From NCBI GenBank assembly GCA_030295235.1, contig AP026144.1, positions 310,001-374,000 of the forward strand: a stretch of 64,000 nt of DNA. Direction: 5' to 3'. The notes below the pieces were generated by a model. It saw nothing but the letters and a program-made list of their open reading frames with translations. It did not search any database and was not told where the DNA came from. The stretch is from Fistulifera solaris (Eukaryota; Bacillariophyta; Bacillariophyceae; Naviculales; Stauroneidaceae). The translations under genes were made by a program, and so were the position numbers. Every line of letters begins with the position of its first letter. Position 1 is the stretch's first letter. Shown here in pieces: positions 1 to 64,000 of this stretch.

Positions 1-1
1 G

Positions 2-590
2 GCCGCTATGGGGCGCGGTCACACCCGCGAAAAGTATCTTTATATTGTGGAGAGGATTCGATCCGTAAGTTCTCTGTGCGGTGTCGTATTTGCTGCGGTC
101 TTTTGATGTGAAGACAAATCTCACCGTGTATTCTCTTTCATTGCAGGTAATACCCGACGCATCCATCACAGCAGATGTTATAGTTGGTTTTCCGGGCGAA
201 ACAGAAGAAGATTTTCAAGAGTCATTGGCACTCATGGAAGAAGTGAGATTCGATAACGTCCACACCGCCGCGTACTCCCCACGACCGAACACACCGGCCG
301 CCACCATGGAAGATCAAGTTCCGGATCATGTGAAGAAAGATCGTCTCAGTCGAATCAATGACGTGAACAAGCGTATTGCTGTAGAACGCCGAGCGGCATT
401 GGTGGGTAAGACATTGGAAATTTTGGTAGAGGAGCGCAACATCCGAAATCCAATACAAGTTCTGGGACGAACTCGTCAAGGATTCACTTGCTATATGACT
501 GGGGATATTGATGAATTACGCGGAAAGACGGTACAAGCGGAAATAACGTCCGCTAAAAACTTTCATCTTGTGGGTAGAATAGTTGTTTGA
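2..590 (+). CDS. MiaB/CDK5RAP1-type tRNA methylthiotransferase, C-terminal part
   Basis: This is the C-terminal part of a radical-SAM methylthiotransferase that would add a 2-methylthio group to i6A37 of tRNAs; the 5' part lies outside the window. The first exon (2-64) reads MGRGHTREKY, matching the conserved segment after the radical-SAM core. A GTAAGT...TTGCAG intron (65-146) follows, and exon 2 (147-590) carries DVIVGFPGETEEDFQES and AYSPRPNTPAA, then a C-terminal TRAM-like RNA-binding domain. The YSPRP-x-TPAA form fits MiaB/CDK5RAP1 better than CDKAL1, which usually has FYPRPGTPAA. The CX3CX2C iron-sulfur motif cannot be checked. An ATG inside the intron (position 81) opens an apparent start that I do not accept. 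Organellar targeting cannot be judged without the N-terminus. Confidence 0.9.
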
Positions 591-763
591 TAAATGCTCA
601 GCTTTCTACATTTACGTTGATTGATAATAATTCGAATGAGGGTCTAGAACCCTTTTGCTCTTGCTAGTTTCTGTACAAGTGGTAAGATTTGTTTGTTCAA
701 AACAATCATGACGTCAAAGCACGTTGAGTACTTGAAGAGAGCTCATCACCAGAGCGAGTGCGT

Positions 764-784
764 CTCTCTCTCTCTCTCTCTCTT
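764..784. repeat. CT dinucleotide microsatellite
   Basis: A run of about ten CT units lies just beyond the stop codon of the Myb gene that ends at 783, so it falls in that gene's 3' end. It is likely length-variable. Confidence 0.85.
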
Positions 785-1653
785 ACATGGGCAAGTCCCC
801 ATAGTGCGCCGTCCACAACTGAGGCGTGGGAAGTGCACCCAGCGGCTGTAGCGGATGAGACGTCCCAGCCGCAAAGAACGAAGCCGCTAGAGCGGACGGC
901 AACGTGACGGATGTCGGATCGTACACTTCTGATTTCGTCGGAGGTCTCGGCGGAGCAGCCAATTGACATAGCGCCGATGCTGCAATGATGTGCTCTCGTC
1001 CTTCCGGGACGGTTTCGGTCGTTTTTTGACGTTTGCGACGAGACGATGTCGGAGATGGCTCGGGGTTCGTATCGAACACGCCAGCTTGTATTATTTTCGG
1101 GTCCAATACTTCATTGAAACCGGTCAGAAGCATTTGCAGTCGACCAACATTTTCTTCTAAACGACGAAACACGTGCTCTCCTTCTTTCAATCGCTTGAGA
1201 ACCTTTTGAGCGTGTGATTTGATTTGCACCAGTGATCTTTGAGGAAGAGAACATGACAGTTTATGTGAGAAAGTGATTGATAAAAACATGAAGGAAACAA
1301 ACGTTTGACGAAAGCATAACAGCTATCGCTAGACAAGGTGACTTACCGATCAGGTAGATAATCACTCATCTTCTTCCATCTAAAAGAGAGAGAAAAAAAG
1401 CATCGTGTCAGTTTCTTCACACTATAACCAGCCAGAATATTCAACAACACTCTTTGTAGACGTACCGTCCCTTGCCATATTTGCGCAAACCATACAAAAA
1501 CAATATCTTTTCATCCAAAGTCCAACGACCGGTACGTTTGGCCACCGTGTTTTGCGCCATCAGAGAAGCCGACAATGCTTCAATGGTAGAAATCGACGTG
1601 TCCTTTTCTATATTCGACAAGGCTAACGCCGAAAACGAATTCGGATTGAACAT
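783..1653 (-). CDS. Single-repeat Myb transcription factor, SHAQKYF class
   Basis: I assemble three exons on the minus strand: 1653-1466, 1379-1347 (33 nt) and 1236-783. The splices are GTACGT...TTTTAG and GTAAGT...CAAAG, in phase, giving 224 residues. The spliced Myb repeat runs from about residue 40 to 95: TGRWTLDEKILFLYGLRKYG, then KGRWKKMSDYLPDR, then SLVQIKSHAQKVLKRL. The three helices carry spaced aromatic residues and the SHAQK signature, with VL replacing the usual YF. This class (CCA1/LHY/REVEILLE-like and MYB1R) binds DNA as a single repeat. The rest is low-complexity with a basic RRKRQK stretch that could be a nuclear signal. The splice joins restore exactly the conserved repeat, which strongly supports the model. 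Target genes cannot be inferred. Confidence 0.88.
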
Positions 1654-2472
1654 GTTGCCGGCGCTAGTTTACTATGAATGAATCGGCGTTTTGAAAAGGA
1701 CGAAATGATGAATGTCAATCTCCCAAAATTGTGAAGTGAATGCTTCTGATTGTGTCCGTCGGAATAGGAATAATTGAAACCACTTTGAACTGCACATGCA
1801 AAGTGATCAACAAAGGTGTTTGTGAGATGGTTTGTTTCTCAAAGCTTCGTTTGCTTACTAGTTGGCGAATCAATATTTGCAGTCGTACCTGGTAGTTTTT
1901 TGATGTATGCGCCTCAATGGCAAGGATACCTTCTACCTTCCTCACCGCGGCCGCCGGGGGTATCTTTCATCTTTCTCTCTCTCTCGTTGGAGGAGAACCC
2001 ATTTCGGTCGACGGACTATAATGTTGAAAGTACACTACAGGAGTGAGTCAGTCGAAAACATCCTTCGGCAGCGCCCAAGTACTTTTTCTAACTATACACT
2101 GAGTCAGTTCCGACACGGGGCTCGGAATTCCCTGCCGATGCCGTCAGCTTCGGGAACATGCGTACGTCATTTCGAAGAAACGAAGGTTGTGGTACTATCT
2201 CGAATACAGTGAGGACCGTCATTGCCAACGTCATTACCACGTCACCAAGAAAGCGAAAGGATGCGGCTGCAATTCATTCACGGTTGATGCATCATGGGTC
2301 CCTTTTATGACATCATCGGAGGATTCATCAAGTTGAAGTTTACGAGCGGTCTGTCTCTCTTCGACATCCTCGTCAGGACAAACGCGACGATCCTTGGCTT
2401 CATTCACATTCTCTCTTCCTTGTCAAGTAGAGAAGCACCAATTCACTCTCAAACGACAATTTGCATCTCTAC
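1654..2472. other. Intergenic, shared upstream region of Myb and ChlM genes
   Basis: This region separates two divergently transcribed genes. Short open frames here (around 1715-2212) have no recognisable domain and no splice support. I see no RNA gene or repeat apart from short TC-rich tracts. Promoters for both neighbours probably lie here. Confidence 0.5.

Positions 2473-2520
<48 letters not shown>
2473..2520. repeat. (AGCA)12 tetranucleotide microsatellite in ChlM leader
   Basis: Twelve uninterrupted AGCA units end two bases before the ChlM start codon at 2523, so they sit in the 5' untranslated leader. An upstream in-frame ATG at 2394 would translate the tract as repeated SKQA, but that product would bury the plastid signal peptide, so I reject it as the main start. 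Confidence 0.95.
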
Positions 2521-2521
<1 letters not shown>

Positions 2522-2522
2522 C

Positions 2523-3299
2523 ATGAGAGTTATTCTAGCATTCAGTCTTTTCTACAGCGTCGCCGCGTTCGTTCCGTCACAACGGTCGGCTTTTGGTGTC
2601 ACACACTTGGCATCGACGACACAAGACGACAAAACCGAAGTCCGTGAGTATTTCAACACGGAAGGTTTCAATCGATGGAATAAGATATATTCTGATTCCG
2701 ACGATGTCAATAAAGTACAGCTCGATATTCGCAACGGGCACGACCAAACCATTCAAAAAATTTTGAATTGGTTGCAAGCGGATGGCACCGTGCAACAACA
2801 GACTTTCTGCGATTGCGGGTGCGGTGTTGGTAGTCTCGCCATTCCCCTGGCACAAATGGGAGCCAAGAAAGTGTCCGCGAGTGATATTTCCGATGCCATG
2901 GCGAATGAAGCCAAACGCCGCGCACAAGCCTTGGGGATTCGGAATGCCGAATTTTACACGTCCGACCTGGAGTCGGTCACGGGCCAATACGACACAGTGA
3001 CATGTGTCGATGTCGCCATTCATTATCCGGATGAAAAAATGGTTGAAATGATTGAACATTTGTGCAGTTTGTCCAAGGACCGTGTCATGATCAGTTTTGC
3101 GCCCAAGACGTGGTACTATGTCTTTTTGAAGAAAATTGGTGAATTGTTTCCTGGACCCAGCAAGACCACACGAGCGTATTTGCACGAAGAATCGATCATT
3201 CGTGATGCGTTGACCAAATGCGGCTTCGCAGTGCAAAGAGAAGAAATGACAGCGACGAACTTTTACTTTTCGCGACTGCTCGAAGCAAAGCGAGTCTAA
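2523..3299 (+). CDS. CHLM: Magnesium-protoporphyrin IX methyltransferase, plastid-targeted
   Basis: ChlM transfers a methyl group from S-adenosylmethionine to the ring-C propionate of Mg-protoporphyrin IX, a committed step of chlorophyll synthesis in the plastid. The 258-residue product starts with a signal peptide and a cleavage site of the diatom ASAFAP type (SVAAFVPSQR), with Phe just after the cut. The mature part has the SAM-binding motif I DCGCGVGS (about 97-104) and continues with the family-typical YFNTEGFNRWNKIY and IHYPDEKM segments. The reading frame is intact with no intron. I chose the ATG at 2523 because it places the signal peptide at the N-terminus. The AGCA microsatellite lies immediately upstream. 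Confidence 0.93.
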   Translation: MRVILAFSLFYSVAAFVPSQRSAFGVTHLASTTQDDKTEVREYFNTEGFNRWNKIYSDSDDVNKVQLDIRNGHDQTIQKILNWLQADGTVQQQTFCDCGCGVGSLAIPLAQMGAKKVSASDISDAMANEAKRRAQALGIRNAEFYTSDLESVTGQYDTVTCVDVAIHYPDEKMVEMIEHLCSLSKDRVMISFAPKTWYYVFLKKIGELFPGPSKTTRAYLHEESIIRDALTKCGFAVQREEMTATNFYFSRLLEAKRV

Positions 3300-3420
3300 G
3301 TCAGCAATTCAAAAAAAACAAACAAATACCAAAAGCAATAAAAAGAACCAAAGTATTTTCAAGTAGTCAGTTTATATCATTCTTATTGTATTTCATTTCA
3401 AAACGAGTCTTGCTCCTTGC

Positions 3421-4401
3421 TTACATGGGTGGAGGCAATGCTAAATGCTGACCCCGGAAGTGAAAGAGTCCGACCGCCCCAAAGAAAATAAGATAATTCT
3501 TGGCAATGGGAAACGTACGACGCAACAAGGAATCTGGCCCGAGCGTCCGATTGTACCATTGCGTCATTTTCGCCACCATTCCTTTGGGTTTTTCGAGCGA
3601 ACGGCTGTTCAAAAAACCGGACGAGACCGCGGGTGGCTTTTGGACAACGCCCTGTTGCATCTGCTGTCGACTCGCTGCCAAGGCTACTTGGCGCAATTCT
3701 TCCACAGCGGCTGCCTTCTGGCGTGTCTCGACATTCAGCTTCTCGTATAATTGATCTCTTTGATCCTTCACCGAAGGCTGGAAGGAGAGGCGCAACGTCA
3801 ATGTACACACGGGTTCCGTCACCACGTCTCCTTCTTGGGCATTCGCGGGCAAAATAGCGACGGGTAACTCAACTTCCACGGGATTTCCGGACGCATTGTC
3901 GACAGCTATAATGGTCGATAGATCATAGGATATCGAAGATCCCAAGGGAATATCCGCATCGACGACCGAAACCGTCAATGTCGACGTGGAAGTATCCACA
4001 GCATGAAAAACAATTTGGGTAGTATTTTCAGCTCCTTCACCGGCGGATGGATTAAAGATCTGATTCAATTCCTTTTCTTCGACGGGAGAGGAGAGTTGTA
4101 TCTTTAACGCCGGCTGTGCTGCTTCCGGAAGTCCTTCGGTCTTGGGAAGTAAAAATAGGAGAGGTTAAGAATGAGAAAGGAACAGAGATTCAGAATGAGA
4201 ATGAAAGGATCGTCTTATTGATAAACACAAAATAGTAGTAGGTGCGCTCACCTGCAACCATGCCACCCCGAGCGAATTCGCTGGAGCATTTTCATCCGGC
4301 GGACCGAGAGATCGCAATTGTCCCCGGATCTCGGCAATATTCTTTTCGTGAAGCATAATTTGTGCTTTGGCTCGCTCGGCGCTTGCTGTAGGATCACTCA
4401 T
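3421..4401 (-). CDS. Conserved hypothetical protein, possible membrane-anchored C2-like fold
   Basis: Two exons on the minus strand, 4401-4252 and 4140-3421, join in phase 0 across a GTGAGC...CCCAAG intron and give 289 residues. I do not recognise a family. Residues about 1-50 are helical and charged. The middle (about 75-165) is beta-rich with Asp/Ser-rich loops, for example VSVVDADIPLGSSISYDL, which resembles a C2-like sandwich without clear calcium ligands. A coiled-coil-like segment near DQLYEKLNVETRQKAAAVEE follows. The C-terminus is hydrophobic (NYLIFFGAVGLFHF) and could anchor the protein in a membrane. The gene is convergent with ChlM, with about 120 bp between their stop codons. Confidence 0.75.
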
Positions 4402-4839
4402 GATTTATGACGTTGTTGATAAGGAACTTTGATGTTAAATGAAAATGAGTCAATGTTTATGAGTCTATTTGGAATACCAGTAGTGTTTTGTCTCTTCCTT
4501 TCGACTCGCAATCATGGTGCAAAAATGTCGTCCGTCGTCCGTCGTCCCTCGTTTGCGTTCAATCGGTAAGACGAACGGACGCTTTAGGCGAATGATGAAT
4601 GATTAACCGACAACCGACCAGTGACAGACGATCGGTACTTCTCAACATTCGTGATTAAAATGACGAGTGACTGAAAAGGATGAGCGTCAACGATGGGAAG
4701 TGTCACATTTCATTCCGACGCGATCCTTTTTTTCGTTTCGTGTTGTCGTTTTTTTTCTTTGTCCCTTTCCATCGCCCTGCACGAAAAAACGTGTCACGTC
4801 GAAAACGAAAAACAGCGGAAGACGCAAAGTATTCTTTCC
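4402..4839. other. Intergenic, divergent promoter region
   Basis: No coding feature is supported here. The region lies between two divergent genes and contains a direct repeat of the CCGTCGT type near 4529-4545. The neighbouring promoters are expected here. Confidence 0.4.
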
Positions 4840-5932
4840 ATGGGTTCCCACAAATCATCATTGACCAGCGTAGCATCCTCAACAAACAGCAACAATACAA
4901 TGAGTGACTTTCAATCCGAAGCAAGCGATTTGCTTCCATCGATATCTTCCAATGTCGCAGGCGAGCCGTCACGTACTGTCAAACAGCAACCCCAACGTAA
5001 GGAAATGTTGTTATAGCCTTTTTCGCTTCGGTCGCTTATTCTCACACAAACGTACTTTTTCCTTCTCTCTAGCCGAATCGATGCTCAAAAGTTTTCTGGC
5101 GGGCGGTGTGGGTGGTGTTTGCGTCGTCCTCGTTGGACATCCCCTCGATTTGATCAAAGTGCGCATGCAAACGGGTGTCGGAGGATCGGTCCTGGGCATG
5201 TTTGCCGATACTTTCCGACAACAGGGTATTCGGGGGTTGTATCGCGGTGTTTCGGCTCCGTTGATTGGTGTCAGTCCCATCTTTGCGTTGAGTTTCTGGG
5301 GTTACGATGTCGGACAGAGATTCGTGCGATGGTCGACGGGTCATGAAGGAGAATTGACTTTGACACACAAATGTATTGCCGGTGGGCTTTCGGCCATTCC
5401 CACTACCATTGTCATGGCTCCTGTCGAGAGAATTAAATGTTTGTTGCAGACCAGCTCGGCGGGACAATACAGGGGTTTTTCCGATTGCGCCGCGTCGGTG
5501 TATCGATCGGGTGGTGTGACCAGTTTGTACCGTGGAACGATATTGACTCTATTGCGAGATGGGCCCGGCAGTGTGGCTTGGTTTGGCATGTACGAATTCA
5601 CGAAAAAAGCCATGATGCAGGCGCAAGGCATGGAGGATACGTCCCAGTTGTCCCCCATTGCCGTCTTGACGGCCGGAGGTTTAGCCGGTATTGCCAATTG
5701 GTCCATTGCCATTCCACCCGATGTACTGAAAAGTCGTTTTCAATCGGCTCCTGATGGTACTTATAAGAACATTGCCGACGTGTACCGTCAATTGGTACAG
5801 AAGGAAGGTCACGGTGCATTGTTTGCGGGTCTCCGACCGGCCATGTTGAGAGCTTTCCCCGCGAATGCGGCTTTGTTTCATGGGAATGGAAGTCGCACGA
5901 AAGGCTCTCAGTTTTATGGACTAACAAATTGA
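4840..5932 (+). CDS. Mitochondrial carrier, carnitine/acylcarnitine-like (SLC25)
   Basis: Exon 1 (4840 or 4900 to 4996) joins exon 2 (5073 onward) across a GTAAGG...TCTCTAG intron. The product has three tandem carrier repeats with signatures PLDLIKVRMQ, PVERIKCLLQ and PPDVLKSRFQ, placing it in the mitochondrial inner membrane. The segment SAPLIGVSPIFALSFWGYD resembles carnitine/acylcarnitine carriers, but the substrate is an inference. As read, the last residues after FPANAALF are FHGNGSRTKG. Removing one T from the run at 5876-5878 restores the typical FPANAALFMGMEVARKAL ending and a stop at 5922-5924, giving about 315 residues from the ATG at 4900. I believe this ending is the real one. Confidence 0.88.
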
Positions 5933-6154
5933 AGTAGATCGAATGAATGAGACGATGAAACATACAAATCATCAATAAAGAGGACCACCTTTGAAAAGCC
6001 GTTCACTCCGTAGCATCCGCATCCGTATTGTGAACGGTCGATATCATACAAAATGGGATCGACATAAAATGAGAAAATGAATTTGATCTAGAACGTAGGA
6101 AACGTTTTTGTCCTTTTATGCAACAGCAAGCTGCTAGTGTAGTGTCGATATTTC
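5925..6154. other. Short convergent intergenic region
   Basis: This stretch separates two convergent genes. It holds no supported feature beyond their presumed 3' ends. Confidence 0.4.
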
Positions 6155-6409
6155 TTACACTAATTGGCGGTGCGATCGACGGACCGCACGAAAGCATTCC
6201 TTGACCGCCGCAAATTCACTCGCACAAGCATCTTTCGAAAGAACACCTTCATCTTCATTTTTCTTCAAAACACAGGCTGCATAGGCATGAATAGCGTCCG
6301 GACACACTTCTTCTTTCATAATGCTGTAGTACTTTGTGAATCGATTTGGGAGTTGTTGGGTTGATCGTTGCGGCACGCTCGACGCAAACGTTCGTATTGA
6401 TCGATTCAT
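6155..6409 (-). CDS. Small twin CX9C (CHCH-type) mitochondrial protein
   Basis: This 84-residue protein has two exact CX9C motifs, C36-C46 and C62-C72, in the arrangement that forms a disulfide-bonded helical hairpin after import by Mia40 into the mitochondrial intermembrane space. The first ~30 residues are basic and Ser/Thr/Gln-rich; an internal Met31 could be an alternative start giving a 54-residue core, a common size for such proteins. I cannot assign it to a specific respiratory-chain assembly factor. The frame is intact and no intron is needed. Confidence 0.75.
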   Translation of the reverse strand: MNRSIRTFASSVPQRSTQQLPNRFTKYYSIMKEEVCPDAIHAYAACVLKKNEDEGVLSKDACASEFAAVKECFRAVRRSHRQLV

Positions 6410-6528
6410 GAATTTAGATGCTCCGATAAAAAAATAATGATGAACAGAATAAGTAAATACAAGCTTAATTAATCCTCGTTCATTTTTTGACGTGGAAAGG
6501 CATTATCAACAAAAAAATTTAGTAATTC

Positions 6529-6609
6529 CGGAAACGGCGTTAAAATTCTGCCTCTTCGTAGACGCTACGTAGAATCTTGTAGTGGAGGCAGAATTTTAAC
6601 GTCCTTTCC
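6529..6609. repeat. Dispersed hairpin repeat, copy A
   Basis: Copy A of an ~80-bp repeat found four times in this window. It has arms GTTAAAATTCTGCCTC and GAGGCAGAATTTTAAC around a loop of about 30 bases containing GACGCTACGTAGAATCTTGT. This copy differs from copies B and D at a few loop bases (for example TCTTCG for TCGTCG). It sits between the twin CX9C gene and a truncated kinase fragment. Confidence 0.9.
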
Positions 6610-6678
6610 TGTATAAGGATATAGCTCAAAAACGAAAAAGTACTCCGTAAAAATAAATAAAACTCCATTTGTCCTTTT

Positions 6679-7068
6679 AGTCGGCTATCCTCCCTTTTTG
6701 ATAACGATCAATCGGTTTTGTTTAAAAAGATTCGAAATGGCGAATGGGAATTTAAAGAAAAGGATTGGAACCACATTTCTCAGCCAGCAAAAGATTTTGT
6801 GAAGGTGTTGCTGCTCGTCAACCCGAAAGAAAGATGGTCAGCCAAAGAATGCTTGATGCGCTCGGAATGGCTCAAGCAAGAACCGGAAACGCTTTCTCAA
6901 GTATATTTAGATGGGTCTGTACGCAATATTCGCGAGCAGCGACATAGACTTCAAACTATCGTAAAGGCGATTATGTGGCTTGACGCATCGTCTAAAACCA
7001 CTGCGGAAATCGTTACGCAAGCTCAGGATGTGGTCCTTGATTGCACCCCACCCGCACCTAAAACTTGA
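6679..7068 (+). pseudogene. 3' fragment of a CaM-kinase-like protein kinase gene
   Basis: The translated segment contains VGYPPF followed, after a one-base shift in the T run at 6695-6699, by FDNDQSVLFKKIRNGEWEF and the kinase subdomain XI region AKDFVKVLLLVNPKERWSA. This is the C-terminal lobe of a CAMK-group kinase, plus about 50 further residues. No ATP-binding loop, HRD or DFG segment exists upstream: only the hairpin repeat and the convergent CX9C gene are there. A TTTTAG acceptor-like site precedes the fragment, so it looks like a final exon that lost its upstream exons. A remote spliced partner cannot be ruled out, but the compact neighbours make this unlikely. Confidence 0.6.
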
Positions 7069-7478
7069 ACCTAGTATCAGGAATTGGCTCGCACTCTCTC
7101 TTTTCATTGTCCATGGCTGCTTGATCACTACGGAGTAACGTTTTACAATTGTGAATGTGAGTCCTTAGTTGCGTATCGGGTTTGAATCATCAGTTCTTCA
7201 TTTGTTTTCACATTGATGGAAGCAAAAAACTCGGGAAAAAGAGTTACCACGGTGCACGAACTGGGGCGACCTCTGAAGAAGAGCTACAACGTTTCGCTCT
7301 CCTCGCCGCAATCGATGTACACTTCAGACACATCCAGCTCGTAGTCTTAGGTTTCTAAAAAAGAAAAGCGCCGTCAATTGATGGTTTTGGTTGCTCTCGT
7401 CAATGACAAACCGTAAGACTTTCGCTCATTTCCGACGAATCCCACAACTTGATTACAATCGCTTTATTGCGCTGATTG
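7069..7478. other. Intergenic, nothing recognised
   Basis: About 400 bp between the kinase fragment and a convergent small gene. I see no coding feature, repeat or RNA gene. Confidence 0.4.
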
Positions 7479-7800
7479 CTAATCTTGCTCCTTCTGGTAC
7501 TTTGAAGAAGCAGCAGCACGGAGTTGTACAATCTGCGACCTTACTTCGTTCCGGACCTTTTGGAGTTGTCCAAGCTGTTGCGCTAGCTCATCGCGGGTTT
7601 TCTTTACGGCGGCGGGCCGCTTGGAAAAGATCCTGTACGTCTTCCATTGCGAACGATTCGTCTCGAGTCTTTCTGCCTTTCAGACGCGTCAGGAAGAACA
7701 AAACAATCAACAGGGTCGCAACGCATGCGCCGAAGGTTGCAAGGAACGGGTTTTGGCTCGAGTTAATGTACAAGTAAGCACTTGACGCTGCCTCACCCAT
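7479..7800 (-). CDS. Small single-pass membrane protein with coiled coil
   Basis: The frame starting at 7800 gives MGEAASSAYLYINSSQ, a strong transmembrane helix (FLATFGACVATLLIVLFFLT) and a basic stop-transfer RLKGRK. As read it ends after RRRKENPR. Removing one base in the G/C run at 7614-7616 continues it as FQAAAAVKKTRDELAQQLGQ and then QLQKVRNEVRSQIVQLRAAA, ending at 7479. That tail is a convincing coiled coil, so I treat the break as an indel and predict about 106 residues. No family is recognised. The topology (short N-terminus, one helix, cytosolic coiled coil) would suit a membrane tether, but that is speculative. Confidence 0.55.
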
Positions 7801-9011
7801 TCTTTCTTCTCACATTCAAGCTAATTGATAGCGTGATTCTTTCATCGAATGCATGTCTATTGTGGTTTATTGACATATCGGATCTATGTTGCTGAGTGTT
7901 TTTGTGACATTTGTGTCAAACACAGCCGCTCAACGAGCGCTACCATACCAGAAACAATATCCGGGTACTCCCCTGTCGATGGATTTCCCTACTCTCACGT
8001 ATCGACGGACAGAAACAGAAATTCTGTCAACCAAGTCGCTACGTTTCGCAACAACAGAAGAGGAAGTATCTGGTAGAGCTAAGACGATAAACAGTCAAAG
8101 TTTTCCAAACAACAATATTATGAAGCCTTTACAAATCCGACAAATGAACAAGGTGGAATCTCACTGGGTGATGGTTCCGCCGAGAATGTCACTGCCATCG
8201 GACTAGGTCTTGTTTTATCTTGAAATTCTGAGCTCACGTATGTGGCTCTAACATTCTTGTATCGCGTTGCTTGCAAATCTTTCACGCCTTCACGATCAAC
8301 CCAAATCGTGCAAAGACCCTTGGGCCTCGCCCAAGAGGTTACATTCCGGATGCTTCCGATTTGGGGATCGGAATTCGCATTAGGTCGTGCGGCCATATTG
8401 GCTGAGTCCCTAGTAGTCTGCCCGCTATCCGCATTTCCGTGACACCTACGAGGCCAACGTTTAATTGACGTAGACATTTCAAACCGATGCATCATTCGTT
8501 TATTCTACGGTTTGCATTCGGTTTGCTGTCGTTTACTGCTAAATGACCTAAGACAATATGTCGGTAAATATTGCAATGGCAATCCAGGAAAAGACACTCG
8601 TAAAATAAAGATGATGTCGAAAGACCTAGTATCCGGGTTGTTCTACATCGATACATTTCCTATGGTACCGGTACCAGGCCTACGTGAGAGCCAAGTAGTC
8701 AATCAGAACGTTGCATCTTTGCTTTTTCAAGGTCTTTCATTCGAATTTGTTGGTGAATGTTGCAAAGACATTTATGGCTAAAAAGGAACCTTGAAAGCAT
8801 GATTAATTAATGAAGAATCATCATCGTTGTGAAAAGCAAAATCCGGGTTGTGCCACAACAAAGAGAAAGAGGAAAACTGCTATTGACGTTGCGGTACTTG
8901 CTACGCCCATAAACAAACCGTCGTCCGGCGTCCATCGAAATTTTCGTAATTTTCTTTGATAGGCAAGGCAACAAGGTGTCTTCACATCGATCCTGTTCAG
9001 ACTATGATATT
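7801..9011. other. Intergenic region with only weak open frames
   Basis: About 1.2 kb without a supported gene. Three open frames of modest length are present: 7886-8206 (+, signal-peptide-like start MLLSVFVTFVSNTAAQ), 8118-8495 (-) and 8512-8781 (+). They overlap or abut, show no domain, and have no splice or neighbour support. I leave them uncalled. The RRP8 promoter is probably near the right end. Confidence 0.4.
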
Positions 9012-10017
9012 ATGACGAAAGAAGTTATGAAGTCCGTAGATAAAAGAAGAACAGTTATAGGAAGAAAGAAGACTCTTCCAAGCGTCCTCACAAAGGACCT
9101 GTTACGCACAACAAGAAACGAAAAGAGCCGCCCGGCAACAAACAGGAGAAAAGCAGCGAACCAGTATGGAGTAAAAGTAAGAAGAAGCGTATGCGTGGAT
9201 TGAAGGCCAAGCAAGCGAAACAAGAAGCTTCTGCTTCGTCTCCTTCGGAGTCTTTGCCGAAGGCCGACCATAAAGACAGTACGGCCGAACCAAAGAAACA
9301 AGACCAAACGATGTCGACATTGCAAAAATCGTTCCAAGATCGGTTGTCTGGTTCACGTTTTCGTGTACTGAATGAAGAATTGTATACACAGCCCTCATGG
9401 GAAACCTTTCAGAAATTTCAAGCCAACCCGGAACTCTTTGATCAGTATCATGCCGGGTATCGCAAACAAACGGAACAATGGCCAACCAATCCGGTTCACG
9501 TCATTTTGCAGAAAATACAAAATTACTCATCTCAATCGAAATCAAAAACTCCCTTGGTGATTGCCGATTTAGGGTGTGGTGATGCCGACATTGCGCAGCG
9601 TTTACGGGAGGACACAAACTTTCGCGTGCATTCGTTTGATTTGGTGGCGAAAAGTGAGCTCGTGACGGCATGTGACATGTCTAAAATTCCCTTGGAGTCA
9701 CAGACGGTCGATCTTGCGGTATTTTGCTTATCTCTCATGGGCACAAACTTGGCCGATTTTGTTCGAGAAGCCTTTCGTGTGTTGAAACCAACGGGGCAGT
9801 TGTTTGTCGCCGAAGTCCGATCACGTTTCGAGTCGAAAGAGTCCAAAGACGACTTGTTAGAACACTTTTACAAGTCATGGAGAAGTTGGGATTTACTTGT
9901 CGGAAAACTGATCGAAAGAATAAAATGTTCTTCTTGATGGAATTCGAAAAGAATGGCAATAGACCCGATCCGAAGCTCGAATATACCGCCAAGGCATGTA
10001 TCTACAAACGTAGATAG
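9012..10017 (+). CDS. RRP8: RRP8-like nucleolar rRNA methyltransferase
   Basis: RRP8 methylates an adenine (m1A) in large-subunit rRNA in the nucleolus. The C-terminal catalytic domain contains GSRFRVLNEELYTQPSWE, the SAM-binding motif VIADLGCGDADIAQ, and AVFCLSLMGTNLADFVREA followed by RVLKPTGQLFVAEVRSR, all characteristic of the family. The N-terminus is very Lys/Arg-rich (KKKRMRGLKAKQ), as expected for nucleolar targeting. Two single-base gaps break the frame. One is in the A run at 9042-9045, after which the basic N-terminus continues. The other is in the T run at 9866-9869, after which VMEKLGFTCRKTDRKNKMFF and the end at 10017 follow. With both restored, the length is a multiple of three (335 residues). 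Confidence 0.9.
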
Positions 10018-10090
10018 GTGAGGATAATACGTCTAGGATCTAACATCGTTTTTACACACGAAGCATCTATTAAGATATTGGGTATCTCCT

Positions 10091-11872
10091 TCATGTCCAC
10101 ATCTTGATCACTCCATCCCAACCACACGTAAAAACTGTCGAGGGTTCACGTGGATGCCACGCACAGCAAATAGCAGGACCTCTGCTGTGCGCTTTGTATC
10201 GTTGCAAAATCCGGTGCTTTTTCCAGTCCCAAATGAACAAGCTCCCCGTTCCATCCCCACTCACGAGAAATTGTCCGTCGGTACTAAACGCCATTTCACA
10301 AGCATATCCGGATACTACATGACCCGAGAACTTCCGTTTCTTTTGCAATGAAAACCGATTACCCGCTTGAAAGACAGTGATCGTATTGTCTAGACTTTGA
10401 CCCACAAAGAATGGCTCAGTGGGGTGCAACACCAGACAGGGCATAGAATGCATGGTGGGATCCGAAATGTATTTGACCGGAACACCAATGTCCCATTCCC
10501 AAACCAAAATCTTTTTATCATCACTGCTCGTGACCATTTTGGTCGTTCCTTGATCTTCGACAAAGACGATAGCATTGACAGGAGCCAAGTGGTGGTTGTA
10601 TTCCTGTGTTATCTGGCCCGTTGTCACATCGTAGGTGACAATCTTGTTGTCACTGCAACCGACAACAAAAAAGTTATCATCGTGAGGATAAAACTGTACA
10701 ACGTACGGAACTTTCTTGTTGGTAAAGGTGTTAAGAACTTGACCACTTTCCGTGTCCCATAAACGCAAGTATCGATCAAAGGATGCCGAGACGAATTTAT
10801 TGCCATTGTGATTAAATTGAACATCCCGAACTCCCGCCGAATGGCCTTCATAAGTTCTCATCAATATTTTCTCGGTTACGGACCATACCATGCATTTTCC
10901 ATCCAGACCGGCCGAAAGAAGTAAATGTCCTGTTTTAGGGAACAAGCGTATACGGTGCACGCCCTTACTGTGTCCCATGAATCGATGCGAACATTTTTTC
11001 GGTACAAAACATCTTGGTGCATCGGACGTACTCTGTCCCGCCGGTGGAGCGATCCAAGATCGTCCCTTATAATCATATTCTTGAGCCGCATGGAACGTCG
11101 TACACGGATCGATGGGTGTTTCTTGAAATTTTTGCGGAGGCAACAAATGTGCCATTTTGCGTTCTACCAGCCGCTCGAATGCATTGGTATTGTCTTGTGC
11201 TTCTTCTTCTAAGCCGCGTTGTCGATTCCGTTCTTGAATATAAGCACGTTCCGCCAATTGTTGAGGCGCCAACGGTTCTCCCTTGGCCATATCCGACAGT
11301 TGATGCTCGGTCATCCATTCTTCTTCCACGCCCGGTGGTCCCCATACACCATATTCCGCTTCATCATCGGATCCTTGGACTAAAACATCATCTTGTTTGG
11401 CGGCAATTTTGGGCCGTTTCGTTGTTTGTTCTTGTTGCACCCATTGTTCGAGACGATGCGCATCGTATCCCAGTGTGGTGCGGACCATGACGTGCCCCTC
11501 CGGAGCGAGTGCCTGACCCGTTCGTGCAAATGTTGTGCGCTGTTGTTGAAAGGCAGTGTTATCAAATGCGACGGTCGTCTTGTCGTTGGCTTGTTGTTGT
11601 TGTTGTTGTTGTTTGTGAGAAGCAGTCGGATCGATCGGACCTTGTAGAGGTTGATACAGCACCGATTTCTGTGGATTGTCGTAAAGAATCAATTCACTTT
11701 TCTTTCGTTTGTTCGTAGTAGTGCTATCAGTGCGAAGATGAGGCACCGTGAGAGCCGTAGATTGTACAGAGGGAGCAGCATTCAAGTAACGACGATCGGG
11801 TCGTTGCAACGAAGGTCGATCGTTCGTTTCTGCGTCTTCTTCAACAGAAGAAGCATCGTCCAGTAGGTCCAT
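10091..11872 (-). CDS. CDC40: Splicing factor CDC40/PRP17, WD40 protein
   Basis: The intact 593-residue frame encodes the second-step pre-mRNA splicing factor PRP17. The N-terminal ~280 residues are polar with a Gln tract and include the family segment GVWGPPGVEEEW. The C-terminal ~300 residues form a seven-bladed WD40 propeller starting at CSHRFMGHSKGVHRIRLFPK, with repeats such as SAGLDGKCMVW, SASFDRYLRLWD and CGWDGVIKMW at the very end. It would act in the spliceosome in the nucleus. No intron is needed. The gene is convergent with RRP8, with about 70 bp between stops. Confidence 0.95.
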   Translation of the reverse strand: MDLLDDASSVEEDAETNDRPSLQRPDRRYLNAAPSVQSTALTVPHLRTDSTTTNKRKKSELILYDNPQKSVLYQPLQGPIDPTASHKQQQQQQQANDKTTVAFDNTAFQQQRTTFARTGQALAPEGHVMVRTTLGYDAHRLEQWVQQEQTTKRPKIAAKQDDVLVQGSDDEAEYGVWGPPGVEEEWMTEHQLSDMAKGEPLAPQQLAERAYIQERNRQRGLEEEAQDNTNAFERLVERKMAHLLPPQKFQETPIDPCTTFHAAQEYDYKGRSWIAPPAGQSTSDAPRCFVPKKCSHRFMGHSKGVHRIRLFPKTGHLLLSAGLDGKCMVWSVTEKILMRTYEGHSAGVRDVQFNHNGNKFVSASFDRYLRLWDTESGQVLNTFTNKKVPYVVQFYPHDDNFFVVGCSDNKIVTYDVTTGQITQEYNHHLAPVNAIVFVEDQGTTKMVTSSDDKKILVWEWDIGVPVKYISDPTMHSMPCLVLHPTEPFFVGQSLDNTITVFQAGNRFSLQKKRKFSGHVVSGYACEMAFSTDGQFLVSGDGTGSLFIWDWKKHRILQRYKAHSRGPAICCAWHPREPSTVFTCGWDGVIKMWT

Positions 11873-12565
11873 TGTGTCGTTTACAGTCCAATGTGAAAGA
11901 AAAAGATAAGCAACTGCAAGAGACTGCTGCAGTTAGTTCATAAAGAAACAATAAAGACGATTGATAAACAAATAAATAAAATGCAACGAAATTTGGCCAT
12001 TGTCGCGACGAAATCATCGTCGCCCTTATATTTTTCTCACACACGGACGACGACGTACGACAGCAGTGAGTCACGTACGTGTAACCTTCTTAGTAGTTCA
12101 CGTAAGAACAAAAGGGGTGCGTTGGACCCAAAGTTTCAATTATGAGCCTATCTTATTCCACAATATCATCTTCAACATTAGACTAAAGCTGGTCTGACGA
12201 AAAAATGAATTATCATTCATAGTTTTCAGAGACGGATTCGACCATTTCTCATCACCCACAACGATTGGGCTCGTGACTGCAATCCAGTCCTGGCAAAGTG
12301 GGGCCTACATTTTGGGTCTAGAGTCAACCTGGGGAAGGACATGCGGTCATTTGTGTCATGCGACGACACAGTCTAGAGTCATTCACGAATGAAGTGAAAA
12401 AATTCGAAATTCGAATGGACACAATGACGATGACGATGACCATCATTTCCTTTCAACACAAACAACAGAACGACCAACTGGTCTTGAACTTGAAAGCCAA
12501 GGAATAATTAGAAACGCATAATTATGGAATGAGAAGAACCTCTGATCCTTGTTCTTAAGTGAAAA
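11873..12565. other. Intergenic, divergent upstream regions
   Basis: About 690 bp between divergent genes. It contains a short GACGAT-type tandem near 12426-12440. No gene or RNA is recognised; both promoters are expected here. Confidence 0.4.
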
Positions 12566-13748
12566 ATGAAGATACAACGACGCAAACAGTTTTCGCCGTA
12601 CGTGATCCATTGTACAAGACAACAGAGGCGCATCTTTGGCTCTTTATTGACCATCCTGGCATTCGTCGCCTACACGACAACTATCTGGGCGCCCATGGTG
12701 GCACAAGATCATGCCTGGGTCGGACTTCGAACCATACAACGAAAAAATGGATCTCAAATTCGGCGCAGCCCTTTGTACGTTTTTCCAAGTTGTCCTCGTA
12801 CGCATTTGTTCTCTCAAATAATGTCCTCACATCTCATATTCTTACTTTTTCTTGTTTACAGAATACCGGCGGCCTCGCGAGTTCCGCCAAAAATCTCATT
12901 ATCGTGGCTGGTCATTCCGTTACCATATCGGGGCATTTGGAAGATGCGAATCAAGACGAGAATGACTGGTTTCTGCTGGATTATCAACGGCATCGAGGAT
13001 TGCCGGAAGCTATTGTGGGGCACATTCGAGCCGGTATCGCGGCGGCGCAAAAGGATCCGACCAGTTTGTTAGTATTCAGTGGCGGTGAAACACGGGCGGC
13101 GACGGGTCCCGAAACGGAAGGGGCAAGTTATTATCGGGTGACGGATGCCATGCAATTATGGCCATCGCAATCGACTGTGCGGGCGAGAACGATTACAGAA
13201 GATTTTGCGACAGATTCATTTGAAAATTTGTACGTGTCGTCTTCAATATATCGTTATTGGATGCTGTATGTGTGTCATACTCACCCACTTCTCTCTTTAG
13301 AATGTTCTCGATATGTCGCTTTCGAGAAGTCACAGGATCGTATCCGGACACTATTACCGTAGTATCTTTCTCATTCAAACAAACGCGATTCCAGACTATG
13401 CATGCGAAAGCATTGCGATGGCCACCGAATCGTTTTCAATACATTGGTGTCGATCCTTCAGCATCCACGGGGTTTGTATTGGAAGAAGCCATGAAAGGCG
13501 AGCTCGAAAACTCAGTCAAACCTTTCCAATCCGACCCGTACGGATGTCACTCCAAAATTTTGCAAGAGAAACGCAAGCAGCGAAACCCCTTTTCGCGCAC
13601 CCCGCCCTACACCTTGTCGTGTCCGGAGATGAGTGACTTGCTCCGATTCTGCGGGTCCGATTTGATACCTTTGGACAAAGTGCCGTGGGGCAAAGGAAAT
13701 AATGATTGTCAGCCTTGCATTTTGACGGCCGGTTTTGTTAAAATGTGA
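12566..13748 (+). CDS. DUF218 (YdcF-like) domain membrane protein
   Basis: Exons 12566-12774, 12862-13229 and 13301-13748 are bounded by GTACGT donors and TTTACAG/TTTAG acceptors. Exons 2 and 3 join in phase and contain the DUF218 core: LIIVAGHSVTISG, LLVFSGGETRAATGPETEGA and, across the splice, FENLMFSICRFREVTGSYPD. Eukaryotic members are poorly characterised. Exon 1 in the ATG-12566 frame gives a basic N-terminus and a transmembrane helix (FGSLLTILAFVAYTTTIWAP), but needs one extra base near 12772-12774 to join exon 2. The alternative frame from ATG 12559 joins without correction but has no membrane segment. I prefer the membrane form (about 341 residues) because one-base gaps are common here. 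Confidence 0.78.
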
Positions 13749-13886
13749 TTGTTAATGATAAAACTGACAAAGCAATTTCATAATGGACTAGGATTTCTCA
13801 ACTAGCCATTCTTTTTGTAGAACACAATCAGATTTTTAGCATAAGCACCCATACCCTTGATACGCATCACCAACTATCGTGTTGAG

Positions 13887-14521
13887 ACTAGTGAATGGAC
13901 TCGACTCGGTTCGGTTGGACCAACCGAGTATGAGTCGAGTATACCTGCCAACCGAGTAGAGTCGAGTATGTACTCGATTGAATGACGTCATAGATGCTAC
14001 TGTATACATAACAGTGAATGGGATCTTCGCACTTCGCCAGTTTTGGCGAAGAACCAAGAATTGGTTATGGCTGATGGCCGATGGCAAAGGCCGATCGTAT
14101 CAGAGTAAGAACAGAAGCAGCAATTGGTTACATATTCTCTTTTATCTGTTTATCTGTTCATTATTCATGTCTGAAGATAGCCCTGATATAGAAGTTATCC
14201 TTGGGGACAGGGACGAAGATGGGATGTCGACCACCCCGCCACAAAAGCGCCCAGCCTCTTCTCCTCCTGAAGCTGAACCAAACGCCATACACAATGAAGT
14301 GATTAATCTAATTTAATTGTTAAGCTATAGTTTATAGAGCGTACTTCATTGATTTAATTATTTCGTCGTTCCGTGATGCACATAGCACATAGCACGTTAG
14401 TACAATGGGCTACTATAGTACTCGGTTCAACCGAGTAGTAAAGTATTGGAACCGAACCGGGCTGAACCCGACTCGACTCGGTTGTACTCGGTTCGAAGTC
14501 GAACCGAGTCCCATCACTAGT
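13887..14521. mobile_element. Non-autonomous terminal-inverted-repeat DNA element (~635 bp)
   Basis: The element begins ACTAGTGA and ends TCACTAGT, exact inverted copies, and is flanked on both sides by TGAG (13883-13886 and 14522-14525), a likely target duplication. Subterminal regions on both ends are rich in ACTCGGTT/AACCGAGT units in both orientations. No transposase is recognised. An open frame at 13978-14316 encodes an acidic Ser/Pro-rich tail (EDSPDIEVILGDRDEDG), which could be a remnant of a transposase end or meaningless. The family is unassigned; a four- or five-base duplication is not diagnostic. Confidence 0.65.
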
Positions 14522-14763
14522 TGAGCCGTTCTCTGAGAGCAGGTTTTGTCTTTAAGTTATAGAGGTCTATAATCTCAAAATTTTATTTCCTCGCACCGTC
14601 GTCGGGTCCACACTTTTGTCGCGAACCTTTGAATCCCCCTAAGACCTAATCCTAATGCTATTTGCTGACCGTCGCCCCAATGCTTTTTACTCCGTACTTT
14701 AGATTCATCGGTCATGGGTCATGGCGCATGGCGCAATAAGTTACCACCGGTAGCGTACAGTAC

Positions 14764-14846
14764 CGGGAACGGCGTTAAAATTCTGCCTCGTCGTAGACGC
14801 TACGTAGAATCTTGTACTGGGAGGCAGAATTTTAACGTCCTTCCCC
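14764..14846. repeat. Dispersed hairpin repeat, copy B
   Basis: A full copy with the 16-base perfect arms and the loop seen in copies A and D. The flanks read TA-CCGGGAAC on the left and CCCCGG-TA on the right, so a TA target duplication and a longer terminal inverted repeat starting CCGGG are possible for this copy. Confidence 0.92.
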
Positions 14847-15910
14847 GGTACCTGGTAGGATCCTACAAATAATATACTTTGTAGTCATGAGTCGTGGTCG
14901 TGGGACGACGGGACGACTGCCCTTTCGGTGTTGCTGTCGTGTCTTGATTGTGACCACTAATTTCTGTACTCGCAAAGATCGCAATGTTAATTATTAATTA
15001 GTACCCTTTAACCAATAAAGAAAAGATTACAGCACGGTTAGCGTTCGGCGAGTTCGGCGTTGAATGAGAAAACTGTGGAAATGTAGCAGTAAAAAGTTAG
15101 AGCTAACGATTAGTGGTTAGAAACAATGGAACATTTAGTATTACATCATTGACAGATCCCTTATACCTCTACCATACTACACTGAATTCTCTAGTCAAAA
15201 TATTATCGTTCTGAAACACTGACATCATTTCCACTTTTACTTTCAGACTGGAGCAGCGAACAGGATTCTACGTGGCTTCGTTGCTTCTATTTGTGTTCTA
15301 CACTAAGTTTCGTATGCGGCGTCTTCATTTACTACAAAAAATGTTGCCGTGTCGAATTCATTCTGCACTGACGTGGTCCTCCACGTAAGCACAAAATCGA
15401 GAAAATTAGCTACGTTCGCAAGACTTCCGGAATCGGAGTCCCAGATTCAGTTCTGAATGGCAATCGCACTATCCAGGTTTTCTACTGTTTCCTAGTGGGA
15501 TTTGTCCTATGTCTACTTTTCATTCCTAGCAAATAGCCCTTAATATCGCTTTGAATGTAGTCTTTCAACCGCCCCTCGTATAGCCCCACTTGTAGCCGCC
15601 GATGTCGCCGTCTTCCATCTTCATTCATTATTTATGCTACAGAAACGTAGATTTCAACGTAGTGGAAGTACCGGAAAACGAGTTGTCTGCTTTGTTGCTG
15701 CAGTCGAAGACAAAGGTCAGTTGCTTTTACTGCTCGCAGTTTTTTCGTGCTCAACCTGGATGGAAGCGTTGTTTGCGAGATTGGATTAGGTTGTATAAAG
15801 GGGCGTTGACTTCATTTACTCTGCCCATACTCCTTCCAGTTTCTCTACATTTAATTAGATCCGCCCCACCGATTGGACTGCTTTGTGTTGCTCGAGGTAT
15901 CGCGCTCACA
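14847..15910. other. Gene-poor stretch, possible untranslated leader
   Basis: About 1.06 kb without a supported gene. An open frame from 15602 overlaps the start of the next gene in another arrangement and might be an upstream exon (GTCAGT donor near 15717), but I have no domain evidence for it. Confidence 0.35.
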
Positions 15911-16719
15911 ATGACCGAAATTAGTCTCAACTCAAGATCGACCGAGTCCGCCCCGATATCGCCTACCGCCAGCGGACAAAGCGATATTCCCTTTTGAATC
16001 TCAAGAAGCGATCGAATAAGAACGATTCGAAACGTGTTGTCCTTGCCTCGGTAAACTCTGCTTTCTTAGACGGCTTGTTTGCGGATGTCGCCCAGGCACA
16101 AGGAGATTCATTTTCGGATGAATCCAACAGTTTTTGCTTCGACGAATGCGATACGCGCAGTGACCCCTCAAAGTCTTTTAAGAAAACACGTCTCTCTAAA
16201 ACAAAGTCTATGACGCGTTGCGGGAAGTCATATTTACAGCTAAATATGCCAGAGGCATCGACTGTTTCGAGCGAGTTCGATTCGATGTTCTCTTCCACTG
16301 TTTCTCCCTACGCAGCACAACGAAGCGACTCTCTTGAGTTTCAGCTCAGTTGTGTTTCTGAATCTTCTTGTGATAACGTCGCTGCTCGCAACACGGCAAT
16401 CTCTACAACTGCTAAGCTTGCATTTCCGAGGCTTCTTTCGGTATCTACGTGTGCTAACTCCTCTAGCACTCTGCTACCTCGAAAGGTATCCGATCTACAA
16501 TCACTTGTCACTGAAGACTCGTCCCCCAAAGAGAGCTACGGATGGTTTGTTGAAATGGACGATGACCACTACAATAACTCATCGGACCTTTACAAGGCCT
16601 CTACAGGCACTCTTGCATTTTCTGCACCTACCGCGCCCAAAGCTGCTAACTTCGATGCCGAAGTCGAATGGGCAAAGGCCGCCGATACGGTTGATGATGT
16701 CCTCGGGGACTTCTTCTAA
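15911..16719 (+). CDS. Unknown Ser-rich protein with acidic WAKAADTVDDVL tail
   Basis: The frame from ATG 15911 reads MTEISLNSRSTESAPISPTA and stops at a TGA in the T run 15992-15995. Adding one T continues it as LNLKKRSNKNDSKRVVLASV to the stop at 16719, about 269 residues. The main part is Ser-rich with predicted phosphorylation-type motifs. It ends with an aromatic/acidic segment (SYGWFVEMDDD), FSAPTAPKAANFDAEVEW and AKAADTVDDVLGDFF. I do not recognise a characterised family. An intron model (donor near 15716, acceptor at 15924) would also keep the second part open. No signal peptide or membrane helix is evident in the main exon. Confidence 0.62.
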
Positions 16720-18602
16720 AAAGTTTCCACACTTTCACGTCTCCCATCTATCTACGCGCTACGCTACATACATTTATCTATCCTTCCTACTACCATCCAT
16801 CTCACACCACCTGTGATCAAACCTTTTCATTGAATACATTCTTTGGATTTTAAGATATCAGACATATGTTTTGTTCTGAAATCAACGCCGACAGATTGCA
16901 CCCAAGACTTTAGCTCTTAGGATAATTTAGCACTCAGTCTTTTCACACACTAATGTCTTTCGCTAGAGTGCCGATGTCGTCAGCCATTTTTCATCACAGA
17001 TTGCATGTAAAAATGAATGGAGAAGCTCATATAAGTCTACCTGGTATGGAGAATCGATGAAAAGAACAAGCCACAGCTAGATCTTAAAAAAATTGGTTTC
17101 GTTTCGAGTTTCGAGAGATCCTAGCCCACGGTCACGGAGTATCTTTGCGTGCGAAATCGAGAACGCTAAAGAAGTCAATTCTCGAAAGGTCGCTGACGTA
17201 CACCGTACATCCGCTATCCGTACATTTCGCCTTTCTGCCGCGTTGTACTTTACTGAGTCAAAACGTGAAACCGCAACGGTACACACACCACGAAATCCGT
17301 TCGCTTGGACAACAGAAACTCGTGGCTGACGTACGTGATCTCCTTAACCCCCACCCTGGTGAAGTAAAACGAAAATTCTTCCGCCAAACAGATTGTTTTC
17401 TTTTGGTGATCGCAGAAGATTGTTTTATTGTTTAACGCCTCTGTTATTTGTGTATTGTTATCTTTGTGGCGAATTTTCGCAGAAAGCGATGAACGATGAA
17501 CTATGAACGACACTGCAATTATACATGATGATGTTCTTGACTAGCAATTCTTGACCGACGACGACGATGCTCAGTCAAATAATTCTTTTTCATCTCTTCT
17601 GGTATTCTCTCCTTGCAAATCTTTTCCTCTTTAGAAGAATTGCTAATTGATGGCTGGTTATCGTTCTAGATTATGGCGCATGAGGTCATGTGAATTGATT
17701 TGTGGACAGGATATAACAAGTCTGTCTCGAATCAAACAGCGTATTGATGATTTGAAGATTCAACGACGGAGGCATCGAAAACCAATGAATCTCATTCAAC
17801 CAGACGAAGCTTAACTAAACCGATGTGAGCTTCCAAAATAGAAGCACCACGTCGGTTACTGCATTTTACCATCCCGTGCCCACATCGATGGGTGGTTAAT
17901 CATAGCTTCTGAGGTCATGGAGCGCTGCTACCGACATCATACGGAAAATCTATACGACGAGTCGTCGACTATGGAAAGAAAAACCGTGGAAGTTGCCGAC
18001 AGACGAGAGCTCTTTGACTAAGGTCTGGCAATAGAATGGATCGAAACCGAACTCTTGTGCGACTATTTGGTGCACATGTCGCACATTCCTGCTCGTCCTC
18101 TTGAAAAGAAATCAAAAAAAAGACGTTTATCGATCGAATAGGCTTCACCGGAAAAGTCTTTGTGCCATAAAAATGAACTCTTCGCATTCATGATGGACGA
18201 CGAGAATTCGTCTGTGAACAAAAAAGTGGATCATTTATTTTTGTTGTGATGGCAATCGGCTTTCTTGGAATTTTCCTACGGGTTTCTTTTACGTGGCATT
18301 TGTACTAGGGAATAAGAACCCTTGAAGTTCACCTGCCAAGTAAAGATCGAAAAGTCGCGCCTTGTTTGGTTCTAAGCGCTCCATACATCATTACCGGTAC
18401 GACGCTATACCGTGTCTCGCTACAATGTGCACCACGACTTTCTGACTTCGTCATCTTCCTTTTGCGGTGATGCTACTGCAACCACGTTTTTGTTTCGTTT
18501 TCTTGTTCTCCTGTTCTGCAAACATGCCATACATTCGAAACGAACGAATTAGAGTCAGATTCCTTCGCTTGCCATATTTATTAACGCCTTATAAAAGACA
18601 AT
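16720..18602. other. Largest gene-poor stretch in the left half
   Basis: About 1.9 kb in which the only coding candidate is the 54-residue frame at 17650-17814, listed separately. Other open frames (17077-17513) overlap each other on both strands and show no domain. No tRNA, repeat or transposon protein was recognised. Confidence 0.4.
17650..17814 (+). CDS. Candidate small protein (54 residues), unsupported
   Basis: The frame runs from MAGYRSRLWRMRSCE to a basic helical part SRIKQRIDDLKIQRRRHRK and ends NLIQPDEA. It is preceded by a pyrimidine-rich TTTTCCTCTTTAG sequence that could be a splice acceptor, so it might instead be a last exon. The composition (Arg/Lys-rich amphipathic helix) is more protein-like than neighbouring frames, but no family is known to me. 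Confidence 0.25.
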   Translation: MAGYRSRLWRMRSCELICGQDITSLSRIKQRIDDLKIQRRRHRKPMNLIQPDEA

Positions 18603-19190
18603 ATGATGCGGTCGATTCGCTTTGCCGCCGTCCTCATTTTGGGGACACTTACCCTTTCTTGCTCATTCGGTGTTTCGCCGAACGTGCTGACACGAGTACG
18701 CCGATCCATTTCGGCCAGATCCGCCGTTTCGACACCAGATACTGCTCGACGCGATCAGTCAGAGTCAAACGAAAACACCACCAATTCATGGATCCCCACT
18801 AAGGAAGGAAACTTTCTTCCCAATTTCGAACGAAATCGAATCATCCGAGTGAATACTTTGGAAGAATACAGGCGCCACGTCGGCGAAGAACAACATCGCA
18901 TGGTCTGTGTTCGCTTCTTCTCGCAAACTTGTCGGGCCTGTAAGGCAGCCGAGCCCATGTTCCGACGTATGACACTGGAATATCCCTCGATCAAGTTTGT
19001 CGAAGTTCCCTTGCTGGAACACAACATGTACATGCTGAAAGGATTGGGCGTCCCGTCGTTCCCTTATGTGCATTTGTATTATCCGGGTGCTGGATTAGTC
19101 GAGGAGAGTCGTATCAATCGCAAAGTGTTTGCGGATTTCCAAGCTGTCTTGCAACAGTATGTGGACGGATACTGTCGCGTAGAACTCTAG
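18603..19190 (+). CDS. Plastid-targeted thioredoxin-like protein, CRAC active site
   Basis: This intact 195-residue protein begins with a signal peptide (MMRSIRFAAVLILGTLTLSC) followed by SFGVSP, so Phe follows the probable cleavage site, as in diatom plastid preproteins. The mature part is a thioredoxin fold with VCVRFFSQTCRACKAAEPMF (catalytic-type cysteines C110 and C113) and the cis-proline loop GVPSFPYVHLYYPG (Pro151). The CRAC motif differs from the WCGPC of classical thioredoxins and resembles atypical thioredoxin-like proteins of plants (for example the ACHT/WCRKC groups), so the target is unknown. A disulfide reductase or redox sensor in the stroma is the likely role. Confidence 0.82.
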   Translation: MMRSIRFAAVLILGTLTLSCSFGVSPNVLTRVRRSISARSAVSTPDTARRDQSESNENTTNSWIPTKEGNFLPNFERNRIIRVNTLEEYRRHVGEEQHRMVCVRFFSQTCRACKAAEPMFRRMTLEYPSIKFVEVPLLEHNMYMLKGLGVPSFPYVHLYYPGAGLVEESRINRKVFADFQAVLQQYVDGYCRVEL

Positions 19191-19280
19191 TTGAGGCGCC
19201 TTTCCTTCACTTTGCATCATGTACATAATTGTAAAATAGAAATCAAAAATTTCATACGGGGCTTTACTGTTACATTGTTT

Positions 19281-20620
19281 TCACTCAACCCGAGCTTTCT
19301 TATTGGCTGACTCGGTAACCTCCGCTGGTAGATCGAGTGGAGGGACAGTACGGACCGCTTCGGGTAGATGAAACGACACGCAAAGCATATTTTTCGTCGG
19401 CGAGACATCCCGTACAATGTGTATATCGGCTTCTTGTATAGTACAACGCAGTGCTTCCTCACAACGCAAAATGGCTTCTTGGTGGTCGTCGGATTCCGAA
19501 GATTTGGGACAAAAGCAATGAACGTGCACAACAGGGCATTTGGAAAGTTTCCATCCACGGAATGCATCGAGAAATTCGGGTGCCGAGGCGGGTAGATTCA
19601 TAATGACATGATCCACTTGTTCGATTTGATTTTGAATTTCCTGTACCAACAAACGGGCGTCTGTATTGTAGCAAACTAGATTCTCACACTTGTTGTCCGA
19701 AGCATTGATTTGTAAATACCGAAAGGATTCTGGATTTAGATCATTGGCAAAGACGCGAATGCTGACATGAGACGGAGCTTTGGATTTGTTGCCTTGATGT
19801 GAACGAGCTGTCAAAGGAACCGCAAAGGGCCTACTCCGGCCATGAGATCCAGTACGGTGGTTGTCTCACGCTGGGACTCCTTGGCTTCTTTCCGAATGAC
19901 ATTCACGAGTCGTCGATGCTCTCCTCCGAGTCGGCTGTTCCAATACACAGTTTGAAAATCCAATTGAAACGTGCAATTTTCTTCCTTCACGGTGACTTCG
20001 GACCATCCCTTTGCACTACTTCCCGCAATGACTTCCATTCCGAACGTCCGATATTCCGTTTCAATGGTACCGACTTTGTTCACGACTGTTTTGATTCTAG
20101 GATGATGCTTGTCGAGTAGTACTTTTCCAATCCAGTATTTGTACGGCAAGAGTTCCTCGCGTAAATTGATGTGAATGAGCGACCCGACTGTTTCAAATGC
20201 GGAAGGGATTTCTTTGGTGTCCGGGGGAAGAATTTTTCGCAGCAACTCATCGGCATCTAGATCGTCGTACGTGATTCGCACGGTTCGGACTAGTTGGCGT
20301 GCATCATTATTCGTATCGGCTAGAAAGGATTGGACCACTTCATGTTCGAAAACATTCTTGTTAGAATTCTTTTGAAGAAGGAGGATCCGACGCCTCGAGT
20401 CTTCCGGATCTTCCAAGACGGTCTTCATTTTGGGCCGGTAAAACAGTACAGAGCTCAGCAGACGTCTCGCTTCGGCTGTCTTTTTGGCCGGAATCGAGAG
20501 AGCGGGAAAATCGGATGTTTCTTCAAGCGTTTTTACAGAGGGAAAGGCATCCAGTGGATAACATGATTGTTGATCGCTTTCTTGTTTGTCATGGCTCTCA
20601 GATATCGATTTTTCGTACAT
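19281..20620 (-). CDS. TRM5: tRNA (guanine37-N1)-methyltransferase TRM5
   Basis: TRM5 forms m1G37 in tRNAs reading CNN codons. The minus-strand frame from 20620 has the D1/D2 features, including VGSLIHINLREELLPYKYWI and the segment TIETEYRTFGMEVIAG, and reaches the SAM motif VLDLMAGVGP. There it breaks: one T is missing from the run at 19824-19826. With it restored, the motif continues as GPFAVPLTARS, then VFANDLNPESFRYLQ and the NLPASAPEFLDAFRG motif, the TRM5-type NxPP equivalent with Ala for the second Pro. The end is at 19281. Total length with the correction is 446 residues. The protein acts in cytosol/nucleus or mitochondria; I see no clear presequence. Confidence 0.92.
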
Positions 20621-20897
20621 TTTGTTTTGATATACGAGTGAACAGAATACGAGCTATTAAGTTATTTCTCACTGCTTTGTTTAAAAAAAGTAATGGTCAA
20701 AGTAAAGTATCTTGGTAATGATAAACGAAAAGGTTGAAAATAAATAATGAACGATCGGCGGATCGCGAAGGAGGAGAAACGTGTAACCGTGCAATCGTAT
20801 CCGGTACTCGGGTGACGGACAGAGTGACGAAGGTGCCGAGTCCGAGTGCCTACAAATTTAGGGTTACTTTGTAGGTTGGCTTACTTCTTGCACTTAC
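20621..20897. other. Intergenic upstream of TRM5
   Basis: No feature other than the likely TRM5 promoter. A run of GGTGAC/GGGTGAC words appears around 20810-20830 without an obvious repeat unit. Confidence 0.35.
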
Positions 20898-20967
20898 GGA
20901 AGGACGTTAAAATTCTGCCTCCCAGTACAAGATTCTACGTAGCGTCTACGACGAGGCAGAATTTTCC
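20898..20967. repeat. Dispersed hairpin repeat, copy C (inverted, one end lost)
   Basis: This copy is in the opposite orientation to A, B and D: it starts GGAAGGACGTTAAAATTCTG and runs through the reverse complement of the loop. Its right arm matches only to GAGGCAGAATTTT and then diverges (CCCAGAAC), so the outer right end has been lost or replaced. Confidence 0.88.
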
Positions 20968-21291
20968 CAGAACTTCGACTGTAGAGGATTTCGGGTGACC
21001 AAGTAAAAGTAGCCGTTGCTTAGATTCCAACTAAACCAAAAACGAGATTCGTGGTTACCCCTTATAAGGACGTGTAGATACTTCATATAATGTGTTTAAA
21101 GAAATATTGACGTTGTGTTCTCGATATCATCGTTGCAAAAGCGCATGCCGCATTTGAAGGCATGTTTGAGCCGGGAAATAGAAGCACCATTACAAGGGTG
21201 TACCAGGTATTTTGAATACTTTTCTCTATTGTCACAAACCTTTGTTTACAAACAAATACCCTCAAGAAGTATTCATAGCGAGCAAAGAAGA

Positions 21292-23563
21292 ATGAGGGGT
21301 CTGGTGTTTTCTCGATATTATGTTTCCTGCACGCTGATATTTCTCGCTTCGACCACCACCGCTTTCCCTGATGCTCCTATGATACAACGACAAGAATTCA
21401 TTGCCGCCATGCAACGTATCGACGATGAGCAAATTGTAAATCAACAGCAACAGGAAATACAGCAAAGACTGAGAAGTGCCGCAATTCGAGTCACTCCGGA
21501 TCATCGCGAACTATACAATCAAAATGGAAATCAATACAACGGAGCGAACGAATACGCCAACAAATATTACAATTACCAAGGAGGACAGAACTATTACGAG
21601 CCAGTGGATTTGTCAGAATTCGCCTTCAAGTACGTCGGCTGTCAAGATATCGCTACGTGGAGTGACAATCACGCGTCGGCGGGTCAAACTCCCACGGCCA
21701 TGCGTCGCTTCGTCACCTTTCGTCTGTGTGAAGCCAATACGTGCTCGACCTACAACAAATATGGCTGCAATAATCACTATGGAGAGTACGTGATCCCCAT
21801 GGAAGACTATCTCGATATCATGACAACCTATCATTTCAAGCAATACAGTCGCTACTGCCAAACTTGTGAGGCGTGCAGTAAGTTTGACTACACGTTGTAT
21901 CTCAATAAAGTGGCCGCCTATCAGTCGTATGTGAATCAAATGAATAAGCGGAACCAAAATAACAACAAGAACAATAATAATAATAGTAATGGCAGCAGTT
22001 CGAGCAGTTCCACCAACGATGATACGGCCGCCGACGATGCATCGACGAACGCCGATGATGCGGTCGCCACCGACGATGCCGCGGCGACTGATGATGCCAC
22101 GACCGATGACACAATGCAAGAAGCTCCAAGCGATGATGGTCATGTGACGTACGACGATGCACTCGGATACAAGTACGGGGCTTACGGTTACAACTTTTAC
22201 GATGATGCCTTCAAATCTTACGCCGGGTCGGACGATGATACTTCGAATCAAATCGGAGATGATTTTTGGAATCAATACGTCTGGCACTACGGAGGGGCCA
22301 GCAGCAACGACGACAACAACAATGGAGGAAGGAGGCTTTCTTATTCGTCGAATAGTTATTCCAACAATGGTGCGTCTGTTTACAACAAGAATTTTGGAAA
22401 TTACGTGAGTGGAGGTTATTATGGGGGTAACATACCAGCGCCGAAGTTACCCTGGTACATTGCTTCGGACGGAACCTGCTTATTCAAGTCGGCGTGTCAA
22501 AATTTCAAGGGTGCGTGCCGAGCGTATAACGCAAATGCCACCAACTACATACCATATTTTTCATGCCGGGCATTCCAAATGGGAAACGCGGTAAGCTATG
22601 TTGGTCCACATTGCCGCAGCGATGGACACACGATCGGCATCGCGTTGTACAAAGATCAATATTGCAGTTCCTATGTCGGCGACGTTTCCGAAATTGAGAA
22701 GTACACCGGCAAAAAGTTTGACGACAGTGAGCTATCCCTGTTCTACGACAAGTCATGTATATCGTGCAAAGCGTCGGAAAGTTACGCACTCGCTACATCA
22801 ACGAGCAGTAGCAGAAACAGTGGAAGTGGAAGTGGTAGTTCAACGGTACACGAAACGTACCCTTTTGTACGGTTGCGTATGACTCAAGTGCAAAATGCAA
22901 CAAGAATTTCAAATCAACCAATGCATTGGTAGGTACTTTCTTTGTTGCTCGGCCCTGGTGCGTGTCATGATATTGCCTAACAACTACTTCGATGTTTTCT
23001 AGTACGAAGATGATGAATCTCAAAGTAAAGTGTGCACATTCATAGACACACTTATCGAAAATCATTATAATGAGCGCGGTCAGATTGTTGTGAAAGAGGA
23101 TTTCCGTTTTTCAAAGTGGAATTCCGGAGCCGAATATATCAGTCTTGCGCAGAAAGCCTCTCCAATACAGCTTATATCGCTGATAACAAGTATGGCGATT
23201 TCTTTGAGTCTGCTGATTTACTCGGTGCATTTATACAAAAAGTTAATGTACCGCATGCCTTGGAGACCGCCCAAGAGTGTCCATTCTCCGACTTCTGGTG
23301 GACAGTCTGTTGCCGGCGACTATGATTTCGATACACGTGTAGAAGCAGGCAGATTATCTCGAATTAACTCCGGCATCACCGCCCTTCGATCTATCAGCTA
23401 CGATGGGCACTCCGTCTCTGCATTCTCTCAATTTCCCGCTGGCCCTCTCACCGGTCAGGCCACACAGGCACCCGGTGGCATTTTACACGGAGATTTAAGT
23501 TACAGTGGTCGTTCACGGCACGGCAATGAGGACACAGCACCTTCTGCCGGAGAATTCGCCTAG
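21292..23563 (+). CDS. Secreted, Asn/Asp-rich type I membrane protein, diatom family (paralogue 1)
   Basis: The product (about 711 residues) starts with a signal peptide, MRGLVFSRYYVSCTLIFLAS. Its Cys-rich ectodomain has a first module (FKYVGCQDIATW ... TFRLCEANTCSTYNKYGC ... YCQTCEACSKFDY) and a second module (YVGPHCRSDGHTIGIALYKD, then QYCSSYVGDVSE ... SCISC). A long low-complexity linker rich in Asn, Asp, Ser, Tyr and Gly separates them. Exon 1 (21292-22866) probably ends at a GTACGG donor. Exon 2 (23003-23563) begins YEDDESQSKVC and carries a transmembrane helix (LISLITSMAISLSLLIYSVH) and a cytosolic tail with MPWRPPKS and SRINSGI. The next gene, in the same orientation, is a paralogue. 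A cell-surface or secretory-pathway location follows from the topology; the function is unknown. Confidence 0.82.
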
Positions 23564-23622
23564 ACCTCATGTAATTAATAATATTGTTTTCGCCCTGATC
23601 AAGTTACGCTCTATCAATCTCT
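23564..23622. terminator. 3' region of paralogue 1 up to hairpin repeat
   Basis: This is the presumed 3' untranslated region. The hairpin repeat copy D starts 60 bp beyond the stop codon, so it may lie in the transcript. No canonical polyadenylation element is certain. Confidence 0.3.
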
Positions 23623-23702
23623 GGGAACGGCGTTAAAATTCTGCCTCGTCGTAGACGCTACGTAGAATCTTGTACCGGGAGGCAGAATTTTAACGTCCTT
23701 CA
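23623..23702. repeat. Dispersed hairpin repeat, copy D
   Basis: A full copy, nearly identical to B, with perfect 16-base arms. It lies between the two tandem membrane-protein paralogues. The outer right end (GTCCTTC) is followed by AATAG, without the CCGG seen in B. Confidence 0.92.
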
Positions 23703-24154
23703 ATAGTTTGTTTACACTGTGACAAATGGTCCGTGAATCGAAACGAATCTTGAAGTACATTAAACATCTATAGAAAAAGGATGGTACTATTTCTCCTAAG
23801 TAGAAGGACACTAGAACAAAAAGAAAGATGGACATCGCCGGATCTCATCATAATTTCGAAACCTACTAAATATAATCCGTAAGATATCGTTACAACTAGC
23901 AGTAGTTCCGTTGAAGGATAGGTATCTACGCCCCAACCGACAAGATTGTTCGCCGAATCCTTAAGTAATCATGTTAATCGATGTCGCATTCCCAAGGACA
24001 CCCACTGCTTCGGCGAGATATCGCATTCGATAGCGAAAGGAAGCAAGTTTTGCCATCGCTTTTGGATACAAACTGTCGACACGAAATACAATATCCGGTT
24101 GTTCGAGCCATTCCCATCCTTTGGTTCCCCAACAATAAGAAAAGTGAATTGAAC
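23703..24154. other. Spacer between tandem paralogues
   Basis: About 450 bp with no supported gene. In-frame sequence upstream of the ATG at 24155 is open back to 23981 but would bury the signal peptide, so I treat it as leader and promoter. Confidence 0.4.
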
Positions 24155-26598
24155 ATGGCCAAGTTTTCACTTGCACTGGCTTTCTTGCTGGCCAGTGGTC
24201 CAGCAGCTGCGAAGCCGGCTTTCCCCGCCAGTTTAGTCCAAGATGCTAGAAAGACTATTGCCTTGAACCCAAAGTTGCGCGCCGAAGAGAAGAAGCGCCA
24301 ACTTGCGCTTTCTGATAAGATTCGTTCCTTAGCGAAGCCCCGTATTCTGCAAAATGGTTACAACAATTACAACTACAACAATTTCTACAGCTACGAACAG
24401 AATGCCGATGGCTATGCGAACGACTTCGACATGTGGTCGAACGAATACAATTGGAATAATGAGATGGAAGAATCAGAATTTGGATTTCAGATTTCAAACT
24501 ATGCTATCAAGTTCACTCAATGTGCGACGGTTGAGACTTTCAGCGATGAGCTTGCCGATGACGAGTTTTCCGACACCGTTCTCGCCGCTCAACGCTTCGC
24601 GATCTTTCGACTTTGCCCCAAGGACCAGTGCTCCAGTTACTCTACAAACGGCTGCACAAGTAACTACGGAGAGTACATTGTGGCGATGGACCAGTATCTT
24701 GCTGCGATTCTAGACCAAGAAGAGGCCCGTGTTGTGAATTACTGCACGTATTGTCAATCTTGCGCAGACCTCCAGGCCTACAAGGCCTTTTGGGCGGAAG
24801 TTGACTACCGCCGCCAAGCTGCTCTTGCACAAGCGCAAGCAAACTACGAGTATTGGTACCAAACGTACATCACGAACGGTCAGCAGCAGAACCAATATCA
24901 AAACATGTACAATGGAAACCAAAATAGCAACAACGGCAACAACGCGAATAACGCGAATAACGGAAACAACAACCAAGACGTGAACATCGCTCAGCGTTAT
25001 TATCAGTACATCCGAAACAAATCTAACTATGCCAACAACTACTACCAGAACAACTACGGAGCTAATGGTGGATACTCGAATCAAAACCAAATCCAGTATA
25101 AGTGGACCAATGAGGACTTTTGGATGATGCAGAACAACTATCAGAATTCCTACCAGGAGATGCAGAACTGGCAGGTGGTAGGAAGTGCAACGAACACCCG
25201 CTTTTACGGAAAACCGGTGTACAACGGATACTTTGATGGCAACGGAGACTTCATCCAAGCTTACGGATATTTCAATGATCGGGGAACCTACACCTCTCTA
25301 GAAGCTGAACTTGACAATACTCAATGGGACGCATCGCTATGGGGAGAGTTTCCATCCACTTGGCAAAACGTCGATCTTCAATCCGAGGACTGCAGTGGTG
25401 AATACGCCTCATCGTGCTCTAACCAGTACGACGCGTGCATGGTCATCCTCCAAGACGGTGATTACATGGGATACCAACAAAGTATGCACGGATATGGTTC
25501 GTACTCGGAGAACATGCGTGGCAGCAACGGTCAAACGACATATTCCTTGAAAGATTTCGTGGCTTGTACAGAGATTGAAATGTTCCAAGACGGTAACGAC
25601 TACGCGAACCAGCAGTATTACGAGCAGCAGTACATGAACAAGCAGCAGTATTTCGAGGAGCAATACAACTGTTACGACGGCGATGAGAATTGTGCTCAAA
25701 AACGAGAATACGCTATGAACCAATACAACTACGAGATGCAGCAGTACATGAACCGGCAATATTTCATCGGACCACACTGCTCTGGCGATGGTCGAACTAT
25801 TACTTTGGCCGTTTACAAGGATCAGTACTGCTCCGTCTTAGATTCTGACACCACCGTCAAGGAGTTGATTGGCTACGACCCTGTCCAACAAGTCGAGCTT
25901 GTTCCTGAGGAGTGCATCTCTTGCGGTGTAAATGCGAACGTAAGTACTCACCAAACTTTACATCTTCGCTTCTATTACTTCTATTCTCACCACTTTTAAT
26001 TCTTTCATCGTAACAGAACATGGAAAGCTTCCAATGGTACGAGAACGAAGACCCCGAAGCGTTCCAGGTTGAACCGATGTGCTCCATGCTTTACCAGCTT
26101 TCCGGTAAATGTAACAAGCAACTTACTCTCCCCACTACGAGTGCGAATCAGTATCAGGAAGCACAAGATTGGGAGCAGATTTACCAATCGCAGCAACAGG
26201 AGAAGAACGAGGAAGCTGTCTGCGCTTTTGTCGAGTCCTTGAAGTCGAAGTCGTACAACGAATACGGGCAGGTTATCTTTGGGGGCAGCTCGTGGACCGC
26301 GCAGTGGTCTTCTGAGCTCAAAGCGGAATCCAGTATGCTTTCCGGCGGAAAGAAGTTAGCCATTACCATTCTTTCCTTCGGTGTTGCCGTCATGGCTGTC
26401 TGGGCGTGCTTTTTGCATAGCACTCTTGCTCGCAAAATATCCCTTGGCGTCCACGACGCAAGCCCGGTGACTTCAACCTCGATCCGACGCACATTGCTCG
26501 TCAGAACTCGGGCATTGTCTTGGGGCGTTCTCGCAGCGGTCCTGGAAGTGCACCTTTTCTTTAATTGTACATTTCAGTTCTGGAGCGGGACGTTTTGA
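24155..26598 (+). CDS. Secreted, Asn/Gln/Tyr-rich type I membrane protein, diatom family (paralogue 2)
   Basis: Exons 24155-25939 and 26017 onward join in phase 0 (GTAAGT...TAACAG). A signal peptide (MAKFSLALAFLLASGPAAAK) precedes the same modules as in the upstream paralogue: FRLCPKDQCSSYSTNGCTSN, CTYCQSC, then after a long Asn/Gln/Tyr-rich linker YFIGPHCSGDGRTITLAVYK, DQYCSVLDSDT and ECISC. Exon 2 has a Cys-containing juxtamembrane region and a transmembrane helix (LAITILSFGVAVMAVWACFL). As read the tail is garbled to 26598. Adding one A in the run 26433-26436 gives ARKNIPWRPRRKPGDFNLDP and RQNSGIVLGRSRSG, ending at 26564. This tail matches paralogue 1 (MPWRPPK, RINSGI), so I consider it the true end (about 777 residues). 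Confidence 0.85.
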
Positions 26599-26698
26599 TA
26601 AGGTTTTGGTGGAGAACCGTTCGTGAGTGTTGTGCCTCACTTTTAAACTATACTTGTAATTAAATTGAATGAAGGAATAAAAAGGAACTTCTATTTGT

Positions 26699-27873
26699 CT
26701 ATTTATCAGAACTCTCTTGTAAACAGACTAAGTCTGCGGCCATTAAAATATGGTCACTCGGTTCCGACAACTCTAAATTAGGGAAGGGACCTCCCGCTTG
26801 CTCGCGGTCCACAAACGGAGTCAAATTTTCCACTTTCCATTGACCTCGTGACAAGAAGATGTAATCAAGAGTATCAATAAAAGGATCGTCTTCTTTGACT
26901 CGTGCATAGTTGGTAAAGTCGGGTTCTTTGGAGAGATAGGCTACACTGGCGCTATCCATCGGCTGACAACTGGGGGTCCATTCTACGCCGTTTTTCGAAA
27001 CCGGAAAACACGGATCAGCATTATTCAGTTGTCCGGAAGTTAAGAACTTATAAGATGAGTCCGCTGGTTTAATATTGAAATCGCCAGCAATGATACAGGG
27101 CACATTGTGGCGTGTTGCTAACTCTTGTACGTGCCGAAAGCACATCTGATAAGAGCAATGATTTATGAGATACAAAAACCTGCAAAGATAGCTTTGACTG
27201 TGCTAAAACAACGTACATCCGCATGTATTGTCATGACTTGAGGGGCAAAGTAAGCACACGGCATATGGTATGTTCCGATGCAGAACGCTGTCCCCGACGT
27301 TCGATCCTTCAACGTGACACTCGCCATGACATTCATACGCTGCTCCGCATAATCCCAGGGGTCTTTTTTCTTCCTTCTTCCCCAAGAGTTTGAATGGAAA
27401 CGCAACGGCGGTTTCGAGAATATTCGACCAGAACGTTTTTTCGTCCCTCGGTGGCCAATTTCGCGTATCGCTTAGTCGGGAAATATCGACATCGATCGTT
27501 TCAAACTCTTCGGTTGGCCACGCTAAAGCGACTCCCATATAGCCATTGAATTTCCTTCCGTAGAGTCCGGTGACCATGTGGAATCCCCTGTTGAAAGTTT
27601 GTAACGAATGAGACATCGAATGTCGTTTGCGAGGAGGAGAGCTGTCTTCGTACCTTTGCGCGAAAAAAGTGTGAAATGTACCAGCCCAATCATAAGATAC
27701 TTCTTGAAGGCAGAAAACAGATCGTTTCTCTTCCTTGAGTTGACTTTCCAGCTTCTGTAGTACGATTGGTAGCGCCTCAACGGATCCAAATGATCCGGAT
27801 TTAAGGTAGTGTAATGATTTGGTGAGGACAAATGGGACGACAGAACATTGTAAGTCACGACGCGAAGCTTCAT
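26699..27873 (-). CDS. Endonuclease/exonuclease/phosphatase (EEP) superfamily hydrolase
   Basis: The minus-strand gene has exons 27873-27217 and 27145-26699 joined in phase 0 (GTACGT...ATCAG). It starts MKLRVVTYNVLSSHL, the EEP Asn motif, followed by SVFCLQEV (metal-binding Glu), GTYHMPCAY, IIAGDFNIKP (Asp/Asn motif) and a final ELSEPSDHILMAADL (catalytic His). These are the motifs of Mg-dependent phosphodiesterases such as CCR4/Angel nucleases and related enzymes; the substrate is not determined. Exon 1 needs two compensating corrections: one base added at about 27771-27775 (restoring LDPLRRLPIVLQKLESQ) and one A removed from the run at 27364-27369 (restoring EEKDPWDYAEQRMNVM). The total is about 367 residues. 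Confidence 0.85.
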
Positions 27874-28484
27874 TATCGAATAATCTATTTTTCTGGAGTA
27901 CGAAATAGCGCGAGCTTAATAATGAGAAGACGGTAATAAAGAGAAGAGCAAGTATTTTGGTCAAATGAATGTATCATCAAAAAAAAATAACGCAAGCATC
28001 ACAACAACAAAAAAATGGTGCTCACTGCTCACTTTCACATTGGGGAACAGGGAAATGCCTTACCGGTAATACCTATCCCTAAAAGACCCACCAAACCTGT
28101 CATAATACAATGACAAATCACGAGTCACGACTACCCGCCACTCTTTGCTGCAGTTTCAAGGCTTTTTCTATAAATGGGTCAAGACACTTGACACACAAAC
28201 AACCTACATGACAAAATTCACACCATAGAACAGTTTATTATGAAGTACACCAAAGCTTGAAACGCAACTGAATTTTTTTACTAGAGATCGGACTCTTCAC
28301 TATCTTGAAGCGATTAATGTTATAAGCGACGATTGACACCATGAAAACAGTGGACTGTGCACTGTTGATCGTGTACTGTGCGCCACACGCACTTTTACGT
28401 CTTCTAACCAAAAGATCAATAACGTGTGAAAAAAAGCGCCACCTCTATTCTATTCTCTCCTTTCGATCTGTTCGAATCTTAACC
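27874..28484. other. Divergent intergenic region
   Basis: About 610 bp between divergent genes. The open frame continues upstream of 28485 to an ATG at 28341, but I see no reason to prefer that start. No repeats or RNA genes are recognised. Confidence 0.4.
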
Positions 28485-29274
28485 ATGGTGATTATATCGC
28501 CTAATACTAGAAATAATGCGAACGCCATGTGTAGTAGCGAAACAATCGATTTCGATTGCGAAAAAGTGATTCTTGTGTTTGCACCCGTCGCGAATCGGGA
28601 TGTCGGCCCACCCAAAGCAGTAAGAGGCATGGTGCGCTTTCGACCGAATGAAGCGGACATTGTTGGAACCGTACCCTTACGAAAGGACATTACGGAAGAC
28701 GAAAAGCGACAAATATGGTGGACGGCTGCGGAGTACCAGGGAATTCGATTGGGAGCCAAGTTTATTACCAAGGACCTGCGCAAGCGAGAAAAAGTCCCTC
28801 GTACGGGGAATTGAGGAAGCGTATGCTCGAGCGCTGCATTTAGCGTGTACTCTATCCGATGGCGAGTACGAGTTACTCATGAAGAACTGTGCATCGCAAG
28901 CGCTTTGCATGAAATCATGGTGTGCTCGAGATTTGTCGGCGAGAGGCCTGGAATGTTATACATCCCACAAACATCGATACGAACGAGCGGAATTCGCCGA
29001 AGAGACCCGCGTCGCTGTTCTGAAATTAGCAAGAACCAAAACAGCTACCGAAGATCAACTTTCCGTCTTTTATAAAGAGTATGCCCGTTCTGCGGCTATT
29101 TTTGCTCGATTCTGTGGCGAAATCGATTCTCATGTAAGCCCGAATGATCCGCCCGATACTCACCGGAAACAGTGTCCTGCCGGCCCTTTGAGTACCCAAG
29201 AATCACTGGAACATGTTCTCAAAAAACCCTCGCAAGGAAGGTTGATGGTCCAGCAATTAACTCAACGAAGTTAA
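28485..29274 (+). CDS. Diatom-type unknown protein with IWWT and RGLE motifs (member 1)
   Basis: The frame from ATG 28485 contains ITEDEKRQIWWTAAEYQGIR and then stops because of one extra A in the run 28789-28793. Removing it continues as REKSLVRGIEEAYARAL, then SARGLECYTSHKHRYERAEF and ARFCGEIDSHV, to 29274 (262 residues). A second member of the same family lies at 42143-42892 with IWWTKKDFKIFR, LRGLEQWTSRSY and ARFWGEVDAQV in the same order and spacing. No known domain is recognised. The composition suggests a soluble helical protein. The family may be lineage-specific; I infer this from lack of any resemblance to families I know. Confidence 0.75.
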
Positions 29275-29747
29275 ACTAAATCGGCGAGCAGGGAGACTTA
29301 GAGCGCGCTCACTGCATAGCGCTCTTCATTTCAGACTTATTCAAGGTTTGAATGTAAGCTCTTCCACAAGTCTCTCCGATCATTTTTATTACCAACATCT
29401 TATCAAATCGGTAAAAGCCACAGCTATCATCTTACAATCACAAGGAAACGTCGATCAACATTCTAATCACCCTGAGTAGAATGATCTTTTTAAGAATCTA
29501 TTGATTAGGAATTGTTTACATTGAAATGGGTTTACTTGAGTGCTTGGTGACCTCCTTCAATTCAAAGTGTTCTTTACCGGGCAAATTAGGTACATGCCAT
29601 CGATCTCGCAAGGGCCTGAAAGCGTTCAAATACGCTCAAACGAATGTATGCGAAATAAAACAGACTCTTAGAGTATTATTACTTTTCGTTTGCTATTAAC
29701 GAGTCCCTAGAAAGATCATAATATATGGAAAAGATTGGCCCACTTGA
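29275..29747. other. Convergent intergenic region
   Basis: About 470 bp between the stop codons of two convergent genes. AT-rich without any recognised feature. Confidence 0.4.
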
Positions 29748-30953
29748 CTACATGGCATCCGCATTCGCCGCAGCTTCTTCTTCTTCCTGCTGCTTCATGA
29801 CCGACGCCGCATACTGATCGGAAACCTTGCACTGCACACCGACAAAGTTGGTGACATTGCCAGATCCATCGCGAAGAGCCGCGATAAAGAACTGATTCCA
29901 GAAGGTGGTTCCGTCGGCACGGTAGTTGAGCAAGCACACGGACATGTCGTTGCCCTGCTCGATCGCCTTGCGGATACGCTCGACGTGCTTGGGGTCGGTT
30001 TCCGGACCTTGCAAGAAACGACAGTTTCGTCCCAAAATCTGGTCCAACGAGTAGCCGGTCAAGTTCAAAAAGCCTTGACTGGCATACACGATTGGGTTGT
30101 CCGGGAGAGACGGGTCGGTAACCACAAAGTTCTGCTGGGCCGTTTGAAGAGCTTTAATGAAGGAGAAGTCCGGATCGTCCAACACCTTGTTGGCGATACC
30201 TTGGGAACTCGCCAAAAGACCGTCGATGCTCGGTCCGTTGTCTTTCTCGTTCAGCAACTGTTGGGCCTTGTCGGGTCCCAAGTGAGAACGAATCGACTGG
30301 CGAAGTTTCTCATTCTCTTCCTTGAGAAGAGCCACCGACTGCTGAAGCGACTCGAGCAAGAACTTTTGCGGATACGAGAGCGCTTGGCATGCTCACGATT
30401 GCGTTCACTGAAAAAGAAAAAGAAAGAAAAGTGTGAGTCAAGGACAGTTCATCAAATAACAGCAGCGAACACTTGATTTCTTTCGTACCGTCTCTCGGAC
30501 TTCTGCTGCTCACTCATTTTGCGATCCGAAGACTTCTTTTTCTTCGGGACCGCGTATTGCAACTGGTGACTCGCTTGCGGATTGTGGTGGAACGGAATGG
30601 CCGCCGTTGTGCCTCCGGTACCACGTCCCATGGTCAGCGCCGGTTTGCCCTGTTCTACCAACTGCGTAGTAGCAATACCGCCCGCGTTTTGCACCGCTTC
30701 CGCAGTGCCATCATCACGAAGACGAGTTGCGTGAGTGGCGACGCGATCTCCCCTCACCGGAGTTCAAAATACCCCCCTCGACAGTCTCTTCTGAGGCGAA
30801 GACGGTGTCACCATCGGGCGTAAACATAACGTCTCCGAAGATATCATCGAGGTTGAGAGCGACCGCGTTGCCGCGAGGTAACGAACGACTCGGTGCGCTG
30901 TTTCCTCCTCCAACAGAGGTGAAGAGAGGCGGGGCAACATTAGCATCCGTCAT
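29748..30953 (-). CDS. AUREO1: Aureochrome: bZIP-LOV blue-light-regulated transcription factor
   Basis: Exons 30953-30489 and 30407-29748 flank a GTACGA...TTTTTCAG intron. The join creates the bZIP basic region ERNREHAKRSRIRKKF, followed by the leucine zipper ESLQQSVALLKEENEKLRQS and a C-terminal LOV domain with the flavin-binding GRNCRFLQGPETDP motif (photoactive Cys near residue 284). This bZIP-then-LOV order is the aureochrome hallmark; these proteins bind FMN, dimerise in blue light and regulate transcription, including of cell-cycle genes. Two run-length errors must be corrected: an extra C in 30750-30753 and a missing T in 30364-30367 (plus strand). That gives about 374 residues, close to the diatom AUREO1a size. 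Assignment to 1a rather than 1b/1c is tentative. A retrotransposon LTR lies about 600 bp upstream on the same strand. Confidence 0.93.
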
Positions 30954-31549
30954 CTTGGCAATAAGAGAGCGAAAAAGAAAGAGGAATGTATTCTTTCAGT
31001 GAGAAAGAAAGGATCCGCAGGTTTTGGAAGGGTGTCAACAGCACGGGTACGTGAAAAACACGGAAGTGACCCTTTCGACCGCGTAGAATGACTCGATAAG
31101 GGAGCCGGTCATAGTCATTCGAAGAGAGAACGCTGAAGAAACCGAAAAGATCCGCTGTCTTCAAGCTGTGGTTGGGGTTGCTCGTTGCTCCAGCTGCTAG
31201 CTGCTGCGCTGCGCTGCATGCTGCTGTTGTGCGCGGCGCGGTCTGTTCGACGTTCGATTTCGACGAACAGCGAGCAGCGTCTGGAAAATGCCCGATCCAG
31301 TTGTTCTGTGTTCCACAATCATTCGTTGCGATTTTTATAGAACTGCATGAAAACGCGATGTCTGCTGAGTATGGTACATATTGTATATTGTTGTCTCATC
31401 ATATGCAAACGAATAACGAATACACAATGTATATAGCCCCTCAAGCCTGATAATTAGACTTCACGATATTTTATTCAAGCCACTGTTTTTTAATGTTGAA
31501 TGTTTAATGGACCCGTTTATGCAATAGGACATCACGGTGATAGTCATAG
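30954..31549. promoter_or_regulatory. Upstream region of aureochrome
   Basis: About 600 bp between the aureochrome start and the retrotransposon. It includes GCTGC-rich repeats at 31190-31225. The native promoter must lie here or have been displaced by the insertion. Open frames here have no domains. Confidence 0.4.
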
Positions 31550-31788
31550 CAAGTTTCCCTTGTCGTTAGGGCTTTACTTACGAGGATAAAGATATCTGAG
31601 AAAGATAAGAATGCAATAGATGCTAAAGCTCGTAAGGTCGTAAAAAACGTCTTAGAGTAATTGTGCGTTAAAGGCTAGCAGCAAGGTGTTGAAGAGGAAA
31701 CCCCGAAGGGACGAAAACCTCTCGGACGTGGTGAGGGAATATGCCGTACCACGACAGACATACCCGAATAGACCGCATATTTTACTTG
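31550..31788 (-). repeat. 3' LTR of the copia element
   Basis: 239 bp, bounded by CAAGT and ACTTG. It is the downstream LTR in the transcription direction, nearest the aureochrome gene. It differs from the other LTR only by CCCC (31701-31704) against CCC. Confidence 0.95.
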
Positions 31789-31800
31789 GTCCCCTCAAAT
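31789..31800 (-). other. Polypurine tract of the copia element
   Basis: On the minus strand the sequence ATTTGAGGGGAC directly abuts the 3' LTR. A purine-rich tract at this place is the expected plus-strand DNA primer. Confidence 0.8.
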
Positions 31801-31895
31801 CGTTCATCATCCCGTGTTGGACGATTTGTTATTCACCTCACGCCAGTTATCGTTAATAGTACGCAATATCTCCGAAGAGAGTATCACGCGTATAC

Positions 31896-34800
31896 TTACT
31901 TAATCGCCGTAAACGTGTCGGCTAGATTCTTGTGCGTAGGAATCCATATGACTTCGATGATCCCAGCCGCCACATGCCATCGTGTTAGGTGGTAAGCGAC
32001 TGAGTTGTGCTTCTTAGATAGCGTCGATGAAAACTGGGAAGAGTTCAATACCACCGAGTTGTTGTCGCAAAAGATCTTACTCGGCTCATCGTCTAACGGT
32101 ACCCCCATCATCCGTAACTTATATCGTAAACCAACAATCATCTCGATGCATGTCTTCATAGCAATAAATTCACTCGCGAATGCACTGGACTCAACTGTCG
32201 ACTGTTTCTTACTAAACCACATCGTCAACGCTCGGTTGACGAAGATCTGAATTCCAGTGTGCGACTGCCGTGTAACCTGATTACGCGCATGCGATGCATC
32301 GACATATGCAGATATGACCACAGACTTACCCCGTGGCTTCGGCATTCGTGGCGGCAACTCTTCCTTTGGCGTCTCTATAATGTTCTTTGAAGTCATCCGC
32401 CTGCCTCGTCATCTGCATTAATTCGAATTTCGGCAACTCCGGTGACATGTAGAGAGAGAACCAGTTCTTTTTTAATAAACGCGAAGATACGATAGACCTC
32501 CTGTAAATGATTCCACCTCGGCATCGCTTGAAAGGATGACAATAGTGAGACCTCGAGCAATATATCGATTCGCCCCAAGTTCCGTTGCCCATCGCGAAGA
32601 TGCCGATCAACTCTTGGAAGTGAGTGATCTCCTCTTCATCAAGCAAACGTGAGTCGTCGAGTTCAAACACAATATTACTGTTTGTCGGGTGTACTTAGCG
32701 CATTTGGTAGTTTCAATTTCTTTTCGTCCAATTGTCTTTCCAAATTTTCAACCGCCGCTTTTAAATATTCGTCGCTCGTCACAGACCATCGGGGGAACGC
32801 CGTCCAATGTGCGTTGTTTTAATGTCGCCCGAGGTACATATCTGGTTCCTTTATCTCATCGTTCTTAAACTGGAAGCTCTGACCCAATTCCTTTAACACC
32901 TTAACCGGGTCATCACTGATGCACATAATGTCGTCAACATAGCAAAGAATATATTCGTAGTATTCATCGCCATTGCCTTTCACTGCTGGTCGCATCCAAA
33001 CGTCGGGGTCCACCACACAAGGCGCGAATCCCATCTCTTCCAACTTCGTAGCGAGGTAGGCACGGAAGGAAGCCCCTGCACCACGCAAGCCATAAAGCGC
33101 CCGAACCACCAGCATCCAGAGTCCCTCTTCACTTCCAAACTCCGGACCGGCCTTTATGTAAACTTTCTCTCGGTTCGCGCGTGAGATACGCGTTTTGAAT
33201 ATCAACACACATCACTTTAATTCCATTAAGAGCCGCGAAGTAATAAACAAATGCGAACAGAGTCGCGAGACACAACAGAACTGTACGAAATCGTTGGCGG
33301 TGTCTCTACCTTGTGGCCATCGGCAACAAATCGCGCTTTTCGCCGGAAGCCTTCAGCTCAATTTGACATCGAAGATAATATGACAAGTGATCTGTTCGTA
33401 GCCAATGAGGTCTTCTAATCGCCCGTTGTAGACTTCGAACGCCCACGCCGCGTTTTTCATCTCTTTCCGTATCGCATCGTACCAGTAAGTATTGCCATTT
33501 TCTTTGTCAAGTTGCAACGCCTCTTTCATCGTCTTAGGAATTCGGATGCCGTACTTGTGAGTTCGTTCCCAATACTTTGTTTTGAGCTTTGATAAGATTC
33601 GGTCCCTCTTCTTTAACACATGCTTGTACCAATATGCAAATGCCGGCATCTCCTGCAACTCATGCTTCACTGCATATTCAGCCAGCTCGACCGGATCATT
33701 ATTCTTTAAATCTTTCAATGCTATCCAATCTGAAGAGCCGTCCTTCCATTGCACCAGTATTTCCCACCCTTTTGTCGTGATAATACGTCGTCGAGTTTCC
33801 GTCCCCGTCGTTATCCACCCTTTCTCTTTCGGGGTACCGCTTCGTCGGTCGTTCGGTGGTCGAGGATTTCGTCTAACTCACGGCTGCCATAGCCGTTATC
33901 ATCGACCTGGGATAAAATATTTTGTGCAATGGTGTTAGCAGTAAACGCCACTAGCGCCGTCAATGTACTCTACCACGTATTGGCTGGTATCGAGGGAGTG
34001 GGTTATCGTCCGGTGTCCCAAGCGGTTTGCCGTCTTCATCGGTTGCCCTTTTGACCACTCTTGCTGCTACCAATTTGCCGTCAGCGGTTTCGTTTTAAGC
34101 TAAGTCTCATATCAACATATGAGTCGTCGTTTGGTCCCATCAAATCGTCGGATCCGTGCGGCACAGCTGGTCGTCAATCACTCGTTGGAACTCGTCGAGA
34201 AAGGCTTGACTTTCCCATTCCAGCACTCCCAAACACAAGTCGTCCGGGTATGTCGTTCGGTACCTCGAGTGGCGTTTCGTCGCCAAGCCGTTCCTTCAGC
34301 TTGCATTCATAGTCGGCCATCCGTGTCTTCCACTCGTCCGTCTGCATCTCGAGCCGCGTTAACCGTTGGACTGTTGTGACTGAAATAGGGATGCCAGACT
34401 CCGGTAGGACCCAATATGCCATTAAGTTACCAACACGGTGTGAGACCCCTAGCCAGCGCCCCAGACTGTTTTCACCCAGTCCGGGCGTTGCTGCGATAAA
34501 CAACATAATCATAGAAGCCGAAGTCAGTATACTCACTGATGTCGGGCGTCTCGCCCGTGAGACATTCCAACGGGCGTCCGCCCATCGGAATACTTCGATG
34601 AGTTCACAGTTAGATTGCCGATCTCTGACACCCACTTAAGGCCGTAGTCCCAAAGCCGTCGTGGCACATTACGCTTATGCATGGCTCGGTAAAGTTTCAT
34701 CTTTAGCTGTCCGATTCCCTGCTCCACCGGGTTCTGGTTCGGTCGATCCTTTTCTGTTACGTGGGATAGGATATCATAGCGTCGCATCATTTGCTGAAAA

Positions 34801-36313
34801 CGCGTGTTAGCTCGCACTTGGGCCGCTGCACCATCATGTACTAGCCATTCAGGTGCGCCAAACTCATGACAGAAGGAATGCAATGAGTTACCAATTGAAT
34901 CACCCGTCTTATCCTTCATCGGGTATACTGCGGACAAGCCACCTTTCTTCCAATATACCTGGGGCGTACTTCATTCCTGTCAAGGACTTAACATCGGCAT
35001 GCAATGTGTCAGTGGACACTTTACCTTTTATGTGAGGTACGATATAGCGTCGGTCGGCACGATAGCGCCCGAGCGAGTGGTAAGATTGCCGATCGAGTGC
35101 CGCGTTGCTTCGTGGCCCGTAAAGTTGCTTCCGCTTGCTTCTCTCCTATGTTCCATTGCTCACTTAAATGTATTGGTGTCACCTTTGGATGTCGTTCAGA
35201 TGATTCGAATGTGCGTCGTGCGGGAAGGTCTTGAATCCAAGTCTCGGTTCCGGCGCTGAAGTCCCCTCAAATTCGGTCCCCTCAGGCCGAGCCAGCGAGT
35301 CAAACGTCAGTGGATGAAACACGGATCTCTTCATCTGCTGTGACACTGACAGAAGCGATAGCATGTTCTTTAAGAGCGACGAGGGCTGGAGAAACGTCAA
35401 ACAAGCCGGGCTCCTGTACAATATCAAAGTGCAAAGATGAGGTACGAGACAAAAGGAACATCTGGTTGCAGCGTAACGTCGCGTGGGTTCCATTCGTTTT
35501 CGTTTGTGAGATGCAAGTGGCGGCAGGTATCCAGTTCGTTTTGTGTTGGCGTGCGAGAGAAGAACTGGATCTTTGTGCCGCTAGATTCAAGTGGAACCAC
35601 CAAGTCATCTATTTGCAAAGTCAAACGGTCTTCTGATGGATCAAATGGGTTGTCGTTCACCATAACACCGTTATAACGTAGCTGATTCGGATTCCAAAGT
35701 GTATGGGGAAGCTTAGAGCCGTAATACAAGCACTCGTTCAGAACCAGGATGACTGTTTCACCAGTAACCGGATTTGTCCACGCCGTCGCGGCCGAAACAA
35801 TTGGCACGCCTCGCACCGGTTCGTATGATGCGTCATACGGATAAACATTGGCAGTGCGGTTAGTATAAGAAAGAACAACAAAGTTCTTACCGGCGCAACA
35901 CGTGTCGGCATTGGAATCACATTCATTGGCTGCCGATACACCGGGTTGCGGTATAGCACTACGCGTCGCCTGCACTGATCTGTCGTTGGCAGTGGAACGA
36001 GTCGATTGGAAATAAGAGATAGAACGATTGCCACGTATCATCGCCCTGTTCATTTCGTCCACCATGAACTGTACCAACGGGATCGGTGTTAGTTTGCGCA
36101 ACTGTAATCGTGAAACCTGCATTTGGAGATTGAGAAGCAGCGCCAGTCAATGCCGAGATCAACGTCAGCGGCGTCCATTTGCTGGTTGTTTGTGTTAGTC
36201 GCATGGATAGAACGGTTGTTCTGTCGCTGCGCTTTATATGCTGCTCGGGCGTCAGCGGATCTTCTGCCAATCGTGGGGCTGCATCTGCCGGATCTCATCG
36301 TCTGAAAAGTCAT
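31896..36313 (-). CDS. pol: Copia-type pol polyprotein: protease, integrase, RT, RNase H
   Basis: The polyprotein is broken into several frames as read. From the minus-strand 5' side: a protease region (36122-35424) with ADTCCAGKNF in place of the usual D[ST]G active site; an integrase with the first catalytic Asp in DTLHADVKS (about 35000), the second in EWLVHDGAAAQV and the Glu in NQNPVEQGIGQLK (about 34730); a reverse transcriptase (33754-32819) with ALYGLRGAG and the catalytic YVDD; and RNase H (32396-31896) with SAYVDASHA, ESSAFASEFIAMK and FCDNNSVV. The domain order is diagnostic for Ty1/copia. With nearly identical LTRs, the frame breaks are more likely sequence errors than decay. Confidence 0.85.
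35262..35283 (-). other. Internal copy of the polypurine tract (possible central PPT)
   Basis: The minus-strand sequence here contains TGAGGGGACC and AATTTGAGGGGACT, repeating the 3' polypurine tract near the middle of the element, between protease and integrase. It is also translated in pol, so a coding constraint could explain part of it. Confidence 0.5.
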
Positions 36314-37578
36314 AAGATGGATGGACGTTCAACTTGTTACCATTTTTCAAAGTAATCGTATACTCGTCGTTGCGGTTGCGTGTCCCACGTCCTTTCCTAT
36401 TTTTGAATCTCGCATTTTTACCTTTAGCTTTGTGAGCGTTCTTTTCGTTGTTCTTCTGCGTTGTTGCTGACCTGATGTTGCGATTGGAAACACCTCCGGG
36501 TTTCACATGCTGTTGAACAATTTGACGGGTTAGGGCAAGAGCCTGTTCAAAGCTCATGTCAGGAACTGGCTTCGAAAGGTTAGCCATGATCATGGCATTC
36601 GTCAGCGACAAGAGGCTGGTAAGAGCCCGTCTTCTTCACCAACAGCTTCGTCATGTCTGTGTCGGAGTAACGGACGATACCATCTCCTGCGTTGGAGTTG
36701 AGAACATGAAAAGCAGTCACTAACTCTTGCTCAAATTTCGTCCAAGTGTAGCCCGCTTTTTCTCCTGCGAAGAAAGAACCATCGATGGCGCGCTCCGCGT
36801 CAAGCAACTCAACGCGGTATACGCCCGTGCCTTCATACGTCGCCTTTAATGCTGCCCAATCCGTGCGGCCGCAAGCTTTTGCCGCATGGGTGCTTACCGT
36901 TGCTTCCGCCTTTGTATTACCTGCAATAAAGCTGGCAATATAGGTGTGAACCTGTAACGTATCCGCTTTAAACTGCGGACCATCAAGAGGAGCAGCCATG
37001 ACGTAACGGTCGAGCGCGCGCTCAGGACCGAGAGTCACATCATAAGTGGGCTGCTCCATGTCACGAATGACATAGGACAAAGGAATGCCCATCGCGTTAG
37101 GAACCTGGCGCAGGAAGTTAACCACCAACGGCCGCCCAGCCCCGTGTCGCTCGACTTGAGCGGGTTCGGCTTGGCAGCCGTCGCGAGTGATCTTCGCATT
37201 TGCGATGAAAGCTGCACGTACTCCAACCAACTCGATAAGTTCCGGCGCCGCCTGCACAGGGAACACCGTCGTTGCCGGATCGAAGCCGCAGATTTCGCAC
37301 TCCTTCGCCCATGCAATGAACGCCTTCATGCAGTTGCGTGCGCGAGGAGGGACGCGAAATGGCTGCTCAGGAATCTGAGCGAGTTCGGCGAGCTCCTTCT
37401 CCAACTGCTCGAACTTAATGTTGCAAGCCTGGCGAAAGGAGTCACCAAAAATCTCCAACGCGATGAAGCGAGCAGGAGTAACCATGTTCGCATCAACAGG
37501 AGGGGCGTTTGGGATGCCACAGAGGGCCATGATCTGGGTCACGGTCTGGGGAATGGCGTCGGGAGGCAACTGTTCCAT
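36252..37578 (-). CDS. gag: Copia-type gag polyprotein
   Basis: The frame starts at 37578 with MEQLPPDAIPQTVTQIMALC. It encodes a helical capsid-like protein to about 36580, then shifts to a second frame (36611-36252). That frame continues MIMANLSKPVPDMSFEQALA and a very basic segment KGKNARFKNRKGRGTRNRN, a likely nucleic-acid-binding tail. No CCHC zinc knuckle is seen in either frame. As for pol, I attribute the shift to sequence error, though a natural gag frameshift cannot be excluded. Confidence 0.8.
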
Positions 37579-37967
37579 GGTATCCTGAAATAATAAATAG
37601 ATAAATGAGTTCGTTAGTCGTTTTCGTAATCGTGTTTCGTCACGATCCATTTTGTGTGAGCATCGCATCCGGCGTAATGCATACAACACAAGAGAGAGAT
37701 AAATACTTCTCCTTTACTTCGTTTCAAGCGGCTTTTTATGGCCAGCTTCGGACAGCGCATTCTGACCGGCGTCATTGCCGGTTCGTCCCGACCGTCTTGA
37801 CCATTCCGTTGGTCTGTGACTCGCAAAGCATGCACAACGGCATGTGCTCAAGTATCGAAATACCGGTCACTTTGCACCTCTATCGGTAGATGCAACGATC
37901 GGCACATGCCAGATCGCCGTCGTCGTTTTCGTTTTTCTTTTTCGTTTCGTTGTGCTGCCGCTCCGCG

Positions 37968-37986
37968 GTGGCTGGGTCTGATAAAC
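37968..37986 (-). other. Primer-binding site region of the copia element
   Basis: Directly inside the 5' LTR, the minus strand reads GTTTATCAGACCCAGCCAC. Its complement contains GGGTCTGATAAACC, which could fold like a tRNA anticodon arm with a seven-base loop CTGATAA. Copia elements often prime with an internal tRNA fragment, so this is plausible but untested. Confidence 0.5.
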
Positions 37987-38224
37987 CAAGTTTCCCTTGT
38001 CGTTAGGGCTTTACTTACGAGGATAAAGATATCTGAGAAAGATAAGAATGCAATAGATGCTAAAGCTCGTAAGGTCGTAAAAAACGTCTTAGAGTAATTG
38101 TGCGTTAAAGGCTAGCAGCAAGGTGTTGAAGAGGAAACCCGAAGGGACGAAAACCTCTCGGACGTGGTGAGGGAATATGCCGTACCACGACAGACATACC
38201 CGAATAGACCGCATATTTTACTTG
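37987..38224 (-). repeat. 5' LTR of the copia element
   Basis: 238 bp, bounded by CAAGT and ACTTG, upstream in the direction of transcription. It should contain the element promoter and transcription start. Confidence 0.95.
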
Positions 38225-38923
38225 ATAGATCATGAATCATGAATCATGAGTCCTGACGACGACACGGGGACCAGTTGACCTGTTGACGTTCTTTGCCGTG
38301 TCTTTGTGTCAACCAATCCGTGGTTTGCAAGCTCTGATAATAAACACGACACGAGGACACTAAATATATATTATTCCTAATTTCCTAACGTCAGATTGTA
38401 ATCTTGACATTCGACTGAATTTTCCATTTTTCATCTAATGCATTTGCAAATTTCTAGCCAAAACAACCATTTAAGATCGTTGAAGGGCAAGTTAGCTTAT
38501 AAAATCTCAAAGAACCATTACTTCTGTGGTCTTGCTTCTCAAGAAGCTTACCAAAACGAATCGCGTTGCGCGGGTCCCGAATGAAATTTTCCAGTCCCGA
38601 GGCATTGTTTCTTTCGCCTCACTTTTCACGACACTCTCGTCCACTGATTTCCTTCGAAGATTTCAATGCCAGTTCATGACGAATGACTGCGCGAGACAAC
38701 CCCATGTATTCGTATTTCTGTAGGCTTGGACTCCGAAGACTTTTCATACTTAAGGACTCTGCTTTGAACCGGACTGAAACGTTTGAAAGCCGCACCGCGC
38801 TGGTCCGACGACGAGACAAGACAAACACAACACACAACAAACCAAAATAGCAGAGGACAATTAACATCATTTGTGGTCTTGTTCTTACTTTTTAATAACC
38901 CCAAAAGCAACAAGTAATCAAGT
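38225..38923. other. Intergenic, upstream of ADF/cofilin
   Basis: About 700 bp. A short tandem of ATCATGA (three units near 38228-38250) abuts the retrotransposon. Open frames near 38526-38913 have no domain. The ADF promoter is expected here. Confidence 0.45.
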
Positions 38924-39638
38924 ATGGTATGTACTTAACTGTTTGAGATTTTTAGCGATTCAATTTGTTGAATGTAGGGACTACGTTGATTTGTCTTAGA
39001 AACGAGTGAAGCGCGGCTTGTGGACGACGGGTCATTGCTGCTATATTGTCATGCTGCTGGGTTCTCCTCGCGCCTGAGACATGTAGAATTGCAATAAAAG
39101 CTTTTTTTTGTGGTAACACGTCATAGTGAGACCTGGGCCTTGCCGTTCTCGTTCAGCGACGTTTTTTTCGTTCAAAGCCCGACTTACACGCTCTCATTGA
39201 TGTTTGCATGTACAGTCAACTGGTGTAGTAGTCGCCGACGAAGTCACTTCCACGTTCAATGCGTTCAAACTTGGACAAGGAGAGAAGTTGAAGTACATTA
39301 TCTACAAGATCGAGGATAAGAAGACGATCGTGACCGAGAAGACGGGTGAGAAGGGAAAAACTTATGACGACTTCTGTGCAGATCTTCCCGATGATGACTG
39401 CCGTTACGGTTTGATCGATCTTGACTTTACCACGGATGATGGACGACCGACCAGCAAATTGGTTCTCATCACGTGGAACCCTGACTCCGGTAGCATTCGC
39501 AACAAAATGCTCTACTCTGGCTCGAAAGAAGCCCTCAAGACGGCATTGAACGGAGTTGGCATCCATATCAATGCCACTGATCATTCCGAATTAGATTTGG
39601 AGGCGTCTATTCTGCCTATTTGTCGAAAATTCGCGTAA
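38924..39638 (+). CDS. ADF: Actin-depolymerising factor / cofilin
   Basis: ADF severs and depolymerises actin filaments. Exon 2 (39216-39638) starts STGVVVADEV and spans the single ADF-homology domain: YIIYKIEDKKTIVTEKTG, FCADLPDDDCRYGLIDLDFT, KLVLITWNPDSGSIRNKMLY and ALNGVGIHINATDHSELDLE. It has no in-frame ATG at a sensible place. The start is most likely a three-base exon, ATG at 38924-38926, followed by a GTATGT...TGTACAG intron of 289 nt. This gives M-S-T-G-V-V and 141 residues, the normal family size. An intron directly after the start codon is also known from plant ADF genes. The Ser after Met is the typical regulatory phosphorylation position. Confidence 0.9.
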
Positions 39639-40184
39639 ATGTACCAGTTTCAATGTTTGTTGTCATTAAAGGACTTTAGCAATGCATCGCATTGCTGGCC
39701 ATAAAGACTATTATTTGAGCAATGTTTACGAAGCGAAGATAACTGGGTTTAAAATGTGTTGCGTGTTTTTTATTGATATATTCCGTAGTTCGCTTCTTTT
39801 TGTACGTGTTGCTTTGGCATCAATGCAAGAGCTTTCGTTGTTGGTCTCATCGTTCGATTGCCTTGCGATTAATGATGTCCTTTCTACGAAAATTAATGAT
39901 AAACAATTACTTCCCTGCTGACGAGTCACATCCTTTCTAGGGTTGGTAGTCGGCAATTCTTCGAGTAATGGGAGCTTTCCAAAGTTTGAGATGGTGTCTG
40001 AAGTCGCTAGAAAAAACGGCAACGCCGTACTTTTTTCTAGGAAGTCGGCTCGCTTCGCCACACACAAATGAATATCTACTACCAAAAAATCACAACAGCA
40101 ATGCGCTTTCTATTCAAGAATCGTTGAGAACGTTTTGATTCCACTGAATATATAAACATGTAAGCTTATCGCTAGTGATCATGA
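39639..40184. other. Convergent intergenic region
   Basis: About 550 bp between convergent genes. A minus-strand open frame at 39726-40085 (119 residues) has no recognised domain and lies in the 3' region of both neighbours; I leave it uncalled. Confidence 0.4.
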
Positions 40185-41028
40185 TCAATTGTCCTTCTTA
40201 TCCGTCTTGTTCACCCCCTCCTCCGAGATGTCGTCGTCAATTCCAACAGTGCGATTGATTCCCAAGATACGCACGCCGTTCATGTATGGTGCCTTGGCTA
40301 GTAACGCAATGGCCAGCATGATGAAATTCGCTAAAACCGCCAAAGGCTCATAGTGCGAAAAATGACAGGCTGCGTAACACAACACAGTCGGAACAATGAG
40401 CAAAACTTGGCGAATGGCGTACGCATCCGATCCGCGCGCTTCCAATTGCTCCCATATAGTAAGCGCGTTCATTTCTCCCTGTGGGTCGAAGACGCTGCCT
40501 TTCAACCAGTGGACGTGTACAACTGTCACCGTCAAATGAATTGCATGTGTCAATGTAAGGGATGCCCGGCCCAACTGCGACTCTTCCACCGAATCACCCA
40601 TCGTTACATGAAGCAGCAGAACAACCACCAACAGAACAAAAAGAATCAGCGTTATGTACATGAAAAGGAACATCAAGACCGAAGGAGGTGAGGCGATGCG
40701 CTGCACTTCTAAGGGCAGTAAATCATCTGCTTGTCCGTATAAACCGGAATATGTGCGCGAGATATCTCTCGAGTTGATCCGATTTCGGGGCTGCAAGCTT
40801 TCACCGAAGGTTCAAGGCTATCGTCAACGGATCCCAGTGTGGAAATGCCATCCATGGATGCGGCATCGCTGTGATTTGGCTGCATTTGAAGATTTCCTTT
40901 AGTCAGCAAGTCTCGAATTCGATTGGGTGAGGATGATCGTCTTCCGAAGCGCAAAAACCTTTGCGGATTTTCTGTCCACTATTACTATCAGTATCTCGTG
41001 AAAAGATCTTTAATCCAGTTATTCCCAT
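40185..41028 (-). CDS. ORMDL: ORMDL-family sphingolipid regulator with long N-terminal extension
   Basis: ORMDL proteins sit in the ER membrane and inhibit serine palmitoyltransferase. The C-terminal ~150 residues match the family: hydrophobic helices (LMFLFMYITLILFVLLVVVL), ASLTLTHAIHLTVTVVHVHW, GSVFDPQGEMNALTIWEQLE and PYMNGVRILGINRTVGI. Human and yeast ORMs begin close to the first helix. Here, after correcting one base in each of the runs 40799-40801 and 40953-40957, the frame opens back to ATG 41028. That adds about 120 polar residues with many Ser and basic residues, giving 281 in total. Such an extension could carry phosphorylation sites, as the yeast Orm N-termini do. Confidence 0.88.
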
Positions 41029-42142
41029 AATCTAGGTGAAGTGATGTAGAGTAGCTGACACTCGAAACGCAAATCAATCGAGAGAAATTATCAGCCAGAG
41101 TGCGTGCACGGTAGGCCTTCTTTATTCTTTTTGATAAGCGTTGGCCTCTCTTGAATGTCAATGAAAACAATAGAGGAAAAGCCAAGATGTTTTGTAAAAT
41201 AAGTGGTGTGTAATGTTTGTCAAGTGTCAATCGAAATGATTCTTTGTCATAAATTCGTGTCGATGCCGTCGTCGCCTTTCACGAACGACTTAACGAAGCA
41301 CAATGCACGAAGCAAAGCGTAAAGCGTCTTTTGAAAGACAATCAAGTACTACAAGACGAAGGTCAAATTTAACGTCAGTTAACGTTGACCTTAGCAATAT
41401 ATCTAAGTGAAAAACCTGAGGTAACTATAGATGAACAACGGCAATGCTGGATAACTAGCACAACGGACATAGAAGCTTCCGTAGTCTTTTTTCACGGGTT
41501 GTCAAGTGTCACACACTGTGTGCTTTTGTAACACGTTTTTTACGTCACTGGTCACGGGTCAATCGTCAATCTCTTTAAGTCCTCGTTAGAAATAGTACTA
41601 TCTACTATCTACAAATTGGTTGTCTGTAGAAAGAGAAAGAGAGACCCGTATGCGGGACGATGGACGATGTTCGATGTTCCATGTTCTTTGAGTAACCATA
41701 CGCCCTATAAAAAAAACACACCGATGTATCTTAAATTGCCGGCAATACCGGTTCAAGCATCTCAATTGCTAAGTTTAGGAAGTACGGAGTATTGTTCTCC
41801 ACAAAATATGTCATACTTTTAGTGAGTTTCTTCTTGTTGATGTTTCGGCTTTGGCTTCCTCTGGAATTTGAAAACCAGTGAGCAATAAAGGAAGTAGGAT
41901 TGATTACTATACAGCTATACAGCAGTGTATTAGGCCCAATCGACTATCTTAAATTCTTAAATAATTATTCCAAAGCCCACCGTTCACAGTTCACACCTCC
42001 GCCCGCAGCGAAAAACAACTTGCAACAACAAAAGCACACTGTGGGAGGGAATACGAATACGCATCAATTCTGCAATCAACCATCTCATCGCACGTAAGAA
42101 TAAATTGAATAGAAGCATTCATTGACTATCAGCGCTGCAACA
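41029..42142. other. Divergent intergenic region
   Basis: About 1.1 kb between ORMDL and the unknown protein at 42143. It includes GTCACTGGTCACGGGTCA-type words near 41543 and short AC/TAT repeats. No coding or RNA feature is supported. Confidence 0.4.
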
Positions 42143-42892
42143 ATGTTCGTAGACTGCAATTCATCGAAAGCAGAATCCACTCAATCCGCTGGTTACTCGA
42201 AGAAGTTAACGGCGCGATCGGATGTACCTTCCTCATCATCGAATCGCAGAAAAGCGGTTGCGTTTGTCGATGGCTTCCACACAGTAGTCACTCTACTAGT
42301 TCCGTTCTACGAACTGACCAAGGAAGAGCGCCGCACAATATGGTGGACGAAGAAAGACTTCAAGATCTTCCGACAACACGCGCAATTGCTGGCTTCGCAC
42401 GATCGACAACTGCGATGTCAATTTCAAGATCCTTGCACGCCACCTCCTTGTGAGTATCAGAGAATGAAGCACTTTGTTGCAACGAATTGTGCGACAGAAG
42501 AGGCAACAGAGAGCTTATTATCCAATTTCCGAGTAGAATTGATAGCTCAAGAACTAAGGTGTTCGGCAGTCCCCGAGTTAAGAGGTCTGGAACAGTGGAC
42601 GAGTCGTTCGTACTCGGATACCAAGAAAGCTCTCACAGAAGAACACCGCAAGACTGTGTTGAGATCAAATCGTAACGCCGTGGCCGATAAGTCGGTCGAG
42701 AAGAGTCGGGTTTGTCGGTTGTTGGCGAGATTCTGGGGTGAGGTCGATGCGCAAGTGATGCAAGAGGACACATCTGAAGGGCACGAATCATCATCGTTGC
42801 CTATGAGACCGAAGAGCCCCTCTACCATAAATGCAAGTCCACCGAAAGCCAGGCCCATCAAGTTACCGCTACAACATCGTGGAATCGCGTAG
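42143..42892 (+). CDS. Diatom-type unknown protein with IWWT and RGLE motifs (member 2)
   Basis: The intact 249-residue frame from ATG 42143 shares ordered motifs with the gene at 28485: LTKEERRTIWWTKKDFKIFR (about residues 60-80), a Cys-containing helical middle, LRGLEQWTSRSYSDTKKALT and VCRLLARFWGEVDAQV. The C-terminus is Ser/Pro-rich. It lies 13 kb from member 1 in the same orientation, separated by the retrotransposon and several genes. The motifs are rich in conserved Trp, Arg and Glu, suggesting a defined fold, but I know no function. Because this copy has an unbroken frame, it supports the one-base correction in member 1. Confidence 0.8.
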   Translation: MFVDCNSSKAESTQSAGYSKKLTARSDVPSSSSNRRKAVAFVDGFHTVVTLLVPFYELTKEERRTIWWTKKDFKIFRQHAQLLASHDRQLRCQFQDPCTPPPCEYQRMKHFVATNCATEEATESLLSNFRVELIAQELRCSAVPELRGLEQWTSRSYSDTKKALTEEHRKTVLRSNRNAVADKSVEKSRVCRLLARFWGEVDAQVMQEDTSEGHESSSLPMRPKSPSTINASPPKARPIKLPLQHRGIA

Positions 42893-42999
42893 ACGCGTAA
42901 CGAGATATTTTCTTTCTCGCAGGATGTAAATTTAGTTTTATAAGGAGTAGTGAATTACAAAACACAGCTACTACTTATAAAAAAAACTAAACATCGTCT

Positions 43000-44162
43000 T
43001 TAGCGAGATCTTTGAGAGGACGATCCTTTGTACTTTTGATGAATTTGGTAAAACAAGACGCCAAACACCACGGCGGCCCCGATTCCGGCCTTGAGGGCAA
43101 TCACGTGACCAAAGAGTAAGGCCGACAAGGAAATCGAAAACATTTGCCGCGTCGTCATAATTACGGTGAAAGCTATCGGCCCAAACTCTTTAATGGTGTA
43201 AAAGATAAATAACTGTCCCGTAGCGGAAGTGATGGCGGTAATAATGTTGTATCGCAGAGCCACCGGGTTGGCTTGCAAGAATTCAAAGACGATCGGTAAG
43301 TCTCCCGACACGAGCAATCCGGCTGTGGTAATACAAATCGCCGAAGTATTCACTCCCAACATCATTTGATACGGATCGACATTCGCTTTTCCGTAATCCT
43401 TGTAAATGCGGGACTGCCATTGGGATGTAAACGAATCAAACGAAATGTAGCACAGTAGGAACAGCAATCCTAGAAACTCCGTGTTGGTGTCGGTTTTGGC
43501 GTCCTTACTATAGAGAGAAAAGATGGCAACACCCGAGGTAATCAAGAAGGCTTCCACGTACTGCGACCAGGGATATAAAGATCCCTGTAAAACTTTTCCC
43601 ATGATCATGACAGGAATAATCTTGGATGATTTGAAGACTGTTTGCACGGGAAAGGAAACATACTTGAGTGACGCATACTGCGACCAGGAACTCAACGTAT
43701 TCGAAAGCGCGCACGGAGTGAACGCTAGTAACGGTGCTGCATTGTTCGCAAAGAAGGCACCGTGCTTCACTTGACTGCCACTAAAGCCACCAAGACGGCC
43801 AAGAACCGGTTCGAAAAGACACAAAAGGCGGCCGAAGGGAATTTGCCCGAAGGAACCCGTGCGGTTGGTTGAAACTTGGTGGTCATAATCAGTTCCTGCA
43901 TGTAACCCCAGATCAAATAGGAAGCCTGTAATCCGCCGAAACAAAAGGCAAATTTGACCGCCGAAGCCCAAAACGCCGCGTGTGCTTCCTTGGTCGGACG
44001 GCGATCTGAATCTACATCGACGCCGGTTTTTCGAAGACTACAAGCACGAATTGCACGTTGTGAACAACAGCTTTTGTCAAGAAAAAGAACACGCAACGGA
44101 AACACGTACCTTTCCGTCTCTTCGACTCGTACCGGTGATTTACCGGGTCGTTTGATTGGCAT
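43000..44162 (-). CDS. SLC35B-type nucleotide-sulfate (PAPS) transporter
   Basis: The protein resembles SLC35B2/B3, which import PAPS into the Golgi for sulfation. Key segments are FAFCFGGLQASYLIWGYMQE at the first helices, KHGAFFANNAAPLLAFTPCA, SWSQYASLKYVSFPVQTVFK and SSKIIPVMIMGKVLQGSLY, followed by further helices to a basic C-terminus. Exon 1 (44162-44110) probably joins 44037 across a 72-nt GTACGT...TTGTAG intron that keeps the frame. One base is missing near 43774-43779, where VALVAV runs into VKHGAFF. The corrected length is about 363 residues with around ten helices. Substrate assignment rests on family resemblance only. Confidence 0.85.
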
Positions 44163-44936
44163 CGTATTCAAAATAAATCGACGAGTCGTCGAGGTTCAAG
44201 TTTCGTTGGTTTTTTATGAACACAGATAACACAGGTGTCTGTGCTGTTTACTTTCACTTTAGAATCTGGATTTGCTACAATTAATTGGTTACACTGGAGA
44301 TAAACAGTCTCTCTTGATCTTCGGAACTAAAAGAATGAAAATGACCAATGAGATGTAGTGCGCGTTGCCCAGTTGCACGTTGCGCCTTGGTTACTCTGTA
44401 CAATCAAAAAACGGCTGCCTACAACAGGATCGTATTGGTTCTCGAGCTTCATGACTGGATTTGGTCATCAGTCGTGTGTGTTTGCTATTCCTCCGGGGAA
44501 TTTTATGGAGGGCGTATTATCTTTCTTGCATCAGCGATAATCACATTCTTGATTCGATAAACGTGCTATTGCTTGCGAAAACCTATAAAGCGCATATTAA
44601 TCATCAAGCCATGCCAGAAAATCGAGAGTGAATATGATCCAAATTCAATAAAGGTCGAATAGACAACACATTATCCGGTTTTATTCGTTTCTTTTGCCAG
44701 TATAACTTAGTCTCTGTATCAATTAAAAGATATGCCTTGGGCTGCTTTTACATTTATAATCGACTACGGTGGTGGAAGTTTGCTATAGGAGTTCAATCAT
44801 GATTCATTATTGAACGGTGTCGTGGGAACTGACTAGCCTAAACACAATACCGGACCAGGTGAGGCACTTTGAAGCAATACTTCATATTTTATTCATCTTG
44901 TCTCTATACAAAGTAGCATTTGTAGCTCCCGCTGTG
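44163..44936. other. Intergenic region
   Basis: About 770 bp upstream of the PAPS-type transporter and downstream of the next minus-strand gene. Open frames around 44348-44560 have no domain and are not called. Confidence 0.4.
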
Positions 44937-45554
44937 TTACATTAACTCCATCTCTGGCACCGGGCGATAGAGTGAAGCACTTGGTCCGTCAACACTGTCG
45001 TATCCTCTATTTCTTGATAGTTGCCTTGACTCTGGAAACTTCCAAACCATGACGGCAGTCGAGAACCACAAGATAGTGGCAATCCCATTGGAATCTACCA
45101 AAAATCCCCGCATATGACAAAACTTATCCACTTCGTCGTCCATTTCCTTGCTATGATCAGATGCGTTGTGAAATTCGTCCAAATGGCGACAAATCCTAGC
45201 CGTGTATACCAAGTAGGCCTCTCGTGCACAGAAATAGGCCAACACGAAGCAAAGGGTCGCCGAAACGGTCAATATACGCTCGGGGACGGGTCGAAACGTT
45301 GTCGCCATGAGAATTCCCCACGCCGTTAACGCAAATGGGCCACTGCCAAAGTCAAAAGCAACAATATTGGCGATCACTGCTAGCTTCATCAATATTATGG
45401 TCCAAATGACCGGTGGATCTCGTCCGTGGGGAAAGGAGCTGAAAATATAAAAAAGGAAAGTGATGGGAATGGTTGAGTGACGGATGGCTCAAAAGTGAAT
45501 GGATAAAGGGGAGCAGAAACAAACATCCACTACATACAAGAATTCAACTATCAT
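44937..45554 (-). CDS. Small multi-pass membrane protein, unknown
   Basis: Exon 1 is 17 nt (45554-45538, MIVEF) and joins 45438 across a GTATGT...TTTTCAG intron in phase, giving MIVEFFSFPHGRDPPVIWTI and about 172 residues. At least three hydrophobic helices follow (MKLAVIANIVAFDFGSGPFA, ERILTVSATLCFVLAYFCAR, IATILWFSTAVMVW). A hydrophilic loop with Cys/His/Asp residues lies between helices two and three. The C-terminus is polar. No family is recognised. The very short first exon is inferred from splice consensus and frame, so the start is the least certain part. Confidence 0.65.
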
Positions 45555-46486
45555 GTCGATGTGCTATTTTACTATATCGAGAAGGGCCAGGAACATAAAA
45601 TAATAATAATGAGCTTTTCTGAGATACTGGTAACTGGTATGTTTGACGGTCATGCGTCGCGTTCATTGTTCTTTTTGGCCTGTTGTTGTGCGCGAAAAAT
45701 TTTTGCGGCGCGGTGACCGCGAGGCGCGAGCGGTTTTATCCAGTCACGAGTCATGAGATTCATTCGTGCGTTTCCTAGCTCGTCCTGCTATTTCTTGCTG
45801 ACCTTTCAATCATTCTGAAAAATCAATCAATTGCAATTGTGTTCTATGGAGCAAAAGTGACTTTATCTTCGATACAATACAGCATGCACGCCTCAAATCT
45901 TGGTGTCGAAAACCTTGCATTTGAAATGTATGACCGTTTCCACTCTCACCCAAAGTGTAAGCGACCTTTTTCCACGACTGCGTTGCAATCACGAGTCAGT
46001 ACTGTTACGAGACAGCTTGCGACACGAAAGCCATTCGTTGTGCTGGCGTTTTGTTAGCTACATTTGTCATTACTACAACGATATTACCTTTAGCTTTATT
46101 TGCAAAACACTCCAGGATTCTCAGTGTCGAACGTTGATGCGGATTGTCATCGGTCACATTGACCAGGCGAGGCCGAAGTGTTGGTTTTACGGTACCGGTA
46201 CCGGTAACACTACGGCAATTGCATTCATATTCATGGTGCAAATGGAAATCACATCAAGATATTTCCGTGCTCCGAGCTAGACTAGTAAAGATGCGGGAAA
46301 TAGTTTACTTAACGTAGGATACTGCTAAAAAGGGCGAATCTGTGCCGTCTCTACCTGCTACCATTGGTTTTTCTTGGTGGGTAAACCACATAACTCCCGC
46401 TGCAATTCAATCATAGGCCATTCTTAATTTTCGACAAAAACAACGAATAGGTTGACACAGTTGACAGTCGATACTTGAATGTCGGT
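45555..46486. other. Intergenic region
   Basis: About 930 bp without a supported gene. There is a GC-rich GCGCGGTGACCGCGAGGCG-type segment near 45710 and a GGTACCGGTACCGGTAAC tandem near 46190. Overlapping frames at 45839-46280 look like noise. Confidence 0.4.
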
Positions 46487-46556
46487 TTATACCTCTTGCT
46501 TTCTGTGTAGATACTCATCTACTTCGTCTCCATCGTCGCCGTCTCCATCGTCGCCG

Positions 46557-46604
<48 letters not shown>

Positions 46605-47572
46605 ACTGAGTCTGCTTCCTCGGCTGCAGCGTCAACGTAATCCTCATCGCCGTCATCGTCATAATCATCAACAACACCAGGGCTCTGCTCTTGTACAGAC
46701 GTATCCATACAAGTTGGTGATGGCTGCTCCATCATGTTTGAATCCGCTTCTTCCTGAGAAAGCTCCTCCTCGGCTGCAAATTCAATCTCGTGTTCCGCTT
46801 CTCGATTTGGATCGTCGGATTCAAAGACTCCCTTCTTCTCGCTACTGTGGTGATAAAAGGATGCAACCAGCATGATCACTAAGCCCAACAACACCAAACC
46901 ACAAGCAGCAAAGGCAATCCACGCAAAAATGGTCCATACCGTCGACAGTCCCAATATGGACTCGTCCTCCTCGTCATTCGTGGACGATACCGGACTACGA
47001 GAGGGTCGTTCAGAAGTCGGTGGCTGTGTTGGAAAGAGTTCTGACAATGGAATGTTTGTGGGCGCCAAAGTGGGTATAGCCACCGGTCCGGCGGGTTCGG
47101 TCGATGGTTCCAGACAATCGGCCGCCATGGCCAATTCCATGCCACGACACAGACGCTCCGTATACGCTTCCGGGTACACTTGCAGGGGCAAGCGTATCGA
47201 TGCCGAGCCGGTTCGGTCACAACACAATGGATCAAACGAGCCGGTGGGAGGGTCCAAGGACGGATAATCCAAACAGGCGCATTGCAATTCTTCAAAGACG
47301 ATACGGAAAGAAGAGTCGGTGTTCGACGCACTTTCAATGTCGGGACAAGTCGAAAAAGGAGACAAGCGGATGGTTGCGTCGAGAAATTCTCCGAAAAATA
47401 ACATTTGATCGGTGTTAGAGTCACTGTTGGTCATGGCCAGTGCACAGTCTTCGAAGGTAAAGAACAGATAATCGCTGTCATCCTCTGCTGTTGTCAGTCT
47501 GGGAGACAAGATGAGTGTGACGACCAGAAACAGCGGAAAATTACAGAAAGGCGAATCATGTTGTTGCCTCAT
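46487..47572 (-). CDS. Secretory type I membrane protein with acidic poly-Asp tail (divergent pair, left)
   Basis: This intact 361-residue protein has a signal peptide (CNFPLFLVVTLILSPRLTTA), a Cys-rich ectodomain, a Pro/Thr-rich stalk (TQPPTSERPSRSPVSS), one transmembrane helix (AFAACGLVLLGLVIMLVASF) and an extremely acidic cytosolic tail with a run of 16 Asp. The ectodomain segment FEELQCACLDYPSL ... FDPLCCDRTGSASIRLP ... YPEAYTERLC aligns with the divergent neighbour at 48033 (FEDLSCWCMTF ... FDLWCCTKV ... YPREYAESLC), so the two are paralogues. The function is unknown; the architecture suggests a cell-surface or endomembrane protein. Confidence 0.82.
46555..46604. repeat. CAT/ATG trinucleotide repeat encoding poly-Asp
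   Basis: About 16 CAT units on the plus strand, read as GAT (Asp) codons in the minus-strand gene. Length variation would change the acidic tail without shifting frame. Confidence 0.9.
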
Positions 47573-48032
47573 TTTATGATCGTTACCAGGAAGTGAATCC
47601 TGACATTATAATACGTAGTATTCTATTGTTGTCCTGCAAAAGTGACCGTAAAGGCATCATGCATCGAAAGACCGCTCTTGTTGTGCCTTGATCTACGTCG
47701 GACGCCTTTTATCGAAACGAGAACCGCAAGTATTTCATTTATCCTACTATGATACGTGAATCGATGAAGACGGTACTCAATAGTTAGGAGCAAGCGACAG
47801 GCGCTTGCCAAGTACTGTAGGCCTCACTTTTTCGACAAAAATTGCTCACAAAAAGATGGCCGAGGACTTTGGAATCCATGAATGCATACAAAATGCCCAC
47901 TTTCTATATTAAAAACAATGAATGTTGACAGTCATTATTCTTTCTTCTTTGCTTGGAGGTGGGTTATACGTGAAAACGAGCGTGTCCCTGCCATACAAAG
48001 CAAGTCGGAATTTCAGATTGAGACCGAACAAA
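47573..48032. promoter_or_regulatory. Shared bidirectional promoter region of paralogous pair
   Basis: Only 460 bp separate the start codons of two divergently transcribed paralogues, so both promoters must lie here. No specific element is identified. Confidence 0.5.
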
Positions 48033-48975
48033 ATGAAGAGAACACAAACCGTGACACACGAGTCACGTCGTGCCGATCGATCCTATGTCTTTCGCAGTCT
48101 CTATCTTGGCATTATGGTGCTTCTTCTTTGCTCGGAGGGTAGCATTCTTGGTGCGTCATCCCATTGTGTAAAGTCATTACAAAATGCCAACACCGATCAG
48201 GACAACATTCTGACCAGAGACGAATTCAACACCGTATGGACTTCTCTGACCAATCGCTGGTGTTCCGAGACATCCAATGAGGCGGATGACGCTCTATTCG
48301 AAGATTTGTCTTGTTGGTGCATGACATTTGATGTCGGAAAGTTTGATTTGTGGTGTTGTACAAAGGTGACCTTTGCGGACTCGTGGGCCGGGATCCGTAT
48401 GCCCGATGACTTGTATCCTAGAGAATATGCGGAGTCGTTGTGTGGTCGGATCGAAGAACGGATCAAACAATCGAGTTGCAATGACAATGTGCGACCAAAT
48501 ACACCTCCTCCTCAGCCATCGACGGGTCCTACGGTTTCGCCTGTGCCGGTCTCGAATGAGAAGAACCCAATCATAACCTCCCATGAGGATGGTTTCATGA
48601 GCCAATTAGGAGAAAGTTTCCTTTTGGCTCTTTGTGCCTTTTGTTCGTTGTACCATGGGAGGGACTTACTTGAGGAGGAGTAAACGGTATGGGAACTTGA
48701 ACGAAGAAAATGAGTCAATGGCGACGAAACCAGTGCAGTCGGGCAATTCTAGACATTCTGCCGAGTCTGAGCTATCGGAACAACGTATTCCTGATGACGC
48801 TGGACGTAGCGATCCGATGAAGAATAAGCATTATCTTTTAAACCAAGCCAGTTCGAAAAGTTCGCTAGCGGAGCGCTCAGACAAAAAGTGTTACAATAAG
48901 GAACAGTTTGTCCACAAGAGAGAACAAACAGATCTACCAGCAACCTCGGACGCAGATCCGCCATTTTTCATATAA
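48033..48975 (+). CDS. Secretory type I membrane protein, paralogue of left neighbour (divergent pair, right)
   Basis: The protein begins with a basic N-terminus and hydrophobic signal segment (SLYLGIMVLLLCSEGSILGA). The Cys-rich ectodomain follows, with NANTDQDNILTRDEFNTVW (EF-hand-like DxDxD...E spacing), FEDLSCWCMTFDVGKFDLWC and YPREYAESLCGRIEERI, then a Pro/Thr-rich stalk. As read it stops at about 48683. Removing one T from the run 48622-48625 yields a short hydrophobic segment (FLWLFVPFVRCTMGG), TYLRRSKRYGNLNEENESMA and a polar tail to 48975, about 313 residues. The membrane helix is weaker than in the paralogue, so this correction is less certain than others. Confidence 0.72.
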
Positions 48976-49739
48976 TCAACACTGCGTTTTATTGAGCTTC
49001 GGTGTCTAGGATTGTCGGAATGCGATCTTGAGTTTACGTATTGTTGGGAATGTTTGCATTGCCTCATTGTTTTTGCTTTGGCTCTACCTGATTCATTGAA
49101 AACCCGCACAATACTAAGATTAATAGAGAGCCGTGTGTCTGATGATGATTATTTGGCTGTTGATATTAATAAAATTATTGGTTATTTATGGAGTCTAAAG
49201 AAGGATGGCTAATAACGTCAGAGAGACTCCTATAAAATTTCCCTGGCTTACGCAATTGAATCCAACAGCAGCATCAATGATAATAACAGCGGTATCGGCG
49301 AATTCTTATTGGCTACTTGCAAATTGGTCGACAAAGAAGCTTGGCCATTTTGTTATTGTTTCATCCGTAGAGGTTCTGTAGAAGCCAAGACTCCAGTTGA
49401 GTTGAGTCACAATATGTCATCCCAACAGTTTGGCAAATAGTTATCAGGGAACGGACCGTTCATATAGAGTGAGTAGTTCTACAAATCCAACGGCTAACAT
49501 AACATTTCGCAAACCCTCTTTAGCACCGGTATGACTTCTATTGGAGGGAGACGTTGAGACGAGCGAGGGCGATGACATCCTTCCTGCGTTCAACCGTTCC
49601 TCCCCCGTTCACCAAAACCAACGATAGTGGTAGTGATAGTTGTCGTCTATTCATAGGCATTCAAGGACAATTACTATCAATCTACTCTCCTTACTAAGAA
49701 GCGTGTTCATTGCGGTTTGCATCTTTTGTATTGTTACAG
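48976..49739. other. Intergenic, upstream of C2-DENN-WD40 gene
   Basis: About 760 bp with no recognised gene. TTACAG immediately precedes the ATG at 49740, so a 5' untranslated intron is possible. Confidence 0.4.
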
Positions 49740-52700
49740 ATGGATCCGGCGTTCAATCGTCCTTGGCGGGATGACAACGATAAACTACCTTCTCGTTATG
49801 GTCGATCGCGCTCGAAAGAGGATGTAGAGCAAAGCAATAGTGACTTTAAAAGCAATCGCAGAGCAGGATTTGTGAACGAAGCCGTGGTGGATGGTGTTGA
49901 ATCTTCTTTTCTAGCTCGTTCTCTGGGGACAGTTCTCGGGAGAAAAAATCTTCAACATCACGAAGAAAAGAGAAAGAGTTGCAAGAAGACAGAAAAATGA
50001 GAGTGTCCTCCCGGAAGGATCGTGATGATGATTTCGAAAGAAGGCACTCTTTGAAACGACGAAATTCAGACAAGAAATCACGATCGTCGACACAGGCAGA
50101 GGCAAAGATGTATGCTGAAAAGACGTCTCTTCCGGGCCTTGGTCGGTCACACAAAAACTACGATGGCTCAACGAATCTTGCAAATCGTGAAGAGCGCAGA
50201 CGGCATCGTAGTTCTGGAGGTGGAAGTCGCCAAGACCTGTGGTCCGATCCGCCTCCAAAGTCACGCGCCGAAGCTATTTCACATAGAGTTTCGTCGGAAG
50301 GTCGAAGCAGTCGCAATCCAATTCAAACCGAGGTAGACTTAGAACCATATCGCCAACAATCTCAGCTTCATGTACGTGATCGGACTTCATCAAAGGTATC
50401 TGAGACGGCTGATTCACTTCGAAACATGAATCTAGATATGTATTCCGAGGTGAATCGACCAAAAGCCATGGAAGTGGGATCCGATCGCACAACAGCGGAA
50501 ACATCTCGCGAACTTCGCACTCGCCGTCTATTGGAGCAGCAACGAGAACGTCGGAATTCAAAGCAGAGCCATGAGCAAATCGATACTTCGATACTAAACC
50601 CAAGCCCCACGCATTTTCCTGCGAGCTCGCCTGCGGTAGAGAAATACTTGTCACGAAAGAATATGATGGATGATATACAGTGCCGCTCGGGGATAGGCCG
50701 TTCCGGCAGCGGCTCCGATGATGATGAGAAGCTTCAATCTTTGCGGAGATCATCTTCCTTAACGAAAGCTTCACCGCGAGATTTTTTTGATGGCGGCTCG
50801 TTCTTCGCAAAAGGCTACGTCTACTACAGATTCGAATATGCAAAACACACAAAAAGCACCATCCTCTGGAAATGGATCTCCCGCAAATATTGTGAGAAGT
50901 TTTCAAGAGGCTAATGATGAAATCAATAAGACACTAAGTTCGGCGGTGAAAGGCTGGTCTACTTTTAACAGCCGACTTCGGCGTGCGGTCTCCCCAACCC
51001 GGGGCATTGTGACGCCTCTCTCCAAAGTGGATCAGTATTTAGCGAACCGGCACCAACAGAAACAGCAAACAGTGGACGAAAGTAAAACCAGCCAATTCAT
51101 TCGCGTTCCAAGCTTTGATACAGATGCGTATTTAGATGGGCTGCAGCAGTCTTCAGAGAGCGGCGAAGATGAGGAAGAAGAGGAAAAGGCTTTTATTGAA
51201 AGTTCAGATGATGAAGTGAAAGATGCAGCCGCTTGGAGTGTCCGTGTCTGCGTTATTTCTGCTGTGGATTTGCCCGCTAGTGTCATTCCTTCTCTGCCTC
51301 TTAGTCCTGTATTAAAACTCGGGTTGGTGTCTATCCCTGGAACTCAAGATAAGAAAGCCGGTCATCTTGAATTGTCAAAGAAAGTGGATATTGAAGGACT
51401 GGCTTCGTTTCCGAGGACAAAGATACGGTGCACCAGTTCCAGAGCCTTGTCACAGCGAGACAATGGCTCTGCTGAATTCTCACGAGGAGATGCGATGGGA
51501 CAACGTTCGACGACCTCATCAAATGGCGCTGGCTGTCGAACTTGCGTCTCGGGCTGTTTTGACGCCAGCGAATTCTCGTGAAAGTCCCGCTCACGTTGAT
51601 ACTTTGTCGTCAGGGCGTCCTGCAGGTCCTGGTACTGCTCTTCGTTTCGGTGCTATGTTCCGCAAGCAACAGAAGAAAGGTTCTAACACTGAGATGGAAC
51701 AAGCCAACGCAGCAGCTGCTCTCGCCAAACTTCTTGTCGAGGAGAATGCTCCTGCAGTGACATCATCAGGAGGCGAGCAATCGACTGAATCACAGGAACG
51801 TGGGCCGTTGTTCGACTCGCACTCATCGGTTATGCGGAGTTTAGCAGCAAATCAGAATGAGGTTGACGTTCAACTCAATCCTCGTAAACTCCAGCGAAGG
51901 CGCACGCGGGTTACAGAGGATTTAAGACTGGGATCTAGAATTATACCACTGGAAAGCCTAGACATACGGCAGGCTATTAAATCCGGATCCGTGCGTGTAG
52001 AACAGTGGATCGAGCTAGACGCGAGTCTGGACACAAACGCGCCGGATTTAGGTAGCCCGCGGCAAAGTTCGGCGAGCAAGCGAAGTCCAAGCGTACTACT
52101 GGAAGTAACTGTTGCGAGAAGAGAGGTCCTCAATGATAGTGAGGATGAAATGGAACAGGAAGAGACAGAAGCAGCTTCAATACGCCGCTCATACTCAAAA
52201 CGCGCGTCCCTTATAGTAAAAAAATCAGCTAAAACGTGAAGCCCCTGTAGCGCAGGTAAAATCTTTGGACGACCCTATACTGGAACCAGGAATTATTGAT
52301 TTTGCCTGTGTCATGGGCGCACGCGACATCGGTGACCAAAAATCAGATGATGGTGGTAGAGGATGGGTGAATTCGAATCCTGAATGCATTATCTTGGATC
52401 GCTTTCCTGCTACGGATGCTTTTCACCAAGATAGGGGACGCAAAGCTACCTTAGCGGAAAAAAATAGAATGGTTTTGTTTTCCCGAGGGAATTAGATTGT
52501 GGCGAGGTACAACTCCTCCAAATGCGGAAGAAATGAATTTGAAGCGCTTCTCTGCTTTGTCGCCTGGATCTATGTCGTCCTCTACAGCTCTTTTCGACGC
52601 CCATCTCGGATGCACTACATCATTCTCATGGTTCGTTATTGCATCAAACTCAGATGAGTATGGTTCAGAACTTGTAAAAACATATGGTGCTGTCATTCGC

Positions 52701-55700
52701 TTTTATGTCCCCGCCCCGATCGGCATAGATCCAAAGCAAGATGATTTTGCCCAATTTATAACAGACGATAAATATCAGCAATCAGATTTTGTTGAGAGAA
52801 AGCGTCTTTGGGTTCCCCTGGCAATTTGCTTGACGTCGAGTCTGCCCATCGTCGGAATAATGGAAGCGATGCTATTGCGTCTCTGTGATGCTTTGTCTAT
52901 CAGTGGCATCCCCGAGGATCTTTCATCATCTGGCATAATGAAAGAGATCGCGCAGGTTGTTGTAAATTTTCACAGACCAATTCAAGGTGTGGTGAACTGT
53001 TCTATACCATTTCTCTCCGGAGACCCATTTCACGTAGCGCTTCCACCAAGCCAAGGTTTGCCTTCGTTGCCACACGGGAATGCAATATCGACGGTTTGCC
53101 GCCTGCTTGGAGCAGATGGTCTCACCACTTTATTAGCTGCTTTGTTAACTGAAAGCAAAATCCTGTTGCACTCAGATGATGTTGCTAATCTTTGTTTGGT
53201 CGCTGAGGTAGTCACTGCGTTGATTTACCCCTTCCAGTGGTCTCTACCTTATGTACCTGTTCTGCCAGCTGCGATGATGGAGTTTATCGAGGCCCCAATG
53301 CCCTATTTGCTTGGAATCCCATCGTGCAACATGAAGCACATTGATCCAAGTGTTTTGGAGGACGTTGTCGTTGTAAATATAGACCAAGGCTTAGGTGACA
53401 TTTTTGAGAGCGAGCAGGGTAGAAATCAGATGTATAAATCACCAACACCACTTCCACTCCCTGTCACCATCAGTATTGAAAGAGCAGTAAGCAAAGTGGT
53501 TCGAGCAGGCGAGGATGCAGAAGCACCGAATGGCAACAGTCGCGTGACTGGGGTCCAAACTTTTCCGCGGATGGAACCGGAAAGCGCCATCGAAAGAGAG
53601 TTTCGACTTTCTATTGCGATTGACATTTGCGGTCTTACACGGGGATTGGAAGAATGTTTAGTCTATGCCTCGTCTTCCCAGCCGGTCTTTAATGTCGACA
53701 AGTTCTTGCAAATTGCGCCTGCAATGTTCGAAGAACAGCGTGGCTATAGCTCTAAGCTTCACTTCCGGGGAGAGCCATCTACTCAAAAAGTTGTTTCGCC
53801 AATGTCAAGGAAATTTATGTCCACTTTTGTCAACTGCCAACATTTTCACCAGTTCCTTGAATTAGTCAACGACGACCGCCTTGCTTTATTTCACGATATC
53901 ATGGAAGTTTGGAAAGCAGGAAGGTCGCAAAAGGACACTCTCTTCCAGCCACTTGACTACGATACTGTTGTTTCCCGTTTGTCGAAAACCTTGAAGAAAC
54001 GCGAGGATAAAATACCGACTTTTCGTATTTTGAAAAATATAGATGATAAAATTGAATTGGAGCCGAAGTCAGGAACCAAACGTTTTCCATTCGATTTGTT
54101 ACATCACCTTGTTGTCGACGATGCGTCTGCGAATGACGATAACCTCCCTTTGTCGGACGGCGTCAAACAGGTATCCGTTGCGTACCTAGTCGAATTGGAA
54201 AAAAATCCTTGGCGCTACCGTTCGCTTTTCAGCATAGACATTGAAGATCCAGTGGTGGCCAGGACACTTTTTATTTCGGAGAAAATTAAGCTGCGAGACG
54301 CAATTGGTGAGCGCCGTTTCCAGGCATGGCAGATGTCGAAAGAAGACGATAGTTTTAGCATGCTTTCAGAAGAGCCAGGAAATGCCTTTTCCTCTGAACC
54401 GCTCGATCTTAAAAGTCTTCTACAATACGCCGACTCATCGATTGAAAAATGTATTGCCACATCTGAACACAGTCAGAAGAGAAATGTCGTTGATGATGCC
54501 AAGAGCAGAGACGCTATTCGCCGATGCCTTCAAGATCTCGCTGCTTCCACTGGATCCGAGCATAAGATTCCCAATGAGAGTCTTGTAAAGCAGGCAGAAG
54601 ATGCTATGCGTAACCTTTCTGCTAAAAACTTCTTTCTTAACGTCTTGAGCCAGCGAAAGGGCTCGGATAGCCAGAGAGTGGACTTTAACACAAGACGCCG
54701 CACGACAGTGTTCAATACTGTGTCCTTGTCGTCAAAAGTAGAAAATGAAGCATTTGATATTCTGGTGAGGTTGGGGTGCGCTATACTTAATGACTGTGCA
54801 CAGGGCCGAGACTTTGAAACTGCTGCAGCCCTTTTGAAGCTCACTGCTGGCTTATATACATCAGTCGCGTCGAAAGAAGGCGAAAACGCAGTTGTTTATA
54901 TGACATCTCGTATAGGAGGCCACCATGTGTATGCAGAACTTGGCGTTTGGGAGTCAGTGATGAGATCTCATCTGACTGCTCGTCACGAAACGTTAAAAGA
55001 AGACAAAGCTTCGTCAGAAGAAAGTAGTGATGTTGAGGGTGGATGAGTATGAGGCAACCATTTCAACGCTATACGAAATGGTTGCGTATGGTATACCGGC
55101 AGAAGAACTAGCAAGATTTTCTTTTGGAAAAGCCAGAAAAATGGTTGGTTCAAGAGCGAGAAAGGAATGTCGCTCCTCCTACTATCAAAGAGACTGAGTG
55201 GCCGCCGGGAACAGGGCGTGACGACCTCAAGTAGTGCTACCATCAGCGATATCGATTCTTTGGGCTTATCAAAAACATTCATGGACGAACCTGTTCAAGG
55301 TCACGACTCCCAGGATAGTCCGCTCCACTGGATGGAAACAGGATGGTGCCATCCGGCCGCAAAATCTGCTCGACGACTGGGCGCTTCGGACACACACGTC
55401 AATGCCAAACGACAAGGGACACAGAATATTCTTAACCTGCTTGACGAGCAGCAAAGTTCGCAGCGGCATGAAAAGCGCATAAAGCGATCAGCTGTCACTG
55501 CTATGTCGTATGTTGGCTCGTCCGTGGTTGCAACGGGTGGGCTCGATGGTGGTGTTTTTCTTGCTCGTAGAGTTCGTACAGATCGTAAAAGTCGTACCAC
55601 AGACAAGGGCCAGCAAGACGAGAAGTGGGATACTTGCCTTGTGAGGGGGATGCATCTTGACTGGGGAAGTTCAGGTAGTCGCTTCGCCTCTGTCGGTTCT

Positions 55701-57050
55701 GCAACGGGGGCTGACGGTGAATTTGGCGTTGGAGCTGTTTCCTGCCTTGCCACCACGCGCGCTATTTCTCACACATTTGACTCTCCCACCTCAAAAGACA
55801 CGGTGGAGCCTCCAGACGAGCATGACCTTTTGAAGGAAATGGATGGATGCCGAGTTATTGCTGGGACAACATGTGGTGATTTGCGTGTCTGGTCGATAAA
55901 AGATGTATTTTCGGCTGTGTTCTTCGCAAAAGGAAATGAATCATCAAAGTTCGGTGCCAGTGGCAACCAAGGAGCTGATTTCGCTGCCGGTAGCTCCCTT
56001 ACCCGATTAAAGTTCTCGCTGCGAGGAAGGGCTCTTTCTGGGCATCGAGGCGGTGTGTCGTGCGTTGACGTCCCTTCTCCAATATTCAGACCAGATTCGA
56101 TAATTACTGGTGGCGCTGATGGGCTCATTAAACTATGGAGCTTAAGGTCGCCCAGTATATCTGGAATTGGGCAGCGCGGAGGAGAGGTGGACCCAAGTCG
56201 CATCGTCCAATCTGCCTTGCCGTCCAGTCCTCGAACAACGGCTGCTCGAAGTGGAGATGCTCTGAGCATACTATCAGGACACGGTGGCCGTATCCTATGT
56301 GTGAAAACCGCTTGGCATGGCGACCGACTTTTGTCCTGCGGAGCTGACCGCACGGTCAGAGTTTGGGACATATCGGGAAGTGGCGGGCGCTGTATAAATA
56401 CTCTGTCGGGACACTTTGGGTGGGTTACCAAAGTCAATTACTGGGGCCCACATACCATTATATCTGCTTCAACAGATCGCTCTATTGCACTTTGGGACAC
56501 TCGTATTCGAAGCACCCCGCTCTTTGCGTTACGACATCATCTGGCGCCAGTGTCCGACATTCTGGTTGGAGCTCGAACAGATCCGATTATTGTGAGTGCT
56601 GGACTGGACGGCCAAGTGGCAGCATGGGATTTTCGAAAGCTCAATGGCAGAACGAACAGCTCTACTCTCGCGACTTTGCCTGATAATAAGAAGTCACATC
56701 GTTGTATGGTAATTCGGAATCCCATCGGCAATTTGAATTTGAGAGATCATGAAAGACATCGACACGTTGCTGGTACTTTGCTATTGAGCAGAGCATCGGT
56801 TCGAGAAAGTATCAATAGTGTCTATTGTCTTGGATCCGATGGAACCATACGAGAATGGGATACTATGAGCGGGAGAATCCTCTCAGAGCATGTCACTGGT
56901 CATAGCGACGCCATCAGTGGTTTTTGTTCGGTTGGACAAGACGATTCGCTGATGGACTCGTCCATCGAAGGTACAAGAAGAGGCATGGCAACCACCACAA
57001 TTAGCGCATCATGGGATGGAACTGTTCGGTTACGTCGTCTCGTTAGATAG
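49740..57050 (+). CDS. Giant C2-DENN-WD40 protein (putative Rab GEF)
   Basis: Seven consecutive open frames on one strand form one gene of roughly 2,400 residues. The N-terminal ~400 residues are basic and Ser/Arg-rich. A C2-like region follows (51230-51600; AAWSVRVCVISAVDLPASVI ... IRCTSSRALSQRDNGSAEF, then EEMRWDNVRRPHQMALAVEL). The u/cDENN core is at 52265-53400 (PEGIRLWRGTTPP ... VCRLLGADGLTTLLAALLTE ... VTALIYPFQWSLPYVPVLPA ... EAPMPYLLGIPS). A helical region precedes a C-terminal WD40 propeller (55490-57050; ITGGADGLIKLW, SCGADRTVRVWD, SASTDRSIALWD). DENN domains activate Rab GTPases, and DENN plus WD40 recalls plant SCD1 in cytokinesis and trafficking. Frame joins near 49938, 50782, 51480, 52231, 52478 and 55040-55240 each need about one base; some could be introns. 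Confidence 0.82.
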
Positions 57051-57565
57051 TCAAAGAGTTAGTGCAAATGCGCTCGAACGAATGTAGACTTAGAATAATG
57101 TAAGTTTGAAGACAATTAAGTAGTCAAATTATCTTCATCAGGCCAAAGTTTCTGTTGGGGGAGACAAAAGGGACGTCACTTTCACGTGTGTTTGGGCAAA
57201 AAACGGTGTGATCAAAATTGCATAACCTCCGGGTTCCCCCTCTGTCGATAAGGTTTCCTACGAAAGCCACGTGAAATTTGCGTACACATTCGATGCGTTG
57301 CATCTTTCATATTGTTTACATTGTGAAGTCAAGTTGATGTCAATCACCGCTATTTGTCGCGAATTATCCATGTCAAGGAAAGCGATGATGGTATTGGTGC
57401 ACAGTAGACCTGAAAAATGGCCTGACTGAAATTACACAATATCCGGGTGCCCCGTCAATACGCAGTCAACTCGAACACTCTGTTTGAAAAATCATTTCTG
57501 TTGTTGCGTACCGTATTCTTTGTCATGTGAGAGCTTTTGGTTCGTTCGTCTCAAACGCCGCAATA
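57051..57565. other. Intergenic region
   Basis: About 510 bp between tandem plus-strand genes. No feature recognised; the downstream gene's promoter is expected here. Confidence 0.4.
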
Positions 57566-58309
57566 ATGGGAAAGAAATCAAATGGACTGTATTTAGCGTT
57601 CCGACACATTTACGAGGGAACATGGAGAAGACCGGCGTTCGAACTCGGTCGACAGCTCTTTTGGAGTGCTCTATTACCCGTCCTGTTCGTTACAACGACT
57701 CTTTTCTCCGTGTTACGCTTTTATTTATGGATTCGTTTACGATGGTTCGCATCGGCACGTGAATTGCATCATGAAGCGCTTTGTGCGTATCAGCAACAAC
57801 CGACCAAGAAATCGACACGCAAAGTGCACAATCTACTGCATCGGGCCATTCAACGAGACCCCACCTACCAGCCGGCGTATTTGTCGCTCGCGGCTAGCTA
57901 TTTGTACCCAGCCAACTATCCTTCGACACACCGGGATCCCGATCAAGCATTGCGAGTACTCGAGCAGTGTCGTAGTAATACAAAAGGAGGAGACAATATC
58001 ATCCGGGCTCTCGAGTTGGATTGTGAGGTTGTAAAATCAGGTCAGGATCACATGATATTGGATGCTTTGCGACAGAGTGCCTACTTAAATAGGGCTTTTG
58101 CGAGGCAAGAAAATGAAAAAGTATTGTCACACGGGACGGCCCCACCATTGGTACAAACGAATCATCACAAGAAAGCAAAAGGACAGGTAGTCATGAGCTT
58201 ATCATTGCTTATCGCTTATTTTTCGTACATTGTAAGATTACTTTTTCATTCCGTAGACTATCTATCATTCATAGTAATCGGGGTCATGGTAACGACGATA
58301 CCACGATGA
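57566..58309 (+). CDS. Membrane-anchored TPR-like protein, unknown
   Basis: From ATG 57566 the product (247 residues) has a basic N-terminus (KKSNGLYLAFRHIYEGTWRR), a transmembrane helix (FWSALLPVLFVTTTLFSVLR), then helical repeats resembling TPR (NLLHRAIQRDPTYQPAYLSL, PDQALRVLEQC). The last ~50 residues are hydrophobic and overlap the 3' end of the convergent SWIM-RING gene by 45 bp. The true 3' end may therefore be spliced or shorter. No specific family is recognised. An upstream in-frame ATG at 57527 is possible. Confidence 0.6.
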   Translation: MGKKSNGLYLAFRHIYEGTWRRPAFELGRQLFWSALLPVLFVTTTLFSVLRFYLWIRLRWFASARELHHEALCAYQQQPTKKSTRKVHNLLHRAIQRDPTYQPAYLSLAASYLYPANYPSTHRDPDQALRVLEQCRSNTKGGDNIIRALELDCEVVKSGQDHMILDALRQSAYLNRAFARQENEKVLSHGTAPPLVQTNHHKKAKGQVVMSLSLLIAYFSYIVRLLFHSVDYLSFIVIGVMVTTIPR

Positions 58310-59227
58310 GTACGAGCTCATGTCGCGTTGCGGCGACTGACCCTGCAGGCGACCCAAATTCTGGAATCCTCCATTTGTCGTCGTTTTCGTCGTACCTTCC
58401 CACGGTTGACGGCAATTGGGACACGTGGGATGACTGCGCTGCTGTTGCAACCAGTGAGAGATGCACTTGGCATGAAAATTGGCTCCACATTGGGTTCGAC
58501 AGTGCATGTTATCTGCCGCCGCCTCTAGCACATCAAAGCAAATCGGACAGTCTTCTTGATCCTGTCGACACGCGACTTGAGGAACAGGGTCCCGCTGTAG
58601 CTTGGCGTATTCGTTTCGTACAACCGACTTGGCTAGGACCGCTCCGCTCACTTGCTGGAACCGTTGCTCCATACAGGCATACATCTCTTCCAATTCCGTC
58701 TTGATCCAAGCTTGTTGATACACCAGTGGTGACGACGACGGAATCGCCATGACTTTGAGTAACACAAAGAGAATGTGTTTGCAAAGATTGCCTTTGGCAT
58801 GGTCCGGGCAGCTGCAATGCGGAGAGCGACGGATCGTCACTTCATAGACATTGCCCGTGGATCCCAACACCACAAACGTACATGACAAATCTTGAACGTC
58901 CGATTTTGTCACCAAGTACATGGACTGCGAAAGGGCACGATCAATGCGCTGTTGAATCCCTTTGGGAGGATTGCTTCGATAGCGCTTGCTTCGCTTCTCC
59001 GGTTTTCCGACTTCTTTCGATGACAGTGCGATGTGAGTCGTCGATGATTTAGCACCGTTCGACTGCCGAAAGCTCACGTAACGCTGTCGAAGCGTATCCG
59101 TAGTACCCGTTGCCGGTAACTTGAACGCTTTCAAAACTGTTTGGAGTTCACCACGAGACAAAATGGAAGGATCTTTTGTCATTGTAGTCGCCACGATGGC
59201 GTTGATTGGCTTGACTTGCGTCGACAT
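58265..59227 (-). CDS. SAP-SWIM-RING zinc-finger protein, putative E3 ubiquitin ligase
   Basis: The intact 320-residue protein has three modules. Residues ~22-56 resemble a SAP-type helix pair (SRGELQTVLKAFKLPATGTT). Residues 138-151 are a SWIM zinc finger, CSCPDHAKGNLCKH (CxC...CxH). Residues 227-272 are a RING-type finger, CPICFDVLEAAADN ... CRTQCGANFHAKCISHWLQQ ... CPNCRQPW. SWIM plus RING is the architecture of ZSWIM2/MEX-type ubiquitin ligases. The C-terminus is Ser/Tyr-rich. No intron or correction is needed. Confidence 0.9.
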   Translation of the reverse strand: MSTQVKPINAIVATTMTKDPSILSRGELQTVLKAFKLPATGTTDTLRQRYVSFRQSNGAKSSTTHIALSSKEVGKPEKRSKRYRSNPPKGIQQRIDRALSQSMYLVTKSDVQDLSCTFVVLGSTGNVYEVTIRRSPHCSCPDHAKGNLCKHILFVLLKVMAIPSSSPLVYQQAWIKTELEEMYACMEQRFQQVSGAVLAKSVVRNEYAKLQRDPVPQVACRQDQEDCPICFDVLEAAADNMHCRTQCGANFHAKCISHWLQQQRSHPTCPNCRQPWEGTTKTTTNGGFQNLGRLQGQSPQRDMSSYSSWYRRYHDPDYYE

Positions 59228-59646
59228 TTGCGAATTGATTTGTGAGTGTAACTTGAGTGAGGAGGAGAGGAGTCGTCGTCGTTGACAACAAAGAAACCAA
59301 GCAGCGCGATCGAATTCCTTGTATTCAGCGAATGATACAAGGCAATGAATGATAGAGACAAAGATGTTTGTTTGTTATTCCCTCGAAAGGTAAAACGAAA
59401 ACAGCTTCGTAACGCCGGCGACGCGAAGCATTGGCGAGACGCGGAAGTCGAGCAAATGAGACAGACCGCTGCGACTGAACTGAGAACTGTTTCCCTCACT
59501 TCATAAGGCGCAGAAATCATTTGTGGCCCTATTGATGCGAAAGAGCGGAAGCTACAACTCCAGAACGACTGTTCGTTTTCTTGATACACTCTCTTTATAA
59601 TTTAATCACTAGTACAGTTCACAAAAATGGTGGAAGAGTGCGCGCG
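59228..59646. other. Region upstream of SWIM-RING gene
   Basis: About 420 bp between two minus-strand genes: the promoter of the SWIM-RING gene and the 3' side of its upstream neighbour. The overlapping minus frame at 59179-59589 is not supported. Confidence 0.4.
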
Positions 59647-60801
59647 TCATCCTTTGTGAAGGTTCTTTTCGAAAAAGAGTCGCGCATCCACTTCACAAAT
59701 CCCCAAGTTCTCTGCGGACTTTTTCCAATAATCTTTTCCTGTTCCTACATTCACGGATTTCGTTCGTTTCAAATGAATGAGTCGATCACGTACATCATCG
59801 GGGATGGACTGGCAACGACCACCTTCGAAATGATTCTTCGACATGTTCTGAGCGGCTTGGTAAATCCCCTCCAAAGTCGCTGGATAATACACCGAACCCC
59901 GGGGACGGGCGTCGTACGGGACTTTGGCACAATGCACGCACATCACTCCGACCTGCCGGGCCGTAATCGGTTTGTTGCGTCCTTGCACTTTGCCTCCTTT
60001 GCGGGCACGTTCCGTTTCGACGTACACAATTTGTTGTCGTAAATAGGATTGGTATGCCGATAAGACGTGTCTTTCGTCTTCGGAAAAGACGGGTATTATG
60101 GAATCGCCTTCGCGGCAGGTTTTGGGTATTCTGCAATCGATTTGTTTGGGCGAAGGCTTTTTGTCCGGAAGAGAAGCAGACTGGATGGCGGGCGACGTGA
60201 CCGGCTTAGAAAACGGCGGTGCCGACCGAAGGCAGGCTCCTGAATCCCCGGTTAGAAATTGAGAAGCAGTGGGAAGAGATCGAAAGGACGCTGCAGCATT
60301 TGGTACTTCCAAGATATTGTTGCATCGTAAGGATAACTCGCGCAAGGAGTTGTTTTGTCCCGACAAGATGTATCGAAGCAGCTCGTTGGGGAGTGCAGCC
60401 GACGACAGCGAATTCTCTAAAGGTATAGTTTGACGAGTGTTCAACAAGTGTTGCGCAGCAATATTCGCGTGTGAGTTGGCGTTCAGCAGATTCAGCAGGG
60501 TGAGATCCGAGGGTGCCAAGAGATTCGAGCTGGGGACCGTGTTCAAGAGCATAGATTGCCACGGCACATGCAATTGATCTACGGCAGTATTGTTTGCTAA
60601 GAGAAGCCGTAACAATAAAGTTTGAACCAAACCGCGTTCGCCGCTATCAGAGGCTTGATTTTGATTCATCGAATGATGTGAAGCATGTAAAGTAGCATCG
60701 TCCATGAGATCCAGCAACCCTGATACATTCATTGAAGGCAAAGAAGACGACTGTTGACTTCCCGTCCTATTGTTATAGTAAGGATTATTTGAATCCGTCA
60801 T
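59647..60801 (-). CDS. Unknown protein with conserved-looking C-terminal Cys/His domain
   Basis: The intact frame from ATG 60801 encodes 384 residues. The first ~230 are Asn/Ser/Leu-rich and probably disordered. From about residue 240 a compact domain appears: PVFSEDERHVLSAYQSYLRQ, QIVYVETERA, ITARQVGVMCVHCAKVPYDA, RPRGSVYYPATLEGIYQAAQ, NMSKNHFEGGRCQSIPDDVR and a final KDYWKKSAENLGI. The CxxC...H...C arrangement could bind zinc. I recall no named family for it; it resembles an anonymous domain common in diatom predicted proteins, but I cannot check that here. An upstream in-frame extension to 60999 is possible but less likely. Confidence 0.75.
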   Translation of the reverse strand: MTDSNNPYYNNRTGSQQSSSLPSMNVSGLLDLMDDATLHASHHSMNQNQASDSGERGLVQTLLLRLLLANNTAVDQLHVPWQSMLLNTVPSSNLLAPSDLTLLNLLNANSHANIAAQHLLNTRQTIPLENSLSSAALPNELLRYILSGQNNSLRELSLRCNNILEVPNAAASFRSLPTASQFLTGDSGACLRSAPPFSKPVTSPAIQSASLPDKKPSPKQIDCRIPKTCREGDSIIPVFSEDERHVLSAYQSYLRQQIVYVETERARKGGKVQGRNKPITARQVGVMCVHCAKVPYDARPRGSVYYPATLEGIYQAAQNMSKNHFEGGRCQSIPDDVRDRLIHLKRTKSVNVGTGKDYWKKSAENLGICEVDARLFFEKNLHKG

Positions 60802-61884
60802 GGCGCGATTGTTACAAATGGTTATTGTTTTGAATCCAGGCGTAACGTCTTGTAAAAAATCCGAAGGTTTTTCGCAATACGCAGCTGTAATTTGCCGAAG
60901 GCGAAACGTTGCCAAGGACCGGAACAAGGCTCTTTCGTGGGTTGCAGTTTTTCTTTTTTGCAGATAATGGAAATGACACTGGAACTTTGTGCTCTCCATG
61001 GAAGAGTATCAAATAATCCGCGCTCCCACAGCCACAGGCTCTTCCTGCTGCAACGATGAAGACATTTTACATTGTTGTCTTTAATCGCGTTACGACAAAA
61101 GTCAGATTCATTTTCTATGAAAAGAAACTCTTTTGGACTAAAACATCTTAGGTATAGATGTGAAGGATAATCGTGAAGCAAGTTTCTAAATCCAAAAGAG
61201 CGAAGACTAAAGACGGATTCAATTACTATAGACGTACACCGTTTCTACGGTCACGGAACTGGATAGGGACTAGAGAGGGACGTTACACAGGCTTCTCGAT
61301 TTACAGAGGAGATAAGTGATAAGTACAGCAGCCAATTTTCCAACGGTCTACGGTGGGCAATTCAAATGCTCTAACCCTCTCCTTTTTGTTTTTACTATGC
61401 CCTCGGCCCAACGCCTATCACACGCAGAAACGGGACCGCCCACTATAGCAGTGGACTGCAAAGCTAATTTTTCCCACTATCACTATTGATTGCAGTTTGG
61501 ACTTTGGACCTGCTTCCGAAAGGTTCCGGCCATCTGTAATTCAGCTCTCTCCGCCAGTGCGACGAATGTCTGATGATTCTGGTTTGCACCGGGTTCTTTT
61601 GTTACTCGATTCTTGCTTTGTGCGAGCGTGCCGCGAAATTTATAGGGGCCTTTTTGGCTAAATTTGTTTTCGTAGAGGGCATTGAGTACATTATTAGCAA
61701 CAGCTATTTTTCTTGTATCTATGAATAAGTAGAGTTGGAGAAGGGTTTGCGGGCTTGCGTAGGTTGCAGAAAAGGTGCAGCGCATTGGCTTTGGCACACC
61801 AATAAAAACCCCACAAAATTTTCGACGAGCTGCTTTGCTCGTCGCTCAACAATAGTACCAGGTAACAACAACAGCTTTAGTGTG
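60802..61884. other. Divergent intergenic region
   Basis: About 1.1 kb between divergent genes. A minus-strand frame at 61483-61797 (104 residues, no domain) overlaps the likely reductase leader and is not called. Confidence 0.4.
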
Positions 61885-64000
61885 ATGACTGACGCGAACC
61901 GAAGCACCATGTCGCCTCCTATGCTAAGTATCCTATTGGTCGGCATCATCGCGCTGAAATCAAGCCCTTATCTGTCTGTGTTTGTGGTTCCGTTTGGTGT
62001 TACTGCGCTGTGTGTCTTCGCCTTTCTAGCGGGCGTCGTTGTCTTTGTGGACCGTTACACACGTAAAGAATTGCGTCAAAGTTGTGAGGCTACGGAGCAT
62101 CTATGTGAATTGTCAAAAGGCATTCCTCCGTCGGCGCAAAGTCTCGAAGACTTTGACAGAATCTCCAACGAGATGGGGCTTTCTGCGCTCTGGAAAAAAA
62201 GAAATTCAAGGAAACGAAAATGTCTTCAAGATTCTTCTCACCGGAGTCACCGGGTATGTCGGGAAAGCCTTCTTATTTCAACTGTTGCGAGAGATCGCTA
62301 ACGCTGAGAAGGATGCAAAGAAAAAGCTTCCTCACAAGGTCTACGTCATGGCGCGCGGCAACGCTCGCAAAAATCTCTCCGCGGCGACTCGGCTTTCGAT
62401 GATTCGCGACGAGCCAATGTTCGCTCCTTACAAGGAACAGTGGGATGCTATTGTCATGGCGGCCGAGTCGGGTGATTTGCAAGACGAAAACTGCGGCATG
62501 TCCAGCGAGACGCTTGACATGCTCAAAGCCGCCAAATTGACTCACATCGTTCACTGCGCTGCGGACGTGAACTTCAACCGCCCTATCCCCGAGGCCGCTG
62601 GAATGAATATTTCTCCAGCTCTCAAGCTGCAAAAATGTCCAAGGAATGGCCGACCTGCACTCGATTCGTTCATTGCTCCACTTGTTTCATCAACCCCGAG
62701 TGCGGCTCGGAAGACAATCCTCTTCCCGAACAGTTGTACTCGTTGGGCAAATACGATCCTCAAGACATTTATGATTCGATGCGCGGTGACCAAGAACTCG
62801 CTTTGAAGGTGAAGAAAGAATTTGACTTTCCCAACAACTACTGTTTCACGAAATGCGTTGCCGAGCATCTGGTGGCCCGCAACAACGACGACGAAAAGGT
62901 AGAGCTTCGAATTGTGCGTCCTGCCATTGTGGGACCTGCCTGGTTACTTCCTAAGCGAGGCTGGAACGGTGACAAACCCTCGACAATCTCGGGTGTATTT
63001 TTGCTTTGGGGAACGCGTGTCATTCGTTTCGCACCGGTCGTGACGTCTCCCATGCCGGTCATTCCGGTGGACGTGGTGGCTGCGTGCATCGTCAATGCCA
63101 TGGTCGCTCCATCTGTAAAAAAGGTCGCTGACAAGTACCCGCTCAGTGTAAGAAACATCATCTGGTCGCACAAGTCTCCAAAACAGTTCATGTCGGGCTT
63201 GCGGATGGCCAAGTCTGCCATTCATGCTGCCATGTCGATTGGTCATTTTACTACCACGGAAGCGTCAGTCTCCTACATGCTCTTGGACTTGGTTGTCAAA
63301 ATCCCGTTCTTGTTTAGCTTCCTCCATGCTGTATTCAACTTGGGACCCCTTTACCTGCTCAAGTTTGTGTGTTGGGTAGTGAAAACGGCAGGCATCAAGT
63401 CTGTCCTCGAAAAGGTCCCCGTCGTGCAACTATTTAAATTCTCGGATATGCTGAACTTGTACAAACCTTTCATGGGCCGCGTTTACAAATTTGCGAGTAC
63501 CATCGATGTGCCTGAAACGTTCGACAATGATTGCTACGTTGCTGGCCTAATTACGGCCACCCACTCCTTCTGGGTGAAAATGTTCCCAGGAACTGTGCAA
63601 GATCTCCGATTCCTTGAGTTGCTTCCCAAGGGCCGATTAGATTTCTGGTGGGCTATGACACAGCCGTCACAAACCTTCCAAAACAAGATGGTTGGTTTCT
63701 TGGCTTGCAAAATTCTACGAGCGACCTGCTCCAGTGCAGAGTTTGACTTTCACTCGGCGGACGAGGTGCTACACTTGATGGTACAATTGGAAAAGTCAAT
63801 GGCAAGCCAAAAGCACTCACTTTGCTTCGCTTCTACCCGCAAATCTGTTCTCGACTTCATTCTTGTCAAGTTTCTTGCCTTTAACTTGTCAGCCATGGGA
63901 TTTGACATCCCGACAGTGTTGTCCAAGACTGAGTTCGAGGATGCTGCCCTATCGAAAAAGCTCGATGTAGTATCACGGAACTACGATAGACATGCATCGG
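61885..64000 (+). CDS. Fatty acyl reductase (NAD-binding-4), 3' end outside window
   Basis: The protein begins at ATG 61885 with a hydrophobic hairpin (LSILLVGIIALKSS, VFVVPFGVTALCVFAFLAGV) and then the Rossmann motif ILLTGVTGYVGKAFLFQLLR. HIVHCAADVNFNRP and the catalytic YxxxK in NNYCFTKCVAEHLV follow, then LRIVRPAIVGPAW. This is the pattern of alcohol-forming fatty acyl-CoA reductases and related enzymes. Two run-length errors need correction: an extra A in 62194-62200 (restoring LWKKEIQGNENVFKILL) and a missing A at 62631-62635 (restoring LQKMSKEWPTCTRFVHCSTC). After that the frame is open to the window edge, so the gene is partial. It is probably an ER or peroxisomal membrane enzyme. Confidence 0.85.

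What the first reader, a model, noticed from the sequence alone, without database searches (positions are those of the whole stretch)
6529..23702. Four copies of an ~80-bp dispersed hairpin repeat in 17 kb
Copies at 6529, 14764, 20898 (inverted) and 23623 share perfect 16-base arms (GTTAAAATTCTGCCTC / GAGGCAGAATTTTAAC) and an almost invariant ~30-base loop with its own palindrome CTACGTAG. Loop conservation in both orientations means recent spread or selection, beyond pairing alone. Copy B has TA at both outer ends, compatible with a tiny Tc1/mariner-type MITE; A and D do not show this clearly. All copies are intergenic, one 60 bp after a stop codon. No protein in the window explains mobility. 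It could also act as a foldback transcript or small-RNA source.
Basis: seen in the sequence. Interest (0 to 1): 0.72.

Follow-up and report, generated by a model that had tools for sequence, protein, structure and literature searches.

The report
Tiny jumping hairpins marking parental chromosomes
The four hairpins are copies of a 79-base non-coding jumping element that spread through the genome of what looks like a hybrid alga, and two versions of it, one on each parental chromosome set, appear to label which parent a chromosome came from.

Summary
Four copies of a ~79-bp hairpin lie at 6531, 14766, 20898 (inverted) and 23624; copy C has one damaged arm. The host is a 51.7-Mb eukaryote with homoeologous contigs, probably the hybrid diatom Fistulifera solaris (inferred). 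The loop has 323 matches genome-wide, against 2 for a reversed-pattern control.

It is a MITE, but not of the Tc1/mariner type. In 74 copies the flanking 3-mers match as CNG target duplications far beyond chance (31 identical against 9.8 expected; middle base agrees in 54 against 22.9). ACC-N-GGT is over-represented at targets. CWG duplications with GGG-starting ends characterise the NuwaI group of the PIF/Harbinger (PHIS) superfamily, found only in animals in the one survey consulted (passages). PHIS-type transposase domains occur in the genome, but none of 24 loci shows these ends.

The main new point is reciprocal subgenome specificity. Exact A-type loops lie mostly on one contig set (59 of 63 assignable), sister B-type loops only on the other (67 of 67). 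No copy was found at eight homoeologous sites examined. The loop is no better conserved than the arms and changes are not compensated, so no selection on an RNA hairpin is seen.

The parts
6531..6608 (+). Copy A, 78-bp MITE, subtype A2 (GAAACGGC..GTCCTTTC, TTCGTAG after the left arm). Flanks CCG (6528-6530) and CTG (6609-6611): CNG on both sides, middle base differs.
14766..14844 (+). Copy B, 79-bp MITE, subtype A1 (GGAACGGC..GTCCTTCC), with an identical CNG target duplication on both sides
   Evidence: 14767-14849 folds with DNA z -5.4 and RNA z -5.3
14763..14765 (+). Target duplication CCG, left of copy B
14845..14847 (+). Target duplication CCG, right of copy B; context GTACC..GGTAC
20898..20967 (-). 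Copy C, inverted, about 9 bp lost inside one arm (..GAATTTT|CC then CAG 20968-20970); no matching duplication on the other side
23624..23701 (+). Copy D, subtype A1; left flank CTG (23621-23623), right end eroded (..CTTC AATAG), so no intact duplication; absent at the homoeologous site on contig C21

Best explanation
The repeat is a very small non-autonomous DNA transposon (MITE), 79 bp long: two ~25-bp terminal inverted repeats around a ~29-bp spacer. A transposase made elsewhere recognises the GGAACGGCGTT / GGAAGGACGTT ends, cuts the element out and inserts it into CNG, preferably inside ACC-N-GGT, leaving a 3-bp CNG duplication. The enzyme is most likely of the PHIS superfamily (PIF/Harbinger and relatives), NuwaI-like. 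Shown here: copy number, dispersal, the duplication, the target preference, and no copy found at homoeologous sites. Inferred: the enzyme class and the cut-and-paste steps. The family was present in both parents of a hybrid genome. It amplified separately as an A-type in one parental lineage and a sister B-type in the other, and shows almost no exchange between the two chromosome sets since they came together (inferred from the distribution). It carries no sign of selected RNA function.
For: Genome-wide: 323 loop matches against 2 control; 125 matches to a 35-mer left half at up to 2 mismatches against 0 control. TSD: 74 distinct copies with both arms; flanking 3-mers at the element ends identical in 31 of 74 (10,000 permutations: mean 9.8, maximum 20); middle base agrees in 54 of 74 (mean 22.9, maximum 43); of 35 copies with CNG on both sides 29 are identical (mean 11.0, maximum 21). 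The agreement appears in all three ascertainment groups (7/11, 36/45, 11/18), and four outward control offsets give 13-22 of 74. Target: ACC before N in 17 and GGT after N in 16 of 74, both in 11 of 74, against 14 ACCNGGT in the 64-kb window. Homoeolog sites: four window sites (no arm or loop match at up to 3 mismatches in 40 kb of C21; D gap 99 bp against 7 bp), C3 (134 against 24 bp), C30 (667 against 60 bp), C15 and C25 (no copy reported in the 219- and 108-bp gaps). Subgenome split: A-type exact loop 59 in set A, 4 in set B, 3 unassigned (66 exact rows); the 34 one-mismatch rows listed all lie on C2, C4, C6 and C8, none on C1, C3, C5 or C7; of 100 listed left-half matches 97 lie in set A, 0 in set B, 3 unassigned. 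B-type loop 0 in set A, 67 in set B, 1 unassigned (68 rows). On the five checked contig pairs alone the table is 17/0 against 0/16, p = 8.6e-10. PHIS-type transposase domain PF13359: 24 matches in this genome. NuwaI: CWG TSD, TIR usually starting GGG (PMC4482050, passages, section 7).
Against: No autonomous element with these ends was found: none of the 24 PF13359 loci (1.5-kb flanks) has the TIR at its ends (the CNG-flanked TIR scan found nothing in real or shuffled loci, so its power is unknown). The one Harbinger-like element there with clear ends (L065) has a different TIR and a TCA duplication. 43 of 74 copies do not keep an identical 3-mer. CNG is broader than the published CWG: 13 of the 54 agreeing middle bases are C or G. 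A 1-bp duplication of N at a CNG target would give the same pattern and cannot be told apart. One nested copy (L054) does not fit the simple CNG duplication. Base-level empty sites are not clean because intergenic DNA of the two subgenomes is too divergent. Four A-type exact loops lie in set B.
Confidence: 0.8

Rival explanations
1. A MITE moved by a transposase of another superfamily that also makes 3-bp duplications (for instance CMC/CACTA-like), with the CNG preference a coincidence.
For: No partner element was found. 3-bp duplications are not unique to PHIS: PMC4482050 gives 2-4 bp for CMC (passage).
Against: Ends start GG and not CACT[A/G] (the CACTA ends are recalled). CWG plus GGG-starting ends is the published NuwaI signature, and 24 PF13359 matches exist in the genome.
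Confidence: 0.14
2. A Tc1/mariner-type MITE with TA duplications.
For: Copy B lies within GTAC sequences on both sides.
Against: The best-supported duplication over 74 copies is CNG directly at the ends. In the window only copy B shows TA outside, and GTAC-rich context surrounds many copies.
Confidence: 0.02
3. A selected RNA or DNA hairpin (small-RNA source, terminator, foldback transcript) kept by function.
For: Strong hairpin folding of copy B: RNA -35.2 kcal/mol, z -5.3; DNA -21.3, z -5.4.
Against: 70 one-sided and 2 two-sided changes at paired positions in 60 copies, 1 of them compensatory; the loop is not more conserved than the right arm where it was not selected on; 0 Rfam matches at gathering threshold in the window; no copy found at eight homoeologous sites.
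Confidence: 0.03
4. Spread by segmental or tandem duplication rather than transposition.
For: Some close pairs and partial copies occur (L017, L025, L047, L054, L060), and one site is present on two contigs (L100/L101).
Against: Joined-flank searches of the 74 copies against the fetched DNA span the junction only for L017, L025 and L047 (against themselves, plus L012 for one L017 copy), for L054 (whose flank is itself a copy and so matches the other copies), and for copy D at its C21 counterpart. Flanks are otherwise unrelated, with target duplications.
Confidence: 0.01

Closest known systems
NuwaI group of the PHIS superfamily (PMC4482050, passages and section 7 seen)
   Same: 3-bp CWG target duplication; terminal inverted repeats of 12-61 bp usually starting GGG; PF13359-type transposase domains are present in this genome.
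   Different: Here N is also C or G; the host is not an animal (the survey found NuwaI in 16 animal genomes only); the element is non-autonomous at 79 bp and no autonomous partner is in hand.
PIF/Harbinger MITEs (Tourist-like; the Tourist name is recalled)
   Same: Small size, inverted repeats, 3-bp duplication, many copies.
   Different: PIF/Harbinger duplications are TWA (passage in PMC4482050); here CNG.
Zebrafish Harbinger3 (recalled, from no call)
   Same: Recalled CWG duplication inside a longer palindromic target containing ACCWGGT, resembling the ACC-N-GGT preference here.
   Different: Recalled only; the search found no paper and the listing showed none on it.
Subgenome-specific transposon relics, as used for Xenopus laevis (cited in PMC5935921, passage)
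   Same: Dispersed relics distinct to each progenitor, which identify parental chromosome sets.
   Different: Here two reciprocal subfamilies of one MITE in a probable diatom; the F. solaris paper names the method and says it needs long-read, robust assemblies.

Membership tests
MITE (general) | Short, non-coding, terminal inverted repeats | tested here: met
   79 bp, ~25-bp TIRs, 22 of 25 end positions paired in the consensus
MITE (general) | High copy number, dispersed, unrelated flanks | tested here: met
   323 loop matches against 2 control; flanks differ
MITE (general) | Target site duplication | tested here: met
   31 of 74 identical 3-mers, permutation mean 9.8, maximum 20
MITE (general) | Insertion polymorphism or empty sites | tested here: met
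   No copy found at eight of eight homoeologous sites: no room at C3 and C30, none in 40 kb of C21 for the four window sites, none reported in the C15 and C25 gaps. No base-level clean empty site; between strains not testable here
PHIS superfamily, NuwaI group | CWG target duplication | tested here: inconclusive
   CNG: middle base agrees in 54 of 74; T 22, A 19, C 7, G 6. W is preferred but not exclusive
PHIS superfamily, NuwaI group | TIR usually starting GGG | tested here: inconclusive
   GGAAC after the 3-bp CNG; GGGAAC if one base of the duplication is counted to the element
PHIS superfamily, NuwaI group | Autonomous partner: DDE transposase ORF and Myb/SANT ORF between the same TIRs | tested here: inconclusive
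   0 of 24 PF13359 loci carry this TIR at their ends within 1.5-kb flanks; published autonomous elements average ~4.5 kb, so short flanks could miss the ends; Myb/SANT not searched
PIF/Harbinger sensu stricto | TWA duplication | tested here: not met
   Duplication is CNG
Tc1/mariner MITE | TA duplication directly at the ends | tested here: not met
   Offset scan puts the duplication at CNG
microRNA or foldback RNA gene | Compensatory change in the stem | tested here: not met
   1 compensatory among 72 changed paired positions in 60 copies
microRNA or foldback RNA gene | Expression of a processed small RNA | not testable with these tools
   No expression data at hand

The most novel reading that the evidence does not exclude
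A CNG-targeting, NuwaI-like PHIS transposition system exists outside animals, in a stramenopile alga. Its 79-bp MITEs burst independently in the two parents of an allodiploid and never crossed between the subgenomes after hybridisation, so each copy is a permanent tag of parental origin. That gives an independent test of the subgenome assignment and of homoeologous exchange (for example contig C40, which carries both types).
Probability: 0.45. Interest if true: 0.55.

Novelty: new member of a known kind. Interest (0 to 1): 0.42.

Why it matters
If the host is Fistulifera solaris, the two reciprocal subfamilies supply the transposon-relic method of separating subgenomes. A 2018 homoeolog paper described that method as needing long-read, robust assemblies, and used gene GC content and codon usage instead (passages of PMC5935921). 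The tags would test that assignment directly, help to date the parental bursts, and expose exchanges between homoeologous chromosomes. The CNG duplication would also extend a transposon group that one survey found only in animals to algae. Mechanistically the element itself is ordinary: a very small MITE.

Tried and rejected
Tc1/mariner reading: rejected, because the duplication is CNG. Functional hairpin: rejected on compensation and on loop-versus-arm divergence, and no Rfam family matches in the window. An apparent 7-8-bp duplication at L057 (GGAGAAC on both sides) was set aside: 7-9-base agreement is not among the 20 best offsets over the 74 copies. Horizontal source: a 20-mer of the arm has 0 exact matches in viral contigs and 1 in prokaryote genomes (L105); L105 is a lone arm without the hairpin, and about 0.5 chance matches are expected from that collection's size (my arithmetic). 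Autonomous partner: 24 PF13359 loci scanned for these ends at up to 6 mismatches in 21 (the convincing hits, in L073, are a diverged 80-bp copy, and L062 has one weak 6-mismatch hit), for any near-perfect 14-bp TIR and for CNG-flanked TIRs (nothing in real or shuffled loci); none fits. Paralogous empty sites among the fetched loci: none usable. Of the 145 window ORFs of at least 90 aa, 17 were scanned against Pfam and none matched a transposase family. A search of solved structures for one of them gave nothing.

Limits: one search lists 100 of 323 loop places, one search lists 100 of 125, one search lists 100 of 134. The subgenome table uses the 66 exact A-type loops (all listed) and the 68 B-type loops (all listed). 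Set A and set B follow contig parity (even C2-C26 and odd C29-C43, against odd C1-C27 and even C28-C42). Homoeology was checked for five pairs only (C21/22, C15/16, C25/26, C30/31, C3/4); C30/31 rests on weaker matches (80% over 398 bp, 72% over 100 bp). Copies were chosen for similarity, so divergence and age are biased low. The TSD test used 74 distinct copies with both arms out of 85 loop hits in fetched DNA (overlapping fetches and copies without both arms dropped). Divergence counts used the 60 of 74 copies with the 63-base core. The organism name is inferred; no call shows it.
Full report
OBSERVATION. The four hairpins are real and at the stated places. The arm has 8 window hits at up to 2 mismatches against 0.16 expected. 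Arms are perfect in A, B and D; copy C has lost about 9 bases in one arm. Copy B folds far better than its shuffles.

GENOME CONTEXT. The window is C22:310001-374000 of a 51.7-Mb, 61-contig genome. It is eukaryotic: the 17 ORFs scanned include a DENN protein, a mitochondrial carrier, WD40 proteins and an Mg-protoporphyrin methyltransferase. A 2.5-kb gene of the window has one other copy, 92% identical, on C21, and C21 is collinear in blocks with the first 30 kb of the window at 81-90% identity. This identification is an inference.

COPY NUMBER AND ANATOMY. The loop CGTAGACGCTACGTAGAATC has 323 matches at up to 3 mismatches, against 2 for the control. Reading 63 places in fetched DNA and then 74 copies with both arms gives a 79-bp element: GGAACGGCGTTAAAATTCTGCCTC, ~29-bp spacer, GAGGCAGAATTTTAACGTCCTTCC. 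There is also a 78-bp subtype with GAAACGG ends and TTCGTAG after the left arm (window copy A belongs to it).

TARGET DUPLICATION. Comparing left and right flanks over offsets, the strongest agreement lies directly at the ends. The 3-mer there is identical on both sides in 31 of 74 copies (10,000 permutations: mean 9.8, maximum 20); 29 of these 31 are CNG. The middle base agrees in 54 of 74 (mean 22.9, maximum 43): T 22, A 19, C 7, G 6. The agreement holds in copies chosen in three different ways (7/11, 36/45, 11/18) and falls to 13-22 of 74 at four outward control offsets. Eleven of 74 copies sit in ACC-N-GGT, a 7-mer with only 14 occurrences in the 64-kb window. In the window, copy B alone has an intact duplication (CCG/CCG). 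A 1-bp duplication within CNG would look the same and cannot be excluded.

EMPTY SITES. The 40 kb of C21 opposite the first 30 kb of the window hold no arm and no loop of either type at up to 3 mismatches. At copy D the window has 99 bp where C21 has 7 bp; around A and B the intergenic DNA is too divergent to align. Four further copies were checked through their homoeologs. There is no room for the element on C3 (query gap 134 against 24 bp) or C30 (667 against 60 bp, one bounding match weak; a 333-bp repeat is also missing). On C15 (403 against 219 bp; the difference fits loss of the MITE plus another ~100-bp repeat) and C25 (237 against 108 bp) there would be room, but no copy is reported there. 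No copy was found at any of the eight sites.

TWO RECIPROCAL SUBFAMILIES. The arms also occur on the other contig set: 24 of the 100 listed places (one of them the right arm of L009). Two loci there (L047, L073) show a different loop. A search with that B-type loop (27 bases, up to 2 mismatches) gave 68 places and 0 in the control, and 12 of the 24 arms abut one of them. By contig parity the exact A-type loops fall 59 in set A, 4 in set B and 3 elsewhere (66 in all); the B-type loops fall 0, 67 and 1 (68 in all). On the five checked pairs alone the table is 17/0 against 0/16, p = 8.6e-10. The truncated lists agree: 34 of 34 listed one-mismatch A-type loops are on C2, C4, C6 and C8, and 97 of 100 listed left halves are in set A with 3 unassigned. 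Three of the four A-type loops in set B were read: L009 and L047 carry a distinct TCCG junction and L024 is diverged, so none of these three looks like a recent immigrant. The fourth is on C40, which carries both types and may be a recombinant or misassigned contig. The simplest history (inferred) is one family in the common ancestor, separate bursts in each parent, then hybridisation with little or no movement afterwards.

AGE AND SELECTION. In 18 copies (of 20 fetched on their left half), the rest differs from consensus by 34 of 792 positions (4.3%), biased low by selection of the copies. The unselected loop part differs by 19/342 and the right arm by 15/450, so the loop is not specially conserved. 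Paired positions in 60 copies show 70 one-sided and 2 two-sided changes, 1 of them compensatory. Recent spread explains the similarity; no RNA function is indicated.

WHICH TRANSPOSASE. Three-base CWG duplications and TIRs usually starting GGG define the NuwaI group of PHIS, found only in 16 animal genomes in that survey (PMC4482050: passages, section 7). PF13359, the PHIS-type DDE domain, has 24 matches here, so such enzymes exist or existed. None of these loci shows the MITE's ends within 1.5 kb, and one has other ends with a TCA duplication. The PHIS assignment is an inference from duplication and ends; membership is not shown.

LITERATURE. Searches for MITEs or transposons with diatoms and with Fistulifera (14 of 14 listed, 15 of 27, 7 of 7, 15 of 18) showed no title or abstract opening that describes this repeat; only passages of PMC4482050, PMC5935921 and PMC13276009, and one section of the first, were seen. 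One F. solaris paper mentions the relic method and says it needs long-read assemblies.

VERDICT. A real, recently spread MITE of a known general kind, with an unusual CNG target and an informative two-subgenome distribution.

Noticed in passing
L007:1664-1995 (C31): A ~333-bp repeat with ~16-bp inverted ends (CTAGACCTCTGTCCGT / ACGGACAGAAGTCTAG) flanked by TATACT on both sides; 21 further near-full-length places at 86-100% identity in a capped list (14 in set A, 4 in set B, 3 unassigned). Looks like another MITE family.
   Followed up: partly
L038:1313-1413 (C16): A ~101-bp AT-rich repeat without detected inverted ends, 12 other places at 91-96% identity in a capped list (11 in set A, 1 on C40); none reported at the C15 counterpart.
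   Followed up: partly
L065:626-3235 (C31:274451 region): PIF/Harbinger-like element with a 429-aa open frame, a perfect 14-bp TIR GGCCCGTTCCTAAC and a TCA duplication.
   Followed up: partly
L054 (C31:501201-501366) and L022 (C4:1944441): L054 is a copy nested in the loop of another copy. L022 has 7 extra bases at the same loop position that resemble what such an insertion might leave after excision.
   Followed up: partly
C40: Contig with A-type copies at 7570 and 211018 and a B-type copy at 463035: possible homoeologous exchange or chimeric contig.
   Followed up: no
   Followed up: no
L100 (C43:349240) and L101 (C44:16928): The same insertion site on two contigs with matching flanks but differing right ends of the element: allelic or duplicated contig ends.
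   Followed up: partly
L073:2393-2482 (C7): A diverged B-type copy about 0.5 kb from a PF13359 transposase remnant with stops; probably coincidence.
   Followed up: partly
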